A stretch of DNA of 64,000 nt from Polyangium sp. 15x6 (GTDB lineage Bacteria > Myxococcota_A > Polyangia > Polyangiales > Polyangiaceae). The stretch spans positions 62,001-126,000 of the forward strand of contig NZ_JASBQE010000024.1 in NCBI RefSeq assembly GCF_029960785.1, written 5' to 3'. Of this stretch, positions 1 to 64,000 are shown one piece after another (position 1 is the stretch's first letter; every line of letters begins with the position of its first letter). The position numbers and the translations under genes are program-made. The notes under the pieces were generated by a model. It had not been told where the DNA came from. It did not search any database and saw only the letters and a program-made list of their open reading frames with translations.

Positions 1-394
1 ACGTCGTGTCCGGCGCGCTCGTCGTGAACGCAATTGATTTGGGTTCACACGTCACGTCGGGGGTGCAGAAGTTGCCGCTGACCTTCACGACCTGACCGAC
101 CGCCGGGGTCGGGTCGATGCGCACGGCGAACCCGCCGAGCGCCGTGAGCGCGACGTCCCCGGTTGGCACGAACGACGCGGGGGTTCCGTCGACCGTGACC
201 GTGACGGCGTCGAGGGAGATCGAATGACCCCAAAAGAATAGTGCAGCGTTCGCGGGGTACGTTGCCCCGCTCTCGGGGATGTGGTTGGAGAGGCCCGGCA
301 AGGGCGGTGGGCAGGCGCGGGCAGGCTGCGGGGCAGCGGAGAACAGCGCGGCGGCCGCCACGAGAGCAAGCGACAAACGGGGGAGCATACGCAT
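1..394 (-). CDS. Secreted protein, 3' end outside window (partial)
   Basis: The reading frame opens at an ATG on the minus strand (complement 392-394), with a second in-frame ATG six bases later, and stays open to the window edge. The first ~27 residues form a clear signal peptide: MRMLPRLS, then an Ala/Leu core, then a cleavage-like site at ARA before Cys-Pro-Pro. The mature part begins CPPPLPGLSNHIPESG and contains a stretch resembling the start of an Ig-like or Big domain (PTGDVALTALGGFAVRID, then TPAVGQVVKVSG) and Cys pairs. Such modules are common in exported myxobacterial proteins. No specific function is recognised. It is transcribed divergently from the TetR-RND genes, with ~110 bp between starts. 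At least 131 residues are visible. Two other long minus-strand frames in the same region read as Arg/Pro-rich shadows and were discarded. Confidence 0.6.
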   Translation of the reverse strand, partial: MRMLPRLSLALVAAAALFSAAPQPARACPPPLPGLSNHIPESGATYPANAALFFWGHSISLDAVTVTVDGTPASFVPTGDVALTALGGFAVRIDPTPAVGQVVKVSGNFCTPDVTCEPKSIAFTTSAPDTT

Positions 395-506
395 GGAGAG
401 CCTCCTCGAAGAAGCAAGGACGCCCCATCGTATCGCGGTCGCGATGGGGGTCCGAGCCCTCTTGACCGGCAAGGGGCATCCCCCCATAGTGACCCACCGG
501 TCAGGA

Positions 507-1202
507 ATGCCTCGCATCGCCGATCCACGCGCGCGTATCGACCTCCTCCGAGCTGCCGAAGCGATCTTCGCGGAGAACGGCCTCGCCGCGGCCAAGGTCG
601 AAGACATCACCATCCGAGCAGGCGTGTCGAAGGGCGCCTTCTACCTGCATTTCAAGAGCAAACAGGACTGCTTCCGGCAGATCGTGGAGGGCGTCGTGGC
701 TCGGCTCTCGGCATGCATCGAGGCAGCGCGCTTCGACGAGTGCGCGCCACCCGAGAGCATGGAGGCGCTCTTCGAAGGACGACTCGCGCACGTCGTCGAC
801 CTGCTCGAGTTTTGCTGGCAAAATCGCGGGATTTTGGGGATGATCCTCACGGGCGGCGGCGGGACGCCCTACGCGTACCTCATGGACGCGTTCGCGGAGC
901 GCATCGAGCGGCAAGCCGAGACCTGGCTGCGGCACGGCGTGGAGGTGGGGCTTTACCGCGATGACATCGAGCCGGCGATCGTCGCTCGGCTCGTCGCGGG
1001 CACGCACGAGCGGCTGGTGCGCGAGATCATCAAGCAGCCGCGGCGCCCAGACATCGAGAGCTGGGCGCGTCAAGCGCAGGATTTGCTCGCGCGCGGGCTC
1101 TTTTCCGCCGCGTCGAGCGCGGTTGTTGACCGGACGGTCACGAAGAACCGGGAGCGGGACGAACGTCCGCGAGAACCCAGGGCGAGAGCGAAGACAGGAT
1201 GA
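507..1202 (+). CDS. TetR/AcrR-family transcriptional regulator
   Basis: This 231-aa protein has an N-terminal TetR helix-turn-helix at about residues 10-58: IDLLRAAEAIFAENG, then VEDITIRAGVSKGAFYLHF, which matches the family pattern including the G-x-FYxHF end of the recognition helix. The rest is a helical ligand-binding domain, ending in an Arg-rich tail (about 210-231). The frame is open back to 279, but the upstream part reads as non-protein composition, so ATG 507 is chosen; GTG 489 is an in-frame alternative. Its stop overlaps the start of the RND adaptor (ATGA at 1199-1202), so the three genes are probably one translationally coupled unit. By analogy with AcrR, TtgR and similar regulators, it probably represses this efflux operon; the ligand is unknown. 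Confidence 0.88.
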   Translation: MPRIADPRARIDLLRAAEAIFAENGLAAAKVEDITIRAGVSKGAFYLHFKSKQDCFRQIVEGVVARLSACIEAARFDECAPPESMEALFEGRLAHVVDLLEFCWQNRGILGMILTGGGGTPYAYLMDAFAERIERQAETWLRHGVEVGLYRDDIEPAIVARLVAGTHERLVREIIKQPRRPDIESWARQAQDLLARGLFSAASSAVVDRTVTKNRERDERPREPRARAKTG

Positions 1203-2395
1203 GCACCGTGGCAACGACGGGTACGACGAAGAAGTTTGGCGCGGGCAAGCTGATTGCCCTCGCGATCGTGCTGGGCACCGGGGGTCTGATCGGCGTCCGG
1301 GTCAAGGCCAAGATGGACCAGAAAAAGGCCATCGAGGCACAATCGGCCGTCACGGCCGAGCACGCCGCGACGCCGGGAAATGCGGCCGCGCCGCCGAAGG
1401 TGACAGCGCACGGCGGCACGCTGCTCGCGAAGCCCGAGCCGATGCGCTGGCAGCCGAGGGTCGCCGTGACGGGCACGCTCGAGCCGATTCAGCAGGCCGA
1501 CGTGGGCTTCAAAGCAGGCGGGCGGCTGCTCGCGATCAAGGCGAAGATCGGCGACGTCGTGAAGCCGGGGCAGGTCCTCGGCGTGGTCGACGCGTCGGAG
1601 TCCTCGGCGCAGGCGAACGTGGCGCAGACGGGCGTACGCGTGGCGGAGATCTCGCTCGAAATGGCGAAGGACGCGCAAAAACGCTCGGATACGCTCTACC
1701 AGCAGAGCGCGGTGCCCGAGGCCGAGAAGACGACGGCGACGCAGCGGGCGCTGCTCGCGGCGGCGCAGCTCGAACAGGCGCGCGCGCAGGCGCGGCTCGC
1801 GTCGGTGTCGGTGGGCAATGCGACGCTCGCGGCGCCCTTCGGCGGGCTCGTGACGCGCGCGCCGAACGGCATCGGCAAGATCGTCGCGCCGGGCGAGCCG
1901 CTCTATCACGTCGAGGACACGTCCGTGCTCAAGCTCTCGGCTTCGGTCTCGGAGAACGACGCGAACGTGTTCGAGGTGGGCGCCGCGGTGTCGATCGACG
2001 GCGCGCCGAAGGCCGCGGGCAAGGTGACGGCGGTGCTCGGCTCGCTCGATCCGCAGACGCGCAGGGTCCCGGTGATCGCGGAGATCCCGAACGGGCCCGA
2101 GGTGGGGCTGCTCTCCGGGTCGTTCGTCCGCGCGCAGATCGTGGCCGCGGAGACGATCGAGGTGCTCAGGCTCCCTGCTTCGGCGCTTCGGCCCGGGGCG
2201 CAGGACGAGATCGTCGTGGTGCAGGACGGCAAGGCGCACATCGTGCGGGTCTCGTTCACGATCGCGCCGGACGGCTCGCTGTACGTGCGCAAGGGGCTCG
2301 AGGCCGGGGCGTCCGTCGTGGCAAACCCGAGCCCCGAGGTGAAGGAAGGCGAAGCGCTCGATCTCGGACCCGCGGCGCCGGCGCCCGCGAAGTGA
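1199..2395 (+). CDS. RND efflux periplasmic adaptor (membrane fusion protein)
   Basis: This 398-aa protein has an N-terminal membrane anchor (about 16-33: KLIALAIVLGTGG) followed by an Ala-rich linker. A biotinyl-lipoyl-like half motif lies around residues 95-130 (VGFKAGGRLLAIKAKIGDVV, then KPGQVLGVVDAS). A helical hairpin around 140-200 is followed by the second lipoyl half (TLAAPFGGLVTRAPNGIGKI). A beta-barrel and membrane-proximal part with PASALRPG ends the protein. This is the HlyD/AcrA-type order and usual length. The ATG overlaps the regulator stop, and the pump gene starts 34 bp downstream, so it is the adaptor of that pump. No outer-membrane channel gene is visible nearby, so a channel from elsewhere is likely shared. 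Confidence 0.92.
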   Translation: MSTVATTGTTKKFGAGKLIALAIVLGTGGLIGVRVKAKMDQKKAIEAQSAVTAEHAATPGNAAAPPKVTAHGGTLLAKPEPMRWQPRVAVTGTLEPIQQADVGFKAGGRLLAIKAKIGDVVKPGQVLGVVDASESSAQANVAQTGVRVAEISLEMAKDAQKRSDTLYQQSAVPEAEKTTATQRALLAAAQLEQARAQARLASVSVGNATLAAPFGGLVTRAPNGIGKIVAPGEPLYHVEDTSVLKLSASVSENDANVFEVGAAVSIDGAPKAAGKVTAVLGSLDPQTRRVPVIAEIPNGPEVGLLSGSFVRAQIVAAETIEVLRLPASALRPGAQDEIVVVQDGKAHIVRVSFTIAPDGSLYVRKGLEAGASVVANPSPEVKEGEALDLGPAAPAPAK

Positions 2396-2429
2396 TCGGC
2401 ACCCATTTCAAGGCGAACGAGGACCTCTC

Positions 2430-5400
2430 ATGAACCTCTCGGCGATCGCCATCAAGCGCCCCGTCTTCACGGTGATGGTCGCGGTGGCGCTGCTCGTGCT
2501 CGGCATCGTGGGCTACAAGCGCCTCGGCACGGATCTCTTCCCGGACGTCTCTTTCCCCGTCGCCAGCGTCACGATCGTCTATCCGGGCGCGAGCCCGGCG
2601 GAGATCGAGACGCAGATCTCGAAGCCCATCGAGGACGCGGTCGTGTCGCTGAACGGTATTGACCGCGTGCGCACGTTCTCGCGGGAAGGCGTGTCGACCA
2701 CGGTCGTGATCTTCAAGCTCGACGTGGACATCCAGGAGGCCGCGCAGCTCGTCCGCGAGCGCGTGGCGCAAGCCCGCTTCAAGCTGCCCAAGGACATCGA
2801 AGAGCCCGTGATCTCGCGCCTCGACACGGGCGCGGCGCCGGTGCTCATCTACACGCTCCGCGGCAAACGATCGCTGAGCCAGATCCGGAATTTTGCCGAT
2901 GACGTGATCCGGCCGGCCCTCGAACAGGTCGACGGCGTGGCGGCGGTGAACATCCGCGGCGGCGCCGAGCGCGAGGTGAAGGTGCTGCTGGATCGGGCGC
3001 GGATCGACGCGCTCGGCGTGCAGCCCGCGCAGATCGTGGCGGCGATCAAGGGCGCGAACCTGACGGTGCCCGCGGGGCGTTACGAGCAGGGGACGCGCGA
3101 GATCAGTGTGCGCGCGATGGGCGAGCTCGAAGCGGTGGATACGCTGCGTGATCTCGTGGTGTCGATGGCCCGCGACGGCTCGTCGGTGCGGCTCCGGGAC
3201 GTGGCCGACGTGCAGGACGGCTTCGAGGACATGCGCACGCGCATCCGCGTGAACAACGAGGAAGCCGTCGCCTTCGAGGTCGTCAAGCAGAGCGGCCGCA
3301 ACACGGTCGAGATCTGCGAGGGCGTGCGGAAGAAGCTCGCGGCGCTGGAGAAGACGTTCCCCGAGGACCTCAAAACGTCGCTGATCATGGATCAGTCGAC
3401 GTTCATCGAGGAGAACGCGCACGAGGTGCAGATCGCCATCTGGTTCGGCGGCGCGATGGCGATTCTGATCATCCTGATCTTCATGCTCGATCTGCGCTCG
3501 ACGCTCATCAGCGCGGTCGCGCTGCCGACGAGCGTCGTGGCGACGTTCTTCCTGATGTACGTGCTCGGCTTCACGCTGAACATGATGACGCTGCTCGGCC
3601 TTTCCTTGGCGATCGGCCTGCTCATCGACGACGCGGTCGTGGTGCGCGAGAACATCTTCAAGCACCTGGAGCGCGGCGAACCACCCATGGAAGCCGCGCT
3701 GAATGGCACGAAGGAAATCGCGCTCAGCGTGCTCGCGACGACGCTGACGATCGTGGCGGTCTTCGTGCCCGTGGCGTTCATGGGCGGCATCGTGGGCCAG
3801 TTCTTCCGCCAATTCGGGCTCACGGTCTCGGGCGCGGTGCTCGTATCGCTCTTCGTGGCCTTCACGCTCGATCCGATGCTCTCGTCGCGATTCTCGAAAT
3901 CGATCGAGCACGGGGCGAAGGATCCGTTCGCCTGGCTCAAGCGGCCATTCGAGTGGGTCTTCCGCGCGATGGACGATTCCTACCGCGACGTCCTCGGCTG
4001 GGTCGTGAAGCACAAGCTCGTGGTCGGGCTCGTCGCGTTCGGCACGTTCATCGGATCGTTCTTTCTCCTGGCGCTCATGGGCTCGGACTTCGTCAACCCG
4101 GAGGATCGCGGGGAGATGATGGTCGAGATCGAGCTGCCGGCGGGGACGGCGCTCGACGAGCTCGCCACGCAATCGCTCGAGGCGGAGAAGAAGCTGCTCG
4201 CGCACCCGCAGCTCAGGACGCTCTACGTGACGCTCGGGCCGAACGGCGAGGTGAACAAGGCGCACTACCGCATCCTGACGACGAAGAAACACGAGCGGAC
4301 GGTGCCGCTCGACGCCATCAAGGACGACGTGCGCGCGATTGTGAAGGCCGTGCCCGGAGCGAACGTGGTCATCACGGAGCCCGAGTTCGTGGAGGGCGCG
4401 GGCGTACAGGCGCCTATCATGATCAACGTGCGGGGCGAGTCGTACGACGACATCCGCGCGCTGGCCGATCAGGTCGCGGGCGTTCTCAAGACCACGGCGG
4501 GCGTGACGGACGTGCAGGTGAAGTTCTCGCCCGGCAGGCCCGAAATGCGCGTGAAGGTGGACCGGCAGCGCGCGGCCGATCAGGGCATCAGCGTGGCGCA
4601 GCTCGCGATGACGCTGCGCACCGCAATCGAGGGCGAGGAGGCGAGCAAGCTCCGCCAAGGCAAGGACGAGGTGCCGATCCGGGTGCAGATGCGCGAGGAG
4701 GACCGGGCCTCGCCGGCCGAGCTCTCGCGGCTCACGTTGTGGTCGCCGCGGGGCGCGGTCGCGCTCTCGGACATCGCGCGGCTCGAAATGGGCGAGGGCC
4801 CGCAGGTGATCGAGCGCGAGGATCGGCAGCGGCAGATCGCCGTGTGGGCGACGCCGCGTGGCCGCTCCCTCGGCGAGATCGTGGGCGAGCTCATGCCGAG
4901 GATCGACGCGCTGCAAAAACCGAAGGGCACGTCGCTCAGCTACGACGGGCAGATCGAGCAGATGAACGATACGAACTCGTCGATGGGGACGGCGCTCCTG
5001 CTCGCGATCATCTTCATCTACCTCGTGCTCGCGTCGCAGTTCGAGAGCTTCATCCACCCGCTGACGATCATGATGACCCTGCCGCTCGCGCTCGTCGGCG
5101 CGATCCTGGGGCTCTTCCTCATGGATACGTCGATGGCCATGGGCTCGCTGATCGGGATCATCCTGCTCATGGGCCTGGTCACGAAGAACGCGATCTTGCT
5201 CGTCGACCGGGCGATCGTGCGGGTGCGCGAGAACGGCGAGACGCCCTTGCAGGCCATCCTGGAGGCCGGCCCGGAGCGGCTCCGCCCGATCCTGATGACG
5301 AGCGCGGCGATGGTGCTCGGCATGCTGCCGACCGCGCTCTCGAACGGCGAGGGCAGCGAGTTCCGCGCGCCGATGGCCATCGCGGTCATCGGCGGCGTCG

Positions 5401-5528
5401 TGAGCTCGACGTTGCTATCGCTGGTCGTGATCCCTGCCCTGTACCTCGCCATCGAGAATGCGAAGGCGTGGCTGCGAGCGCGCGGCATCGTGAAGGGCGA
5501 CGCCGAGCCCGCCCCGGCCGCCGAGTGA
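2430..5528 (+). CDS. RND-family efflux transporter, inner-membrane pump
   Basis: This 1032-aa protein has the usual length and layout of proton-driven HAE-type RND pumps. TM1 is at about 11-30 (PVFTVMVAVALLVLGIVGY). A large periplasmic loop contains the hallmark TDLFPDVSFPVASV and PGASPAEIE. TM2-TM6 follow from about 335. TM4 carries the proton-relay pair in LSLAIGLLIDDAVVVRENI (about 390-408), with both Asp residues present. The second half repeats the plan, with a second loop from about 545 and TM8-TM12 near the C-terminus (VLASQFESFIHPLTIMM, MGLVTKNAILLVD). A GAGG-type Shine-Dalgarno (GAGGACCTCTC) precedes the ATG. It is third in the TetR-adaptor-pump unit. The substrate cannot be told from sequence; drugs, solvents or a secondary metabolite are all possible. 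Confidence 0.95.
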   Translation: MNLSAIAIKRPVFTVMVAVALLVLGIVGYKRLGTDLFPDVSFPVASVTIVYPGASPAEIETQISKPIEDAVVSLNGIDRVRTFSREGVSTTVVIFKLDVDIQEAAQLVRERVAQARFKLPKDIEEPVISRLDTGAAPVLIYTLRGKRSLSQIRNFADDVIRPALEQVDGVAAVNIRGGAEREVKVLLDRARIDALGVQPAQIVAAIKGANLTVPAGRYEQGTREISVRAMGELEAVDTLRDLVVSMARDGSSVRLRDVADVQDGFEDMRTRIRVNNEEAVAFEVVKQSGRNTVEICEGVRKKLAALEKTFPEDLKTSLIMDQSTFIEENAHEVQIAIWFGGAMAILIILIFMLDLRSTLISAVALPTSVVATFFLMYVLGFTLNMMTLLGLSLAIGLLIDDAVVVRENIFKHLERGEPPMEAALNGTKEIALSVLATTLTIVAVFVPVAFMGGIVGQFFRQFGLTVSGAVLVSLFVAFTLDPMLSSRFSKSIEHGAKDPFAWLKRPFEWVFRAMDDSYRDVLGWVVKHKLVVGLVAFGTFIGSFFLLALMGSDFVNPEDRGEMMVEIELPAGTALDELATQSLEAEKKLLAHPQLRTLYVTLGPNGEVNKAHYRILTTKKHERTVPLDAIKDDVRAIVKAVPGANVVITEPEFVEGAGVQAPIMINVRGESYDDIRALADQVAGVLKTTAGVTDVQVKFSPGRPEMRVKVDRQRAADQGISVAQLAMTLRTAIEGEEASKLRQGKDEVPIRVQMREEDRASPAELSRLTLWSPRGAVALSDIARLEMGEGPQVIEREDRQRQIAVWATPRGRSLGEIVGELMPRIDALQKPKGTSLSYDGQIEQMNDTNSSMGTALLLAIIFIYLVLASQFESFIHPLTIMMTLPLALVGAILGLFLMDTSMAMGSLIGIILLMGLVTKNAILLVDRAIVRVRENGETPLQAILEAGPERLRPILMTSAAMVLGMLPTALSNGEGSEFRAPMAIAVIGGVVSSTLLSLVVIPALYLAIENAKAWLRARGIVKGDAEPAPAAE

Positions 5529-5533
5529 GCAGG

Positions 5534-5552
5534 CGGGGCCCGCGCGGCCCCG
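5534..5552 (+). terminator. GC-rich hairpin after the RND pump gene
   Basis: A perfect stem of seven pairs (CGGGGCC with GGCCCCG, 5-nt loop) starts six bases after the pump stop codon. No T-tract follows, so it is either a weak or factor-assisted terminator, or just an mRNA-end stabiliser. Confidence 0.4.
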
Positions 5553-5626
5553 CGCGTTGACGTCATTGCCCGAGAGCCCCAAGGAGCCCGCTGCCCTGCC
5601 TGCGAGGGGAGGAGGCGCGCGCTCTC

Positions 5627-6100
5627 ATGGTCGGCAAGCTCAGCCCAGACGAGATTGAAAGGGTCCTTGGGACCCAAATGATCGCCCACCTCGGCTGCCA
5701 CGCGGGCGGCCGGACCTACGTCGTGCCCATCACGTACGCGTACGAAGACGACTACGTCTACAGCCACACGAGTGAGGGCCTGAAGCTCGCGATGATGCGC
5801 GAAAACCCGGAGGTCTGCGTCGAGGTCGAGAAGATCGACGGACCCGCGCACTGGCGCAGCGTGATCGCGTGGGGCACGTTCGAGGAGCTCACGGGACGGG
5901 ACGCCGCGCATGCGCTGCAGGTCCTTCTCGAGCGTTATTTCTCGCGCGAGGCGAGCGAGACGGCGCGCGGCCCGCTCGGCCCGCATCGTCAGGGCGCGGT
6001 TCACCCGGACGCACACCTCTATCGCATCCACCTCACCGAAAAAACGGGGCGGTTCGAGGACGGAGCGCGAAAACATCCGCGCCCCACCCTCGTTCGTTAA
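5627..6100 (+). CDS. Pyridoxamine 5'-phosphate oxidase-like flavin-binding protein
   Basis: This 157-aa protein has the small split-barrel fold pattern of the PNPOx-like / Nim-type group. An N-terminal helix (MVGKLSPDEIERVLG) is followed by a strand with a His-Leu-Gly-Cys-His (IAHLGCHAGG), then TYVVPITYAYEDDYVYSHTSEGLKLAMMRENPEVCVEVEKI, split here only for reading, and W-x-SVIAWGTFEEL. These positions contact FMN or F420 in the family. The C-terminus is short and charged. A strong Shine-Dalgarno GGAGGAGG lies upstream of the ATG. The gene stands alone after the RND operon. The family name is reasonably sure; whether it reduces nitro compounds or only binds a cofactor is not shown. Confidence 0.8.
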   Translation: MVGKLSPDEIERVLGTQMIAHLGCHAGGRTYVVPITYAYEDDYVYSHTSEGLKLAMMRENPEVCVEVEKIDGPAHWRSVIAWGTFEELTGRDAAHALQVLLERYFSREASETARGPLGPHRQGAVHPDAHLYRIHLTEKTGRFEDGARKHPRPTLVR

Positions 6101-6270
6101 GTTCGTCACATCAAAACATCGTCAAAACCATGGCTCCGCGCGGGTTTCACCGGGGACATGCGGGGGTTCGTCCTCGTGCATGACATTCGGGTGAAGCCGC
6201 CCAGGCCGTCTCTGGTTTTGCGTTCGTCCCGACCGCCCTCCGTGGTAGACGCGGTACGGAGGGACAAAAG

Positions 6271-9200
6271 ATGCGCAGGACCACGAAGCTGACCTTGATG
6301 GCATTCGCCATCCTTTCCACCGGTACGGGGTGTGAGATCATCGCGTCGGTGGATCGGAGCCAGATCGACCAGTCGCCGGGCGCCGGCCCGGGAGGGACCG
6401 GCGGCGCTGGCGGGATGGGCCCCGGCTCCGGCGGGATGGGCCCCGGCTCCGGTGGCATGGGCGGCGTCGGCGGGATCGGCGGCGCTGGCGGGATCGGCGG
6501 CATCGGTGGGATGGGCGGCGCTGGCGGAATGGGCGGCATCGGTGGGATGGGCGGCGCTGGCGGGATCGGCGGCATCGGTGGGATGGGCGGCGCTGGCGGA
6601 ATGGGCGGCGCCGGCGGAATGGGCGGCGCTGGCGGAATGGGCGGCGCTGGCGGAATGGGCGGCGCCGGCGGAATGGGCGGCGTCGGCGGAATGGGCGGCG
6701 CTGGCGGAATGGGCGGCGGCAGCACACAGTGTACCATTCCTGCGGATTGCCCTCCGACGGGGAACGAATGCATCGTCACCACCTGCGACGCGGGGATCTG
6801 CGGCACGGCATTCGTGAATTCCGGCACGCAGGTCGCGACCCAGCAGGACGGCAATTGCAAGGTCGATCAGTGTGACGGCGCCGGAAACGTGGTCAGCGTC
6901 GACGACGACAGCGACCTGCCCGACGACAAGAACGAGTGCACGAGCGACTCGTGCTCGGACGGCACGCCGACCTACACGAACCTGATGTCCGGCGCGGCAT
7001 GCGGCGCCAGCATGAACCTGTTCTGCAACGGAATGGGCGCGTGCGTCGGCTGCGTGACCGTGAACGATTGCCAGGGAAACGACACGGCCTGCCAGACCCG
7101 CACCTGCACGGAAGGTGTTTGCGGCTTCAACAATGCCGCGCAGGGCACCGCCGCGGGCGATCCGACGGACGGTGATTGCAAGCGCGACGTGTGCGACGGC
7201 AATGGCAACATCGTGGCCATGGACGACGCCGCCGACCTGCCGGCCGATGACGGCAATGCGTGCACGGTGGCGGCGTGTGACCCGACGAACGGGCCGGTCC
7301 AGAACCCGGTCAACGTCAACGACAACGACGCTTGTACGAGCGACGCGTGTGATCCGGCGACCGGCGTTTCGCATACGCCCGTCAACATCAATGACAACGA
7401 CGTCTGCACGACGGATGCGTGTGATCCGGCGACCGGCGTTTCGCATACGCCCGTCAACATCAATGACAATGACGCTTGCACGACGGACGCGTGCGATCCG
7501 GTGAACGGTCCCTCCCACACGCCCGTCAGCATCGACGACAATACCGTTTGCACCACGGACGCCTGTGATCCGGCGACCGGCGTCTCCCACACGCCCGTCA
7601 ACATCGACGACAACAATGCTTGCACGGCCGACGCCTGCGATCCGGTGAATGGCGTCTCCCACACGAATCTTCCGTCGGGCACGGATTGCGGCAATGGCAA
7701 TCAGTGCAATGGCATGGGGCAATGTGTCGGGTGCAGCACGGCCGCGGATTGCCCCGGCCAGGTCACCGAGTGTGGCGCGCCGGTCTGCGATGCCGGCGTC
7801 TGCGGCATGACGTACGCGCCGTCGGGCACGCCAGTCGCGACGCAGGTGCCCGGCGATTGCACGGTGGCCGTCTGCAACGGCATGGGCGGCACGGCGACCG
7901 CGATCGACAACAACGACCTTCCGATCGACGGCAACGAGTGCACGCTCGACATCTGCGACAACGGAACGCCGACGCACACGCCCCAGAGCGCGGGCACGCC
8001 GTGCAGCCAGAATGGGGGCACGCAATGTGACGGCAATGGGATGTGCGTCGGGCCGGCGGCGCCGACGGTCGTCAGCACGACGCCCGCCGACGGGGCGCTC
8101 GATGTCCCGATTGGCTCGACGATCGCCGTCACGTTCAGCACCGCCATGAACCCGGCCACGCTGACGGCGACGACCGAGACGGGGGCCTGCACGGGGTCGA
8201 TCCAGATCTCGACGGACGATTTTGCCTCGTGCCTCGGATTCGCGTCGGCCGCGCCGACGATGAGCATGGGCAACACGGTCGCGACGCTCGTGCCTGCACC
8301 GACGCTCTCGTACTTCTCGGCGTACAAGATCCGTGTAACGACGGGGGCACAGAATGCATCGGGCACGCCGCTCGCCGCCGTGTACACGACACCGGACGGG
8401 TTCTTGACGGCAGAGCCAACGACGACCTCGTGCACGGGCTCGATCGTGATCAGCCAGGTGTACGGCGGAGGTGGATCCCCGAATGCACCTTATACCCACG
8501 ATTTCGTGGAGCTCCACAATCGCGGCTCGTCGACCGTGAGCGTCGCGGGCTGGACCGTCCAGTATGCGGCCGCGGCGGGGACGAGCTGGCAAACGGTGGC
8601 CCTGACGGGTTCGATCCCCGCGGGTGGCTATTACCTGGTTCAATTCGGATCGAGCGGCGCGGTCGGCAACCCGCTGCCCACGGCCCAGGCGACGAGCGCA
8701 ACGAACATCGGCCAGAGCGCCGGCAAGGTGGCCCTCGTCAACACGACCACGGCTCTCTCGGGTGCCAATCCGACGGGCGCGCAAATTCAGGACCTCGTAG
8801 GTTACGGGACGACCGCGACCGGCTACGAGGGGACGGGGCCGACGCCGGCGCCGTCCGTTTCGCTCGCCGTCGTGCGAGCCGGCGCCGGGTGCACGGACAC
8901 GAACCAGAATGCGACCGATTTCTCGACGGCCGCGCCTGCGCCCCGCAACTCCGCGACGGCCGCGCTCATCTGCACCTGCCCTCTCGTGGGCGCGATCAAC
9001 GAGTCGGGCGACGCGGCGGAAATGGATTATTGCGTCGTCCAGTACCCGATGAGCACAACCACGACCGCCGGCCAGATGACCGAGACCATTTACGGCCGCG
9101 TCTACGAGTCCGGCTTCACGGATGCGGCCGGCGCGAACGCCGCCATCGTGGCCGAGCTCGGGTTCGGAGCCGCGAACATCAACCCGACCACGCAGAGCGG

Positions 9201-9423
9201 GTACACGTTCGTCCCGGCGACGTTCAACATCCAGGTGGGCAACGACGACGAATACCAGGCATCCTTCAGCGCGCCCGCCACGCCCGGCTCCTACCGTTAC
9301 GTCTATCGCTTCAGCCGCAACGCCGGGTCGAGCTGGACCTATTGCGACCTCAATGGCGCCGGCTCGAACCCCGGCCTCTCCTTCGAGGTCACCGAGCTCC
9401 CGGTCCTCAGCGTCACGCCTTGA
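6271..9423 (+). CDS. Large lipoprotein: Gly-rich linker, Cys repeats, Ig-like and lamin-tail-like domains
   Basis: This 1050-aa exported protein has a lipoprotein signal with lipobox STGTGC (Cys at residue 21). A GGMGGAGG/GGIGG repeat linker covers about 40-150. A Cys-rich section (about 150-590) includes five near-identical 24-residue repeats of the type DNDACTTDACDPATGVSHTP (DNA 7309-7668). An SbsA-like Ig/Big_5 domain follows at about 596-715 (PTVVSTTPADGALDVP). Then comes a lamin-tail-like domain at about 720-900 (IVISQVYGGGGSP, DFVELHNRGSS, GWTVQY). The C-terminal ~150 residues hold beta-rich sequence of unknown type. GGAGGG lies upstream of the ATG. It is probably a surface protein; Asp/Asn-rich repeats of this kind often bind calcium, but that is inference. 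No enzyme motif is seen. Confidence 0.85.
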   Translation: MRRTTKLTLMAFAILSTGTGCEIIASVDRSQIDQSPGAGPGGTGGAGGMGPGSGGMGPGSGGMGGVGGIGGAGGIGGIGGMGGAGGMGGIGGMGGAGGIGGIGGMGGAGGMGGAGGMGGAGGMGGAGGMGGAGGMGGVGGMGGAGGMGGGSTQCTIPADCPPTGNECIVTTCDAGICGTAFVNSGTQVATQQDGNCKVDQCDGAGNVVSVDDDSDLPDDKNECTSDSCSDGTPTYTNLMSGAACGASMNLFCNGMGACVGCVTVNDCQGNDTACQTRTCTEGVCGFNNAAQGTAAGDPTDGDCKRDVCDGNGNIVAMDDAADLPADDGNACTVAACDPTNGPVQNPVNVNDNDACTSDACDPATGVSHTPVNINDNDVCTTDACDPATGVSHTPVNINDNDACTTDACDPVNGPSHTPVSIDDNTVCTTDACDPATGVSHTPVNIDDNNACTADACDPVNGVSHTNLPSGTDCGNGNQCNGMGQCVGCSTAADCPGQVTECGAPVCDAGVCGMTYAPSGTPVATQVPGDCTVAVCNGMGGTATAIDNNDLPIDGNECTLDICDNGTPTHTPQSAGTPCSQNGGTQCDGNGMCVGPAAPTVVSTTPADGALDVPIGSTIAVTFSTAMNPATLTATTETGACTGSIQISTDDFASCLGFASAAPTMSMGNTVATLVPAPTLSYFSAYKIRVTTGAQNASGTPLAAVYTTPDGFLTAEPTTTSCTGSIVISQVYGGGGSPNAPYTHDFVELHNRGSSTVSVAGWTVQYAAAAGTSWQTVALTGSIPAGGYYLVQFGSSGAVGNPLPTAQATSATNIGQSAGKVALVNTTTALSGANPTGAQIQDLVGYGTTATGYEGTGPTPAPSVSLAVVRAGAGCTDTNQNATDFSTAAPAPRNSATAALICTCPLVGAINESGDAAEMDYCVVQYPMSTTTTAGQMTETIYGRVYESGFTDAAGANAAIVAELGFGAANINPTTQSGYTFVPATFNIQVGNDDEYQASFSAPATPGSYRYVYRFSRNAGSSWTYCDLNGAGSNPGLSFEVTELPVLSVTP
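6399..6720 (+). repeat. In-frame Gly-rich coding repeat
   Basis: This is a run of 9- to 18-base units around GGCGGCGCTGGCGGAATG, encoding alternating GGAGGM/GGIGGI hexapeptides. Units are nearly identical at DNA level, so length variation by slippage is likely. It forms the flexible spacer between the lipid-anchored Cys and the folded part of the lipoprotein. Confidence 0.9.
7309..7668 (+). repeat. Five 72-bp coding repeats (24-aa Cys/Asp repeat)
   Basis: Five full units of 72 bp start at 7309, 7381, 7453, 7525 and 7597. Each encodes a 24-residue unit with two Cys separated by four residues and a DND or DDN acidic triplet. Units 1, 2 and 4 are nearly identical at DNA level, which shows recent duplication or conversion. 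A sixth, more diverged unit precedes them (from about 7237). Confidence 0.9.
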
Positions 9424-9441
9424 CGCCGCACCTTTCCGACG

Positions 9442-9460
9442 AGGGCCCCGCGCGGGCCCT
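9442..9460 (+). terminator. Palindromic hairpin after the large lipoprotein gene
   Basis: AGGGCCCCGCGCGGGCCCT-type near-perfect palindrome 19 bases after the stop codon. No T-run follows. It may end the transcript or simply protect the 3' end. Confidence 0.35.
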
Positions 9461-9546
9461 GCTTCCTCCGGACGAGCCCTTCTCGCCGCGCCTCCGATAG
9501 GCTATCCATCGGTCTTCGCCGTATGCTTCCGCAGCGCGAGGGATCG

Positions 9547-10560
9547 ATGCGCACAGACCTTCTACGCCGTGCCGTGCTCCTGGGCTTCGCCACCCTGCCC
9601 GTCGCCGTCGCGGCGAGCCAGTTCGCCGCGGGTTGCGGCTCCGAAGAGCCCCTTGACGTCATTGGACAACCCACCTCGTCGTCTTCCTCGACCGGCTCCG
9701 GCGGTAACGGCGGAAACGGGGGCACCGGCGCCGCGAGCTCCGTCACCTCGGGCACGGGCGGCGCGGGCACGGGCGGCACGGGAAACGGCGGCACCGGCGG
9801 CACCGGCGGCATGGCCGGCGCGGGGGGCATGGGCGGCGCCGCGAGCTCCAGCAGCAGCGGGATGTTCATCGACGACGCGGGCGCGAAGACGTGCCCCTCC
9901 GTCGCGAACACGCCGGCCATGGTCGCGGTGCCCGGCTGGGACGGCAAGGCCTATTGCATCGACGCCACCGAGGTGACGAACGCACACTACGCGACCTGGC
10001 TCGAGAGCGGGCCGAGCGTCGCGAACCAGAGCTCGGTTTGCGCCTCGAACCTCTCCTTCACGCCCGCCACCGGCGCCCCGCCGAAGGACGATTACCCGGT
10101 CGGGTCCGTCGACTGGTGTGACGCCTTCGCGTATTGCAAGGCCGTGGGCAAGCGCCTCTGCGGTCGCATCGGCGGCGGCCCGGCGCCGTATTTCGCGGAC
10201 GACGATGCCTCGCGGAACCAGTGGTTCAGCGCGTGCAGCCACGGCGGCACGCAAGGCTATCCGTATGGCCAGGCGTACGACGCGAATGCTTGCAACGTGA
10301 AGGACGCGGCCTATGGCGCGGTCCTGCCCGTGGGCACGCTCCCGGGCTGCATGGGCGGGTTCGAGGGGCTCGTCGACATGAGCGGGAACGTGTGGGAATG
10401 GGAGGATTCGTGTATCCCCGGGGATAGCGGCGTGGACCTCTGCCGTCGCCGCGGCGGATCCTTTTCGAGCTCGGCCGACAACGTCGATTGTGACGTCGCG
10501 AGCTCGCGGCCGCGGGACGGCGCCGAGGCGAACACGGGCTTCCGATGCTGCGCCGATTGA
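9547..10560 (+). CDS. SUMF1-fold (FGE-like) lipoprotein, copy 1
   Basis: This 337-aa protein has a lipoprotein signal ending FAAGC and a Gly/Ser-rich linker (about 40-110, GGTGGTGGMAGAGGMGG). A domain of the formylglycine-generating-enzyme/sulfatase-modifying fold covers about 120-337: WDGKAYCIDATEVTNAHYATW, VGKRLCGRIGG, SGNVWEWEDSC, CRRRGGSFSSS and NTGFRCC. ATG 9547 is preferred over ATG 9523 because GAGGG lies just upstream. The two copper-binding Cys after GGS in true FGE are not present (GGSFSSSA here), so enzymatic formylglycine formation is unlikely; a binding role fits better. The next gene starts inside its last codons. Confidence 0.85.
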   Translation: MRTDLLRRAVLLGFATLPVAVAASQFAAGCGSEEPLDVIGQPTSSSSSTGSGGNGGNGGTGAASSVTSGTGGAGTGGTGNGGTGGTGGMAGAGGMGGAASSSSSGMFIDDAGAKTCPSVANTPAMVAVPGWDGKAYCIDATEVTNAHYATWLESGPSVANQSSVCASNLSFTPATGAPPKDDYPVGSVDWCDAFAYCKAVGKRLCGRIGGGPAPYFADDDASRNQWFSACSHGGTQGYPYGQAYDANACNVKDAAYGAVLPVGTLPGCMGGFEGLVDMSGNVWEWEDSCIPGDSGVDLCRRRGGSFSSSADNVDCDVASSRPRDGAEANTGFRCCAD

Positions 10561-11348
10561 GCTTCGCGGCCTCCGCGCTCGGGTTCGTCGCCGCCGCCTC
10601 CGGCTGTGACGGCGGGACGGAATCGAGCGGCGGGACGACGGGCACGTTCGTCGACGACGCGGGCGCCTTGACGTGCCCGGACGTACCCGGGACCCCGCCG
10701 ATGCTCGCGCTCGGCGGCTGGGACGGTCGGGCGTATTGCATCGACACGATCGAGGTGACGAACGCGCATTATGCCGCGTGGCTGGAGACGTCCCCGGACA
10801 CGAGCGGGCAGCGCCCCGATTGCGCCGGGAACACCACGTTCGTCCCTGCGTCCGGGCCGCCGCCGAAGAACGACTATCCCGTCGTGAACGTGGATTTCTG
10901 CGACGCGCTCGCCTTCTGCGCGGCCTTCGGCAAGCGCCTCTGCGGGCGCCTCACCGGCGGGCCCACGCCGTATTTCGGGCACGACGATCCCGCGCAGAGC
11001 CAGTGGCACAGCGCCTGCACGCACGGCGGCGCGAAGCCATTCCCCTACGGATCGACGTACGATCCGAACGCATGCAATGGCGCCGACGCGAAGTACGGGG
11101 CGCCGCTCGTCGCGTTCGCGCTCCCGGGATGCGGCGGCGGTTCGTCCGGGCTCGTCGACATGAGCGGCAACGTGTGGGAATGGGAAGACGCGTGCATTCC
11201 GGGCGACGGCGGCGTCCCCGAGTGCCGGCGGCGCGGCGGATCGTTTTCGAGCTCGGCCAAGTACATGAGCTGCGACGCGAGGAGCTCGCGGCCCGTCGAC
11301 GCCGCCGAGGACAACACGGGCTTCCGCTGCTGCGCGGACGGCGCATGA
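10545..11348 (+). CDS. SUMF1-fold (FGE-like) lipoprotein, copy 2
   Basis: This 267-aa paralogue of the upstream gene overlaps it by 16 bp. The signal ends AAASGC. The spacer is much shorter than in copy 1 (about 15 residues). The domain then begins GGWDGRAYCIDTIEVTNAHY and includes SGNVWEWEDAC, CRRRGGSFSSSAKYMSCDAR and NTGFRCC. As in copy 1, Ser replaces the first catalytic Cys after GGSF. Six or more Cys probably form disulfides outside the cytoplasm. Its TGA overlaps the ATG of the next gene (ATGA), so copy 1, copy 2 and the following lipoprotein look translationally coupled. The high similarity to copy 1 indicates local gene duplication. Target or ligand is unknown. Confidence 0.85.
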   Translation: MLRRLSFAASALGFVAAASGCDGGTESSGGTTGTFVDDAGALTCPDVPGTPPMLALGGWDGRAYCIDTIEVTNAHYAAWLETSPDTSGQRPDCAGNTTFVPASGPPPKNDYPVVNVDFCDALAFCAAFGKRLCGRLTGGPTPYFGHDDPAQSQWHSACTHGGAKPFPYGSTYDPNACNGADAKYGAPLVAFALPGCGGGSSGLVDMSGNVWEWEDACIPGDGGVPECRRRGGSFSSSAKYMSCDARSSRPVDAAEDNTGFRCCADGA

Positions 11349-12337
11349 TCCGGGTCATCCTTCCCCTCCTGCTCGTAGGGGCGGCCGGTTGTGGCGGCGG
11401 CGAGGTGACCCCGTCTCCGCGCGCGGCATTCACGCGGCCCGCGCGATCCCCCAGACCACGGCATGATCGGGCACGGGCCGAGCGAAGCGACGCGGAGGAC
11501 GACGAAAAGTCCGCCTGGCGGCCCGGTCGATTCATGACCCAGGCCGTCGGGCTCGTGACGGGCGCGGCGCAACGATTCGAAAAACAATCGAGCTTCGGCT
11601 TCGACGAGGACGCCTCCTGCGTGCTCGGCGCCTTCCTCGAAAATGGCCGCGAGGTCTCGGTCACGCGCCCGCTCCGGGCCGGCGTGAGATATGTGATCCT
11701 CGGCGGAGGCTCGGACGGCGTCGAGGATCTCGACCTCGCCGTGGACAGCCCGGAGGGAAAGATCATCGCGGCCGATACGATGGACGACGCGCAGCCCGTC
11801 GTCGAGCTCACGCCGAAGGCGGAGGGCAAATACCGCATTCGCCTGGCGAACGCGAAGAAAGGCGAAGGCGGCGGGTTTGGCGTGGTCGCCATCATGCGCG
11901 AGGGAGGCCTGTCGATCCCGGTGCACCGTTTCGTCGAATCCTTCGGCCGCACCCTCGCGAATGCGGCGCAGGCCTCGCACCTCGTCGCGCGGCGGATGCA
12001 GGGCTCGCAGGGTCTCGCGTTCCACGCCGACGGGGAGTGGTCGTTCTTCGGGACGATCCTCGCGGAGGAGGAGAGCATCCGGACGGGCGGGCTCGAGCTC
12101 GAAGCGCCGCTCAGCGTGATCCTCGCGGGCGCCGATCGTATGGCCGACGACGTCAATCTGGAGGTCCTCGACGCGACGACGAACGAGATCGCCGGGCGAG
12201 ACGAAGCCGACGACGCCGCGCCCGTCGTCGCGCTCGAACCCACGAAAGGACACACGTACAAGGTCTCGGTCGCGAACGTGAAGGGCCGCGGGACCTCGCT
12301 CGTGACGATGCTCGTCCTCGACCTCGACGTCCCGTGA
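11345..12337 (+). CDS. Lipoprotein with two PPC-like beta domains
   Basis: This 330-aa protein starts at the ATGA overlap with the SUMF1-like gene. The signal MIRVILPLLLVGAAGC has a good lipobox (VGAAGC). A basic, disordered segment follows (about 25-65). Two similar beta-sandwich-like units follow. The first, at about 95-185, contains VILGGGSDGVEDLDLAVDSP and AQPVVELTPKAEGKYRIRL. The second, at about 240-330, contains VILAGADRMADDVNLEVLDA and APVVALEPTKGHTYKVSV. The pattern of a DxDL-type strand, then D-x-A-PVVE/ALxP, then Y+V/I, resembles bacterial pre-peptidase C-terminal (PPC) domains. No protease domain is attached. Because of the tight overlap it probably works with the two SUMF1-like lipoproteins. 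Confidence 0.75.
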   Translation: MIRVILPLLLVGAAGCGGGEVTPSPRAAFTRPARSPRPRHDRARAERSDAEDDEKSAWRPGRFMTQAVGLVTGAAQRFEKQSSFGFDEDASCVLGAFLENGREVSVTRPLRAGVRYVILGGGSDGVEDLDLAVDSPEGKIIAADTMDDAQPVVELTPKAEGKYRIRLANAKKGEGGGFGVVAIMREGGLSIPVHRFVESFGRTLANAAQASHLVARRMQGSQGLAFHADGEWSFFGTILAEEESIRTGGLELEAPLSVILAGADRMADDVNLEVLDATTNEIAGRDEADDAAPVVALEPTKGHTYKVSVANVKGRGTSLVTMLVLDLDVP

Positions 12338-12419
12338 CGAGCGGCGCGGCTCGGGGTATAGCTTGCCCGCCGTGGCGCCCGGGAAGTCGACCGCGCCGCC
12401 CACGCGTCTTTCGTGCCCC

Positions 12420-13559
12420 ATGTCGCCCCTCTCCGCTCCCTCGCTCCGCCGCGCCGCCTTCGCGCTCCTCGCTTCGGCCCTCGCCGCGTGCTCGTCCCCC
12501 GAGGCCGGCGAGAACGAAGCCGCTCCGGCCTCGTCCCTCCCCTCCCCGTCCGGATCCGCCGCCGCCGCGCCTGCGCCGCCCGCGAGCGAGCCCGCGCCGC
12601 CCGCGCCGAAGGTATTCGCGCCCCTGCCGCCCTTGCCGGAGGAAGAGCTCTATCCGGACACGATCGAGGAGCAACGCGAGGCGCTCTTCCGGCGCATGGT
12701 CTCGATGCTCCACGTCACGGACGAGCAAATGGCCGCGGTGCGCGCCATTTTCCAGCGCTCGTCGGTGCTCGGCCAGGGCAACCCCAAGGTCACGAAATAC
12801 CCGATGACCCGCAAGGAATGCCGCGAGGCGCGGAACAAGGCCGGGGGATTCGAGCAGGACGAACCCGCGTGCGGCGCGCCGTTCATGACGCCGATCTACG
12901 ACGCGCTCGCCGGTGAAAAGGAGGCGGACGCGCGGGTCTGCATCGACCGGTACGAGTTTCCCGGCATTCCGTGCGAGCACCCGATCACGGGCCCGAGCGC
13001 GAAGGAGGCGGCCGAGCTCTGCGCGGCGATCGGAAAGAGGCTGTGCGACGCGCACGAATGGGAGGGCGCGTGCGCCGGCGCCGTGCATGCGCCGGAGAGC
13101 GAGTATTCGTTCGGCAAGGCGCGCAAGGAATCGAAGGACCTGCACAACCGCGATCGAGAGATCGTCTGGGCGTACGGGCGCGAGAAGGACCATTCGAAGT
13201 GCGCGACGAGGAGCCGCAAGACGAAGGGGTGCACGTCGAGCGGATGGAAGCGCTGCGGGACGAACACGTTCCCGGCCGGATCGTTCCCCGAATGCAAGAG
13301 CTCGTTCGGCGTGTACGATCAGCATGGGAACGTGGCTGAGCACATGAACTTACCGCTCCGCCCCGAGGAGATGACGAGCCGCGGGGGCACGGGCCAGACC
13401 GAGATGAAAGGGAGCTGGTTCATCTTCTCGGACTTCGAGGCGCACCCGGACGATTGCCGGTGGCGCGCGCCCGACTGGCACGGCACGCGCGTGACCGATC
13501 CCAACAGCCACGGCAATTACCACCTCGGTTTTCGTTGCTGCAAATCGACCGGGAAATGA
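12420..13559 (+). CDS. Lipoprotein with divergent SUMF1-like domain, copy 3
   Basis: This 379-aa protein has a lipobox ALAAC and an Ala/Pro-rich spacer to about residue 65. Residues ~80-140 are helical and carry the sequence KYPMTRKECREARN. A divergent SUMF1-type domain starts at about 170: CIDRYEFPGIPCEHP, AAIGKRLCDAHEWEGAC, FGVYDQHGNVAEHM and GNYHLGFRCC. Start ATG 12420 is picked because the signal peptide begins there; the frame is open further up to 12363. It lies 82 bp after the PPC-like lipoprotein on the same strand, so it may be part of the same transcription unit or have its own promoter. The core GGS with its following Cys of FGE is not recognisable (TSRGGTGQTEM), so a non-catalytic role is likely. 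Confidence 0.75.
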   Translation: MSPLSAPSLRRAAFALLASALAACSSPEAGENEAAPASSLPSPSGSAAAAPAPPASEPAPPAPKVFAPLPPLPEEELYPDTIEEQREALFRRMVSMLHVTDEQMAAVRAIFQRSSVLGQGNPKVTKYPMTRKECREARNKAGGFEQDEPACGAPFMTPIYDALAGEKEADARVCIDRYEFPGIPCEHPITGPSAKEAAELCAAIGKRLCDAHEWEGACAGAVHAPESEYSFGKARKESKDLHNRDREIVWAYGREKDHSKCATRSRKTKGCTSSGWKRCGTNTFPAGSFPECKSSFGVYDQHGNVAEHMNLPLRPEEMTSRGGTGQTEMKGSWFIFSDFEAHPDDCRWRAPDWHGTRVTDPNSHGNYHLGFRCCKSTGK

Positions 13560-13586
13560 CGGAGAAGCCGTGCTAGACCCCACGGC

Positions 13587-14276
13587 ATGCGAGTCGTAAT
13601 CACTGGTGCGAACCGAGGCATCGGCCTCGAGCTCGCCCGTAGGTATCTGGAGCGCGGCGACCATGTGGACGCCGGTGTCCGAAATCCCGAATCCGCCCAC
13701 GATCTCGCCGCGCTCGGCAAGGGCGCGAGCGGGCGGCTGCGCGTCCTCGCCTGCGACGTCGTGGACGACGCGAGCGTGCGGGCCTTTGCGGCCGCGCTCG
13801 GCGATGTGCCTGTGGACGTGCTCATCAACAATGCGGGCGTCATGGGCAAATGGCTTTCGCTCGCGGACCTCGATTTCCAGGACGTGACGCGGACCTTCGA
13901 CACGAATGCGGTGGGGACGCTGCGGGTCACGTCGGCGCTGCTCCCACACCTCAGGCGCAGCTCGGTGCGCAAGGTCGTGAACATGTCGAGCCGCATGGGC
14001 TCCATCGCGGAAAACACGGACGGCGGCGCATACGCCTATCGCATGTCGAAGGCGGGGCTGAACATGGCGACCAAGTCGATGTCGATCGACCTGCGCGGCG
14101 AGAATTTCACGGTGGTCTCGCTCCACCCGGACTGGGTGAAGACCGATATGGGCGGGGCGAACGCGCCGATGTCCGTCGAGGAGTCGGTCACTGGCATCAT
14201 GAAGCTCGTCGATCGCCTCTCCCGCGCCGAATCGGGCGGGTTTTACCATTTCCGCGGCGATCCCATTCCGTGGTGA
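13587..14276 (+). CDS. Short-chain dehydrogenase/reductase
   Basis: This 229-aa classical SDR has the NAD(P) motif TGANRGIG at residues 6-13, an Asp after strand 3 (ACDVVDD), NNAG at about 84, a catalytic Ser (NMSSRMGS, about 137) and YRMSK at about 150. It resembles the small CsgA-like / sniffer group of SDRs, which also have the short length and the ending HPDWVKTDMGG. In Myxococcus the related CsgA takes part in fruiting-body signalling, but such SDRs are numerous and the substrate here is unknown. It follows the lipoprotein gene by 27 bp and converges tail to tail, without a gap, on the minus-strand gene ending at 14277. Confidence 0.88.
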   Translation: MRVVITGANRGIGLELARRYLERGDHVDAGVRNPESAHDLAALGKGASGRLRVLACDVVDDASVRAFAAALGDVPVDVLINNAGVMGKWLSLADLDFQDVTRTFDTNAVGTLRVTSALLPHLRRSSVRKVVNMSSRMGSIAENTDGGAYAYRMSKAGLNMATKSMSIDLRGENFTVVSLHPDWVKTDMGGANAPMSVEESVTGIMKLVDRLSRAESGGFYHFRGDPIPW

Positions 14277-17156
14277 TCATTCCGCGGATCGGCCTGTAAA
14301 AAGATCGAAGAGCGTGACGTCCACGCTCGCGGCCACGCCGAGCTGCAAGGCGTGCGCGCCCGGGATGCTGAGCCCGGACTCCCACGCGCGGAGCCCGGGC
14401 CGGAGCACGCCGTACACGCCGAGATTGAAGGGGCTGTCGAACAGGCCCGCTCGCAGGTACAAGCCGGGCGAGAGCAACGTGAGGACCTGCGCCCCGGGCA
14501 GACGGCCGCTCTGCTCGACGTCGTATTGAAGGTAGGCCGCCGGATCGATGAGCGAGATGAACGCGCCGAGGTTGTAATCGCCGCGGCCGGTCGCGAAATC
14601 GAGGCCGATCGGCATGGCCAGCGTCGGCGCGACGACGTGCGGAACGCCGCCGCGCTCGGTGGTGGTCCCGTACGTACCGAAGCGCAGCTCGCCGCCGACG
14701 AACATGCCCGGGAATGCGCCGAGCGAAATCGTGGTCACGCCGGGCATGTTCTTCCGTCGCCAGCCGCCGATGGGCATGGCGGCCGCGTCGAGGGCCTCGG
14801 CGATGCGCGAGGGGTCGGACTCGAAGGCGATCGTCGCAAAGAGGCCGCTATGGCGCGCGATGGCGTCGAGGAGGCGGCACTGCTCCTTCCCCGCGGCGCA
14901 GAGCTTCTTGCATTCCTCGTTCTGGCACATGCGCTCGAGCTCGGCCCGCGCGGCCGCGACGACCCGCGCGACGACCCGGCCCCAGTCCTCGGCGAGCGCC
15001 GCCTCCAGCGTCTCGAGGCCCGCCACGAGGCGCGCGAGCTCGGCCCGCGCCTGGGCGAAGCTCGGCGTGATCTCGCCGGGCGAACAGGTGGCGGCCTTGC
15101 AGAGGCCGGGGAACGAGACGGCCTCGGAGAGCTGCTCGCCGGCCGCGACGAAGGCGAGGGCGAGATCGAGCGACGCGCGGGCGAGGACGATGGCCGCGCG
15201 CTGGAGGGCGAACGAATTGGTTTGGCTTGCCAATCGGGAGGTGTCGCGGGCGTACGCTTCGAGGGCCCGTACGATCTCGCCGATCTTCTTTCCATCGACG
15301 TCGACGCCGATCTGGAGGGCCGGCGGGTTCACGATTTTGGGATCGACCGTGGCCCGGAGCGCCTCGGCGGCGGCGCGATAAGCCTCGAAGGCCGTGAGGA
15401 CGGCGCTCCAGCGGGAGCCGATCTCGGCCGCGGGAAAACGCACGAAATTCGACCAGCGCACGATCGTCGAGAGTCTTTCGAGCGGTCCGGCGGCTTCGAG
15501 CGCCGAGACGAGGGCCGCGTCCACGTCGGCCGAGGCGGCCTGGTCTTTCCGATGACATGCGTGGGATCCGGTCGCGTCGGGGTTTTCGGAGAACGCGGGG
15601 CAATCGTTCCGGGAAAAACCTCGGCCGACGAGGGTGAAACACGCAGGGGACGTGGTGAGCGCGGCGAGGAGGAGCGCCTCGGTCTCCTCGGCTCGGCCGG
15701 GGCGGGTCTGGCGGACGAGCTCGCCGTACTCCTGGAAAACGTGCGGCAGAGACGCGGCGCACGCCGCGATTTCGAGGCGCTGGCTGAAGAGTTGCCGCGG
15801 GCCGTTGCGAAAGATGCGATATCCGTTCGCGCGGTCGAGCTCGTCGCCGAAATGGGAGAGGCTCAGGGCGGCATTCGCGCCGGTCGAGAGGCCGGAGACG
15901 AGCTTCGACGCGGCCCCGCGCAGGCGTACTTCCGCGCCGCAAACGAGCTGCCGCTGGACGCGGGCCTGGCAGGTGACGCGATCGGGCGCGCCGGCGTCGC
16001 AGATCTCCGGGGCGGAGGGGTCCTCCGCGCATGAAAAGAGGCTCCCGCCGAGGTTCACGTCCGCCCATAACGAGGCGCCGAAGCCGAGGCCGAGGGCGAC
16101 GCCGGGCCAGCTCTTCACGTCGGAGGCGACGGCGCCGCGGAGCGCGCCGAGCAGGCTCTCGCCGCCGCCATATTGCGCGAAATCGAGGCGGCGCGTGGAG
16201 AGCGCGCAGGTCGTGGGGAGCCAGAAGGACCGGATCTCCCGGTACGAATCTCCCTGCGCGCCGGCGGGCGTCATCGCGGGGCCGCAGGCGTCGTCGTGCA
16301 ATCGCTCGAGGAACCACACGAGCGCCTCTCGCCGGGCCCGATCGCCGACGAAGCTCGCGAGCGCGCGCACGCCGACGTCGAGCGTGGCGGCCGTGAACGC
16401 GGCGACTTCCAGGCCGGTGTGCTGCACGGTGAAGACACGCGTCGCCGCGGAGGGAAGCTCGAGAATGGGGGATCCACGGGTGAGGAGCGGATCGGCCTCG
16501 CCGATCTCGGCGAGGGAAAGCACGCTCCGATCCGCGAGGACGACCCGGATCGGCTCGAATTTACGCGCCACGTACCGCGCGACGGCCTCGACCGAGCGTT
16601 GATCCGCGATGACCGCCGCATTCGCGAGCGCGGGCGCCGAAAATGCGCAAAGGTTGACCGGAGACGCGGCCGTATCCCCGCCGGCGCAAAGCTCGGCGCA
16701 GAGCTCGGTCCGCAGGCCCATGAGGCTCCGCGCGGGCCCGTCAAGCTTCCCCGCGACGTCCCGCGCAGCGTCCTCGATGGTCTTCTTCTTTTGCCGCGCT
16801 TCGACGGCCTCGATGCCATTTCGCTGGGCCACGAGGCGCGCCGCGGCCTTTTCGAGCGCGGCTTTCGGATCGTCCGTCGCCGGCGCCGCGCAGGTCGCCC
16901 GCAAAACACGCGCGAACGAAGCGAGCGATTCGACGCGGCCCACGTGGACCTGAAGGGGATCTCCTGCCTCGGGCGCGGTCGCGGCCGCCGCGGCGGGCGT
17001 CACGGGCGGCTTGATGGGCGCCGGGGTCGAGAGAGGCGTGGGCTGATCCGAGGGGGCGACGACGGGCGTGACCTGGGCGCTCGCATCCGCGAGCGGAAGC
17101 AAGGCCGAAAGCGCGAGCCCGAATCCGACGATCGATGGTTGGGTCCTCGTCCTCAT
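14277..17156 (-). CDS. Large secreted protein of unknown function
   Basis: This 959-aa protein has a signal peptide (MRTRTQPSIVGFGLALSA, cleavage near DASA-QV) and a Pro/Ala linker to about residue 55. A long helical, Cys-containing body follows, with Cys pairs such as CAELCAGG and CQNEECKKLC. The last ~170 residues are rich in alternating hydrophobic strands (TTISLGAFPGMFVGGEL, FATGRGDYNLGAFISL, LRAGLFDSPFNLGVYG), which would suit an outer-membrane or surface beta structure. The frame is open 50 codons further upstream, but ATG 17156 has AGAGA upstream and starts the signal peptide. A trypsin-like protease gene ends 19 bp upstream on the same strand, so the two are probably co-transcribed. 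No family was recognised. Confidence 0.75.
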   Translation of the reverse strand: MRTRTQPSIVGFGLALSALLPLADASAQVTPVVAPSDQPTPLSTPAPIKPPVTPAAAAATAPEAGDPLQVHVGRVESLASFARVLRATCAAPATDDPKAALEKAAARLVAQRNGIEAVEARQKKKTIEDAARDVAGKLDGPARSLMGLRTELCAELCAGGDTAASPVNLCAFSAPALANAAVIADQRSVEAVARYVARKFEPIRVVLADRSVLSLAEIGEADPLLTRGSPILELPSAATRVFTVQHTGLEVAAFTAATLDVGVRALASFVGDRARREALVWFLERLHDDACGPAMTPAGAQGDSYREIRSFWLPTTCALSTRRLDFAQYGGGESLLGALRGAVASDVKSWPGVALGLGFGASLWADVNLGGSLFSCAEDPSAPEICDAGAPDRVTCQARVQRQLVCGAEVRLRGAASKLVSGLSTGANAALSLSHFGDELDRANGYRIFRNGPRQLFSQRLEIAACAASLPHVFQEYGELVRQTRPGRAEETEALLLAALTTSPACFTLVGRGFSRNDCPAFSENPDATGSHACHRKDQAASADVDAALVSALEAAGPLERLSTIVRWSNFVRFPAAEIGSRWSAVLTAFEAYRAAAEALRATVDPKIVNPPALQIGVDVDGKKIGEIVRALEAYARDTSRLASQTNSFALQRAAIVLARASLDLALAFVAAGEQLSEAVSFPGLCKAATCSPGEITPSFAQARAELARLVAGLETLEAALAEDWGRVVARVVAAARAELERMCQNEECKKLCAAGKEQCRLLDAIARHSGLFATIAFESDPSRIAEALDAAAMPIGGWRRKNMPGVTTISLGAFPGMFVGGELRFGTYGTTTERGGVPHVVAPTLAMPIGLDFATGRGDYNLGAFISLIDPAAYLQYDVEQSGRLPGAQVLTLLSPGLYLRAGLFDSPFNLGVYGVLRPGLRAWESGLSIPGAHALQLGVAASVDVTLFDLFTGRSAE

Positions 17157-17175
17157 GGCGTCTCTTTGCAAGCAA

Positions 17176-17817
17176 TCAAGCGCAACCCATCGCAGCTTCC
17201 ATGCAGGTGAGCACCGACGGGGCGGCGAGGGCCTGCGCCCGTCCGCCTCCCGTCGGGGCAGGTCCGAGGTAAATGCCGACGACCGCGGTGGGCGGTCCGT
17301 CGCCAACGACGGCGACCACGGGCCCGCCGCTCATGCCGATGCGGCCCTGGCGATCGAGCAGGACCCTCCCCTCGCTCGGTCGCGCCCTCGCCGGCACGAC
17401 CAGAGGCGCGCGCGGCGCCTCGCTCCCGAGCGGATACCCCCATATCTGGCCGGCCACGGGCGCGTCGAGCGTGGCCATGCGCAGCGCGCTCGTGCACCGC
17501 GCGTTCACGCGGACGATGGCCACGTCGTCGGCCGCGACGCCGCCCGACGGATACGCGATGGCGACGGCCTCGATCTCGACCCAGCGCCCGCCGGCGAGGA
17601 CGCGCACGGAGACCTCCGCGGGCGTCGCGCCGTCCGCGAGCGCGACGACGTGCCGCGCCGTGACGATCGAGGAGAGCCAGTCCGCGATGAAGAACCCCGT
17701 GCCCGAAGCCGCCCAGGTCTTGCCGAAGCGCGCGCGGATCCGCACGACGGGGCCGTCGAGCGGAGGCTCGATCGGCTCGGCGGTCGCAGCCCGGAGCTTC
17801 TGCGCGACGAGGCTCAT
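17176..17817 (-). CDS. Trypsin-like serine protease
   Basis: This 213-aa protein has a recognisable S1 triad. His56 is in IVTARHVVAL, preceded by GTGFFIADW. Asp98 is in GGVAADDVAIVRV. Ser163 is in GRIGMSGGPVV, with the usual GxSGGP form. Start ATG 17817 (MSLVAQKLRA) is supported by GGAGG eight bases upstream; longer starts at 17886 and beyond have weaker sites and basic low-complexity translation. No signal peptide is evident, so the enzyme may be cytoplasmic or leave by another route. This also resembles the protease-like domains sometimes attached to signalling proteins. It is the first gene of a likely two-gene unit with the 959-aa secreted protein. Confidence 0.8.
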   Translation of the reverse strand: MSLVAQKLRAATAEPIEPPLDGPVVRIRARFGKTWAASGTGFFIADWLSSIVTARHVVALADGATPAEVSVRVLAGGRWVEIEAVAIAYPSGGVAADDVAIVRVNARCTSALRMATLDAPVAGQIWGYPLGSEAPRAPLVVPARARPSEGRVLLDRQGRIGMSGGPVVAVVGDGPPTAVVGIYLGPAPTGGGRAQALAAPSVLTCMEAAMGCA

Positions 17818-17948
17818 GAGCCACGCCTCCGAGCGAGGGCGCCTTCGCGATGGGGAGAGCGGGGCGAGGCGTGGAGCACACCTCATCTTAACGCGCCTCG
17901 GGCCGGATGGCGCGTTTGCTGTGAACGGTGGAAATGGTGGCCGGGCCC

Positions 17949-19514
17949 TCATCGCGGCGCCGGAAACGCGACGAGGAGCTCGGGCGGAATCCGACGCTCC
18001 TCGGCGATGATGCCATAGGTCTCGGCCGTCTTGCGCGGCGTGCGGTTCTTCTGCGGATCGGACGCGTCCACCGCATAGAGCCCGAAGCGCCTGTTCATGC
18101 CCTGGTTCCACTCGTAATCGTCGACGAGGCTCCAGAAGAAGTAGCCGCGGAGATCGACGCCGTCCTGCATCGCGCGGTTCGCCCAGGCGAGGTGACGGAC
18201 GAGGAAGCTCGGGCCCGCGTCCTCGTCGTCGAGAGGGTGATCGAGCCCGTTGCCCGTCACGTAGAGCGGCAATCCATACTCGCGATGGGCGAGCATCAGC
18301 ATCTCGTGAAGGCCCTCTGGATCGACCTCCCCGCGGCGCACATCCAGCGGATCGAACGTGCCGAGCGGCGTGAGGTCCGGCATGAAGGGTCCGCTCGTGC
18401 CCCGCACCGTGGCGCGCGTGTCATAATTGATGCCGAGCCAATCCATGCGGCCCTCGAGGTCGGCGCGCCGCGCGCTCTTGCCCGCGAGCTCCGCATCGAG
18501 CCTCCCCTTCGCAACCGCGTCGAGATAAGCAATGTTGTACAGGTAAAACATGTTCTCGGCCGATTTCACGTCGAGCTCGCTCGCCGGATCGGCCGGGGAC
18601 GCGGGGGTCATCGCATAGACGAGGCCGATGTCGGAGGGGATTTCGTCGCCGTCGGCGTCGAAAGTGTCGTTTTCCTTCACCGCGTCGTACATGCGCGCGT
18701 GCGCCTCGACGAGCGCGAGGAACACCTCTTTCACCGCGCCCGACGCGAGCGAGACGGCCGGCGGATGGCTGCGCTCGACGCTCGGGGCGAGATAGCCGGA
18801 GAGGAGGACCGCGAAAGGCTCGTCCAGCGTGGCCCAGCGATCGACGTCCGCGCCGAACTCCCGCGCGACGAACCCCGCGTACTTGGCGATCTCCGCGACC
18901 GTTCGCTCCCGATCGAGCCATCCCCGCGGTTTGCACGCGGCGAGGTTCAGGTGGCACCCGACGGCGTCGTGAATCCACGCAGGGAGCGTACCGTGATTCA
19001 GGGTCACGATGGGGGACATCCCACGCACCCGGAGGCCATTCAGCATCGCATGGTAATGCGCGAGCGCCGCCGGATTCGCGACGGCGCGTAATGCCTCGTA
19101 CCCCTCGATACCGTCGGTCGGCCCGGGAAAGATGCGGCTCCACTCGATGCTGAACCGGAATGCATCATTGTGGAGCTCCCCCCGCGCGCGATCGAGATCC
19201 AGATCGTGGAGCTCCCAGAAGCCCGGGCCGACGTCGGCGGGATCCTGCCCGGACAGGTATGCCATGGTAGAGTGCACCGTTTCGGGCGAGGTGGCGAACG
19301 CATACCAATCGGATCCGTTATCGACGCAACCGGGGAGATCGGGCGTCGGGCACCCCATGTCGGCCTGGAATCCGCCGATCGCGGTCCCGAAGAGAAATCC
19401 CTCGGGAAACGAGAGATCCTCGGCCACCTCGGGGACCTCGGTCACCGGAGGGTCCTCCCCGCACGCGGCCAGCAACAGCGTCATCGGTATGGCGAGGCGG
19501 AAATCGGTTCTCAT
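17949..19514 (-). CDS. GH1 (beta-glucosidase-like) lipoprotein with altered nucleophile
   Basis: This 521-aa protein has the signal MRTDFRLAIPMTLLLAAC (lipobox LLAAC), then a full-length GH1 barrel close to the archaeal LacS subgroup. It opens EGFLFGTAIGGFQADMGCP and continues with FRFSIEWSRIFPGP, TLNHGTLPAW, the acid/base site TLDEP (Glu232), DWLGINYDTRA, and a C-terminal FFWSLVDDYEWNQGMNRRFGL. At the nucleophile motif, normally (I/V)TENG, the sequence is VTGNG. The codon at 18252-18254 is GGC, so residue 421 is Gly. The rest of the active-site frame is intact. Either it is a sugar-binding pseudoenzyme or the base call is wrong. ATG 19532 is an alternative start. Confidence 0.85.
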   Translation of the reverse strand: MRTDFRLAIPMTLLLAACGEDPPVTEVPEVAEDLSFPEGFLFGTAIGGFQADMGCPTPDLPGCVDNGSDWYAFATSPETVHSTMAYLSGQDPADVGPGFWELHDLDLDRARGELHNDAFRFSIEWSRIFPGPTDGIEGYEALRAVANPAALAHYHAMLNGLRVRGMSPIVTLNHGTLPAWIHDAVGCHLNLAACKPRGWLDRERTVAEIAKYAGFVAREFGADVDRWATLDEPFAVLLSGYLAPSVERSHPPAVSLASGAVKEVFLALVEAHARMYDAVKENDTFDADGDEIPSDIGLVYAMTPASPADPASELDVKSAENMFYLYNIAYLDAVAKGRLDAELAGKSARRADLEGRMDWLGINYDTRATVRGTSGPFMPDLTPLGTFDPLDVRRGEVDPEGLHEMLMLAHREYGLPLYVTGNGLDHPLDDEDAGPSFLVRHLAWANRAMQDGVDLRGYFFWSLVDDYEWNQGMNRRFGLYAVDASDPQKNRTPRKTAETYGIIAEERRIPPELLVAFPAPR

Positions 19515-19598
19515 GAAGGGGAAACCTAACATGGATCGGAAAAACCGCTGGGTGAGGTAATTCGGAAAAACGGTGTATGATCCAGCCCCGACGAACCC

Positions 19599-20336
19599 TC
19601 AAACAATCGAACGTCCACCGTCCACGGCGAGCACCTGCCCCGTCACGAAGTGGTTTTTCGCAAAAAACAGCACCGCGCGCGCGACATCCCCAGGATCGCC
19701 GATCCGCCCGAGCGGTATCTTGCGGCGCAGCCGCTCGCGCACCTCGTCGTCGACGCCGTCGGGCGGGAGGACCGTGCCCGGTGAAACCACGTTCACGCGT
19801 ACGTCGGGCGCGAGCGCGAGGGAGAGGCCCTGCATGGCCGAGACGAGCGCCGCCTTCGAGATCGAATACGGGATGTAATGCTTGAACGGCCTTTCAGCGC
19901 TGACGCAGCCTATTGCCACGACGGACCCGCGCCGAGCCCGGAGCTCCGCCGCGAGCGCGAGCGTGAGCAGATAAGGCGCAGTCGCGTTCAGCGTCATGGC
20001 CCGATCCCAGGCGCCCGCGTCGAGCTCGTCCGGACGAACACGCTCGAAATTGGCGGCATTGTGCACGAGGAGGTCGAGTTTGCCCGCGCCGAACCGGCGC
20101 GCCCGCGCGGCGAGGCCGCTCACACCGGTTCGATCGGAGAGATCGGCCCGGTGGAGCTCGACGCGCGCGCCGCGCGAAAGGAAGTGCTCCCGCGCCTCGC
20201 GCGCGCTCTCCTCGCTCGCCGCATAATGAATGAGGACCTCGTATCCGTCGTCGACGAGCGCCTCCACGATCGTCCGCCCCACACGCACCGCGCCGCCCGT
20301 GACGAGCGCGATACGTCCGCTCCCTTGTTCGCTCAT
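19599..20336 (-). CDS. SDR oxidoreductase, pteridine-reductase-like
   Basis: This 245-aa SDR has the cofactor motif TGGAVRVG (about 14-21), the Arg-containing version typical of pteridine reductase/FolM-like SDRs and some enoyl/oxoacyl reductases. Other motifs are NAAN (about 93), catalytic Ser in [15 protein letters not shown] (about 158), and the C-terminal [20 protein letters not shown] typical of classical SDRs. The size is normal for the family. It is separated from the GH1 gene by about 85 bp and divergent from the FKBP gene. Dihydropteridine reduction is a good guess from the TGGAxRVG motif, but 3-oxoacyl-ACP reductase activity cannot be excluded. Confidence 0.85.
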
Positions 20337-20494
20337 GCCGAAGATGCTACCGCGCTCGCAAGTCCGCCGCGCATCTAGAATCGAGCGGGGTCGGAAAAAG
20401 ACACCACGATTCGCAAAGCCCGCGCTCGATTCGCTTGACGAGCGCCCCGCCGATCGGTCGAATACCGGCCCACTACAGAGAGAGGAGAATCGAC

Positions 20495-20827
20495 ATGACG
20501 ACCGCTGAGCTCCAAAAGGAGACGCTCAAAGAAGGAAACGGCGACGAAGCCAAGGTCGGACACAAGGTCCAAGTGCACTACGTGGGTACGCTCACGAACG
20601 GCAAGAAGTTCGACAGCTCCCGCGACCGTGGCGAGCCCTTCAAGTTCCAGCTCGGCGCCGGGCAGGTGATCAAGGGCTGGGACCAGGGCGTGGTCGGGAT
20701 GAAGGTGGGCGAGCTCAGGAAGCTCACGATCCCGGGGCACCTGGCCTACGGCGAGCGCGGCTTCCCGGGGCTCATCCCGCCGAACGCAACGCTCGTCTTC
20801 GAGGTCGAGCTGATCAGCGTGTCCTGA
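20495..20827 (+). CDS. FKBP-type peptidyl-prolyl cis-trans isomerase
   Basis: This 110-aa single-domain FKBP carries [57 protein letters not shown] and [14 protein letters not shown], which include all the usual rapamycin-pocket aromatics (Tyr, Phe, Asp, Trp, Tyr). There is no signal peptide, so it acts in the cytoplasm on proline bonds during folding. Start ATG 20495 is chosen because AGAGAGGAGAA precedes it and the family begins there; an in-frame ATG at 20435 adds 20 non-conserved residues. The gene is followed after ~20 bp by a palindromic intergenic element, and it converges on the large kinase gene. Confidence 0.95.
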
Positions 20828-20846
20828 GGGGGCGCTCCACGACGTA

Positions 20847-21160
20847 GCGCCGGGGTTTCACCCCGGACCCGACCAGGGGCTGTCCGCCCCTGGACCCGGA
20901 CCAGCGCAAGCGCTGGACCCAGGGTCGATGAACTGCGCGATGCGCAGTTCATCGAACAGGTCGAGGCAAGACCAGCTACGACCCTGCCAATCAAGACAGC
21001 CGCGCTGCCCTTTCGACGGGCAAGGCTCCCTCACGGGCCCGTTGGAAGAACTGCGCGGAGCGCAGTTCTTCCACCCCGAGTCCAGCGCTTGCGCTGGTTC
21101 GGGTCGAGGGGCGAACAGCCCCCGCGGGGTCCGGGGCGGCGCCCCGGCGCGGCGGCCCCA
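20847..21160. repeat. Palindromic intergenic element, copy A
   Basis: This ~315-bp non-coding element fills almost all the gap between two convergent stop codons (20827 and 21165). It has two outer arms of about 80 bp that are inverted repeats of each other (about 20873-20955 and 21044-21125). Each arm contains smaller perfect or near-perfect palindromes. Examples are the CCAGCGCAAGCGCTGG type at 20901-20916, with its mirror at 21082-21097, a GATGAACTGCGC/GCGCAGTTCATC hairpin at 20927-20954 and a GGAAGAACTGCGC/GCGCAGTTCTTCC hairpin at 21044-21072. The middle ~85 bp is not palindromic. Copy B lies at 36126-36442 in reverse orientation. No ORF of protein-like composition fits. Confidence 0.85.
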
Positions 21161-21164
21161 GACA

Positions 21165-24100
21165 TCACTGCTGAAGGCCGAGCCGCCCGCCATCGACGCG
21201 CAGGTTCGAGAGAGCCCGCGCGACCGCGTCCGCGAGCGGCCGACCCCGGGGGATGACCTCGCCTTCCACGCCCCCCGGCCGATCGAACGACCACACGAGC
21301 ACCGATCCCGCCGCATCCCAGGGCACGAACCGCGTGCGACCCCGGAGCGGCATGCTGCCCACGATCTCGCGGCGCGCGACGTCGAGCGCCGCCACGCGAT
21401 CCGCCGAGAGGAGGAGCATGGAGCGGCCGTCGGGCGCGACGGAGACGTCCTCCCAGACGGTGGCGCCCGAAGCTTCGAGGAGGCGTTCGGGGCCGCGCTC
21501 GCGGAGCACGACCACGCCCGTGTCGTCGGCGTAGACGAGCTCGCCCGGCGAAGGGCCGTCACCGAGCGCCGTCGCGCGCGGGCTCGCATAACCGAGGACG
21601 CGGACCTCCGACGTCGCCTCGTCGATCCGCGCGAGCGCGCCGGAGCTCACCGCGATCCACGAGCCCGCGCCGACCCCACCGCGCGCCGCGCTCGGGCGCA
21701 CGTCGTACACGTAGCCGTCCGCCGAGGCGATCACGCGGGGCGCGGCGGGCGCGCCGTCGAGGGACGTCGCCACGATCGCGCCGTCGAGCCGCTGCGTGTA
21801 GAGCGTGCGGCAAGTGGTGTCGACGGCGAGGACGAGGCCGGCCTCGTGCGGAACCTTGCCGATGGTGGCGCCGCTGCGGGCGTCGAGCACGTGCCAGGCC
21901 TCGCCCTCGCGCTCCCACGCGGCGACGCGGCCGTCCTGGCAACGGCGGAGCAGGTTGCCCTTGCGGCTGAGCTCGCGCTTGCCATCGGCGACGCGATAGA
22001 AGCGGACCTCGTCGTCGACCTGGAACGCGACGACGTCGTTGCTCTCGCGGACCACGGCGCGCACCGAGCTCGTGGACGAGGGCGCGGGGCCGTCCGCGGC
22101 GCGGAAGCGGACGAACGAGTCGACCGCGCCCGTCGCGCCGGAGAGGAGGACGAGGTCGCCCGTCACGACGTGGCCGTCCTCCAGGCGATGGCCGCCGAGG
22201 AGATCCCGCGGGCCGATGGGGACACGCGCGAACGCGGGCACCTCGTCGGGCGAGGTGATGGGCGCGGGGCGCTTGGGGCGAGGCGCGGGCGAGCAAGGCG
22301 CGCCCTTGGGCAGGGCGTCGCCGGGCGCGCGGCCGCCCGGGCGGAGGTAGTGGAAGCGGCCGACGATCGACTTGTCGGGGCCCGTGGGGTCGGTGCCGCA
22401 GACCGCGAGATCGAGGCCTCCTTCGTCCCAGCGCAGGAACGAGGGCGCCTCCACGCTGGGGCCGCGGAAGAGCGGAGTTTCCGGCCGCGCGGGATCGACG
22501 ATCTCGAAGGCGCCATGCTCGGCGAGGGCGAGCAAGGGCTCGCGCGGACCGAAACGCGCGAGGACGACCGCGCTCGTCGGCTTGACCTCCGTGATGCTGC
22601 CCTCGGCCGGTCGCCAGACCACGAGCTTCGATCCGGAGGCGGCCGCGACGAGGGAGCCGTCCGGCGAGACGTCGAGCACGATGCCCTGGAAGGCGTGCGT
22701 GTCGACCTCGCCCGAGCGGCGGAGATCCCAGCGGACGAGGCCGTTCTCCGAGGCGCACGCGAGCACGGGCGCCGCGTCCGCGACCTCGAGCGCGCCCGTG
22801 CAACGGCGCGGCGCGATGGCCGCGAGCATGACCTCGCCGTCGGGACGAAGCCGGAAGATGCGCACTTCGCCGGTGACCGAGCGCGTCGCGAGCGCGGTGT
22901 CGAAGGGGAGCGGGACACGCTCGACGAACGGAGCATCGTGCGGGCGCACGACGAGCGCGCGCGGATGGAGCTCCGCGGCCGCGGTGGGCTCGGCGCCGTC
23001 GGGCGGCGTGGCCTGGTAGAAGGGATCGAAGCGGAGATCGACGACGACGAGGCGCGTGGAACCCTGCGTGGCGACGAGCCATCGATCGTCCCAGGGGAAC
23101 GCGGGATTCGTCGAGGGTTCGAGCGTGAGGAACTGCGCGCGCGGCAGGCCCGTGCCCGCGCGGAGCAGATCGAGCGGCAGCGCCGGATCCTCCGCGCCGA
23201 ACTCGATCGCCTCCGCGATCCAGGCGGCGCGATGGTACGGGTCGTCGACGCGGCGCGATCGGAAGAGGACCTCGGCGATGTAGGCGCGCTCCTCGGCCTC
23301 GACGCGCGCCTGCTCGGCGCGTGCTTGCCGATCGTCCATCGCGCGCTTCAGCGCGGCGGCGCCGAGGACGATGGCGAGCAAGAGGACGATCGAGGCGCCC
23401 TTCAGGATCTTGCGCCGCCGCGCGAGGCGCCGGCTCCTCGCGACGAGCTGGCGTTCGAGCGTGGTGAGCGAGCCGCGCGTCCAGGTGGGCCTGCGCTCGA
23501 CTTCCTCGAAGAGCCAGCCCGTGAGCAGGAAGTCCGGGTGATAAGCCGCCCGATCCCAGGCGATCGCCGCGTCGCGGAGCCGCTCGAGCAAGACGAGCCG
23601 CTCGGCCTCGCGGCTGCGGACCAGCTCGATCTGCGGGACCACGGCGATCGAGGGGTGCGAGAGCTCGACGCGGCCGTCGCGCCGCCGGAGGAGCCCCTCG
23701 CGTTCGAGGCGCGCGAGCACGCGCCGCGCGAGCGCCGTGTCCTCGCCGAGCACCGAGACGAGCTCCTCCTCGTCCCAGCGGACGGGCTTGTGATCGGTCG
23801 TGGAGAGGCGCAGCACGGCTTCGATCGCGATCTCCTGCTGCGCGTCGTCGAGCGAGGCCAGGAGCTTCTCGGCGTGCTTGGCGAGCGCGCCGACGAGCCC
23901 CCCGAGCGCGCGCCATGCCTCCGCGGAGAGCACGAGGCCCGCGCGCGCGCCTGCCTCCGGCGCGCGTTTGTCCCAGAACGCCGCGAGCGCCAGCGCGACG
24001 AGCGGCAACCGATCGTCCGCGCCGCGCAGCTCCCGCTGCACGTCGGCGACGACCGCGTCGGCGCCGAGCATCCGCACGCCGGCGATCCGCGCCGGCCCCG

Positions 24101-25706
24101 TCACGATGTCGTGCACGGCCGCGGCCGGCGGCGGCCCCACGAAGCGGAGCGCGGCGCGCAGGGACGCGAAGGGCGCGGTGGGATCCGAGAGGTTCGCGAC
24201 GTGCTTTTCGCCGAGCGTCGCGAGCACGCGCAGGCCTGGCCGCTCGCCGCCCCCCGCGAGCTCCGCGAGGAGCTCTGCGAGCCGCGTGTTCGTGCCTTCC
24301 GGCGCGGAGAGCGCGTCTTCGAGCGGATCGACGAGCAAGACGATCCCGACGGACGAGCTCGCCGCGTGGCGCGCGATCTCCGCGGACGACGCGCCCACGA
24401 GCGCCGCGTCGACGGCGCCGAGCGCCGCGTCGAGCGCGTGATCCGGATCCTCCCCGGGACGCACGGCCACCGCGATCCAGTCGTCCTTGCCGTCCACCGC
24501 GGCGCGCGCGAGGTGCGGGACGAGGCCGGCAGACGCGAGGGAAGACTTTCCCGCCCCCCGCGGCCCGTACAGCACCACGACCGGCTCGAACGCGAGCTCG
24601 CGGCCGAGCCGCGCCACGTCGTCATCACGCCCGTAAAGCTGCCCCTCGGCCTCCTTCGGAAGCGCCGAGAGCCCTGCATATGGCGGATCCATCACGCCAT
24701 ACGGCCGCTCCCAGGCATCGTCGAACAGCGCCGCGAGCTTGCCCGGGCTGACCCCTCGTTGCAGCGGATCCACGGAGAGGAGCCGCACGAGCAGCGCCAC
24801 GATCCCGCGCGGAAGGCCGGCCGGATCGGCCGCGAGATCACGCAGACGGCCGCGGAGCGTCGCGTCGCGCAGATCCGACCACCACGCGCTCATCGCAGCG
24901 GCATCGGAGAGCTCCCTCGGCTCGTCTGCGACGTCCTCGTACGGCATGCGCCCCGTCGCGAGCTTCACGATGGTCGCGGCGAGGGCGTACGCGTCGGCCG
25001 CGGGCGTGGGCTCGGCGAGCTCGAGGATCTCGGGCGCCATGTACCCCGGCGTGCCCACGACGGCGCGCCCCGAGCTCTGCGCGCGGGTCGGGTGCGACGA
25101 TCGCTCGTCCTGCGCCGCGACGAACGCCGCCGTCTCGAGCCCTGCCGCGTCCCCGCCGTCGAACACCGGCGGCGTGATCTCGGGCGCCTTCGAGCCGGCC
25201 CGCCGCGAGATGCCGAAATCGAGCACCTTGAGCGCGCCGTCGTTCGAGACGAACAGGTTCGCCGGCTTGAGATCCAGGTGCACCACGCCGCGCGTGTGGA
25301 TCACGTCGAGCGCCGCCGCCGTCGCGCGCGCCCAGCCGAGCACGCGCCGCCAGGGCACGCGCTTTCGCTCCCGCAGCACGTCCGCGAGGTTTTTCCCCTC
25401 GAGCAGCTCCATCGCGACGAACGGGACCGCTTCGGGCGCGTGGAGCACGCCCGCGGCGTAGATCGTCACGAGGGAGGGGTGCCGGAACGAGGCGAGCAGC
25501 TTTGCTTCCTCGGCCCAGTGCGCGGCGTCGTACGCCGTCCGCTGCAGGAGCTTCAGCGCGACCGTGCGCAGCGGCACCCCGTCCGGCAGAAGCTCCTCGG
25601 CTCGCCAGACATCGCCGAACCCGCCACGGCCGAGCCGCTCGAGGAGCAAGAACCGGCCGTCGAGCAGCTCCCCCGGCGCGTGGTCCCGCGGCGCTTTGGC
25701 GCTCAT
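21165..25706 (-). CDS. Ser/Thr kinase - STAND-type NTPase - beta-propeller fusion protein
   Basis: This 1513-aa multidomain protein starts with a Hanks-type kinase (about 18-290): RLGRGGFGDVW, VALKLL, GVVHLDLKPANLF and VLDFGIS. Leu replaces Arg in HRD, so it is a non-RD kinase. A P-loop NTPase of the nSTAND1 type follows (Walker [20 protein letters not shown], about 380-400; Walker B-like IVLLVDPLED). A winged-helix or helical region leads to one membrane helix (about 762-780, SIVLLLAIVLGAAAL). The remaining ~720 residues are WD40/propeller-like, with repeated DVSPDGSLVAAAS and LDVSPDG-type units. STAND proteins usually oligomerise on ligand binding by the repeat part. It is the last gene of an operon with the 80-aa gene and the second kinase. 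Confidence 0.88.
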   Translation of the reverse strand: MSAKAPRDHAPGELLDGRFLLLERLGRGGFGDVWRAEELLPDGVPLRTVALKLLQRTAYDAAHWAEEAKLLASFRHPSLVTIYAAGVLHAPEAVPFVAMELLEGKNLADVLRERKRVPWRRVLGWARATAAALDVIHTRGVVHLDLKPANLFVSNDGALKVLDFGISRRAGSKAPEITPPVFDGGDAAGLETAAFVAAQDERSSHPTRAQSSGRAVVGTPGYMAPEILELAEPTPAADAYALAATIVKLATGRMPYEDVADEPRELSDAAAMSAWWSDLRDATLRGRLRDLAADPAGLPRGIVALLVRLLSVDPLQRGVSPGKLAALFDDAWERPYGVMDPPYAGLSALPKEAEGQLYGRDDDVARLGRELAFEPVVVLYGPRGAGKSSLASAGLVPHLARAAVDGKDDWIAVAVRPGEDPDHALDAALGAVDAALVGASSAEIARHAASSSVGIVLLVDPLEDALSAPEGTNTRLAELLAELAGGGERPGLRVLATLGEKHVANLSDPTAPFASLRAALRFVGPPPAAAVHDIVTGPARIAGVRMLGADAVVADVQRELRGADDRLPLVALALAAFWDKRAPEAGARAGLVLSAEAWRALGGLVGALAKHAEKLLASLDDAQQEIAIEAVLRLSTTDHKPVRWDEEELVSVLGEDTALARRVLARLEREGLLRRRDGRVELSHPSIAVVPQIELVRSREAERLVLLERLRDAAIAWDRAAYHPDFLLTGWLFEEVERRPTWTRGSLTTLERQLVARSRRLARRRKILKGASIVLLLAIVLGAAALKRAMDDRQARAEQARVEAEERAYIAEVLFRSRRVDDPYHRAAWIAEAIEFGAEDPALPLDLLRAGTGLPRAQFLTLEPSTNPAFPWDDRWLVATQGSTRLVVVDLRFDPFYQATPPDGAEPTAAAELHPRALVVRPHDAPFVERVPLPFDTALATRSVTGEVRIFRLRPDGEVMLAAIAPRRCTGALEVADAAPVLACASENGLVRWDLRRSGEVDTHAFQGIVLDVSPDGSLVAAASGSKLVVWRPAEGSITEVKPTSAVVLARFGPREPLLALAEHGAFEIVDPARPETPLFRGPSVEAPSFLRWDEGGLDLAVCGTDPTGPDKSIVGRFHYLRPGGRAPGDALPKGAPCSPAPRPKRPAPITSPDEVPAFARVPIGPRDLLGGHRLEDGHVVTGDLVLLSGATGAVDSFVRFRAADGPAPSSTSSVRAVVRESNDVVAFQVDDEVRFYRVADGKRELSRKGNLLRRCQDGRVAAWEREGEAWHVLDARSGATIGKVPHEAGLVLAVDTTCRTLYTQRLDGAIVATSLDGAPAAPRVIASADGYVYDVRPSAARGGVGAGSWIAVSSGALARIDEATSEVRVLGYASPRATALGDGPSPGELVYADDTGVVVLRERGPERLLEASGATVWEDVSVAPDGRSMLLLSADRVAALDVARREIVGSMPLRGRTRFVPWDAAGSVLVWSFDRPGGVEGEVIPRGRPLADAVARALSNLRVDGGRLGLQQ

Positions 25707-25713
25707 GCCGGGG

Positions 25714-25956
25714 CTACGAGGCGGCCTTCCCCCGCGCGAATTGCTCGGCGTGGGCCATGGCGACCTCGGCCTCCTCGAAGAGCTCGTCCGGCGGCTGCAC
25801 CTCCTTGCCGTCTCGCTCCGCCTCCCAGCGGAAGCCACGCCGCTCTCCCGGGGCCTCGGGCTTCCACGTGAGCTTGAGCTTGTAGCCGTTCAGCTCGGCC
25901 ACGTACGTCCCGTCGTGCTCCAGCTGCCAGATCGAAACCGTCGCGTGAAGATGCAT
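25714..25956 (-). CDS. Small conserved-type protein between two kinase genes
   Basis: This 80-aa protein (MHLHATVSIWQLEHDGTYVA, then ELNGYKLKLTWKPEAPGE) has beta-strand-rich sequence in the first 50 residues and an amphipathic Glu/Ala helix at the end (ELFEEAEVAMAHAEQFARG). GAGGGAGAG directly precedes the ATG, and codon usage is normal for the region. It sits 25 bp after the upstream kinase gene and 7 bp before the downstream kinase gene, so it is almost surely co-translated with them. No known domain was recognised. It could be a partner or regulator of either kinase; this is inferred from position only. Confidence 0.75.
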   Translation of the reverse strand: MHLHATVSIWQLEHDGTYVAELNGYKLKLTWKPEAPGERRGFRWEAERDGKEVQPPDELFEEAEVAMAHAEQFARGKAAS

Positions 25957-25981
25957 CTCTCCCTCGTCCTCGTCCCGCTCC

Positions 25982-28900
25982 TCAGGAAGCCCGTTCCATC
26001 ACGAGCCGCAAGAGGGGCGGGAGCCTTCGCACGTCGCCAGGCACCTTGATGGAGGGGCCGCCGACCACCGAGCTCATGACGCACGTCCCGGCGCGCGGCA
26101 GGTGCTCCATCCAGTACACGTCGAACTTGTCCTCGTGCGCCACACGCCGCAAGAACGGTTCGAGCGGCAAGACGAGCCCCTCGCGCCAGCGCGCCAGGTA
26201 CGTCACGTTCGCGAGGCGCATCGGGCTGTTCAGCCCGAGCCGCCGCCGCGTCCCCGTGTTGAAAGGGCCCGTGTGGTCGATGAACTCGACGGTCTGCAGA
26301 TCGCCGTAGAGATCCGGCTCCGTCTTCTCGACCGTGACGAGCGTCCACGCGCAGAGCGGCCGGAGCGCCCGGAGGAGCGTGCGCGTCATCTGCTCGAACT
26401 CCGGCAGATCGGCCGCCGCGCGCGCCTCGTTGTAGTGACCGTGCGCGAAGCTGTTGCGCTCGACCTGCATCAGGTTCGAGAGCGTCTCGAACGTCTGGTT
26501 CTGCGACAGCCGGACGCCGAGCACGTCACGCACGAGCGCGCCGATCGGATCGTCGCGCCCGTCGAAACCCTTCGCCGCGGCCCGCGCGATCTCCCGCCAC
26601 GTCCCGAGCGCGAAGCCATCGCGGCTGCCGTGACGCTTGTAGAGCTCCACCATCGCGTCGAACCCCGGCGCGGCCCCGGCCGAGCCTTCGGCCGGCCGAC
26701 GCGCGAAGTACGCCGAGAGCAGCACGGTCGCGATGAACCGCCAGGTGCCTTCGAGCACGTCGAAGAGCATCTTCACCCGCTCGATCGCGCTCGACGCGGC
26801 GATCGCCGCGTGCACGCGCCCCGAGATCGGATACGGCAGCCCGCCGCTGAGCGCCGAGAGCACCCCGTGTGGATCGGCGCACTCGCGCGCGAGCTCCTGC
26901 GCCCGCGTCTGCACGTCCCCGTGCAAGACCTCCCACGACAGCGTCCGCGGCAGCTCCACCTTGCCGTCGAGGATCGGCGGCCGCGCGTGCCAGTCGCACT
27001 GCACCGCGCTGCCGAGCGCGACCGCGTCGACCTTCCGCGTCACGCACGCCGCCACCACGCCCGGCGCCATCGGCGCGACGAGCGCGGCTTGCCCCGCGTG
27101 CGTCGCCGCCACGGCCGCGAGCTCCTTCTCCAGCGCCGCGATCACGTGCGGCCCCACCGCCTCGAGCGCCTTCTGCTCCTCGATCGCGAAGAGCAGCGTC
27201 GTGCGCTTCGTGTCGATCGACGCGCCGAGGACCTCCTGCACGCTCGACACCCGCGCGCCCGGCACGCTCGACCGCAACGCGGCGACCGCTTGCCCCGACG
27301 TCTCCGAGAACGCGGTCATCGCGTGCAGCGCGAGCTCGAGCTCGCGCCCCGCGTCGCTCCCGTCGCCGGACAGCGTCCAGTACCCGCAGGCGAACGATCG
27401 CCCCCCCGCCGCCGTGCGCGCCGACGCGACCGCCGCGCGCCCCTTCTCCGCGACCTCCGCGGCCTCGCCGGTCACGAGCGCCACGGCCGACTCCTCGACG
27501 AGCCCCGCCGCGACGCTCGGCGACGCGCGATGGATCGCCACCGCCGCGATCGCGCCCGGCGGATACTCCGCGCCGCCCGCGCGCACGGCCGACGGCTGGG
27601 CCTTCATGAGCAGGAGCGCGCCGCTGCGCTTGCGCTGCAGGAACGACGCGATCTCCTGTTCGAGCCCCGCGCGCCCGAGCAGGCCCGTCGTCGGGTCCAC
27701 GGTCCCCGCGGGCACGGTCGGCGTCACGTAGCGCCGATCCACCATCGTCGCCCGCATGCCTCCGACCTGCACGAACGTCCCGTGCACGAGCGCCGCCTCT
27801 TCGCCTCGCGCGAGCGAATGCGCGCCGACCTGCACGGGCACGCTGCACTCGGTGCGCCGCCTGAGCCACCAGCGCACGCCGTCGTGCCGCAGCGTGGCGG
27901 CGAGGCGCGAAGCCACGTCCGGATAGACGAGCTCGTTCCGCTCGTCGCCCACCCGCTCGACACGGCCGAGCCGGAGCACGCCCACCGGCGAAAGCCTGAG
28001 CTCGAACAAGCCGCCGTCCCGCGTCTCCACGCGCAGCCGATCCGGCGCGTTCACCTCGCCCCGCCAGAGCGAGAACGCGGGCGACGCGCTGACCCACAAC
28101 GTCGCGCCTCCCACGGTGTACGTGCGCAACTCCGCGCCCGGCGCCTCCGCGCCGCTGTCGCTCTTTTCGTTCGGCGCCTCGACGTCTCCCGGCGCGGTCG
28201 GTCCCGGCCGAACGTTCATCGGCGTATCGGCGTCCGAGGTCGGCATCGGCGGGCGCGGCGGCGCTTCGTCCGTGCGCCGCGACCCGGGCCCTTGCGAGCG
28301 CTCGAGATCCGGCACGGCCTCGAGCAGCGCCGTGAGAAACTCCTCGGCCGTCGAAAACCTCACGCCGCGATCCCGCGTCATGGCGCGCTGCACCACGCTC
28401 CGGATCGCCTCGGGCAGCCCCGGCACGAGCGTCCCGAGATCCGGCGGATCTCGATGGCAGATCGCGATGACGAGCCGCGCGAACGTCGGCTCGGAGAACG
28501 GCGGCGCGCCGGCGAGCGCCTCGTACAGGATCGCGCCCATCGACCAGATGTCCGTGCGCGGATCGATGTCGTCGAGTGCCTCGATCTGCTCGGGCGACAT
28601 GTAAAACGGCGTCCCCACGGGCGTCCCGACCCGCGTCAGCGGATCCTGCGCGGACAGGTTCGACGCCGCCACGAGCTCGGCCTCGCTGCCGAGCACCTTC
28701 GAGAGCCCGAAGTCGACGATCTTGACGTGCGTCTTTCCGTCATCGGCGTCGACGAGGAACACGTTCTGCGGCTTCAGATCACGATGCACCACGCCCGCCG
28801 CGTGCGCGCGCCGGAGGCCGCGCAGCGCCTGGGCCGCGATCGCCACGGCTTGCGGCACGTTCATGCGCCCGAGGCGCCGGAGGCGCGTCGCGAGATCCTC

Positions 28901-29266
28901 GCCTTGCAAGAGCTCCATCACGAGGAACGGCTCTCCGGCCTCCGTCTCCCCCGTGTCGAAGATCTGCACGATGTGCGCGCTCTCGATCGCCGACACCGCG
29001 CGCGCCTCCCTGTGGAAGCGCGCCCGCACCGAAGCATCCGCGCCTGCGGGCGTGCGGAGGAACTTGAGGGCGACGCGCTTGCCGATCGCGACGTTCTGCG
29101 CCTCGTAGACGCTGCCCATCCCGCCGCGCCCGATCAGGCGCAGGACCTTGTATTTCCCGGCGGCAAGCGTACCGATTCGAGGGTCCGTCCCGCTGCTCTC
29201 CGCGCCCGTCACACGTAGGCCCGTCCCTGCGCGGCTCCGTGCCGCCACTCTGTATCGGGCCACCAT
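25982..29266 (-). CDS. Ser/Thr kinase with FHA-like, GGDEF-like and HEPN-like regions
   Basis: This 1094-aa protein has an N-terminal kinase (about 37-310) with GRGGMGSVYEA, VALKFL, HRDLKPQNVF, IVDFGLSK and TPFYMSPEQ, all residues present. A Pro-rich linker follows. Residues ~390-500 look like an FHA domain (VLRLGRVER, NELVYPDVASRLAATLRHDG). Around residue 525, TTGLLGRAGLEQEIASFLQR resembles the first helix of GGDEF domains (DxLTGLxNR), but no GGDEF loop is seen. The last ~300 residues contain a helical section with RNSFAH (Arg937, His942), the RN-x3-H form found in HEPN nucleases, followed by a beta-rich tail. Start ATG 29266 gives GAAGGGCGA as a weak ribosome site. It is first of three genes transcribed leftwards. 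Confidence 0.85.
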   Translation of the reverse strand: MVARYRVAARSRAGTGLRVTGAESSGTDPRIGTLAAGKYKVLRLIGRGGMGSVYEAQNVAIGKRVALKFLRTPAGADASVRARFHREARAVSAIESAHIVQIFDTGETEAGEPFLVMELLQGEDLATRLRRLGRMNVPQAVAIAAQALRGLRRAHAAGVVHRDLKPQNVFLVDADDGKTHVKIVDFGLSKVLGSEAELVAASNLSAQDPLTRVGTPVGTPFYMSPEQIEALDDIDPRTDIWSMGAILYEALAGAPPFSEPTFARLVIAICHRDPPDLGTLVPGLPEAIRSVVQRAMTRDRGVRFSTAEEFLTALLEAVPDLERSQGPGSRRTDEAPPRPPMPTSDADTPMNVRPGPTAPGDVEAPNEKSDSGAEAPGAELRTYTVGGATLWVSASPAFSLWRGEVNAPDRLRVETRDGGLFELRLSPVGVLRLGRVERVGDERNELVYPDVASRLAATLRHDGVRWWLRRRTECSVPVQVGAHSLARGEEAALVHGTFVQVGGMRATMVDRRYVTPTVPAGTVDPTTGLLGRAGLEQEIASFLQRKRSGALLLMKAQPSAVRAGGAEYPPGAIAAVAIHRASPSVAAGLVEESAVALVTGEAAEVAEKGRAAVASARTAAGGRSFACGYWTLSGDGSDAGRELELALHAMTAFSETSGQAVAALRSSVPGARVSSVQEVLGASIDTKRTTLLFAIEEQKALEAVGPHVIAALEKELAAVAATHAGQAALVAPMAPGVVAACVTRKVDAVALGSAVQCDWHARPPILDGKVELPRTLSWEVLHGDVQTRAQELARECADPHGVLSALSGGLPYPISGRVHAAIAASSAIERVKMLFDVLEGTWRFIATVLLSAYFARRPAEGSAGAAPGFDAMVELYKRHGSRDGFALGTWREIARAAAKGFDGRDDPIGALVRDVLGVRLSQNQTFETLSNLMQVERNSFAHGHYNEARAAADLPEFEQMTRTLLRALRPLCAWTLVTVEKTEPDLYGDLQTVEFIDHTGPFNTGTRRRLGLNSPMRLANVTYLARWREGLVLPLEPFLRRVAHEDKFDVYWMEHLPRAGTCVMSSVVGGPSIKVPGDVRRLPPLLRLVMERAS

Positions 29267-29290
29267 TCGCCCTTCGAGGTCAACGGCATA

Positions 29291-29410
29291 GTGGGGGGGA
29301 CTTCCAGGACCTCAACGCGTCGAGGTTCGAGTCGTGGGGGGGACCTCCGGAACCCCAACGCGTTGAGGTTCGGGTCGTGGGGGGGACCTCGAGGACCTCA
29401 ACGCGGTGGA
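29291..29410. repeat. 43-bp tandem repeat, about 2.8 copies
   Basis: Units begin at 29291, 29334 and 29377, exactly 43 bp apart. Each starts GTGGGGGGGACCTC-like and contains the inverted repeat CCTCAACGCG-T-(C/T)GAGG. The third unit is truncated and runs into GGACCAGCGCAAG, a 13-base string also found in the palindromic elements A and B. The array lies between divergent promoters of the kinase gene (minus) and the 103-aa gene (plus), so it may be regulatory. Confidence 0.8.
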
Positions 29411-29491
29411 CCAGCGCAAGTGGACTTCCGGTATGCTCATCGGCCGGCGGTGGGATGGGAACGCCCCTGCCGCGACGTTGTCAGGAGCCGT

Positions 29492-29803
29492 ATGGGAGAC
29501 ACGCACAAGGATTTGATCTTCTTGATCCCCCTGCCCGGCGGCCGTGTCGCGCGGGTGCCGATCGACGTGCTCGAGCACTACGTCGACCCGAGCGCCCGGA
29601 TCTCGCACGGCGGCGAGGCCGAAGAAGAGGACGTGACGGCGCACTCCATGTCGGTCGATCCCAGGACCGGCGCCAGCATCTGGCACACCGACTGGGAGCT
29701 CGGGCAATGCGATTACACGGACGAAAACGGCTTCCCGCAGTCCGCGTACGCCTGGCACCGCCACCCGCTCGGCAACGAGTACACCGAAATCTACCAGAAG
29801 TGA
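29492..29803 (+). CDS. Conserved-type small protein, unknown function
   Basis: This 103-aa soluble acidic protein (MGDTHKDLIFLIPLPGGRVA, then RVPIDVLEHYVDPSARISHG) ends DENGFPQSAYAWHRHPLGNE. It is rich in His, Asp and Glu in the middle (GGEAEEEDVTAHSMSVD). Start ATG 29492 is set by AGGAG seven bases upstream; the frame is open far upstream through the 43-bp repeat, where translation is low-complexity. No known motif was found. It is the first gene of a plus-strand run that continues with secreted proteins; spacing to the next ATG is 41 bp. Confidence 0.75.
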   Translation: MGDTHKDLIFLIPLPGGRVARVPIDVLEHYVDPSARISHGGEAEEEDVTAHSMSVDPRTGASIWHTDWELGQCDYTDENGFPQSAYAWHRHPLGNEYTEIYQK

Positions 29804-29844
29804 GCTCTCCCCCTCGCTCCTCCGCGCCTCGCCGGCCTGGCCGC

Positions 29845-31065
29845 ATGCTGCGTGCGGCGCTCGGCGCTTCCGTCCTCGTCCCGCTCGCGTTTTCGGCCTG
29901 CATCGCGCCGGGATATCCGCTGGCCCCGAGCGGGCAGGTCGACATCCGCGTCCACGTCGCCGGCTCCCTCTTCGCGGCGGACACGCTCGACGAAGCCGGA
30001 AAACCCGTCCTGCCGCGCCAAAAGCCCTCCGAGACCGGCGTCACCTTGTTCCTCGTGGAGGGCGGCGCGCCGGCGTACGGCGGGTTCGTCACGGTACGCG
30101 TCGACCCGCCCGAGGCCCTCGTCCTCGGGCCCTACCCCGGCGAAGCCGACCCCTCCTGCCAGGAGGTCGAGGGCGCGTTTCGCTGCACCGCGTCGAGCGA
30201 GGGCTACGCGCGCTTCATGGTCTCCTCGCAGAGCGACTGGTCCGGCAGCGCGTCGATCATCGTGAACTGGGCCGAACAGACGAAGGAAGAGCCCATCGAG
30301 ATCCTGCCGGCCGGACTGCCGAACGCCGCCACGAACTTCACGATGCTCGTCGCCGGCCTCGACGAGTCGCTCGACGGCGCCCGCGTCCTTCCGACCTTCC
30401 TCGCGCTCAAGTGCACCGTCGGTCCGCTGCCCGATGATTTGGGCTCCAAGTGGCGGCCCGGCGCCATCCGCTCCCGCGAGGCGTTCGTCCGGGCCACGCC
30501 GCCCTCGAACGCGCCCGGCGTCGTGGAGAACGCGCCCGTCATCGTCGAGTCCCTCTTCAGCGAGGTCGCCCTCTCCACCGCGTCCGATTGCGCCGATCGC
30601 AAGACGCGCCTGCGCGTCCTGCTCGGCTCGACCGGCGAGAGCGAGCGCTTCTTCCTCTGCTTCAGCGACATCGGCGGCGAGGCCGAGTTCGCGGTCACCT
30701 CGGGCCAGAAGCAGATCGATCCCGGCCCGAAGGTCCTCGTCGATCCGGAGCCGCGCCTGCTCCGCGTGCGCGCGCTGCAGAGCGTCGTCGGCATCGGCTC
30801 CGGCGAGGAGGTCGATCTCTTCGAGGTCAGCGCCTTCGACGTGAACCGCGTCCGGCTCGCCATGCCCGTCGATCTCCGCGTCGACGACGATCAGCTCCTC
30901 GGCATCGATCAGGTCAGCGTGACGCTCGACAAGGAGCCGACCCCCGCGACGGTCATCCCCGCCACGCCGAAATCCCCCGGCCAGGTTCGCCTCCACGTCA
31001 CGCCGCGGCTGCTCTCGAGCCCCGACTGCGCCTCCGATCCGATCAGCGTCGTCGAAGCGCCCTGA
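29845..31065 (+). CDS. Lipoprotein of unknown function
   Basis: This 406-aa protein starts MLRAALGASVLVPLAFSAC, a lipoprotein signal with lipobox AFSAC. An alternative GTG at 29800 overlaps the upstream stop (GTGA) and would add 15 basic residues. The mature part is beta-rich with repeated Ig-like strand patterns, such as GFVTVRVDPPEALVLGPYPG, GYARFMVSSQSDWSGSASI and TRLRVLLGSTGESERFFLCF. It has scattered Cys suited to disulfides. Ig-like or fibronectin-like domains are plausible, but none is clear enough to name. It lies 25 bp before the next secreted protein gene, so the three genes 29492-33397 probably form one operon. Confidence 0.75.
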   Translation: MLRAALGASVLVPLAFSACIAPGYPLAPSGQVDIRVHVAGSLFAADTLDEAGKPVLPRQKPSETGVTLFLVEGGAPAYGGFVTVRVDPPEALVLGPYPGEADPSCQEVEGAFRCTASSEGYARFMVSSQSDWSGSASIIVNWAEQTKEEPIEILPAGLPNAATNFTMLVAGLDESLDGARVLPTFLALKCTVGPLPDDLGSKWRPGAIRSREAFVRATPPSNAPGVVENAPVIVESLFSEVALSTASDCADRKTRLRVLLGSTGESERFFLCFSDIGGEAEFAVTSGQKQIDPGPKVLVDPEPRLLRVRALQSVVGIGSGEEVDLFEVSAFDVNRVRLAMPVDLRVDDDQLLGIDQVSVTLDKEPTPATVIPATPKSPGQVRLHVTPRLLSSPDCASDPISVVEAP

Positions 31066-31090
31066 CCTTCGCCCCGCCCCCACCCGAGCG

Positions 31091-33397
31091 ATGAACCCCA
31101 TGCGACAAGCCCCCCTCGCCGCCCCTCGCGTCCCCGACGAAAGCGCGCCGCGCGCCCGCGCCGCGTTCCTTCGCTTCCTCGCGCTCTTCGGCGTCGCAGC
31201 TTCGCTCTCGCTCTCGGTCGCGGGCCCCGTCGCCGCGCAGGACGAAGACGCCGACACGGCCAGCGACGACACGGACACGCCCGAGCCCACGACCACGCGC
31301 ACCAACAGCACGACCTCGGGCTCGGCCCCGATGCCCGCGGATTTCAGCGGCAGCCTGCAGATCGTACGCGGCCCGGCGAGCGCGAACGGCGGCGCCACGC
31401 CCGGGACCGCGCCCGAGATCTTCCCCGAGGCGAGCCGGGTGTTCATGAGCGTCCGCGACACCGACCCCGTCCCGATCGAGACGGCGCGCCGCGGCGGCCC
31501 GTGGCTCTGCTCCACGGGGCAATGCTCGACCACGCTCGGCGAGGCCGGGCAGAGCCGCATCGGCGACGACATGCTGCGCTCGATCAAGCTGCAGACGCCC
31601 ACGCTGCCCTTGCCGCTCACGATCTGGGGGCGCCTCGACGAGCAGGGGAAACGCACACTCGACTTCGACCCCGTCCTGCTCGGCCGCCGGGACTACCGCC
31701 ACGTCTGCGCCTACGCGCCCATCGGGCCGAACGACAAAGCCGGCCCGCGCAAGGTCGAAAAAGCCCCGCTCTGCCGCGACGACATGCCCGTCCCGCCCCT
31801 GCCCGACTCGGCCGAGGTCCTGCTCGGCATGCAGTGGCCCAAGCAGTCCGAGATGGCCGACTTCCGCTACCTCGCCATCGTCGATAGCTGCGGCAACGCC
31901 CGCGTGCAGCCCTTCCAGCGCACCTTCACCGTGCCCGTCTTCGAGGTCGCCTCCGGCGGCTGCGGCAAGGCCGACGGCAAGGTGCTGCGCATCTTCCCGA
32001 GCGGCGGCTGGCTGCGCGTGACCGCGTTCAACCTCGACAACACCGCCGCCGGCACGGTCGTCAACGCGACCTACCGCGTCTCCGTCCCGCCGCTCGAGAA
32101 CATCGTCGAGTCGAACCCGGCGCGCATGCTCTTCCCCGATCCGCAGCTCGAGGATCTCAAGGTCGACTGCGGCCCCGCGATGCGCAGGTCCTCGGGTCTG
32201 CCGTCCGCGCCGCCCTCGAGCCCGTCCTCGCCCCCGCCAGGCGTGATGCTGAAGCAGGCCGCCGCCGCGCCTCCGCCGGATGCCGCGCCGAAAGCCGCGC
32301 CCCGCGAACCCGAGGCCTCGGGCCTCACGCCGCGCACGGCCCCGAAGCCCGGGGACAAACCCCAGGTCCAGCCCGCCGCGAAAACCCCTGCGGCCAAAGC
32401 TTCGCCCGTCGCGCCGAGGACCTCGCCGATGGGGCCGCCGCGTCCGTCGCTCCCGATGAAGGCCACGGCGCCCGCGGGCCCCGGGCCGCAGCCGCTCGCG
32501 CACATGTCGCTCGTCATCGCGCCCGAGCCGCTCCGGCAAGGCGTTTGTCGCGTCCGCCTCTCCGGCTCGACCAAGGGACGCCTCGTCGCCCCGCTCGCGC
32601 TCTACGTCTCGCTCACGCGCACCGATCGCACCTCGAACGGCGCGCCGATCGAGCTGCTCACCGATCACAAGTGGATCGTCACGCCGAACTCGGCCGAGTT
32701 CCAGCTCCCGCCCCTCGCGGAGAACTTCGACGGCGACTCGCGGCTCCGGCTCGCGGTGTACAGCGATCCGTTGAACACCGACGGGAAGGTCGTCCTCGTC
32801 TCCGACGCGACGCGCGTCGCGGCGTCCTTGCGCTCGGGCGGCGAGGCCACGCCCGAGGCGGCGCGCAGGCTCATCGGCTCGGCCACGATCCACTCCGTCC
32901 CGCTCTGCGGCGAGTCGAACTTCGAGACCCTCGAAGCCGCCGGGAGCTGCCTCCGCGCCTACCTCACGATCCCGGCCATGCTGGCCACGCTCCAGATCAC
33001 GCGCGCCCCCTGGCTCGAACGACCCCTCGTCACGCGCAGCGTCCTCAGCGCCGTAGGCGTCGCCCTCGCCGTCGACAGCTACGACCCGGTCCGCCGCCGC
33101 GCCTTCCCCATCGCCGGCCAGCTCGGCGGCTCCATCCAGCAGCTCGGCGACGGCCGCGTGGGCCTGCTCGGTTACCTCGGCGTCGCCCCGACCATCCCGG
33201 TCCTCGGCGACGGCGGCAATACCACCTCCTTCGGCTTTTTGGCCGGCCTCGGCCTGTCCTACATCACGAACGAGAGCGGCCCCGACGAAGGCCTCAAGCC
33301 CGCGGCCTTCCTCTCGGTCGTGGTTCAGGTTGGACAGGCCACACCACAAGTCTCCAGTTCTGGAAGGGCTGTGTTCGGCACTTACCAGGGGGAGTGA
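31091..33397 (+). CDS. Large secreted protein of unknown function with Pro-rich linker
   Basis: This 768-aa protein has a long N-region and a signal peptide around residues 25-50 (FLRFLALFGVAASLSLSVAG, then PVAAQ). An Asp/Thr-rich linker follows. The N-terminal domain runs to about 350. A Pro/Ala-rich linker at about 370-470 (PPSSPSSPPPG and similar) precedes a second domain (MSLVIAPEPLRQGVCRVRLS onwards). The last ~130 residues have alternating strands such as VGLLGYLGVAPTIPVLGDGG and SFGFLAGLGLSYITNE, as in small outer-membrane or surface barrels. A similar plan (signal, helical body, strand-rich end) is seen in the 959-aa protein at 14277-17156. It follows the lipoprotein gene by 25 bp. 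No family was recognised. Confidence 0.75.
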   Translation: MNPMRQAPLAAPRVPDESAPRARAAFLRFLALFGVAASLSLSVAGPVAAQDEDADTASDDTDTPEPTTTRTNSTTSGSAPMPADFSGSLQIVRGPASANGGATPGTAPEIFPEASRVFMSVRDTDPVPIETARRGGPWLCSTGQCSTTLGEAGQSRIGDDMLRSIKLQTPTLPLPLTIWGRLDEQGKRTLDFDPVLLGRRDYRHVCAYAPIGPNDKAGPRKVEKAPLCRDDMPVPPLPDSAEVLLGMQWPKQSEMADFRYLAIVDSCGNARVQPFQRTFTVPVFEVASGGCGKADGKVLRIFPSGGWLRVTAFNLDNTAAGTVVNATYRVSVPPLENIVESNPARMLFPDPQLEDLKVDCGPAMRRSSGLPSAPPSSPSSPPPGVMLKQAAAAPPPDAAPKAAPREPEASGLTPRTAPKPGDKPQVQPAAKTPAAKASPVAPRTSPMGPPRPSLPMKATAPAGPGPQPLAHMSLVIAPEPLRQGVCRVRLSGSTKGRLVAPLALYVSLTRTDRTSNGAPIELLTDHKWIVTPNSAEFQLPPLAENFDGDSRLRLAVYSDPLNTDGKVVLVSDATRVAASLRSGGEATPEAARRLIGSATIHSVPLCGESNFETLEAAGSCLRAYLTIPAMLATLQITRAPWLERPLVTRSVLSAVGVALAVDSYDPVRRRAFPIAGQLGGSIQQLGDGRVGLLGYLGVAPTIPVLGDGGNTTSFGFLAGLGLSYITNESGPDEGLKPAAFLSVVVQVGQATPQVSSSGRAVFGTYQGE

Positions 33398-33460
33398 TAA
33401 GCTCGTGGACCAGGGTAGCTGCTCTTCCCCATACCCCTGCCGACTCCCACCCAGCATCAC

Positions 33461-34726
33461 GTGAACGAAGGAGACCTCGTCGCCGGACGTTACCGACTGC
33501 TGCGCCCCATCGGGCGGGGCGCGATGGGTACGGTCTGGGCCGGTCGGCACGAGCTGCTCGGGCGGGACTTCGCCCTCAAGTTCGCGAGCCTGCCCGTCCG
33601 CGCCGGCCCGGACGCGCGCGCGCGTTTCCTCCGTGAAGCGCAGGCCATCGGTCGTCTCCGCCATCCGAACGTCGTCGACGTGGCGGACTTCGGCGAGGTC
33701 GCCCCCGGCGGCGGGCTCTACCTCGCGATGGAGCTGCTCGAAGGTCAGTCGCTCGCCGCGCGCATCGAGGAGCAAGGCGCGCTCCGCCCCGCCGAGGCCG
33801 TCGCGATCGCAGCCGAGATCGCGCGAGGCCTGGCCGCCGCGCACGCCGCCGGCATCGTGCATCGCGACATCAAGCCCGAGAACATCTTCCTCGCGCGTGG
33901 AATGCGCGGCGGCCTCGTTCCGAAGCTGCTCGACTTCGGCATCAGCAAGCAGCAACAAGCCGACGAGACCCCCTCCGCGATGAACGGCGTGACCTTCGGC
34001 ACGCCCGCGTACATGAGCCCCGAGCAAGCCCTCGGCGAGCTCGACGTCGATCACCGCTCCGACGTGTGGTCCCTGGGCGTCGTGCTGCACGAGATGCTCG
34101 CGGGCAAACATCCGTTCGTCGCGCCAAACTATCAGGCGCTCATGACGAAGATCGCCGAGTCGCCTGCCGCGTCGCTCGACGCGTCGGTGCCCGAGGTCGT
34201 TCGCAAGATCGTGACGAGGTGCCTGCAGAAGGCCCCCGCAGACAGGTTCGCCGACGCCGACGCGCTCGCCGCTGCGCTCGAAGATGCGCTCGCGAGGATC
34301 GGCCCGGGCGAGGTCGCGATCGAGCGTCCGCGCGCCCTGCCTTCGTTGCGCCCGCCCACGAGCGCCGACGCGGCGCGGCCTGCATTCTCGTCGCGACGTG
34401 GACCCGCGCTCGCCGCCGCCGTCGTCGCGGTGGGTCTCCTCGCGGGCCTCGCCGTGGTGGCTCTCGCAGGAAAGCGCGACGCGGAGCCCGCCGCGCCCGC
34501 GCCTGCCCCGAGCGCGTCCGCGGCCGAAGCTCTGCCCACGCCGCGCGAAACCACGCTCCCCGCGACGCCTCCGAGCGCTACGGCCGCGGCCACGACGACG
34601 CAGGCTCCTCTCGCGCCACGCAGCGCCAATACCGTGACGCACGCTCCCTCGGGATCAGCCTCGGGAAAGGCCTCGGGCACCACGGGGAAGCGCCCCACGA
34701 CGAACGTCAACGACCCTGGTTTCTGA
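33461..34726 (+). CDS. Membrane-anchored Ser/Thr protein kinase
   Basis: This 421-aa kinase begins at GTG 33461. The kinase domain covers about 10-285: PIGRGAMGTVWAGRHELLGR, FALKFASLPV, GIVHRDIKPENIFL, LLDFGISK, FGTPAYMSPEQALGE and SDVWSLGVVLHEM. All catalytic residues are present. An Ala/Pro linker leads to one membrane helix (about 308-328, LAAAVVAVGLLAGLAVVALA) and an outside tail rich in Ala/Pro/Thr. This is the common PknB-like architecture of myxobacterial kinases, but the outside part carries no sensor domain. The next gene starts 8 bp downstream, so kinase, TPR protein and lipoprotein (33461-36109) form one unit. Confidence 0.92.
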   Translation: MNEGDLVAGRYRLLRPIGRGAMGTVWAGRHELLGRDFALKFASLPVRAGPDARARFLREAQAIGRLRHPNVVDVADFGEVAPGGGLYLAMELLEGQSLAARIEEQGALRPAEAVAIAAEIARGLAAAHAAGIVHRDIKPENIFLARGMRGGLVPKLLDFGISKQQQADETPSAMNGVTFGTPAYMSPEQALGELDVDHRSDVWSLGVVLHEMLAGKHPFVAPNYQALMTKIAESPAASLDASVPEVVRKIVTRCLQKAPADRFADADALAAALEDALARIGPGEVAIERPRALPSLRPPTSADAARPAFSSRRGPALAAAVVAVGLLAGLAVVALAGKRDAEPAAPAPAPSASAAEALPTPRETTLPATPPSATAAATTTQAPLAPRSANTVTHAPSGSASGKASGTTGKRPTTNVNDPGF

Positions 34727-34733
34727 GGTCCAC

Positions 34734-35738
34734 GTGCACCCAGCCCCTGGAGAAGCGTGGTACCATCTTGCCCGAGGGTCCATTTTGCGCCGGTTTCACT
34801 CTCAGGCAGCCTGCGTGGGGATCGCCTTGCTCGCTGGTACCTCGTGGCCGACGCGTGTGTGGGCGGACGAACCTCCCACGGCCGAAGAGCTGAAGGAGGC
34901 GCGGGAGCGGTTCACGCGAGGGCGAAAGCTCGAAGACGAGGGCAAGTTCGCCGAGGCGCTCGCGCTGTTCCAGGAAGTGGGTCAGGTGAAGATGACCCCG
35001 CAGGTGCGCTTCCACATCGCGCTCTGCCTGGAGCACACCGGGAAGCTGGTCGACGCGCTGGAGACGTTCCGGCTCGCCGCGCGCGAAGCGACGTCGACCG
35101 CGCCAAACGTGGTGGCCGAAGCGAACCAGCACATCGATACGCTCGAAAAACGTGTGCCGACCCTGACGGTCCTGGTCGCGAAGAGTCGTCCCGGGGACGC
35201 GATCTCGCTGGACGGGCGGCCGGTGACCGCGGGCTCCGCGCTTCGCGTGGATCCAGGGGAGTACACGCTCACGTTGAAGCGGGACGGCGCGATCGCGAGC
35301 GAGCAACGCATCACGCTGGAAGAGCGCAAGAGCCTGCGGGTGGAGCTGGAGGCGACACCAGGCGGCGAGGGCGGTGGGGCCGCGCCCTTCTCGCTTCAAC
35401 GAACGCTCGGCTGGACAGCGGTCGGCGTCTCGGCGGCGTCGCTCGTGACGATGGGCGTGTTCATCGGGCTGCGCGGGGATCGGCTGTCGAAGGTCGAGGC
35501 CGCTTGTCCGACGCTCACGAACTGCGATCCATCGGTCGCGCCGATCGCGAACGAAGGCGCGACGTACGCGACGCTGGTGAACGTGTTCGCCGGGCTCTCA
35601 GGGGCGGCAGCCGTCGCCGGCGTCGTGCTCTTGTTCACGGCGCCCGCGCCCGCCGCGAGCGCGCCACGCGCGGGCGTGCGCTTGAATCCCGTCTTCGCTC
35701 CGGGGGTCGGATTTTTATCGGTCGAAGGGAGGTTCTGA
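34734..35738 (+). CDS. TPR protein with PEGA-like domain and C-terminal membrane helices
   Basis: This 334-aa protein starts at GTG 34734, eight bases after the kinase stop, with TGAGG as ribosome site. A signal-like segment (about 22-44) ends VWADE. The mature part opens with TPR-type helices (EELKEARERFTRGRKLEDEG, FAEALALFQEVGQV, RFHIALCLEHTGKLVDALE; about 50-140). A PEGA-like beta unit follows (ISLDGRPVTAGSALRVDPGEYTL, split for reading, about 160-215). Two hydrophobic helices flank a Cys-containing loop (about 225-315). Such TPR-PEGA proteins are frequently encoded next to Ser/Thr kinases in myxobacteria, and this one is coupled to both the kinase and the following lipoprotein. Confidence 0.8.
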   Translation: MHPAPGEAWYHLARGSILRRFHSQAACVGIALLAGTSWPTRVWADEPPTAEELKEARERFTRGRKLEDEGKFAEALALFQEVGQVKMTPQVRFHIALCLEHTGKLVDALETFRLAAREATSTAPNVVAEANQHIDTLEKRVPTLTVLVAKSRPGDAISLDGRPVTAGSALRVDPGEYTLTLKRDGAIASEQRITLEERKSLRVELEATPGGEGGGAAPFSLQRTLGWTAVGVSAASLVTMGVFIGLRGDRLSKVEAACPTLTNCDPSVAPIANEGATYATLVNVFAGLSGAAAVAGVVLLFTAPAPAASAPRAGVRLNPVFAPGVGFLSVEGRF

Positions 35739-36109
35739 TGCTGCGAACGAGCCGCGAGCGCTCTCCGTTTTCGTTCTTCTGCTGTCTGCTCCTCGGCATC
35801 TCTGCGTGCACGTTTCCGGCGATCGATTACGACGAGCCGGGCGAGGCCGCGAGCATCGCATGCGCGGCCACGCCCAAATGCGCGAGCGACGTCGAGTCTT
35901 GCTCGAAGCAGGCCTATGGGGACCGAAGCATGTGCATGTCCCAGTGCGGGAAATCCGGGCCGATGAACTTGAACCCGGATTGCAATTCGTGCGAATCCGC
36001 ACATGAGACGGCCATGAACATCTGCGTCGCAGAATGCGAGTCGTGCAACGCGGCCGATGGCTGCCCGAACGCGACCGACAGCTGCCGCGCCCTGCTCGGC
36101 CTCCCCTGA
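35738..36109 (+). CDS. Small Cys-rich lipoprotein
   Basis: This 123-aa protein begins at an ATG that overlaps the previous stop (TGATG), so it is translationally coupled. The signal MLRTSRERSPFSFFCCLLLG ends in lipobox GISAC. The mature part has about 14 Cys (CAATPKCASDVESCSKQ, MCMSQCGKSG, CNSCESAHE, CVAECESC, CPNATDSC), a spacing typical of disulfide-rich secreted proteins. No family was recognised. The 3' end is followed after ~17 bp by the palindromic element copy B. Confidence 0.8.
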   Translation: MLRTSRERSPFSFFCCLLLGISACTFPAIDYDEPGEAASIACAATPKCASDVESCSKQAYGDRSMCMSQCGKSGPMNLNPDCNSCESAHETAMNICVAECESCNAADGCPNATDSCRALLGLP

Positions 36110-36125
36110 CGCGCGCTGTCTTCTC

Positions 36126-36442
36126 GGGCCGCCGCGCCGGGGCGCTGCCCCGGACCCCGCGGGGGCTGTCCGCCCCTCGACCCGGACCAGGGCAAGCCCT
36201 GGACTCGGGGTGGAAGAACTGCGCTCCGCGCAGTTCTTCCAACGGGCCCGTGACAAGACCAGGGACAGCGTTGCCAGTCACGGCGGTCTTGGTTGGCAGG
36301 GTCGTAGCTGGTCTTGCCTCGGCCTGTTCGATGAACTGCGCATCGCGCAGTTCATCGAACACGAGTCCAGCGCTTGCGCTGGTCCGGGTCCAGGGGCGGA
36401 TAGCCCCGGTGGGGCCTGGGGCGAAGCCCCAGCGCAGCGGCG
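36126..36442. repeat. Palindromic intergenic element, copy B (inverted relative to A)
   Basis: This ~315-bp element is nearly the reverse complement of copy A over its whole length. It carries the same internal hairpins in mirrored order: the GGAAGAACTGCGC-type at 36212-36240 and the CGATGAACTGCGC-type at 36329-36357. The outer arms are again inverted repeats of one another. The two copies differ mainly in the central spacer and in compensating changes inside stems; for example CCAGCGCAAGCGCTGG in A reads CCAGGGCAAGCCCTGG in one arm of B, which keeps the pairing. It also lies between convergent genes (stops at 36109 and 36717). Confidence 0.85.
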
Positions 36443-36661
36443 ACGGCTTCGGTGACGAGCGCGCCAACCACGTGTGACAGCCGTGTGTCAATCCTTTTTT
36501 CCGTGCGCCCATTGAGCGGTTTCGTCCGGAATGAAATATACTGGTCACGAGAAAGACCAGTAGACCGGAAATATCCTGCAATGAACGGTTTGGCAGGGAT
36601 GGTCGCGGTAATGACCACACGTTGAAATACCGGATTCGTGCAGTAGGGGCTGAAAAGAAGA
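36443..36661. other. Gene-free, lower-GC spacer
   Basis: No convincing gene was found here. The stretch is clearly less GC-rich than the rest of the window (for example AATGAAATATACTGGTCACG near 36530). It contains a small hairpin CTGGTC-N8-GACCAG at 36541-36560. Short frames crossing it start inside or run through element B and have no protein-like composition. It may be a remnant of insertion next to element B or a plain 3' spacer. Confidence 0.5.
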
Positions 36662-36693
36662 GAGCCCCGACGTGCACGGGCACGCCGGGGCTC
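36662..36693 (-). terminator. Rho-independent-like terminator of the Ton operon
   Basis: A GAGCCCCG stem pairs with CGGGGCTC (loop of ~16 nt with partial pairing). On the minus strand the hairpin is followed by TCTTCTTTTC. It lies 24 bases beyond the stop of the last exbD gene and so fits the end of the exbD-exbD-exbB-tonB transcript. Confidence 0.7.
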
Positions 36694-36716
36694 TTCGCGA
36701 ACTGCACGAAGACGCT

Positions 36717-37166
36717 TTACTTCTTCTCTTCCTCATCGGGGGGCGTCGTCATCATGCCGAGCACCTTCGCGCCGGCTTGCTTGGCCCCGTCGAGCGCGGT
36801 GATCAGGCGCGCGTAGTTCGCTTTGTCGTCGGCGATGAAGAAGACGATCTTGTCGTCCTCTTTCCGCCGCTCGAGCTTCCCCTTCAGCTTGTCGACGTAT
36901 TCTTCGTTCGTGACCTTGTCGAAGTTGATCCGGAAATCACCTTCGGTCCCGATACGAACCACGAGCTGATCGGGCGGCACTTCCGTGACCGTCTCGACCT
37001 TCTCCGTCTCCGGCACGCGCACGTCGATGTTCTTCTCGAGCAGCGGCGTGACGACCATGAAGATGATCAACATCACGAGCACGACGTCGATGAGGGGCGT
37101 GACGTTGATGTCCGAGTTCGGCGGATTGGCGGGTTTGATCGCCACCCTTCTCGTCTTTCTGCTCAT
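36717..37166 (-). CDS. exbD: ExbD/TolR-family biopolymer transport protein (second copy)
   Basis: This 149-aa protein has a short cytoplasmic N-terminus and one membrane helix (about 22-42). The helix carries the conserved Asp: INVTPLIDVVLVMLIIFMVV, with Asp near residue 26 in PLID, the proton-path residue of ExbD/TolR. A periplasmic domain (about 45-149) has the pattern VVRIGTEGDFRINFD and ADDKANYARLITALDGAKQAG. The C-terminal tail is Glu/Lys-rich. It is the last gene of the Ton operon, 20 bp after the first exbD gene. Two ExbD copies beside one ExbB are common in delta-proteobacterial and myxobacterial Ton/Tol-like modules and probably act as a heterodimer. Confidence 0.92.
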   Translation of the reverse strand: MSRKTRRVAIKPANPPNSDINVTPLIDVVLVMLIIFMVVTPLLEKNIDVRVPETEKVETVTEVPPDQLVVRIGTEGDFRINFDKVTNEEYVDKLKGKLERRKEDDKIVFFIADDKANYARLITALDGAKQAGAKVLGMMTTPPDEEEKK

Positions 37167-37186
37167 CTCGTTCGGCTCCGCTGGCT

Positions 37187-37600
37187 CTACTTCTGCTCTT
37201 CAACGCCGAGGGCCACGCTCTTCGCGCCTGCCTTCCGCGACATCTCCATGACCTCGCGCACGTCGCCCACGGTCAGCGAGTCGTCGCCCTTGAGTAGGAT
37301 CTTCCTCCCCGGCTTCTCCTCGAGGACCACCTTCAGCGCAGGCGAAAAGCCCTCTTTGTCGTACTCGCTGCTCTCGATGAAGATGTGCTTGTCCTTCGTG
37401 ACCGAGAGGATGATCGGATCGCTTTCCTTGTTTTCCTCGTCGATCGACTTGGACTGGGGCAGCTTCACGTCCTTGCCACGCTGGAGCATGGGCGTGATGA
37501 CCATGAAGATGATCAGAAGAACGAGCACGACGTCGACGAGCGGCGTGACGTTGATGTCGTTCTTTACGCTGCCCTTCTTCGGGCCGACTGCCATTCCCAT
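37187..37600 (-). CDS. exbD: ExbD/TolR-family biopolymer transport protein (first copy)
   Basis: This 137-aa protein has a membrane helix with INVTPLVDVVLVLLIIFMVI (conserved Asp in PLVD). A periplasmic domain contains SKSIDEENKESDPIILSVTK and GRKILLKGDDSLTVGDVREV. It is similar to, but clearly different from, the second copy downstream, so the pair is old or functionally split rather than a recent duplication. It starts 87 bp after the exbB stop. Together with ExbB it should form the proton-driven motor that energises TonB. Confidence 0.92.
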   Translation of the reverse strand: MGMAVGPKKGSVKNDINVTPLVDVVLVLLIIFMVITPMLQRGKDVKLPQSKSIDEENKESDPIILSVTKDKHIFIESSEYDKEGFSPALKVVLEEKPGRKILLKGDDSLTVGDVREVMEMSRKAGAKSVALGVEEQK

Positions 37601-37687
37601 GAGAACACCTACTCCCTCTCAGGGGCGCCCTCGCTGGACCCGCGCGCGCCCCGAGAGGCGCGCCCATTTCCGCGAGGGCGGGCTTTT

Positions 37688-38401
37688 CTAGGCCGCGGCC
37701 TCGCTCTCCTCGCCCTCTTCTTCCTCCTCCTCGCGCGGCCCCTCGGCGAGGCGACGCGCCACGAGATCGAGGAACTCGTTCGAGGACTCGGAGATGTCGA
37801 CCGCGCGCGCGTCGACCCAGCCGGCGAGGAAGTTGAAGGCCATGACGGCCGGAATCGCGACGAGGAGGCCGAAGGCCGTCGTGATGAGCGCTTCGGCGAT
37901 ACCGGCGGAGACCGTCCCGAGACCGCCGGAGCCGCTCGCGGCCATCTTTTCGAAGGCCGTGACGATACCCATGACGGTACCGAGCAGACCGACGAACGGT
38001 GCTGTCGAGCCGACCGTCGCCAGCCAGCCGTGGCCACGCTTCAGGACCGCGAGCTCGCGGGCCTGCTGACGCTCGAGGGCGCGCGCGACGGACTCGAAGC
38101 AGAGGTCCTTGTCGCCGTGAACCGAGCCCTTGTAGGCCACGAGGCCCGCGCGAATCGTGCGACCGAGGTAGCCGATGTCCTTGCCGAACTTCGCGTCCGC
38201 AGCGCTGTCGAGATCGCCGTTCGCCAGGAGGGAGGCCATCTTCGCCGCGAACACCTTCGAGTCGGACATCGACTTGAACGACATCACGAGCCTCTCGCCC
38301 AGGACGAGGAGCGACGTGAGGCTCATGACGCCCATCACGATCACGACCAGGCGGGCAAAAAGCCCCATTTCACGCCAAAGTCCACTCAGTGAAAAATCCA
38401 T
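37688..38401 (-). CDS. exbB: ExbB/TolQ/MotA-family proton channel protein
   Basis: This 237-aa protein has three membrane helices: the first at about 13-35 (ARLVVIVMGVMSLTSLLVLG), the second and third at about 130-155 and 170-195. They carry the family signature VGSTAPFVGLLGTVMGIVTAF and GIAEALITTAFGLLVAIPAV, with the conserved Thr/Ala positions of the ion path. The C-terminal tail is acidic (EEEEEEGEES). Gene order is tonB, exbB, exbD, exbD. It supplies the pentameric channel of the Ton motor in the inner membrane. The 123-bp gap from tonB might hold a separate promoter. Confidence 0.93.
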   Translation of the reverse strand: MDFSLSGLWREMGLFARLVVIVMGVMSLTSLLVLGERLVMSFKSMSDSKVFAAKMASLLANGDLDSAADAKFGKDIGYLGRTIRAGLVAYKGSVHGDKDLCFESVARALERQQARELAVLKRGHGWLATVGSTAPFVGLLGTVMGIVTAFEKMAASGSGGLGTVSAGIAEALITTAFGLLVAIPAVMAFNFLAGWVDARAVDISESSNEFLDLVARRLAEGPREEEEEEGEESEAAA

Positions 38402-38524
38402 GGTTTCGGTCGCGCCTCCCTCGCGCGCTCAATTTCGATGTCGGCAGTAACCGCTCGAACAGACGATTACATACCGAACGAACTTTCCTGGGCCAGATGT
38501 CCTATCAAGCGGGTTGCATGGACC

Positions 38525-39280
38525 TTAGTCCAGCTTGAAGCGGAAGTTGTACGTGTAGCTCACCCGCGCGGGCTTGCCGTTGAACATGATTGGAGTCCCG
38601 CGATGCCGTGCCAGGCCGGCGAGCACCGACTCATTCAGGTGCGGCAGGCCCTTGATGATGCTGCAGCCCTCGAGCGAGCCGCTCTCGGTGATGGTGCAGC
38701 GCACGATCATCAGACCCTCGACGCGGGCGGCGCGGGCCGCCTGTGTGTAAAAGGAGCTCACACTCGGCTGCGAGGGCCGGGTCATACCCGCGCCGAACGG
38801 GATCGTCACGTTCTGCGGAGGCGGAGGAGGCGGCGGCGGATTGCCGAGCACGCCACCGACCACGCCACCGACCACGCCACCGGGAACGCCGCCCGGCACG
38901 CCGCCGGGAACGCCACCCTCCTCGCCCTCGCCCTCCGGTTCTTCGGCGGGCTCGGGATCCTTCTCCGGTGGCTTCTCGTCCGGTTTTGGCTCCTCTTTGG
39001 TCTCGACGATCGTCTCCGGCTTTTTCACCGGCTTCGGTTTCTCGATCGGCTTGACTTTCTTTCCACCCGCAGGGGGCGGCGGAGGCGGAGGAGGCGGCGG
39101 TGGTGGCGGGGCTGCCGCCATGAACGTCACCTCCGGGAGATCCACCTTCTTCTCCACGGGTCTCGTCGTGATGTACAGGACGAGCGCGAAGATGAGGGCG
39201 TGAACCACCACCGACAGCACGGCGCCCGTGCCGAGGCGGCTCTTGGGAATGTTGTCGCGGCCTAGAACCGAGTCGAACAT
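38525..39280 (-). CDS. tonB: TonB-family energy transducer
   Basis: This 251-aa protein has an N-terminal helix (about 17-38, GTGAVLSVVVHALIFALVLY; the His in it is conserved in TonB). Two poly-Pro blocks are present (13 and 8 Pro). A Lys-Pro then Glu-Pro spacer spans the periplasm (PIEKPKPVKKPE, DEKPPEKDPEPAEEPEGEGE), followed by a VPGG/VVGG repeat (about 143-166). The C-terminal TonB domain (about 185-251) has VEGLMIVRCTITESGSLEGC and ends with the YTYNFRFKLD strand. The divergently encoded receptor is the likely partner. TonB genes beside ExbB/ExbD are the classical arrangement. Confidence 0.92.
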   Translation of the reverse strand: MFDSVLGRDNIPKSRLGTGAVLSVVVHALIFALVLYITTRPVEKKVDLPEVTFMAAAPPPPPPPPPPPPPAGGKKVKPIEKPKPVKKPETIVETKEEPKPDEKPPEKDPEPAEEPEGEGEEGGVPGGVPGGVPGGVVGGVVGGVLGNPPPPPPPPQNVTIPFGAGMTRPSQPSVSSFYTQAARAARVEGLMIVRCTITESGSLEGCSIIKGLPHLNESVLAGLARHRGTPIMFNGKPARVSYTYNFRFKLD

Positions 39281-39724
39281 GAGCCTTGAGCCCTAGTAGT
39301 CGAAATCGTCTGCCGGCGCGAGCCAAAGAAGAGGGCACCCCGCACAAATTGCGGTTGGGGGGGAAACGAATTCTAGAGAGCCCCCCCAGCCCGGGTCCGG
39401 GCATGGGTGGTTCCGGGTCCTTCCCACTTCCGGACGCCCCCCGAACGGGGGTGGGTTCGTAAAAGAGGGACCAACCGAGGGACCAACCGAGGGACCAACC
39501 CGCGGGTGCGTCAGGCCCGACGGGTATGTCGGAGGCGCGCGACGGGCCGCGTCAGGGTGCGTCCGGGAACGTCGACGCGGAGGGGCTCGACGGGGGGTGT
39601 GTCCGGGCGTGTCTCAGAAAGAGTTACGCGGAGCCCGCAGAAAGTGTTGTTGACGGTCACGGAACATGAGTATAGTCGGCCGCCTTTTCGACACTTGGCC
39701 CACTTCTGGAGGGATGGAGGGCTC
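39281..39724. promoter_or_regulatory. Divergent intergenic region between tonB and the receptor gene
   Basis: This 444-bp non-coding stretch should hold both divergent promoters. A sigma-70-like candidate for the receptor is TTGACG at 39650-39655 and TATAGT at 39671-39676, with 15 bp spacing (short but plausible). It is followed by GGAGGG ahead of the receptor start. A run of three perfect 12-bp direct repeats lies at 39465-39500. The receptor frame is open through much of the region, but the translation is Arg/Gly/Thr-rich and carries no signal peptide, so it is not coding. Confidence 0.5.
39465..39500. repeat. Three perfect 12-bp direct repeats upstream of the receptor
   Basis: GAGGGACCAACC is repeated exactly three times head to tail, followed by CGCGGG. 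It lies ~150 bp upstream of the candidate promoter, where it could be a regulator site array; no family site was recognised. Confidence 0.8.
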
Positions 39725-42700
39725 GTGATACTCAGAGACAGACTAGGCCTATTGGCCGCGATTGTGCCGTCAGTCGTCATGGTCGCCGGCTCGGCGTATG
39801 CAGCCGACGGCGTGATCACCGGCCAGGTGCGTAACGCGGCCACGAAAGCACCCGTTGCGGACGTCGTCATCACGGTGACGTCCCCCGCGCTGCAGGGTGA
39901 GCAGATCGTCGTGACGGATGCGGGCGGTAACTTCCGCATTCCGCAGCTGGCCCCCGGTGAGGGCTATACCGTCCGCGCAGACAAGGAGCAGTACAAGCCC
40001 TTCTCGCGCGGCGGCATCAAGCTCACCAGCGGCTCGACGATCCGCGTCAACCTGGAGCTTCTGCCGGAGAACATCCAGACGGGCGAAGAGATCGTCGTCG
40101 TCGGCAAGCCGCCGGTCATCGACGTCGGATCCTCGCGCGTCGCGGTTACCATCGACAGCGAGTTCACGCGTCGCGTGGCCGTGAACCCCCCTGCCGCCAA
40201 GGGCGGCGCGACGCGCTCCTTCGAGAGCCTCGCGGCCGTCGCGCCCGGCACCAACGCCGACACGTACGGCGTGTCCGTGAACGGCACGTCGTCGCCCGAG
40301 AACGGCTTCATCATCGACGGCGTCTCCGCGAACGACCCGGCGTTCGGCATCCTCGCGGTGCCGCTCTCGGCCGAGTTCGTGAAGGAGGTCAACGTCATCA
40401 CGGCCGGCTACCTGCCGGAGTACGGCCGCAGCATCGGCGGCGTCATGGACGTCGTCACGAAGAGCGGTTCGAACGAGTTCCATGGCTCCGTGTTCGGGGC
40501 GATCACGCCCGGCGCGTTCGAGGGACAGCGTACGCTGATCCCGCGCGCGGGACAGACGATCAACACGAATCCGACGCTCGGCTCGGTCCGTGACTTCGGC
40601 TTCGAGATCGGCGGCCCGATCGTGAAGGACAAGCTCTGGTTCTTCGCGGGCTTCAGCGTGGCGCTGCAGCGCTACCGCCTCGAGCGCGTCCTCTCCCGCC
40701 TCAATCACACCTACGAGGATCGGACGATGCCCGATCCGATGAACCCGAACGGTCCCCCGATCGCGGGCCAGGACGGCATCAACGACACGGCGGTCCCCGT
40801 GCTCGACGAGTCGACCGGCTACCAGACGGCGACACCGCTCCGGGGCATCCCGCCGCAGACCTACTACGCCGATCAGCAGATTATGCAGTACATCGGCAAG
40901 CTGACCTGGAACATCAACCAGGACCACAACATCAGCGTGACGGTGTTCGGCGCTCCGTCGAACTCCGGCGGCAACGGCACGTACGGCTTCGACGCGCAGG
41001 ACGGCGGCATCGGCGTCGGGAACCTGGTCGGCACGTACGACTCGCTCGGTCAGACGGTCGACATGTTCAACAACAGCGTCGTCATCAAGAGCTCGTCGGC
41101 GTTCGCGAACAAGAAGTTCCTCATCGATGCGACCCTCGGCTGGGTCTACAACAGCGTCGCGATCGGCGCGGCGGACGGCTCGAACGTCGACGACCTCAAC
41201 GACCCCACGAAGCTCGCCTACATGCCGGGCATGACGTGGCGTCGTACGTCGAACCCCGGCCTCCACCCGATCACCGACTTCGAGACGCTCCCGCAGTCGG
41301 CCATCGACGACTGCAACCAGGGCGGCGCGCAGTTCGCGGCGATCAACTGCCCGGTGGCGACGTACCGCACCGGCGGCCCCGGCCAGATCAACATCGCCAC
41401 GAGCCACCGCTACCAGGGCCGCGTGATCGCGACGGCGCTGCTCAACGCGCTCGGCCAGCACGTCATCAAGGCCGGCGTCGACTTCGAGATCCTGAACTAC
41501 ACGAACAGGAAGGCCTTCGGCGGCGGCGTGTTCTTCCGCGAGAGCACGAACGGCAACAACGTGGCGGACTTCCGTCGCTATGGCTTCCTCCAGTCGCCCG
41601 ACAACGTCGTCAACCTCGACGTCTTCGAGGCGAACTCGACCTCGACGACGATCGGCGGCTTCATTCAGGATTCGTGGAACATCCTCGACCGCGTCACGGT
41701 GAACCTCGGCGTTCGTTACGACGCGCAGATGGTGACGGGCAACGACGGCAACATCGGCATCGCGCTGCCGAACCAGTGGTCGCCGCGCATCGGCGCGATC
41801 TGGGATCCGACCCGCGAGGGCCGGGCCAAGATCACGGCGAACTTCGCCCGGTTCTACCAGGCGATCACGCTGAACATGGTCGATCGCTCGTTCCCGGGTG
41901 AGCTCGGTCTCCAGAAGAACCGCTCGCTCAACTACCCGAACGGCAATCCGCCCAAGAGCGGCGTCTGCAACCCGCTCGACCCGCTGCAGGCGCGTGGCCC
42001 CGAGTGCAACAGCATCGACAACCTGATCACGGTCAGCGGCCCGACGCCGTACGATCCGAACCTCAAGTACCTCATCACCGGCTCGGATCGCGTCCCGGTC
42101 GATCCGGATCTCAAGCCGCAGTCGTCGGATCAGATCGTCATCGGCGGCGAGTACGAGATCATCACGGACTCGCGCATCGGCGGCGCCTACACGCGCCAGT
42201 GGCTGAACTACGCGATGGAGGACATGAGTCGCGACGAGGCGACGACGTACTTCATCGGAAACCCGGGGTACGGCATCGCGAAGGACTTCCCCAAGGCCAC
42301 GCGCGACTACGACTCCTTCATGGTGTACTTCCAGAAGGCCTTCTCGAACCAGTGGCTCGCGCAGGTCAACTACACCATCTCGTGGAACCGCGGTAACCTC
42401 GCGGGTCTGTTCCGGCCGGAGACGGGCCAGCTCGATCCGAACATCAACTCGGACTTCGACCTGGTCTCGATCCTCGCGAACCGGACCGGCGATCTGCCCG
42501 GTGACCGTCGCCACGTGATCAAGTTGTTCGGCGCCAAGGAGTTCCAGCTCCCGGCGAACGTCACGATCAACCTCGGCCTCGGCTACCTCGGCCGCAGCGG
42601 CACGCCGCTGAACGTCCTCGGCTCGCACGTCCAGTACGGCGACTCCGAGGTGTTCATCCTGCCCCGCGGCGCCGGCGGTCGTACGCCCTGGCTCCACAGC

Positions 42701-43024
42701 ATCGATACGAACGTCACGTTCGGCTACCGGTTCTCGAAGGACAGCACGCTCACGGTCGGCGTGGACGTCTTCAACCTGTTCAACTTCCAGCAGGCCACGG
42801 GCTTCGACCAGCGCTACACCCTGGCGGACGTCTTGCCGGTCGAGAACGGGAGCGAGGCGAACCTCTTCGGCAAGAAGGGTGAGGCGCCGACGGACACGAG
42901 CAAGAAGCTGCTCTACGCCGATGGCTCGGACTTCGATGCCAAGGACGTCAACCCCAACTGGAAGAACCCGACCGGTTATCAGACGCCGCGGCAGATCCGC
43001 ATCAACGCGCGCGTGACCTTCTGA
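39725..43024 (+). CDS. TonB-dependent outer-membrane receptor with carboxypeptidase-regulatory-like N-domain
   Basis: This 1099-aa protein has start GTG 39725, backed by GGAGGG upstream and by the signal peptide that begins there (ILRDRLGLLAAIVPSVVMVA, cleavage near AYA-AD). Residues ~35-110 form a CarboxypepD_reg/Ig-like extension (ITGQVRNAATKAPVADVVIT). A TonB-box-like EEIVVVG follows, then the plug (about 150-330: GVSVNGTSSPENGFIIDGVS, then MDVVTKSGSNEFHGSVFGAI). The rest is a large beta-barrel ending in the canonical Phe (RINARVTF). The size and extended N-domain match the Bacteroidetes/myxobacterial Oar type. Substrate is unknown. The following lipoprotein starts within 30 bp. Confidence 0.93.
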   Translation: MILRDRLGLLAAIVPSVVMVAGSAYAADGVITGQVRNAATKAPVADVVITVTSPALQGEQIVVTDAGGNFRIPQLAPGEGYTVRADKEQYKPFSRGGIKLTSGSTIRVNLELLPENIQTGEEIVVVGKPPVIDVGSSRVAVTIDSEFTRRVAVNPPAAKGGATRSFESLAAVAPGTNADTYGVSVNGTSSPENGFIIDGVSANDPAFGILAVPLSAEFVKEVNVITAGYLPEYGRSIGGVMDVVTKSGSNEFHGSVFGAITPGAFEGQRTLIPRAGQTINTNPTLGSVRDFGFEIGGPIVKDKLWFFAGFSVALQRYRLERVLSRLNHTYEDRTMPDPMNPNGPPIAGQDGINDTAVPVLDESTGYQTATPLRGIPPQTYYADQQIMQYIGKLTWNINQDHNISVTVFGAPSNSGGNGTYGFDAQDGGIGVGNLVGTYDSLGQTVDMFNNSVVIKSSSAFANKKFLIDATLGWVYNSVAIGAADGSNVDDLNDPTKLAYMPGMTWRRTSNPGLHPITDFETLPQSAIDDCNQGGAQFAAINCPVATYRTGGPGQINIATSHRYQGRVIATALLNALGQHVIKAGVDFEILNYTNRKAFGGGVFFRESTNGNNVADFRRYGFLQSPDNVVNLDVFEANSTSTTIGGFIQDSWNILDRVTVNLGVRYDAQMVTGNDGNIGIALPNQWSPRIGAIWDPTREGRAKITANFARFYQAITLNMVDRSFPGELGLQKNRSLNYPNGNPPKSGVCNPLDPLQARGPECNSIDNLITVSGPTPYDPNLKYLITGSDRVPVDPDLKPQSSDQIVIGGEYEIITDSRIGGAYTRQWLNYAMEDMSRDEATTYFIGNPGYGIAKDFPKATRDYDSFMVYFQKAFSNQWLAQVNYTISWNRGNLAGLFRPETGQLDPNINSDFDLVSILANRTGDLPGDRRHVIKLFGAKEFQLPANVTINLGLGYLGRSGTPLNVLGSHVQYGDSEVFILPRGAGGRTPWLHSIDTNVTFGYRFSKDSTLTVGVDVFNLFNFQQATGFDQRYTLADVLPVENGSEANLFGKKGEAPTDTSKKLLYADGSDFDAKDVNPNWKNPTGYQTPRQIRINARVTF

Positions 43025-43050
43025 TGGTTGGACGGGAAAGGAAGCTCACC

Positions 43051-43938
43051 ATGAAGCACCGAATCCACAATGTCCTGGTCGGCGCGATGGGGCTCGCCAG
43101 CGCGGCGTTCTTCGCGTTCTCCGGGGCGTCCTGCTCGCAACCCACCATCCAGTGCATCGCCAGCCATTTCCCGTTCTTCACGAAGTACGAGCTCGTCAGC
43201 GGTGACGAGGCGTGCCTCGGGCTGAAGGGCGAAGACATCGGCCTGGCCACGTACCTCGCGCCGAACGCCGACAAGACGCTCGCGAACTACGACGATCGCA
43301 GCGTCGCGATCCAGTCGACCACCCTCGGCCAGATCGCGCGTGAGCGCGAGGGCGCGGGCTACGACCTCGGCACGGACAAGCCGTACGCGTTCGGCAAGTA
43401 CACGACCGCCCCGGATGCGAACAACATCTGCTACGCGGGCGGCGCGAACGGCACGGCGGCGCTCGCGGCCGCGGACATGAACATCACGGAGTTCGACACG
43501 GGCGAGGTGGATGACATGGGCAACCCCATCATCCTCCCGGCCATGCACCTCCAGCAGGAGTGGCGAAACGTCAAGGTGTACGTGACCGCGGGCGTGCCGG
43601 GCACGCAGGTCGTCGGCGAGATGGTCTTCCGTGACGTGCTCGCGGGCTGCGAAGCCTCGTACAAGTTCGTCGGCATCTCGCCGTCGGTGTACTGCGGCAA
43701 AGACGTCCACACCGACGACGACAACAACCCCGACACGCCGTCCGATAACGACGACGCCGACCCGGCCAAGAAGGACACGCCGATGGTGGTCCCGGAACCG
43801 CTCTTCTGCGATCCGAAAGCGCATCCCGATCTGGGCATCTCCGTCGGATCCGGCATCAACCCGGACTTCCCGGTAGCCTGCGATCCCGAGACGCTCCACT
43901 GCATCCTGACCGGCGATCCGCTCCCCGGCAGGCCGTAA
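43051..43938 (+). CDS. Lipoprotein encoded with the TonB-dependent receptor
   Basis: This 295-aa protein has signal MKHRIHNVLVGAMGLASAAF with lipobox SGASC. ATG 43051 is preferred; ATG 43024 overlaps the receptor stop but would place nine extra residues ahead of the signal. The mature part has Cys-rich segments (IQCIASHFPFF, CLGLKGEDIGL, CYAGGANGT, CGKDVHTDDDNNPD, CDPETLHC) and an Asp/Asn-rich loop that may bind calcium. Receptors of the Oar/SusC kind are often encoded with a surface lipoprotein, so a partner role is likely, but sequence similarity to SusD was not seen. The gene ends with a strong hairpin terminator. Confidence 0.8.
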   Translation: MKHRIHNVLVGAMGLASAAFFAFSGASCSQPTIQCIASHFPFFTKYELVSGDEACLGLKGEDIGLATYLAPNADKTLANYDDRSVAIQSTTLGQIAREREGAGYDLGTDKPYAFGKYTTAPDANNICYAGGANGTAALAAADMNITEFDTGEVDDMGNPIILPAMHLQQEWRNVKVYVTAGVPGTQVVGEMVFRDVLAGCEASYKFVGISPSVYCGKDVHTDDDNNPDTPSDNDDADPAKKDTPMVVPEPLFCDPKAHPDLGISVGSGINPDFPVACDPETLHCILTGDPLPGRP

Positions 43939-43966
43939 CCCTCCCTCTCGTTCCCTCCAGAAACGA

Positions 43967-44009
43967 CACGAGCCTCCCGCCCGCGCGCTCCGCGGCGGGA
44001 GGCCTCGTG
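43967..44009 (+). terminator. Strong hairpin terminator after the receptor-lipoprotein operon
   Basis: CACGAGCCTCCCGCC pairs with GGCGGGAGGCCTCGTG (one bulge) around an 11-nt loop, followed by GCGTTTTCC. It lies ~30 bp after the lipoprotein stop, between two convergent genes, so it may serve both. Confidence 0.75.
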
Positions 44010-44053
44010 GCGTTTTCCATGACCCCGGGAAAACGCCCGCGCCCGCAGGCGCT

Positions 44054-45532
44054 TCACCGCTTCGGCGCCGCGCTCCCTTCGCCGAGCGCCTCGCCGAGGC
44101 GACGGCGCGCGTCCGCGAGCGCCGCTTCATTCCGTTGCCCCGGGCCGAGCGCCTCGTGCCCCGCGACCTCCTCGCGCAGCGTGGCGATCTGCCCCGGCTT
44201 GTCGCCCATCTTCGCCTGCAGATCCGCGCGTTGCTTGAGGTACGAGAGCCGCCGCGGCCCGTACGAGAGCGCCACGGCGCGGCCATTCGCCGCGAGCGCG
44301 GCGTCGAGGCGCCCCATCTTCGCGAGCACGCTCGAGAGGCGCGCCGGCGGATCGTACGACTTCGGCATCTCGCGCTCGCGTTGCTCGAGCATGCGCACGG
44401 CCTCCTCGCCGCGGCCGAGCGCCACGTACGAAATCGCCCGGCCGTAATCGTACGTCGCCGCGATCTCGGGCGTCTTCGCCTCGGCCGCGGCCTTCTCCAT
44501 GAGCACGAGCCGTTTTTCGTGCGCCGCGCGCGCGCCTTCCGCGTCGCCGAGCTCGCTCTTCACGCCCGCCAGGATCGCCAGGGCGTCGGCGCGATCGTCG
44601 ACCGTGGACTCGGGCGGCGGCGAGGCGACGAGCGCTTCGAGCCTCGCCATGGCCTTGCGACGCGCCTGATCTTGCGTGGAGCTCTTCGCGAGCCGGCTCG
44701 CGCAGCTCAAGAGCACGGCCGCGAAATCGGCGGGGGCCGCGGCGCCACGAATCTCGTCGACGTGCGCCGCGCCGAATCGCGCGCATCCGTCGACGTCGCC
44801 GCTGCCGGCGAGCGAGCTCAGCTTCCCGGCGAGCGCGTCGTCCCGGCGCGGCCAGCGCGCGTCGACCTTCGCGAGCAACTCGTCGTAGAGCGCGAGCGCC
44901 TTGCGATGATCGCCGGCCGCGCGCGCGGCGCTCGCCTGCGAAAGCGTGTAGAGCGGATCCGAGGGCGGCGCGGAGGCATCCATCACGCGCACTGCGTCCT
45001 CGATGAAGCCGCGCATCTCGCGCGCCGACGCCGCGCCCGGCAAGTAAGCGACGACGTCGCCCTTCGCGGGATCGATCACGAAGAACGTCGGCCAGAAGGT
45101 CATCTTGTATCGCTCGAGGAATGCGGCGCTCGAGGGGCGATCCGTGTCGATCGCCGCGAACACCACGCGATCGGCGAGCGGGCGGAGCGCCGGATCGACG
45201 AGCACGTAGTTCTTCATGCTGAGGCACGTGTGGCACCACGGCGCCCAGGCATCGACGAAGAGCGCCTTCTTCTCTGCGCGCGCGCGCGCCATCGCGCCGT
45301 CGAGGTCGTCCTCGATGAACACGAGCGGCGCCGCGGCCGCGTCCTTTCCGGCGGCCGCGCCTTCCGGCTTCGTGGGCTCGCCCGATTTCGTGTCGTTCAG
45401 CCCGGCCGCGCCGTTCGTGCGGACGGCCTCGGCCGTGGTCGGCGCATCGGGACCGGGCGTCGGGGCTGTGCCGCATCCTGTGGCGAGGACGAAGAAGAGG
45501 AGCGCGGAGATCCAGGTGCGAGGGCGGGCCAT
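44054..45532 (-). CDS. Thioredoxin-like lipoprotein with TPR region
   Basis: This 492-aa protein starts MARPRTWISALLFFVLATGC, a lipoprotein signal (LATGC). After a ~50-residue linker, a thioredoxin/DsbD-gamma-like domain (about 70-190) contains FVDAWAPWCHTCLSMKNYVL with the CxxC pair Cys100/Cys103, and a cis-Pro-like site TFWPTFFVID. Residues ~200-480 form TPR-like helices (AARAAGDHRKALALYDELLA, YDYGRAISYVALGRGEEAVR). The domain order suggests a periplasmic disulfide reductase or thiol protein bound to a partner by TPRs. It is transcribed divergently from the 229-aa gene. Confidence 0.85.
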   Translation of the reverse strand: MARPRTWISALLFFVLATGCGTAPTPGPDAPTTAEAVRTNGAAGLNDTKSGEPTKPEGAAAGKDAAAAPLVFIEDDLDGAMARARAEKKALFVDAWAPWCHTCLSMKNYVLVDPALRPLADRVVFAAIDTDRPSSAAFLERYKMTFWPTFFVIDPAKGDVVAYLPGAASAREMRGFIEDAVRVMDASAPPSDPLYTLSQASAARAAGDHRKALALYDELLAKVDARWPRRDDALAGKLSSLAGSGDVDGCARFGAAHVDEIRGAAAPADFAAVLLSCASRLAKSSTQDQARRKAMARLEALVASPPPESTVDDRADALAILAGVKSELGDAEGARAAHEKRLVLMEKAAAEAKTPEIAATYDYGRAISYVALGRGEEAVRMLEQREREMPKSYDPPARLSSVLAKMGRLDAALAANGRAVALSYGPRRLSYLKQRADLQAKMGDKPGQIATLREEVAGHEALGPGQRNEAALADARRRLGEALGEGSAAPKR

Positions 45533-45618
45533 GCGGCCGAGTGTAGTGCCGAGCGGGCGCGTTCGCCCGAACGAGAGCGTGCTCGCCCCGGCGACGGATT
45601 GCGTTATGGTGAGCCCTC

Positions 45619-46308
45619 ATGAGCGAGCTCGAGGGGCGCTGCGGAAGCTGTGCGGCGTTCATGCGTCCGCGCGAGGATTCGCGCCTCGGGCGCGTGGGGG
45701 ACTGCGCGCTCGAGGTGTATCCCTCGCCGATCCGGCAGACGTCGACGTGCTCGCGATACCGGCCGAAGGGCGCCCCGGCGCCGCCGCCTCCGCCGCGCGC
45801 GGCGGGCGAGCCTCGGAGGGCGCGCTCCTCGGCCATCGAGCCACGGCGCCGTGACACGGACGTCACGCGACCTTCATCGTCCGAGACCACCGAGGGCGCG
45901 CGAGCCGCGATTGCCAGCGCCTCGCTGCCCAGGGAGATCGACATCGACATGGATATCGACGAGTTCAGGCGGGTCTTGCGCGAGGTGCTCTCGGAGGAGC
46001 TCGGCCTCGGCCGCACGGAGCTGGGGGCGCGCTGGCAGGGCGGGGAGATCGTCCTCAAGCCGGGCAAGGTGGGCACCGCGGAGAAGCGCATCCCGCTCGA
46101 CACGTTCTTTCACAAGATCGTGATGGTCCGGGACAAGCTCCGCGTGCTCGAGGCGAAGCTCAACGCGCACGAGGGGCTCCCCGACACGGACAAGGTGCAG
46201 CTCCAGGCGTACATCACGGCCTGTTATGGCTCGCTCACGACGTTCAACGTCCTCTTCGCGGATCGCGAGGATTGTTTCGTCGGCGCGGGCAAGGACGGCG
46301 GCGACTGA
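45619..46308 (+). CDS. Hypothetical protein with N-terminal Cys4 cluster
   Basis: This 229-aa protein has Cys8, Cys11, Cys29 and Cys44 (CGSCAAFMR, GDCALEVY, TSTCSRY), spaced like a small zinc or iron-sulfur site. A Pro/Arg/Ser-rich disordered linker covers about 50-105. A helical, acidic C-terminal domain (about 108-225) contains IDIDMDIDEFRRVLREVLSE and MVRDKLRVLEAKLNAHEGL. No signal peptide is present. The pattern looks conserved in myxobacteria, but no function is known to me. The start is ATG 45619, with GGTGAG upstream. Confidence 0.75.
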   Translation: MSELEGRCGSCAAFMRPREDSRLGRVGDCALEVYPSPIRQTSTCSRYRPKGAPAPPPPPRAAGEPRRARSSAIEPRRRDTDVTRPSSSETTEGARAAIASASLPREIDIDMDIDEFRRVLREVLSEELGLGRTELGARWQGGEIVLKPGKVGTAEKRIPLDTFFHKIVMVRDKLRVLEAKLNAHEGLPDTDKVQLQAYITACYGSLTTFNVLFADREDCFVGAGKDGGD

Positions 46309-46327
46309 CTCGCATCGAGAGGGACCG

Positions 46328-46729
46328 ATGAAACGCTTTGCTTCTTCGTTCTCGTGTGTGCTTTTCCTCCTCGCGGGCGCGTGTGCGAGCGAGGTGGACT
46401 CCCCGGATCCGGAGCCGACGGGCTACGCGACGGGAGATCCTTGGGCGGGCGGCCCCCTCGAAGCGCCCGTGCTCGAGGACGTGATCCCGATGTCGAAGGT
46501 TTTGCGCGTGCGCTGGAGCCTGGTTTCGCCCTGCGAAGAGGTCGAAGCCGAGCGGCGCACCGACGCGGAGACGTTCGCGCCGGCCTTCACCGCGATCGGT
46601 ACGGATACCGATCACGTCGACGAGGGCGCGAACGAGGATCTTACCTACACGTATCGGCTGCGGTGCGTGCGCGGCGAGGAGGCGTCGGACTTCTCGAACA
46701 CCCTGTCCGCGAATCCGTTCATCGAGTGA
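46328..46729 (+). CDS. Small lipoprotein, fibronectin-III-like
   Basis: This 133-aa protein has signal MKRFASSFSCVLFLLAGACA (lipobox LAGAC). The ~100-residue mature part looks like one fibronectin-type-III-like unit: APVLEDVIPMSKVLRVRWSL, CEEVEAERRTD and LTYTYRLRCVRGEEASDFSN, with a Tyr-rich F strand and a Cys pair. Its start is set by GAGAGGGACCG upstream; the open frame upstream of 46328 overlaps the previous gene. The 3' end overlaps the convergent gene by 11 bp. Confidence 0.75.
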   Translation: MKRFASSFSCVLFLLAGACASEVDSPDPEPTGYATGDPWAGGPLEAPVLEDVIPMSKVLRVRWSLVSPCEEVEAERRTDAETFAPAFTAIGTDTDHVDEGANEDLTYTYRLRCVRGEEASDFSNTLSANPFIE

Positions 46730-47966
46730 CTTCGTTCAACGCGGCGGCGGCCGGGGCCTCTCCGGCTGCGCGCTCGCGCGCGCGTTTGCGGGCGGAGGCG
46801 CGGGTCCCCGGGTGCGCCATGTCGCCGAGCGCGCGGCGCAGGGCCGCGGCCCAGAACGCGGCGAGCGCCGCGTCGTCCGTGAGGAAGACGTCCATCGGCC
46901 CGTGATCGCTGTCGATCTCCACGGCCACGAGGTCGTCGCGCCGGGGCGTCGAGACGCCGCGGACCTCTTCCATCGCGATCGCCGCGCCAAGACGGCCTTC
47001 CGGCAAGAGATCCACGGCGCCCGTACGGCTCACCCATGGGGCGATGACGAACCGATCGCGGCCGGCCCAGAAGAGCGGCGCGGAGAGGGCGCGGTAGCGA
47101 GCGCCGAAGCGCGCGACGCTCACGAACGCGTAGCCGGTGAGCGTCACGAGCGCGGCGGCCGCGGCGAAGCCGATCGTGAGGTTGCGATCGCCCGCTCGGA
47201 AGGCGCGCGCGGCCTGAAGCCACAGAGCGAGCGAGACAGCAAGCAGGATCGTGCCGAAGACGGTGTCACGCCGGGCGTTCGTCCGAGGACCCCGGCTGTC
47301 GTGATCTCGCAGGACCAGGCGTTCGCCCTCGGGGCGCAGGGCGAACCGCGCGAGCTTGCCGGCCGGTAAAACGGGCCCCTCGGGCTGGGGATCCGGCTCG
47401 GCGGCCGGGGGGAGCGTGCCCTCGGCGGCGGTGAGCGCCGCGGCAAAGGCGCGGGCGAGCGGGGCCGCCGCGCGAACGACACGGGCGCGGGCGCGGTCTC
47501 CGTCGAGATCGACCACGGCCGCGACGAGCAGGCGGCGCGGCGACGCTTCGGCTTCCGTGCGTTCGAGCTCGACCCAGGCCGCGGCGAGGGTGCGGCGGTT
47601 CGTGCAGGAGGGCGCGTCGCAGCAGGGACGTTCCTCGGCGGTCACGACCAACCGGGCCACGCGGCCGGCGGAGGGGCGCTCTCCTTCGGCGAGGCGGAGC
47701 GGGGCGATGCGGACGTCGGCGCCGCCGAGGGTGCCGCGGATCCAGACGGGCGCTTCGGGGTCGGGCCCGTGGCGGCTCGACACGCTGCCGAGGGGCGGCG
47801 CGGCGCGGAGCAGGAAGGGTGCCGAGGGCGGAAGGCGGTCGAGGGCGGCGGCGACCGCGCCGGGGACCGCGACGGCGTCGAGGGCGGGCTCGGACGTCTC
47901 CGCGCCGAGAGCGGACAGCGCGCGGGCTACGTCCGCATCGAGATCCGTTCGAGGGTGGAGCGGCAT
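46719..47966 (-). CDS. Hypothetical protein with two central membrane helices
   Basis: This 415-aa protein has a soluble Ala/Pro-rich N-terminal half with a Cys-Cys-x4-Cys site (ERPCCDAPSCTNRR, about 114-122). Two adjacent hydrophobic helices lie at about 237-285 (TILLAVSLALWLQAARAF, LTIGFAAAAALVTLTGYAFV). A C-terminal half resembles a PH-like or YdbS-like membrane-associated domain (DRFVIAPWVSRTGAVDLLPE, VEIDSDHGPMDVFL). The tail is Arg/Ala-rich. No family was clearly recognised. It shares 11 bp with the 3' end of the convergent lipoprotein gene. Confidence 0.75.
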   Translation of the reverse strand: MPLHPRTDLDADVARALSALGAETSEPALDAVAVPGAVAAALDRLPPSAPFLLRAAPPLGSVSSRHGPDPEAPVWIRGTLGGADVRIAPLRLAEGERPSAGRVARLVVTAEERPCCDAPSCTNRRTLAAAWVELERTEAEASPRRLLVAAVVDLDGDRARARVVRAAAPLARAFAAALTAAEGTLPPAAEPDPQPEGPVLPAGKLARFALRPEGERLVLRDHDSRGPRTNARRDTVFGTILLAVSLALWLQAARAFRAGDRNLTIGFAAAAALVTLTGYAFVSVARFGARYRALSAPLFWAGRDRFVIAPWVSRTGAVDLLPEGRLGAAIAMEEVRGVSTPRRDDLVAVEIDSDHGPMDVFLTDDAALAAFWAAALRRALGDMAHPGTRASARKRARERAAGEAPAAAALNEVTR

Positions 47967-48036
47967 GGCCGGCGAGCCATGCCAGGGATCGGGAGAGGCG
48001 TAAAGTCTTGGAATTGGTGGCGTTCGGGGAGGCCGC

Positions 48037-49134
48037 TCAGCGCCGCCTGCGCCGACGGGCGATCGCGGCGAGGCCGAGGCCGAGGGCGGCGAGGGCGCCG
48101 AGCTTACCGCGCTGCCCCTCGACGGAGCAGCCGCAGCCGCCGGGGTCCTCGATCGCGGGCCCCTCGGGCTCCTCGCCCCAGCCGCCGCCGCCTGCGCCGG
48201 AGCCGCCGGGGCATTCGATGGGGCACGATTTCGAGCAGAGGTTGCAGATGCAGCCCGCGTACGCCTCGTAGGCCTTCACGCCTTCCGGGAATTGCATCTT
48301 GCAGGCGTCGAGGCAGGCCTTGTAGTCGGCGGGCGTTTTCGCGATGGGGCAGGACGCTTCACAGTTGTAAATGCCGACGCACTGACCATTGCAGCCCATG
48401 GCGAGCGCGCTGCATTCGGTCTTCGCGGCGTTCGTGGTGCAGGCATTGCAACTCGGGACGCCGGAGCCGGGCGGATAGAGGGAGCAGACGCCGTCGATGT
48501 CGTCCTGCTCGATCGAGGCGATTGCATTGCCACCGTCATAATAGGGCTCCATCGTCGCGCCCATGACGTCCGAATGGCCGAGGCCGAGAAAATGGCCCTG
48601 CTCGTGCGTGGCGATGGAGAGCGTATCGACGGGGCTGCCGCCGACGCAATTGCCGCCCGGGTTCGTGGCGGAGTCGTACCAGCAGAACCCGACGTTGTTG
48701 AAGACGATGTCCGCGTCGGAGATGATCATGTTCTCGCCGTCGGGCGACCATACCGGCAGCGTGACGCCGATGACCGAATCCACTGGGCCGAGCTCGAGCG
48801 GCCACGGATCCGGTTTGTTGATCCAGAGCAGCACGTTCTTGTTGTCGTTCGAATTCCAGGTGCCGTCCGGGAGATCACCGAGGAGCTGCGTCGCGAAATC
48901 GGTGCACTCGGGCGTCGCCCAGGCGCCGAACCCATCGACGAGCCGCTGCTGCGCGGTCGCGGCGATCTCCGGCGGGAACGTGGACGCGTTGACGTAGAAT
49001 TTGACCGGGAGGATGCCCCAGACCGGATACGGCGGGCCTTCGAGGCCGGTCCAGGCGCGCGCCTCGGTCGGCGCGGCGAGAATGCCGGCCGCGCACGCGG
49101 CGAGGAGGGCGGCTTTGCGGAGGAACGATTTCAT
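48037..49134 (-). CDS. Matrixin-like zinc metalloprotease with MYXO-CTERM-like tail
   Basis: This 365-aa protein has a signal peptide (MKSFLRKAALLAACAAGILA). A zincin catalytic domain (about 25-225) carries HEQGHFLGLGHSD (about 177-189), the HExxHxxGxxH zinc site, and a downstream Met-turn-like GATMEPYY. A Cys-rich segment (about 230-310) follows. The C-terminus has GCGCSVEGQ, a hydrophobic helix and six Arg, the pattern of MYXO-CTERM cell-surface sorting signals. It should be a surface-attached or released endopeptidase. It is second in an operon, just behind the 182-aa gene (stop and start are separated by one base). Confidence 0.9.
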   Translation of the reverse strand: MKSFLRKAALLAACAAGILAAPTEARAWTGLEGPPYPVWGILPVKFYVNASTFPPEIAATAQQRLVDGFGAWATPECTDFATQLLGDLPDGTWNSNDNKNVLLWINKPDPWPLELGPVDSVIGVTLPVWSPDGENMIISDADIVFNNVGFCWYDSATNPGGNCVGGSPVDTLSIATHEQGHFLGLGHSDVMGATMEPYYDGGNAIASIEQDDIDGVCSLYPPGSGVPSCNACTTNAAKTECSALAMGCNGQCVGIYNCEASCPIAKTPADYKACLDACKMQFPEGVKAYEAYAGCICNLCSKSCPIECPGGSGAGGGGWGEEPEGPAIEDPGGCGCSVEGQRGKLGALAALGLGLAAIARRRRRR

Positions 49135-49135
49135 T

Positions 49136-49684
49136 TCACTTTCCTCCGGCGAGGCGGACCACGTCCGTCATGAGAGATTCGACCGCCTCGGGCCGCTCCA
49201 CGTGCCCGGAGGGCTCGAGCTTCTTGCCCACGTAGCGGACGAGCTCGACGCCGTCGAGCTCGCGGTGCGCCATTCCTTTGGCGTCCACGTGGTACACGGA
49301 GAGCGCGAGCGCCGTGAAATACATCGTTCCTTTCTCGTCGCGACGCAGGAATACCACTGCGTCTTCCCCCGCCTTGAGCGCCGCGTCACCGAGGACCTTC
49401 TGCGTCTTGCCCCGGTGTGTCCCGCCGAACTGCTGGACGACGATGCGTCCCTCGACTTTGCCCTTGAGGAGCTGCACCACGTCGAGCTCGGTGCGCGTCA
49501 CGAGGCCACGGCCGTCCTCGGATTCGGCCGTGACCGCCCTCCCCACGCGCACGCGGACCACGAGATCCGAACGGTTTACGAGCTCCTCACGTGAAAGGAA
49601 GAGCATGGTCGTCGCGTCCGCCACGGCGCTGACGCCGAGCAGGACGATGGCCGCGAGCACGGCCAAATACTTTCTGAAGCTCAT
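49136..49684 (-). CDS. Small secreted protein upstream of the metalloprotease
   Basis: This 182-aa protein has start ATG 49684, backed by GAGGAGG seven bases upstream. The signal peptide MSFRKYLAVLAAIVLLGVSA is cleaved near ADA. The mature part is beta-rich (LVVRVRVGRAVTAESEDGRG, TELDVVQLLKGKVEGRIVVQ, QFGGTHRGKTQKVLGDAALK, EDAVVFLRRDEKGTMYFTAL). This pattern recurs in secreted proteins encoded with myxobacterial metalloproteases, but I know of no assigned function. It is co-transcribed with the metalloprotease gene, with only one base between stop and start, so a chaperone, inhibitor or substrate role is possible. Confidence 0.78.
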   Translation of the reverse strand: MSFRKYLAVLAAIVLLGVSAVADATTMLFLSREELVNRSDLVVRVRVGRAVTAESEDGRGLVTRTELDVVQLLKGKVEGRIVVQQFGGTHRGKTQKVLGDAALKAGEDAVVFLRRDEKGTMYFTALALSVYHVDAKGMAHRELDGVELVRYVGKKLEPSGHVERPEAVESLMTDVVRLAGGK

Positions 49685-49920
49685 GAAGTGCCTCCTCGAT
49701 CCGGGCCGCTTCGGCCTTTCGATCCACCATGCCAAGCGTCGCTCGGCGTGTAAAGCAACCCCCTCGCGAAGCCCGTGCGCGTCCAGCGACGATCCAATTT
49801 TGATTGCAGGCTGGAAGTCCGCGCGCCCGGTGCGTCTCCGTCATGACGAAATTGGGTGGCTGTTTCGCGCAACGCAGGCTACCTCGGGCGTGTACCTTTC
49901 GGGTATCTGAGGAGTCATCC

Positions 49921-50685
49921 ATGAAACGAGCTTCGTTGCGATCGTTCGGCCTCGCCTCGCTCTTCGTCTTGGGCGCCGCGATGGCCGCTTGCGGGACGGA
50001 CACCACGGGACTGTTTGCCTCCGGCGGGCAAGCGACCGGCGCCTCGGGCGGCGCAGGTCAAGGCGGCGCAGGCAACGGCGGCGCAGGACAGGGCGGCATC
50101 GGGAACGGCGGTTCAGGGCAAGGCGGCGCGGGCAACGGCGGCTCGGGCCAAGGCGGCGCAGGCAACGGCGGCTCGGGTCAAGGCGGCGCGGGCAACGGCT
50201 CGTCGAGCTCGTCGAGCAGCATGCAGAGCTCCTCGTCGGGGCCGCCGCCTCCGCCCGTCATGGTCGCGTGTGGCGACATGGCCTGTCCCGTGAGCGGCCA
50301 GAGCGCCTGCTGCTGGGACGAATACGACTACAACGATCCGCCCCAGGGCGAGTGCGTGAGCGGCCCGGACGACAACGACAACTGCTCCACGGACTTCGGC
50401 GGCAACGGCCAGCCGGGCTTCGAGTCGCGCATCGAATGCCAGCTCCCCGAGCACTGCCCCGCCGGCACCGTCTGCTGCGGTGACCTCACGCAGACGAACC
50501 AGGGCAACTGGTATCCGCTCCTCCGCTGTGCTGCCACCTGTACCTACCCCGATCAGCGCGTCGTCTGCGACCCGCAGGCGCCCGACACGGACTGCCCGGT
50601 GGTCCAGGTCGGCGGCAACCAGGTGCAGACGACCTGCCAGCCGAGCACCATCCTCCCGGACGGCTACAACATCTGCCGTCCTTGA
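49921..50685 (+). CDS. Lipoprotein with Gly-rich repeat linker and Cys-rich domain
   Basis: This 254-aa protein has the signal MKRASLRSFGLASLFVLGAA with lipobox MAAC. Residues ~35-95 are a GGAGQGGAGNGG/GSGQ repeat, then a poly-Ser run (about 97-112) and Pro-rich segment. The folded part (about 120-254) has 14 Cys (VACGDMACPVSGQSACCWDE, CPAGTVCCGDL, LRCAATCTYPDQ). GAGGAG lies upstream of the ATG. Its plan (lipobox, Gly linker, Cys-rich head) matches the larger lipoprotein at 6271-9423. Function is unknown; surface exposure is likely. A hairpin terminator follows. Confidence 0.85.
   Translation: MKRASLRSFGLASLFVLGAAMAACGTDTTGLFASGGQATGASGGAGQGGAGNGGAGQGGIGNGGSGQGGAGNGGSGQGGAGNGGSGQGGAGNGSSSSSSSMQSSSSGPPPPPVMVACGDMACPVSGQSACCWDEYDYNDPPQGECVSGPDDNDNCSTDFGGNGQPGFESRIECQLPEHCPAGTVCCGDLTQTNQGNWYPLLRCAATCTYPDQRVVCDPQAPDTDCPVVQVGGNQVQTTCQPSTILPDGYNICRP
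50050..50206 (+). repeat. In-frame Gly-rich coding repeat in the 50-kb lipoprotein
   Basis: Repeats of GGCGGCGCAGG(C/A)AACGGCGG(C/T) units encode GGAGQGGAGNGG-type peptide. Near-identical neighbouring units point to slippage or conversion. Confidence 0.85.
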
Positions 50686-50737
50686 ACTTTTTGAGTAAGG
50701 AAACATCGCACATCGCGAAACGTGCGCTTCAAAGGAC

Positions 50738-50790
50738 GAGGGCCCGCGGGTCCCGCGAACGCGTGTTCACGGGACAAACCCGCGGCCCTC
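50738..50790 (+). terminator. Hairpin terminator after the Gly-rich lipoprotein gene
   Basis: GAGGGCC-CGCGGG pairs with CCCGCGGCCCTC, with an inner stem GTCCCG/CGGGAC in the loop. It lies ~50 bp after the stop. There is no T-run, so factor-assisted termination is possible. Confidence 0.5.
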
Positions 50791-50887
50791 GCGCCGTGCG
50801 ACGAACGGGGATATCCTAGGACCCGGAGGCGCCCGGTGGACCAGGAGCCACGCGGTCGCCTCCTCTCGAGGAACCCAGGAACGAGCC

Positions 50888-51745
50888 ATGCAGAGTGGAA
50901 AGAGTCTGCGCTTGATGCCCGACCCGGCAGGCATCTCCGGCGATCCCGCGGCGGTGATCCCTCTGCTGGAGGAAATCGAAGCGCTGCCCGAGAGCGCCAC
51001 CGGCGCGCTCGTCTTCGGCCCCCCGACGCAAGGCACGGTGCTGGTCGAGAACGGTCGAATCTGCTGGGCCGCGGCGTCCGGCATGGAGCGCAGGCTCGCG
51101 GACCTGCTCCGAGCGTACGCCGACGAACCCCCGGAGTCGAAGCGGATCGAGGACGTATACAAGCGCTGCAAGCGTGATCAGATCCCCGTCGTCAAGGCGC
51201 TCGTCGACAGCGGTCTCGTGTCGCTGGACGGGCTCAAAGAGGTGATCCGGCAGCACACGTCGGAGGCGCTGATCGCCCTCACGCGCGAGCCGCTCCGGGA
51301 AGCGCCGAACTGGGCGCCGCACAAGCACCAAGGCTACGACGCGAAGTTCACGTTCGATCCATGCGAGCTCATCGTGAGCGTGGGCGGCGTGTTCCACCCG
51401 GATCTCGCAGGGCGCGCGCGGCTGGATTTCGACGGGCTTCTCCGGTCGGGCGTGTACGCGGTGTCGTACGCGCGCGCGCCGCAGTCGAACACGCCGGTGC
51501 CGATCTATCGATCGCCGGGCGCGTACTTCACGCTGCGCCAGGTGATGTCGCTCGGGCGATGGGCGTTCTCCGCGCTCGACGTGTGCAACGCCTACAGCGC
51601 GCGCGCGAGGATCGCAGCGACGCTCGTCGAGCCGGGCGAGTACCTCGTAGCCTGGCAGTCGCGCGGCGTGGTGAGCGTGGCGCAGTGCGAGGACTCGATG
51701 AGCTTCGCGTTCATCGTGGGCAAACGCGCGCGCGCAACTTCCTGA
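50888..51745 (+). CDS. DUF4388/PATAN-like protein, unknown role
   Basis: This 285-aa soluble protein has an N-terminal part (about 20-130) that follows the PATAN/DUF4388 pattern: a helix, then GALVFGPPTQGTVLVENGRI and CWAAASGMERRLADLLRAYA (beta-hairpin and helices). A helical part follows (PVVKALVDSGLVSLDGLKEV). A second domain starts about 145 (KFTFDPCELIVSVGGVFHPD) and is beta-rich to the end. DUF4388 proteins in myxobacteria often take part in two-component signalling or motility, but no neighbour here supports a specific pathway. The start is ATG 50888, with GAGGAACCCAGGA upstream. It is convergent with the 553-aa membrane protein gene (18 bp between stops). Confidence 0.65.
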   Translation: MQSGKSLRLMPDPAGISGDPAAVIPLLEEIEALPESATGALVFGPPTQGTVLVENGRICWAAASGMERRLADLLRAYADEPPESKRIEDVYKRCKRDQIPVVKALVDSGLVSLDGLKEVIRQHTSEALIALTREPLREAPNWAPHKHQGYDAKFTFDPCELIVSVGGVFHPDLAGRARLDFDGLLRSGVYAVSYARAPQSNTPVPIYRSPGAYFTLRQVMSLGRWAFSALDVCNAYSARARIAATLVEPGEYLVAWQSRGVVSVAQCEDSMSFAFIVGKRARATS

Positions 51746-51763
51746 CGCGCAGCTTCTCGACGC

Positions 51764-53425
51764 TCAAGGCGAGGCTTCGAGCTGGGGTTCGGGGCGTAGG
51801 GCGCCGTCAGGCGACCCGGAGCCCCGAGCGTCAACTTCGAGATCGAGCTCGGACGGGACGGGCCGCGGCGGCAGCGGCACCGACACGCGCACGCCGTCGT
51901 GCACCGGGACGACGACCGGCAACGCCGCGCGTTGAGAAGGCGCGTCGCGATCGGCGATGGTGCGCGCAGCGACGACGCGCTGCGGCGACAACGAGTCGTT
52001 GGAGAGACAAACCTCGAGGGACTCGGACGCTGGCGTGATGTCGCACGCGATGACGGGACGCGCGGCGCGCGTGATGCGCGCGAGGACGCTCTCCTCGTCG
52101 GGGCTCGGCGGGCCGAGCGAGGCGAGCACCTCGAGCGCGCGCGGATCACGGTGGTACGCGAGCATCTTCGCGGCGTGGATACGCACGACACGCTGGCGCG
52201 CGCGCGAGAGCTCGAAGAAGGCGTCGGGGGAGGCAGGCTCGCGCCCGGCTTCGAGGCGTCCGAGGCGCGGCGGATCGATACGCATCTCGGTGCCCGGCGC
52301 CTTGAGGTGCCACTTGATCGCGCGGCCCGGGTAGAGCGGCTTTCCCCAGTAGAGACCACGATCGGTGGCGCCGACGCGGCGGTTCTGATCGTCGCGGCGC
52401 GCGAACGTGACGAGGACGCTCACGTCGCGCAGCGGCGTCCCGCCGTTGTTCACGACCGAAAGATCGAAGTCGTACCCACGTCGCTCCGAGGGGACCACAC
52501 GGCCGGAGCCATCCTCGGGCCGTGACGCGAGCAGGACTTCGAGCACCGGGAGCCCCTCGTTCCAGAGAGGAGAAGCGGCGCGCGCGCACACACATCGAGG
52601 CAGGCGTGGTTCGCCGGGAGATGCATCCGCGGGCGAAGGCGCGGGAAACGCAGAGGCGAGGCGCGCGACGAGGAGCGGCACGTTCGGCGCGACGGTCGCG
52701 GGATCGGGGGGTTTGCCGTAACGCTGGAAGAACGAGATGCCGAGCACGGAGAGCGCGGCCACGAGCGCGACGAGGAGCGGCGCGCGCGCCCACGCAGGGA
52801 GCGAGGCCTCGGGAACGGGAGGCGCGGGCGGCGGAGCGAAGGGCGCGGTCGCGACGGGGACGAAGCCGAGGCGCTGGCAAAGCGCGAGCTCGAATGTCTC
52901 CGCGAGGCGATCGGATCCAGGGCCGCCCCAGGTGGCGAACCGAAGGAGCTCACGCAGGAGGAAAAAACTCCCCGCCGCGACGACGAGCCCGACCGCGAGC
53001 CGACCGAGGAGGCCCGTCACGAGCGAAGCGGGCGAAGCGAGCGCGGCGACGAGGCCGAGCGGCGCGGGCAGGAGCGCGACGGCGAGCGCGGCGCGCCTCC
53101 GTGCCTCGTACGCGCGCGCGAGGGCCTCGCGTGGATCGTAGGTGAAGCGCGCGAGCGTGAAGCGCGTGTAGGGCGCGGCGATCGAGGGATCGAGCGCGAG
53201 GCAGAGCGCGCGGCCGCGCCGGACGAGGCCACGGACGGCCGTGTACGGCACGCGCATCTCCACGGACTCCGCGACGCTGCCCGGCACGAAGCCGCTTCGA
53301 AAGCCGGCCGCGCGCACGAGCTCGATCTCGAGGACGTCGGGCAGGAGCGTCAAGCGGACGGCACCCACCGCGTTCGCACCTTCGGCCGCGAGGGCGAGGG
53401 CTCCAACGGTGAACGTGCCCGCCAT
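51764..53425 (-). CDS. Membrane protein of unknown function downstream of uvrA
   Basis: This 553-aa protein has an N-terminal soluble beta domain (about 1-120, starting MAGTFTVGALALAAEGANAV). Two or three membrane helices lie at about 124-160 (LAVALLPAPLGLVAALASPA, LGRLAVGLVVAAGSFFLLRE) and another at about 208-228 (PLLVALVAALSVLGISFFQR). The rest is a large outside domain with a beta-sandwich-like segment (NNGGTPLRDVSVLVTFARRD). No family was recognised. It starts only 3 bp after the uvrA stop, so it is likely co-transcribed with uvrA, though a link to DNA repair is not expected. Confidence 0.75.
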   Translation of the reverse strand: MAGTFTVGALALAAEGANAVGAVRLTLLPDVLEIELVRAAGFRSGFVPGSVAESVEMRVPYTAVRGLVRRGRALCLALDPSIAAPYTRFTLARFTYDPREALARAYEARRRAALAVALLPAPLGLVAALASPASLVTGLLGRLAVGLVVAAGSFFLLRELLRFATWGGPGSDRLAETFELALCQRLGFVPVATAPFAPPPAPPVPEASLPAWARAPLLVALVAALSVLGISFFQRYGKPPDPATVAPNVPLLVARLASAFPAPSPADASPGEPRLPRCVCARAASPLWNEGLPVLEVLLASRPEDGSGRVVPSERRGYDFDLSVVNNGGTPLRDVSVLVTFARRDDQNRRVGATDRGLYWGKPLYPGRAIKWHLKAPGTEMRIDPPRLGRLEAGREPASPDAFFELSRARQRVVRIHAAKMLAYHRDPRALEVLASLGPPSPDEESVLARITRAARPVIACDITPASESLEVCLSNDSLSPQRVVAARTIADRDAPSQRAALPVVVPVHDGVRVSVPLPPRPVPSELDLEVDARGSGSPDGALRPEPQLEASP

Positions 53426-53428
53426 GCG

Positions 53429-56400
53429 TCATGCCTCCGCCGCGAGGACCATGTCCGCCGCGGGCCGCTCGAAGAGCGCGCGGAGGACACGTCCTGTCGC
53501 GGTCGCGCGTCGCGCCACGGCTTCGGGAGCTCCCTCGGCCACGACACGACCGCCGCCCTTGCCGCCCTCGGGTCCGAGCTCGATCACGTGATCGGCGGCC
53601 GCGATCACGGCGGGGTGATGCTCGATGATCAGCAGCGAGTGGCCACGTTGCACGAGACGATCGAGGACGTTCACGAGGCGCGCCACGTCGGAGAGATGCA
53701 GGCCCGTGGTGGGTTCGTCGAGCACGTAGAGCGTGGGCTTGGCGCGCGAGCCGCTGCAGAGCTCGTCGGCCAGCTTGAGGCGCTGCGCCTCGCCGCCCGA
53801 GAGCGTGTGCGAGCCCTGGCCGAGCCGGAGATACCCCACGCCGAGATCACACATGGTGGCGAGCGGCTCGCGGATCTTCGGGTGCGCCGCGAAGAGCTCG
53901 GCCGCCTCCTCGGCCGTACGGAGCAGGACATCGCCGATCGACATGCCGAGGTAACGTACGTCGAGCGTGGCCGGCTCGAAACGTGTTCCGCCGCAAGCCT
54001 CGCAGGTCGTGACGACGTCGGGCAAGAACGACATCTCGTGCGAGATGACCCCCTGCCCTTCGCACACCTCGCAGCGACCGCCCTTCGCCGTGTTGAACGA
54101 GAACCGCGCGGGGTCGTAGCCGCGCATCTTCGCGTCGGGCGTCGCGGCGAAGAGCTTGCGGACCTCGTCCCAGACGCCGAGGAAGGTGGCCGGGATCGAG
54201 CGCGGCGTGCGGCCGATGGGTGATTGATCCACGGCGACGGCGCGCGCGAGCGAGGGCGGCAGGTGGAGCGCGTCGTGCGGCCCGGGATCGGGTCCCGCGA
54301 GGCCGAGGGCGTGGCGCACGGCGGGGTAAAGCACGTGACGGACGAGCGTGCTCTTCCCGGAGCCAGAGACGCCGGCGACGACGGTCATGCGCCCGAGCGG
54401 AACACGCAACGCGTCGACGCGGAGGTTGTGCGCGCGCGCGCCTTCGATCTCCAGGAACTCGTCGGCAGGGCCGAGCCGCGTGCGGGCCGAGGCGAGCGCG
54501 CGCTCGCCGGAGAGGGCCTTCGCGGTGGGCGAGTTTGCCGTGCGAAGCACCTCGGAGGGCGTCCCCTGGGCCACGATGCGGCCGCCGCCGCGCCCGCCGG
54601 TGGGGCCGAGATCGATGAGGTAATCCGCGGCGCGGATGGTGTCCGCGTCGTGCTCGACCATGAGCACGGTGCTGCCCATGCTCGCGAGCTTGCGGAGGTT
54701 GTCGAGCAGCCGATGCGTGTCGCGCGGGTGCAGGCCGATCGTGGGCTCGTCGAGCACGTAGAGCGCGCCCGTGAGGCCGCTGCCGAGCTGCGCGGCGAGG
54801 CGGAGCCGCTGCATCTCGCCGCCGGAGAGCGTGGCCGCGCGGCGATCGAGCGCGAGGTAGCCGAGGCCGACCTCCTCGACGAACGCGAGCCTCCGCGCGA
54901 GCTCACGGTGTGGCGCCTCGGCGACGAGCGCGCGTTCGCCCTCGAAGTGAAGCGCCTTTGCCCAACGCACGGCCTCGGACACCGAGCGCGCGGTCGCCTC
55001 GTGGTACCGATCGCCGGCAAGGCGCACCGAACGCGGGACGGGCGCGAGGCGCGAGCCGCCGCACGCGGTGCACGGCTCGTTCGAGGCGTCGCTGAGATCG
55101 GCGCCTTCGCTTCCGCCGAGCACGCCCGTCCCCTCGCAGGCCTCGCAGCGGCCTTGCTTGGTGTTGAACGAGAACCAGCGCGGATCGAGCTCGGGCACGC
55201 CCGCTCCGCAACGAGGGCAGGTGCGCGTGGTGGAGAGCAGCTCTTCCTGCCCGCGCGAATTGACGAGCTTGAGCGAGCCCTTGCCGAAGGTGAGCGCGCG
55301 GTCGAACGTGGCGCGATCGAGGCCGTCGAGCTTGCCCTCGTGGATCACGAGATCGATCGAGTGCTCGCGCCGTTTGTCGAGGCGCGGCGGATCGTCCGTG
55401 TTTGCCCGCGCGCCGTCGACGATCGCCTCCGTGATGCCCGCGCGCGCCGCGGCCGTGAAGACGTCGAGGTACGTGCCCTTGCGCGCGACGACCGCGGGCG
55501 CGAGGAGCGTGCGCGTGCCCCGCGTGGCGAGCAGCGCGCGGTACACCTCGTCGGGCGCGCGCGCGGTGATGGGGACGTCGCACGTCGGGCAGTGCGGATC
55601 GCCCACCTTGGCGAAGAGGAGCCGCAGGTAGTGGGCGATCTCGGTGACGGTCGCGACCGTCGAGTTCGACCCCGATCGCGTCGTACGCTGCTCGAGCGCG
55701 ATCGCAGGCGGCACGCCCGTGACGCGATCGACGTCGGGGCGCGGCATCGAGGGGAGGAACTGGCGCGCGTACGGCGTGAGCGTCTCCAGGAAGCGCCGTT
55801 GTCCCTCGGCGAAGACGACGTCGAACGCGAGCGTGCTCTTGCCCGATCCGCTCGGCCCCGTGACGACGACGATCTGGCCGTGCGGGATCGACGTGCAGAC
55901 CTCCGCGAGGTTGTGCTCGCGCGCGTGCACGATCTCGATCGCCGACGGCGCGGGCGGATAGGCCGATTTTCCTCGGCGCGACGCGTCTCCGTTCGCCTTC
56001 TCCTTCCGCCGCGATGACGACGGCGGCGACGATGGTTTCGCGAGGTGCGCCGCGAGCGCGCGTCCCGTGCGCGTGCTCGTGCGCGCGACCTCCTCGGGTG
56101 TCCCCTCGGCGACGATTTTCCCGCCGTCGCTGCCCGCGCCCGGGCCGAGATCCACGACCCAGTCGGCGGCCGCGATCACGTCGAGATCGTGATCGACGAC
56201 GATGACGCTCCCGCCGCCGCGTACGAGGTCCCGCATGGCCTGGTTCAGCAGCAGCACCTCTTCCGCGTGCAGACCCGCGCTCGGCTCGTCGAGCAGGAAG
56301 AGCGAGCCCGCCGTCCGTTCGCCGAGAGCGCGCGCGAGCTTGAGCCGCTGCGCCTCACCGCCGGAGAGCGTCGAGAGCGGCTGGCCCAGCGCGAGGTAGC

Positions 56401-58813
56401 CGAGGCCGAGACGCGCGAGCGGCCCGAGCGCGCGCACGATCGTCGGCTCGCGCGCGAAGATCTCGAGCGCCTCGTCGATCGACAGCGCGAGCACGTCGGC
56501 CACGGAGCGGCCGTCCACCTTGACCGCCAGCACCTCGTCACGGAAGCGTTTGCCTTGACAGACCGGGCACGTCAACGAGACGTCGGCGAGGAACTGCATC
56601 TCGATCGTCTCGGCGCCCTCGCCCGCGCACGACTCGCACCGCCCGAGCGCGACGTTGAACGAGAAATGCCCCGCCGTGAGCTTTCGCGCGGCCGCCTCGG
56701 GCTCCGCGGCGAACTTCTGGCGGATGCGGTTCCACGCGCCCGTGTACGTCGCGGGGTTGCCGCGCGAGGTGCGGCCGAGCGGGGCTTGATCGACGAGCGT
56801 GACGACCTTGACCCCGCTCGTGCCTTCGATCTTCTTGTGCGGTCCCGCGGGCTCGATGTCCTTGTAGCCGCGGGCCCGCGCGAGGGCGCGGTAGAGCACG
56901 TCCTCCACGAGCGTGCTCTTGCCGGATCCGCTCGCGCCCGTCACGCACACGACCTGCCCGAGCGGCAAGCGCGTGCTGACGTCCTTCAAGTTGTTCGCGC
57001 GCGCCCCCACGATGGCGATCGATCCACGCGCCGCAGGACGCTCGTCTGAAGGCGCGACGCTCGCCGCGCCTCGCGCGAGAGCGCGCCCCGTGGGCAGGTC
57101 GGTCCTTCGCGTGAGCTCCGCCGGCGCGCCGTCGAACACCACGCGACCGCCCTGCTTGCCCGCGCCGGGGCCGAGCTCGACCACGCGATCCGAGGCCCGG
57201 ATCACGAGCGGCTCGTGCTCGATCACCACCACGACGTTCCCGCGCGCCGCGAGCTCGCGCATCGCCTCGATGAGCGGCGGGATGTCGCTCGCGTGCAGCC
57301 CCACCGTCGGCTCGTCGAGCACGAACAGCGCGCCCGTGAGCGACGTCCCGAGCGCGCCCGTCAACGTCACGCGTTGCGCCTCACCGCCCGAGAGCGTGCG
57401 CGCTTGCCGATCGAGCGTCAGGTACCCGAGCCCCACGCGCTCCAGGTACGAGAGCCGCTGCGCGAGCTCCTTCCGCGCGATCTCCCCCTGCCCCGTCGTC
57501 GCCTTCAAGCGCTCGAGCAGCGCGCGCGCCTCGCGCAGCTCGAGCCCGTGCCAGCTCGCGAGATCGAGCCCGCCCACGCGGTAGAGCAAGGACTCCGGCG
57601 AGAGGCGCTTGCCGTCGCACGTCGCGCACGGATCGTAGGAGCGGTACCGCGCGAGCAGCACGCGGATGTGCATCTTGTACGTGCGCGTCTCCAGCCACTT
57701 GAACCACGCGCGCACGCCGGGGTACCTGTCACCGCGGAAGCTGCCCTCGCCGTCGAGCACCTGCGCGCGCTGCGCCTCGGTGAGCTCCTTCCACGGCACG
57801 TCGAGCGGGATGCCCTTCTTCTCGCAGAACTTCTTGAGGACCTTCCGCTCCCACGACGTGCTCGACCCCGTCCACGGCCGGATCGCCCCGCCTTCGAGGG
57901 TCTTCTCGTCGTCGGGGATCACCTTGCCCCAGTCGACGCCGATCGTTCGGCCAAACCCGCGGCACCCCGGGCACGCGCCGATCGGAGACTGGTACGAGAA
58001 CAGGCCCGGCCGCGCGGCGTCGAAGCTCCGCGCGCACGACGGGCAGGCGAGCCCCCGCGGCACGAGCACGCGCCGCCCCGCGCCGTTCGCGCCCGAGCCG
58101 CCGACGTAGAGCGCCACGCCTCCCTCGGCCCGCTGCCACGCCTCCTCGATCGCCGATCCGAGGCGCCGCGCGTCCCGCGCGCCGATCTTCACGCGGTCGA
58201 CGATCACCTCGACCCCGCCGCCCGCGCCGAGCGCGTCGCTCGGCCCGACCTCGTCGATGTCGCGCACCTCGCCGCGCACGAGCAGACGCCGGTAGCCCGC
58301 TTCGAGCAGCGTCTCGCGCACGTCGAGCAGCTCCTCGGTGCCGGCGACGGGCACGCGGTACGTGACGAGCGCGGTCGATCCCTCGTGGCTCTCCACGGCC
58401 TTCGACGCGGCCGTCACCGCGTCGACGCGGACCGCCGGAACCTGGCACGTGGGGCACACGGGCGTGGCCTCGCGGGCGAACACGGCCGACAGGTACGGCT
58501 CGAGATCGGCCATCGTGGCGACCGTGGAGCGCGAGCTCTTCACGGGCGCGCGGCGATCGACGGCCACGCCCGCGGCGACCGGATCGAGCTCGTCGATCGG
58601 CGGACGCTCGAGCCGCTCCAGGAACTGCCGCGCGTACGGGCTGAAGCTCTCCACGAAGCGGCGTTGCCCTTCCGAGTAGAGCGTATCGAGCGCGAGGGAG
58701 GACTTTCCCGCGCCGGAGACGCCCGTGAAGCAAACGAGCTGCCCGGGCACGAGCTCGAGGTCGATGCCCTGGAGGTTGTGGGTGCGCGCGCCGCGGATGC
58801 GGATGGGTTGCAT
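53429..58813 (-). CDS. uvrA: Double-length excinuclease ABC subunit A (two UvrA units fused)
   Basis: This 1794-aa protein is about twice the usual UvrA length, with four ABC ATPase cassettes. Walker A sites are GVSGAGKSS (31-39), GASGSGKST (about 622), GPSGSGKST (about 982) and GVSGSGKST (about 1479). Signatures are [11 protein letters not shown] (about 470), [12 protein letters not shown] (about 820), [11 protein letters not shown] (about 1330) and [15 protein letters not shown] (about 1675). Zinc-finger Cys sets such as CESCAGEG and [15 protein letters not shown] and CEACGGTR are present in both halves. A Ser/Lys/Arg-rich linker (about 920-955) joins the units. Such tandem UvrA proteins are known from myxobacteria and Chlamydia. 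It recognises DNA damage and loads UvrB. ATG 58813 is the start; smpB is divergent. Confidence 0.96.
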
Positions 58814-59025
58814 GGCTTCGCTCTCTGCGGTGAGGGGTGATGCGGAAAGACTCGGACAGAGGCGCGGGCGTACTAGCACGACGCGCGGGTTTGTCGCGGA
58901 ACGGATGCGCGTCCGCCTATGGACGCAGGACGCACGGCGCGCTAGCCCTACGCGAGCGTCTGCCTGGAGAGCAGCTCTTCGGGCGGCGCTTGGCCGTAGC
59001 GACAGCGATCAAAGGTGTCAACCAC

Positions 59026-59502
59026 GTGAGCGGGAAAGAAGCGAGCGACGAGAAGCTCATCGTCCGAAACCGGAGGGCCGGCTTCGAGTACGAGCTCGGC
59101 GACCGCTTCGAGGCCGGGATCGTGCTCGTCGGCAGCGAGGTCAAGATGCTGCGCGACGGAAAGGCCGACCTCTCCGACGCGTGGTGCGCGATCATGAACG
59201 GCGAGGCGTTCCTGCACGGCATGCTGATCCCGGAGATGCCCGGCGCCGCGTTCGGTCACGTCGCGAAGCGGTCGCGCAAGCTCCTCTTGCACGGCGCGGA
59301 GATCGATCAGATCCGCAAGGCCGTGGAGCGCGACGGCATGACGGTCGCGGCCACGCGGCTCTACTTCAAGAAGGGGCGCGCGAAGGTCGAGCTCGCGCTG
59401 GCGAAGGGCAAGAAGCAGGCGGACAAACGCGAGACGGTCAAGCAACGCGAGGCCGAACGGGAAGCCCGCGCCGCGATGGGCCGGGGCCGCCGAGCGGAGT
59501 GA
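59026..59502 (+). CDS. smpB: SsrA-binding protein SmpB
   Basis: This 158-aa protein has the standard SmpB sequence: EKLIVRNRRAGFEYELGDRF, EAGIVLVGSEVKMLRDGKAD, LSDAWCAIMNGEAFLHGMLI, RKLLLHGAEIDQIRKAVE, TRLYFKKGRAKVELALAKGK and KRETVKQREAEREARAAM at the C-terminal helix that enters the ribosome mRNA path. Start GTG 59026 (AAAGGTG upstream) gives the normal family length; the frame runs further up to 58837 but that part is basic low-complexity. With tmRNA it rescues stalled ribosomes. tmRNA itself was not found in the window. Confidence 0.95.
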   Translation: MSGKEASDEKLIVRNRRAGFEYELGDRFEAGIVLVGSEVKMLRDGKADLSDAWCAIMNGEAFLHGMLIPEMPGAAFGHVAKRSRKLLLHGAEIDQIRKAVERDGMTVAATRLYFKKGRAKVELALAKGKKQADKRETVKQREAEREARAAMGRGRRAE

Positions 59503-59504
59503 AC

Positions 59505-59792
59505 ATGCCGCACCTGACACTCGTGAAAGGTGGCTCTGCCGATCTCGTGGCCCTCGACGGCGATCGGGTGAGCCTTCGATCCACCGAAGCTTTCGCGCCG
59601 GGAGCGCCGCTCGCCGGCAACCTGGCGACGAGCTCGCTCGTGCGCGTGAAGGTGCACCGCTGCCGAAGGCAGGACGACGCGTTCCTGGTCGAAGGCCGCC
59701 TCGTCGACGCGACGCGGCGCCTTCGCGAGGAGCTCTCCGCCCTGCTCGCGCCCCCGGCAGGCGGGGGCTCGGGCGACGCGGGCTCGTCGTAA
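59505..59792 (+). CDS. Small hypothetical protein downstream of smpB
   Basis: This 95-aa protein starts two bases after the smpB stop, so it is likely translationally coupled. The sequence MPHLTLVKGGSADLVALDGD, RVSLRSTEAFAPGAPLAG, SSLVRVKVHRCRRQDDAFLV, EGRLVDATRRLREELSALL is compatible with a short PilZ-like beta barrel, in which R-x3-R and D/NxSxxG motifs bind cyclic-di-GMP; those motifs are not clearly present, so the match is weak. The C-terminus is Gly/Ser-rich. Confidence 0.6.
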   Translation: MPHLTLVKGGSADLVALDGDRVSLRSTEAFAPGAPLAGNLATSSLVRVKVHRCRRQDDAFLVEGRLVDATRRLREELSALLAPPAGGGSGDAGSS

Positions 59793-59988
59793 CCGTCGCC
59801 GCAAAATCCTGGACCAACGCCGTCGCCGTGCGTGTCGGATCGAGGTTTTTCGTGTCCACCTGGGTTCTGTATTCCAGACCCATGAACAAATGTAAAGCTG
59901 CTCCTCGATCCCGCGGCATTTCCTGGGCTTTGCGTCGCCTGGCTGACGGCATTGCCCGATCCGACGGCCCCCCCTAGGCTCTGAAGAT

Positions 59989-61512
59989 ATGAAGATCGCG
60001 TCGCGCCCCCGGGTCATCATTCGCCGTTGCCCCACCTACGACGTCGAGCAGATCCGCCGGATCGTTCGGGAGGGGCTCGAGGAGCTGGATCTCCGGCCGC
60101 ACGGCCGCACGCTGGTCAAGCCGAACTGCGTCGCGTCGGGCCCGTCGTTCCCGCACGCGTACACGCGGCCGGAGTTCCTGGAGGGCGTGCTGCGCGCCTT
60201 GCAGGACCGTGACGACGGCCGCGTGAAGGAGCTCGCCCTGGGCGAGCGCTGCGGCATCACGCTCCCCACGCGCATGAGCTTCGAGGGCGCGGGCTACTAC
60301 CCGATGCTCAAGCGCACCGGCGTGAAGCACTACCACTTCGAGGAGGAGCCGCAGGTCGAGATCCGACTCTCGCACAAGGAGCGGCTGCGCGACTACCTCT
60401 TCACGCCCGAGCCCGTCGCGAAGGCCGACTTCTTCGTCAACTGCCCCAAGTTCAAGAGCCACCCCTGGACCACCGTGACGTTCTCCATGAAGAACTACAT
60501 CGGCATCCAGGACGATCGGCACCGCCTCATCGACCACGACCACCGGCTCGACGAGAAGATTGCGGACCTCCAGTACATCGTCCAGCCGCAGTTCATTGCC
60601 ATCGACGCGATCGTCGCCGGCGAGGGCCGCATGCTCACGCCCATCCCGCGCAAGCTCGGGCTCGTCATCATGGGCAACTCGCAGGCCGCGTTCGACGCGC
60701 TCTGCTGTCGCATCATCGGCGTCGATCCGTACGCGGTCGATCACCTCCGCCTCGCGTCCGAGCGTGGCTTCGGCTCGCTCGATCTCGACGCGCTGGAGAT
60801 CAGCGGCGACGTGACGCTCGAAGAGGCGAAGGCGATGGCCAAGGGCTTCAAGGTCGGCCTCGTGCGCGTCGAGAAGTACTTCGAGGGCTCGCACATCACC
60901 GCGTACGCCGGCCCGCCGCCGGAGCCGGAGCGCACCGACTACTGCTGGGGCGGTTGTCCGGGCGCGCTCGAGGAGGCCATCGAGATCCTGCGGCTCTACG
61001 ACGAGCAGTGCGACGAGAAGCTGCCACGCATGCACATCGTCTTCGGGGCCTACGAAGGGAAGATCGACGCGGCGCCGGGCGAGCGCGTCGTGTTCATCGG
61101 CGACTGCGCGAAGTGGTCGGGCAACCTCCACGGCCGCCTCGTGAACGTCGAGAGCCTCTACAAGGACCGCGCCCACAAGGACCCGTACCACGCCAAACAC
61201 GACGACATCTTCGCGAAGGCAGTGACCGTGATGCGGAAGATGGCGACCACGGATCCGAGCGAGCCGCTGCGCCTCGAAGGCTGCCCCGTCAGCGTGGCCG
61301 AGCAGGTGCTCACGCTCGTCGAGCTCGGCAAGACGAAGAACCCGTACCTCTCGCCCGCCGACGCCGTGAGCTTCAGCAAGGGCTACCTCGGCTGGCGAGG
61401 CAAGTCGCTCGTCCAGCGCCTCTCCGGCAAGCCCTACCAGATCCACGGGCCCTGCGAGCGCGGGCAAGCCGCGCCCGAGGTCTCGCCGCCTACGCTTCCG
61501 GACGCAGAGTAA
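59989..61512 (+). CDS. DUF362-domain protein
   Basis: This 507-aa protein opens with the DUF362-type core: EQIRRIVREGLEELDL, TLVKPNCVASGPSFPHAYTR, FFVNCPKFKSHPWTTVTFSM, KNYIGIQDDRHRLIDHDH, FIAIDAIVAGEGRMLTPIPR, and DALCCRIIGVDP, AVDHLRLASERGFG. A second part (about 320-500) includes CWGGCPGALEEAIEILRLYD, VVFIGDCAKWSG and a Cys-x-Val-x-V site. Most DUF362 proteins carry iron-sulfur ferredoxin-like parts; here only CxxxC-type pairs are visible, so it is a cluster-poor relative. Function unknown. Its 3' end overlaps the convergent YceI-like gene by 23 bp. Confidence 0.85.
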   Translation: MKIASRPRVIIRRCPTYDVEQIRRIVREGLEELDLRPHGRTLVKPNCVASGPSFPHAYTRPEFLEGVLRALQDRDDGRVKELALGERCGITLPTRMSFEGAGYYPMLKRTGVKHYHFEEEPQVEIRLSHKERLRDYLFTPEPVAKADFFVNCPKFKSHPWTTVTFSMKNYIGIQDDRHRLIDHDHRLDEKIADLQYIVQPQFIAIDAIVAGEGRMLTPIPRKLGLVIMGNSQAAFDALCCRIIGVDPYAVDHLRLASERGFGSLDLDALEISGDVTLEEAKAMAKGFKVGLVRVEKYFEGSHITAYAGPPPEPERTDYCWGGCPGALEEAIEILRLYDEQCDEKLPRMHIVFGAYEGKIDAAPGERVVFIGDCAKWSGNLHGRLVNVESLYKDRAHKDPYHAKHDDIFAKAVTVMRKMATTDPSEPLRLEGCPVSVAEQVLTLVELGKTKNPYLSPADAVSFSKGYLGWRGKSLVQRLSGKPYQIHGPCERGQAAPEVSPPTLPDAE

Positions 61513-62044
61513 CGTCGAAGAGCACCTCGACCTCGTCGCGGATCCGGAACGCGCCGAGCGGCCCCTTCACCTCGCGAAGGCCGAGCCGCTTCATCGAAAG
61601 CGCGGTGCGTCCGGAGACACGCGTGCGGCCCGCTTCCTCCGTCACGCGCAGCGAGATCGGCAGTGAGAGCCGACCCCTCGAAGCCTCGACCGTCACCTCC
61701 GCACGATCCCGTGACGTGCCCTTCGCGTGGACACGCACCTCCTTCGTCCCCGGGAACACCTCTTCGCGGATCTTTCGCTCGATGTCCGAGCGATCCGAGA
61801 TCGAGAGCGCCGACGTGTCGACGCGCTCTCCATGCAGCGTCCCCACGACCTGCAGCGCGGCGACAGGCACGACGAGCTCCGCGGAAAAACCCTCGCCTTC
61901 GAGCGTGGCTCGACCGGAGAACGCCGACGCCGTGATCTCGAGATCATGCGCGAGGCGCGCCAGCATCCCGCTCGCGCGGGTGTGGACGAGAATCTTGGAG
62001 GACGAACGATCGACGATCAGCGCGGACGAACTCACTCGCGACAC
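61490..62044 (-). CDS. YceI-like lipocalin-fold protein
   Basis: This 184-aa protein begins SSALIVDRSSSKILVHTRAS and continues LARLAHDLEITASAFSGRAT, followed by VVPVAALQVVGTLHGERVD, with the alternating-strand pattern of YceI (barrel that binds polyisoprenoid chains). There is no signal peptide, unlike the secreted YceI, so a cytosolic form is expected. The start overlaps the upstream permease-like gene by 13 bp, so it is the last gene of the ABC-like unit. The name rests on pattern only. Confidence 0.6.
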   Translation of the reverse strand: MSRVSSSALIVDRSSSKILVHTRASGMLARLAHDLEITASAFSGRATLEGEGFSAELVVPVAALQVVGTLHGERVDTSALSISDRSDIERKIREEVFPGTKEVRVHAKGTSRDRAEVTVEASRGRLSLPISLRVTEEAGRTRVSGRTALSMKRLGLREVKGPLGAFRIRDEVEVLFDVTLRPEA

Positions 62045-62766
62045 CTCAGCGCGGCGAACACTGGAAGCAGCATCGCCATGAGCAGGAGAGCCACGGAGCT
62101 CTGCGGCTGCGAGAGCCCGAGCGGGCCCTCACCGCCGAGCAGGTTGCGTCCGTGCGCCCGTGGCAGGAGCGCCGCGAAGAGGCCCGCGCCGCTGCCGAAG
62201 AGGAAGTCGAGGACGAGCGGCACGACGCGGCCGCGGCCGCGTTCGAGGAACGTCGCGCCGAACGCGAACCAGCCGCCGTACGCGGCGCCGGCGAGGGCGC
62301 CGATCCAGCCGCTCGTGAAGGCATCCCGCGCGAACGGCGGCGCCGCGGCCGACTGCGCGGACGCGACGGCGACGATGGCGAGCAGCGCAGAGCTCACGGC
62401 CGAAGCGATCACGAGCGCCACGCCGATCCCGAGCGCGACGTCGCGACGAGAAGCGCCGTACCGCGCGACGGGCCAGGCCGCATCACGCAGCTTCGAGCGA
62501 TCACATGCGCGCGCCGCGAGCGCGAAGCAAAAGAGCGGGACGACGATGCGAAACGTCGCGGCGAGCGAACGATCGACCGCGGCGGCCGTGGTCACGCGGC
62601 GCTCGATGATCCCGCCGGCGAGCGCGAGCGCGAGCGCGAGGCTCGCCGTGAGCACGACGCCGCGCCCCATGAGCCTGCGAGCGCCCATCGCGGCCCCGAG
62701 CGAGATGCCTGCGAAGGCGCTCGCGCCGCGAGGCAACGTGGCCTCCGGTCGATGTTGCGACGTCAT
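62032..62766 (-). CDS. ABC-2-like membrane protein (permease-like)
   Basis: This 244-aa protein has five to six predicted membrane helices: about 25-50 (AMGARRLMGRGVVLTASLAL), 75-95, 115-140 (LGIGVALVIASAVSSALLAI), 155-175, 185-205 and 222-240 (VALLLMAMLLPVFAALRC). The spacing resembles small ABC-2 type permeases. Its ATG overlaps the stop of the ATPase-like gene (ATGA at 62763-62766), and the YceI-like gene overlaps its 3' end. It therefore probably forms a membrane complex with the ATPase-like protein, but that partner has lost ATP-binding residues. Confidence 0.65.
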   Translation of the reverse strand: MTSQHRPEATLPRGASAFAGISLGAAMGARRLMGRGVVLTASLALALALAGGIIERRVTTAAAVDRSLAATFRIVVPLFCFALAARACDRSKLRDAAWPVARYGASRRDVALGIGVALVIASAVSSALLAIVAVASAQSAAAPPFARDAFTSGWIGALAGAAYGGWFAFGATFLERGRGRVVPLVLDFLFGSGAGLFAALLPRAHGRNLLGGEGPLGLSQPQSSVALLLMAMLLPVFAALRCRE

Positions 62767-63971
62767 GATCCTCCCCGTGGTTCGCCGGGATCCCCCGGTT
62801 TTTCTGCGACGTCGGTCGTGACGGGAGGCGCCTCCGCGGGCGGCGCCTCGCTCGGAACGGCCTGGACCGCCTCTGGCGCGACGGGCGCGAGGGCCCCCGG
62901 CACCCGCGCGCTCCTCGCGGCCGGGAGCGCGCCCCTTGGCCTCTGCGCGAGCCCAGCGGCGCGGCGGAACGTCAAGAGCGCCTCGGCCGCGGCGCGCACC
63001 TGCACGATGCCGGGCGACGCCGGCGCGACGGCTTCGATCACGACGCCTGCTTCCACCGCGGCGTCCGTGAGCGCGAGCGCGCAGGCGTCGAGGTCCTCCC
63101 CGGACAAACGCAGCTCCGCGGCCTGCGGATGCGGCCCCGCCACCTCGCTCCACGCGACGGCTCGCACCTCCGGTCGATCGGCGAGCAAGCGCGCGAGCAC
63201 GCGCACCGGCGATCGTTCGCTCGCATCGTCCGCGGGCCGCACCCACGCGACGAGCGCGGGCTCGCCGCCGGGCAGAGGCTCCGCGGCGTCGGCCTCTCCG
63301 AGCACGATCCCCTTGTGCAGCACGAGGACCCGATCCCCGAGAGCGCGCGCATCCGCGGGCGAGGACGTCGTCACGACGACACACGCGCCGCCGAGCGCGA
63401 GCTCGCGGATCCGCTCGCGCACGAGGCCGAGCAGGTTGAGCGCGACGTCGGAGAGCGGCTCGTGCAGCGAAACGAGGAGCGGCGACGGCGTGGTGAGCGC
63501 GAGCGCGAGCTCCACCGCGCGCGCCTCGGCGAACGAGAGAGAGCGCGGCTCCCGACGCGCGAGGTGACCGAGGCCGAACGGATCGAGCACGTCGCTGGCG
63601 CGTGCCAAAGGCTCGCCGCGCGCCTTCCGCGAGAGCGCGACGCACGCCTCGACCGTGCGCGCATCCGGGAGCGTAGGCTCCGCGGCGAGCGCGCCGATCC
63701 GGGCCCGCAGCAAAGGCGAACGCGCGGGCGATTGTCCTTCGATCAGGACACGTCCATGCAAGGGAGCGCGTGCCCCCGAGATCACCTCGGAGAGCGCGAG
63801 CGTGCCGTCCTCGGGCGCACCCAGGATGGCGAACACCCCTGCGCCGAGCGCGAGGTTCAGACTTGCGAGGCTCCCGCGGGAAGCCCCCCGCGGCGCCGCC
63901 GCATCACGCGCATGGACGCCTTCGAGCAAAAGCCGCGGCGGCGGCATCATGGGCGAACGCGGCATCGTCAT
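62763..63971 (-). CDS. ABC-transporter ATPase homologue lacking nucleotide-binding motifs
   Basis: The first ~230 of 402 residues keep the layout of an ABC ATPase: strand-turn-helix, then PLHGRVLIEGQSPARSPLLR, DARTVEACVALSRKARGE, the signature region PRSLSFAEARAVELALALTT, Walker B region PSPLLVSLHEPLSD, and ALGDRVLVLHKGIVLGEADA. However, the Walker A position reads LGAPEDGTLALSEV with no GxxGxGK(S/T), the signature is LSFAE instead of LSGGQ, and Walker B has His in place of Asp. A second part (about 240-340) and a Pro/Ala tail follow. ATG 63971 overlaps the preceding stop. It is in one operon with a permease-like gene and a YceI-like gene; a regulatory or structural role is more likely than ATP-driven transport. 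Confidence 0.7.
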   Translation of the reverse strand: MTMPRSPMMPPPRLLLEGVHARDAAAPRGASRGSLASLNLALGAGVFAILGAPEDGTLALSEVISGARAPLHGRVLIEGQSPARSPLLRARIGALAAEPTLPDARTVEACVALSRKARGEPLARASDVLDPFGLGHLARREPRSLSFAEARAVELALALTTPSPLLVSLHEPLSDVALNLLGLVRERIRELALGGACVVVTTSSPADARALGDRVLVLHKGIVLGEADAAEPLPGGEPALVAWVRPADDASERSPVRVLARLLADRPEVRAVAWSEVAGPHPQAAELRLSGEDLDACALALTDAAVEAGVVIEAVAPASPGIVQVRAAAEALLTFRRAAGLAQRPRGALPAARSARVPGALAPVAPEAVQAVPSEAPPAEAPPVTTDVAEKPGDPGEPRGGS

Positions 63972-64000
63972 GCGCCTGCTCCGCCGCGGCCTGCGTCGAC
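63968..64000 (-). CDS. 3' end of an upstream operon gene (partial)
   Basis: The last ten codons of a minus-strand frame that enters from the right edge end VDAGRGGAGA then TGA. The stop overlaps the next ATG by four bases (ATGA), as do the next two joints of the operon, so this is probably a real coding end. Nothing about its product can be said. Confidence 0.4.
   Translation of the reverse strand, partial: VDAGRGGAGA

Follow-up and report, generated by a model that had tools for sequence, protein, structure and literature searches.

The window analysed here, a 64,000-nucleotide stretch of the genome of Polyangium sp. 15x6, carries two elements of ~315 bp, A and B, which lie in opposite orientations in gaps between convergent genes (Table 1). 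By eye, we take the gene that runs towards A from the left to be an FKBP-type peptidyl-prolyl isomerase, and the one that faces it from the right to be protein-kinase-like. An earlier note on this DNA, made from the sequence alone, had described A and B as near-complete inverted copies of each other, and this is what we observe: aligned in inverted orientation, they share blocks of 132 and 127 nt with 95% and 94% complementarity. The mirrored arms with smaller palindromes around a core are also there, with four hairpins per arm mirrored about the core in both elements, and with A's two arms complementary to each other over 85 nt (85%). The predicted fold of A is very stable (MFE of -233 kcal/mol, z = -14.7 against 100 shuffles). 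Our own codon-model gene caller called no gene in A or B, in line with the absence of a plausible ORF noted before; at ~315 bp and with no gene, both are short and free of a transposase gene, as miniature elements of the MITE kind are. The description of each element as filling its convergent gap and ending near stop codons holds for A and for the left side of B, but not for the right side of B, where the next called gene does not end until 36717 and B therefore occupies just part of a ~600-bp convergent gap.

Table 1. Coordinates of elements A and B, their parts and their neighbouring genes in the window.
Feature	Position	Strand	Remarks
Convergent neighbour of A	20495..20827	+	stop at 20827
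Element copy A	20847..21160	+	two inverted four-hairpin arms flanking core
A left arm, hairpin 1	20850..20866	+	CCGGGG..CCCCGG; helix 1 of covariation count
A left arm, hairpin 2	20873..20893	+	helix 2 of covariation count
A left arm, hairpin 3	20901..20916	+	CCAGCGC..GCGCTGG
A left arm, hairpin 4	20925..20955	+	CGATGAACTGCGC type; helix 4 of covariation count
A core between arms	20956..21042	+	87 nt
A right arm, hairpin 4	21043..21073	+	GGAAGAACTGCGC type
A right arm, hairpin 3	21082..21097	+	
A right arm, hairpin 2	21108..21122	+	
A right arm, hairpin 1	21131..21147	+	
Convergent neighbour of A	21165..25706	-	stop at 21165
Gene to the left of B	35738..36109	+	stop at 36109; ends 16 nt before B
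B left end, probable worn terminal inverted repeat	36117..36133	.	TGTCTTCTCGGGCCGCC; 7 mismatches in 22-nt end pattern
Element copy B	36126..36442	-	orientation opposite to A
Right-hand convergent neighbour of B	36717..37145	-	

Copies were counted in the window's own genome (G000) and in five congeneric Polyangium genomes (G001-G005). In G000, the fourth hairpin has 480 exact matches, and a reversed control has 0. If all of them were paired they would make 240 elements, which sets the copy number at no less than ~240; among 50 matches listed, 34 make 17 pairs and 16 are single, and the true number of elements in G000 is probably nearer 300. The other five genomes show 37, 431, 248, 183, and 177 matches, respectively. 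Further copies thus exist in this genome and in related ones, and the possibility that A and B are a chance-duplicated spacer is discarded. There is also an S-type, which has a single arm and another fourth hairpin; it gave 31, 5, 37, 18, 44, and 23 matches in G000 to G005. Across 33 genomes of other genera of the same family and order, the fourth hairpin matched once in one genome and never in the rest, and the S-type never. In a public scan, at least eight contigs of other bacteria had one hairpin match each; having no full arm, these eight look like chance, and they were excluded before the counts. Among the genomes searched, the repeat is seen in Polyangium alone, and we did not find the family in open-licence papers on Polyangium extragenic palindromes, insertion sequences, or MITEs. 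The samples of loci used below are not random: L001-L030 were ranked by similarity to A, L046-L125 come from a scan for the exact hairpin (at least 80 loci from 82 stretches), and L205-L311 were mostly fetched by the terminal repeat or chosen from such matches.

Full-length copies measure 336-396 bp and end in CTGAGCATKGGTCTCATC inverted repeats that sit ~31 nt outside hairpin 1. Complete members consist of two inverted arms of four hairpins enclosed by ~19-bp CTGAGCATKGGTCTCATCT terminal repeats. At loci not fetched by the terminal repeat, it was present (with up to 5 mismatches) at 32 of 250 ends and at none of 250 shuffled flanks. Ends with and without it surround the same kind of arms. It is found at one end in 39 of 140 double elements, and at neither in 79. 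At roughly -11, counted from hairpin 1, conservation falls off in a step and not gradually, with just a weak gradient of partial repeats in G000. As for target duplications, which the earlier note had proposed to look for, a 9-bp direct repeat (at most one mismatch) flanks 16 of the 35 two-ended elements, against 0.59% in a re-paired null, and these repeats directly abut CTGAGC/GCTCAG. Other lengths yielded little (0-2 each for 5-8 and 10-14 bp, 8 for 4 bp). Among the 22 MITE-size elements in this set, 11 have the 9-bp repeat, and L203 and L292 have a perfect 10-bp one. The remaining 19 of the 35 show no 9-bp repeat, in a set that retains some probably false or nested pairings (e.g. L197 and L282). 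In the 79 double elements without terminal repeats, no duplications above the null were detected. Regarding A and B, the left end of B bears its putative worn repeat at roughly the expected place, with a mismatch count equalled in 3 of 250 shuffled flanks, while the left and right ends of A and the right end of B (10, 10, and 11 mismatches to the 22-nt end pattern) do not match it. Since neither has an intact terminal repeat, we infer that A and B are MITEs from their relatives.

Searching for the terminal repeat in relatives revealed an insertion sequence (IS) of 1503-1504 bp with the same ends. It is present once in G002 and four times in G005, where its copies are 99.6-99.9% identical. Several matches near contig ends in G003 correspond to the end of its transposase and resemble a collapsed multi-copy IS. 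The transposase matches the NF033590 model of the IS4 family (2.8e-71; 240.6 bits against a cut-off of 160), the Tn5-type DNA-binding, DDE, and dimerisation domains (PF14706, PF01609, and PF02281, all above cut-off), and the solved structure of the Tn5 transposase (8e-31). Because complete copies share their ends with this Tn5/IS4-family IS, those copies are MITEs, and the IS probably moves them. With a threshold of E <= 1e-10, only two fragments of the transposase were found in G000 and none in G004; distant homologues are present in some other genera. A DDE_Tnp_1 search of G000 gave seven matches, one of them (L239) at the Tn5-like remnant and two (L237 and L238) with longer open frames. End-like sequences at these loci are looser (up to 4 mismatches in 15), the best being that of L235, with 2 mismatches. 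The ends of Tn5 start with CTGA and are ~19 bp long, and its insertion duplicates 9 bp. The partner IS resembles Tn5/IS50, of the IS4 family, in all three respects, as well as in its transposase domains and in the structure match; past CTGA, its end sequence presumably differs from that of Tn5. Unlike Tn5/IS50, its insertions are biased to hairpins, including hairpin 3 of its own MITE.

The targets are often hairpins, be they terminator-like stems or the element's own third hairpin. We rebuilt the empty sites of 18 elements with duplications, three of the sites being inside elements, and obtained a median MFE of -19.5, compared to -15.4 for random sites (p = 0.001) and -14.3 for the centres of native convergent gaps (p = 0.011). 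For instance, L203, L221, L248, and L292 are inserted mid-stem in stems of the CCCCTC..GAGGGG type, while several of the 18 sites show no clear hairpin (e.g. L294 and L207). In other copies, the hairpin that corresponds to hairpin 3 of A is a place where the partner IS lands. Four of the five IS copies have hairpin 3 of an element on one or both flanks. Those in L274, L276, and L284 are within hairpin 3 of another element and have matching 9-bp flanks, which in L274 and L276 are CCAGGCACGGCCTGG; the copy in L275 lacks a duplication and has hairpin 3 on just one side, and that in L273, with an 8/9 repeat, is not within any element. Among MITE ends, 7 of 112 have outer flanks within arms, compared to 23 of 3000 random 50-mers.

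Position between genes was tallied, with genes called by our own codon model, for the 123 unique elements that remained of 156 after requiring at least 700 bp on either side and removing duplicates; orthologous copies of different species were counted separately. The elements lie in convergent (82), tandem (32), and divergent (8) gaps, with one at an edge and none inside genes, compared to 92 convergent, 351 tandem, and 93 divergent among 536 background gaps. The median distance from stop codon to element is 14 nt (n=196), and 164 of these distances are within 40 nt. The bias towards convergent gaps could also arise by selection against other locations. A role as bidirectional terminator would be compatible with the position and the predicted fold. 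A scan for intrinsic-terminator patterns yielded 5 sites compared to 6.0 in shuffles, and in A and B the outer hairpins gave no match to a T-run terminator. At one locus of G004 (L063:1335), the element's own end (GCGTAG) appears to supply the stop codon of the neighbouring gene, as judged against the orthologous gene in L108.

Stretches of 54-80 kb from all five relatives are collinear with the window. The inversion of the 20.8-36.4 kb segment between A and B, considered possible in the earlier note, was seen in none of them and we rejected it. Site B is empty in all five, and site A in four, where a spacer of 10-13 bp separates the convergent stops; in G004, site A is occupied by a single-arm relative. 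At A itself the native 10-13-bp spacer was not recognisable and no duplication was seen. One further site has single-arm elements in G002, G003, and G005, and none in G000. From flank matches we inferred 58 orthologous pairs across species, 23 with a match on both flanks and some of the single-flank ones within repeats. Elements at orthologous sites are often of different type or orientation: in the pair L047/L185, for example, flanks match at 95.5%, and elements at 73% forward and 80% inverted. Such differences look more like replacement than decay. Within each genome, where 3 to 49 double elements were compared, no two were identical or at least 98% identical, and hence there has been no very recent burst.

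Differences inside stems had been noted before as often compensated, and read as selection for folding. In 44 arms, of which 43 are distinct, standard pairs make up 99.8% of 1313 cells; changes are two-sided in 11 of 31 pairs (94 cells) and never one-sided. Compensation is therefore clear, but the variants are a few hairpin types common to many copies, representing fewer independent events than copies. In one arm alignment some of the stem columns were fixed by the search pattern; a count of 365 arms that relaxes this pattern, leaving out one loose pair, gives 9028 Watson-Crick, 5 G-U, 9 A-C, and 12 other cells. An opposite-direction control on the 44 arms showed 14 further pair types against 16.5, below 497 of 500 shuffles, which we read as the absence of G-U pairs. 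The stems thus covary by Watson-Crick pairs, and the near-absence of G-U argues against selection on a one-strand RNA. The counts point to pairing kept on both strands, and agree better with a two-strand constraint, as of DNA palindromes, or equally with hairpin-templated correction, than with selection on a single RNA strand.

We prefer, as probable on the whole, the explanation that A and B are members of a family of MITEs in Polyangium. What is observed are the terminal repeats and 9-bp duplications, the occurrence of the same ends on a Tn5-like IS, and the bias of insertions to hairpins. Its parts differ in strength: it is highly probable that the family is one of non-autonomous mobile elements, and we lean towards A and B themselves having arisen as decayed copies. 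The earlier reading is thus partly supported, its MITE option being supported for the family and, through kinship, for A and B. In the mechanism that we propose, the transposase of the IS would move the MITE in trans, and the MITE would land in terminator-like hairpins, which would explain why it lies directly behind stop codons in convergent gaps. By taking over from the split hairpin as a two-way terminator or as a block at the mRNA 3' end, the arms would persist even as terminal repeats and duplications wear away, and A and B would be copies worn in this way. An extension of this model, which we regard as possible though doubtful, is a self-feeding terminator transposon: the transposase would pick 3'-end hairpins, the MITE's own two-sided array of terminator hairpins would repair the interrupted terminator, and hairpin 3 would serve as the next landing pad, so that the same convergent gaps would be re-invaded and elements replaced or flipped while occupancy is conserved.

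The most serious alternative takes the arms for a REP-like repeat in its own right, resident at gene 3' ends and spread or homogenised by ectopic conversion between copies or by an unknown enzyme. The Tn5-like IS would then just target their hairpins, some of which would have come to lie between its ends. Such a repeat would account for the sharp boundary at about -11 in ends without terminal repeat, for the 218 of 250 sampled ends that lack it, for the single-arm S-type with its other fourth hairpin and no terminal repeat seen at the sites read, and for the differing types or orientations at orthologous sites. It would also fit the fact that the partner is a remnant in G000 and missing in G004, yet these genomes have 480 and 183 hairpin matches. 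However, the same kind of arms lies inside both sorts of ends, 39 of 140 double elements retain the repeat at one end, G000 shows its weak gradient of partial repeats, B bears a worn one, and no other mobiliser was found. We consider this alternative rather unlikely, and favour a MITE that was once complete and has decayed, its arms being retained by selection.

Extragenic palindromes at gene 3' ends, in high copy number and in paired inverted units, are also what a REP or REPIN family moved by a RAYT (Y1 tyrosine transposase) would look like, as the earlier note had suggested. Nevertheless, matches to the Y1 domain (PF01797) number 0-2 per genome and are absent from three of the six; the four found are short or partial genes with no arm within flanks of ~1.5 kb, and the elements show 9-bp duplications and DDE-type ends instead. 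We rejected the RAYT as mobiliser, and the odds left for this explanation are close to negligible. Only slightly less improbable is the idea that the repeat is a conserved structured RNA or riboregulator and was amplified in this capacity: this would explain the strong fold and the covariation, yet it conflicts with pairing kept on both strands (9028 Watson-Crick vs 5 G-U cells) and with insertion polymorphism among relatives, and Rfam gave 0 matches in the window at gathering scores, which speaks against a known structured RNA.

Several described repeats are close to the Polyangium family. According to PMC3733652, REPs are 20-40 bp long and lie mostly downstream of genes, also between convergent genes. 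The Polyangium elements resemble REPs, BIMEs, and REPINs in being extragenic palindromes in inverted pairs, mostly 3' of genes and also in convergent gaps, but their units are much longer, with no RAYT association and apparently no consistent GTAG/CGTC tag: T is found at -4 in 90 of 252 ends and A at -3 in 28 of 252, which limits CGTC to at most 90 and GTAG to at most 28. MITEAba12, as presented in PMC6382973, is 113 bp long and AT-rich, with one or two copies in its strain. Both are short and gene-free, with terminal repeats, 9-bp duplications, and a proposed IS parent; in contrast, the Polyangium element is ~360 bp long, is present in at least ~240 copies, and has eight GC-rich hairpins. According to a review (PMC10969869), QMITE2 of Coxiella has many copies, truncated forms without terminal repeats that resemble REPs, and is a target of IS1111. 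It is thus similar as a many-copy MITE with forms devoid of terminal repeats and as a target of an IS, but has other ends and a partner of another family, and the word 'convergent' is absent from that review. The Polyangium family ties high-copy extragenic palindromes to an identified DDE-type (Tn5-like) partner, not to a RAYT. It offers a concrete system in which to ask if such repeats persist because they serve as transcription terminators that can be replaced, and what could make a Tn5-type transposase prefer hairpins.

In G005, a 2.09-kb cargo-bearing relative (L272:1038-3127; G005:C1:6313000-6317500) is bounded by the terminal repeats of the family, has a perfect 9-bp duplication, and lies in hairpin 3. 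It bears a 499-aa gene and no called transposase. By eye, we take the product of this gene to be lipoprotein-like. In G004, facing MITE ends lie 3.5 kb apart around a 371-aa gene (L281:660-4198; G004:C45) that, by eye, looks like an IS1-type transposase gene; the arrangement is probably a nested insertion. Long cores, or close elements several hundred bases apart, in either case with no evident gene, are found at L163, L164, L113, and G005:C1:2817122-2817527. One long-core stretch recurs in G005, partly as tandem repeats with a period of ~64 bp. We rejected the presence of a cargo gene in long-core copies: the gene caller placed nothing in the 1-kb core of L278, and no gene was apparent in the three others read.

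The window has other repeats too. Tandem or periodic repeats with units of 9/18, 72, 43, and 15/30 bp occur at 6372-6771, 7247-7665, 29291-29419, and 50026-50229, three of the four within called genes. A called gene of 1795 codons (53429-58813) contains repeats spaced 1026/1539 bp apart and, by eye, ABC-ATPase-like motifs; we presume it to be perhaps a duplicated or fused UvrA.
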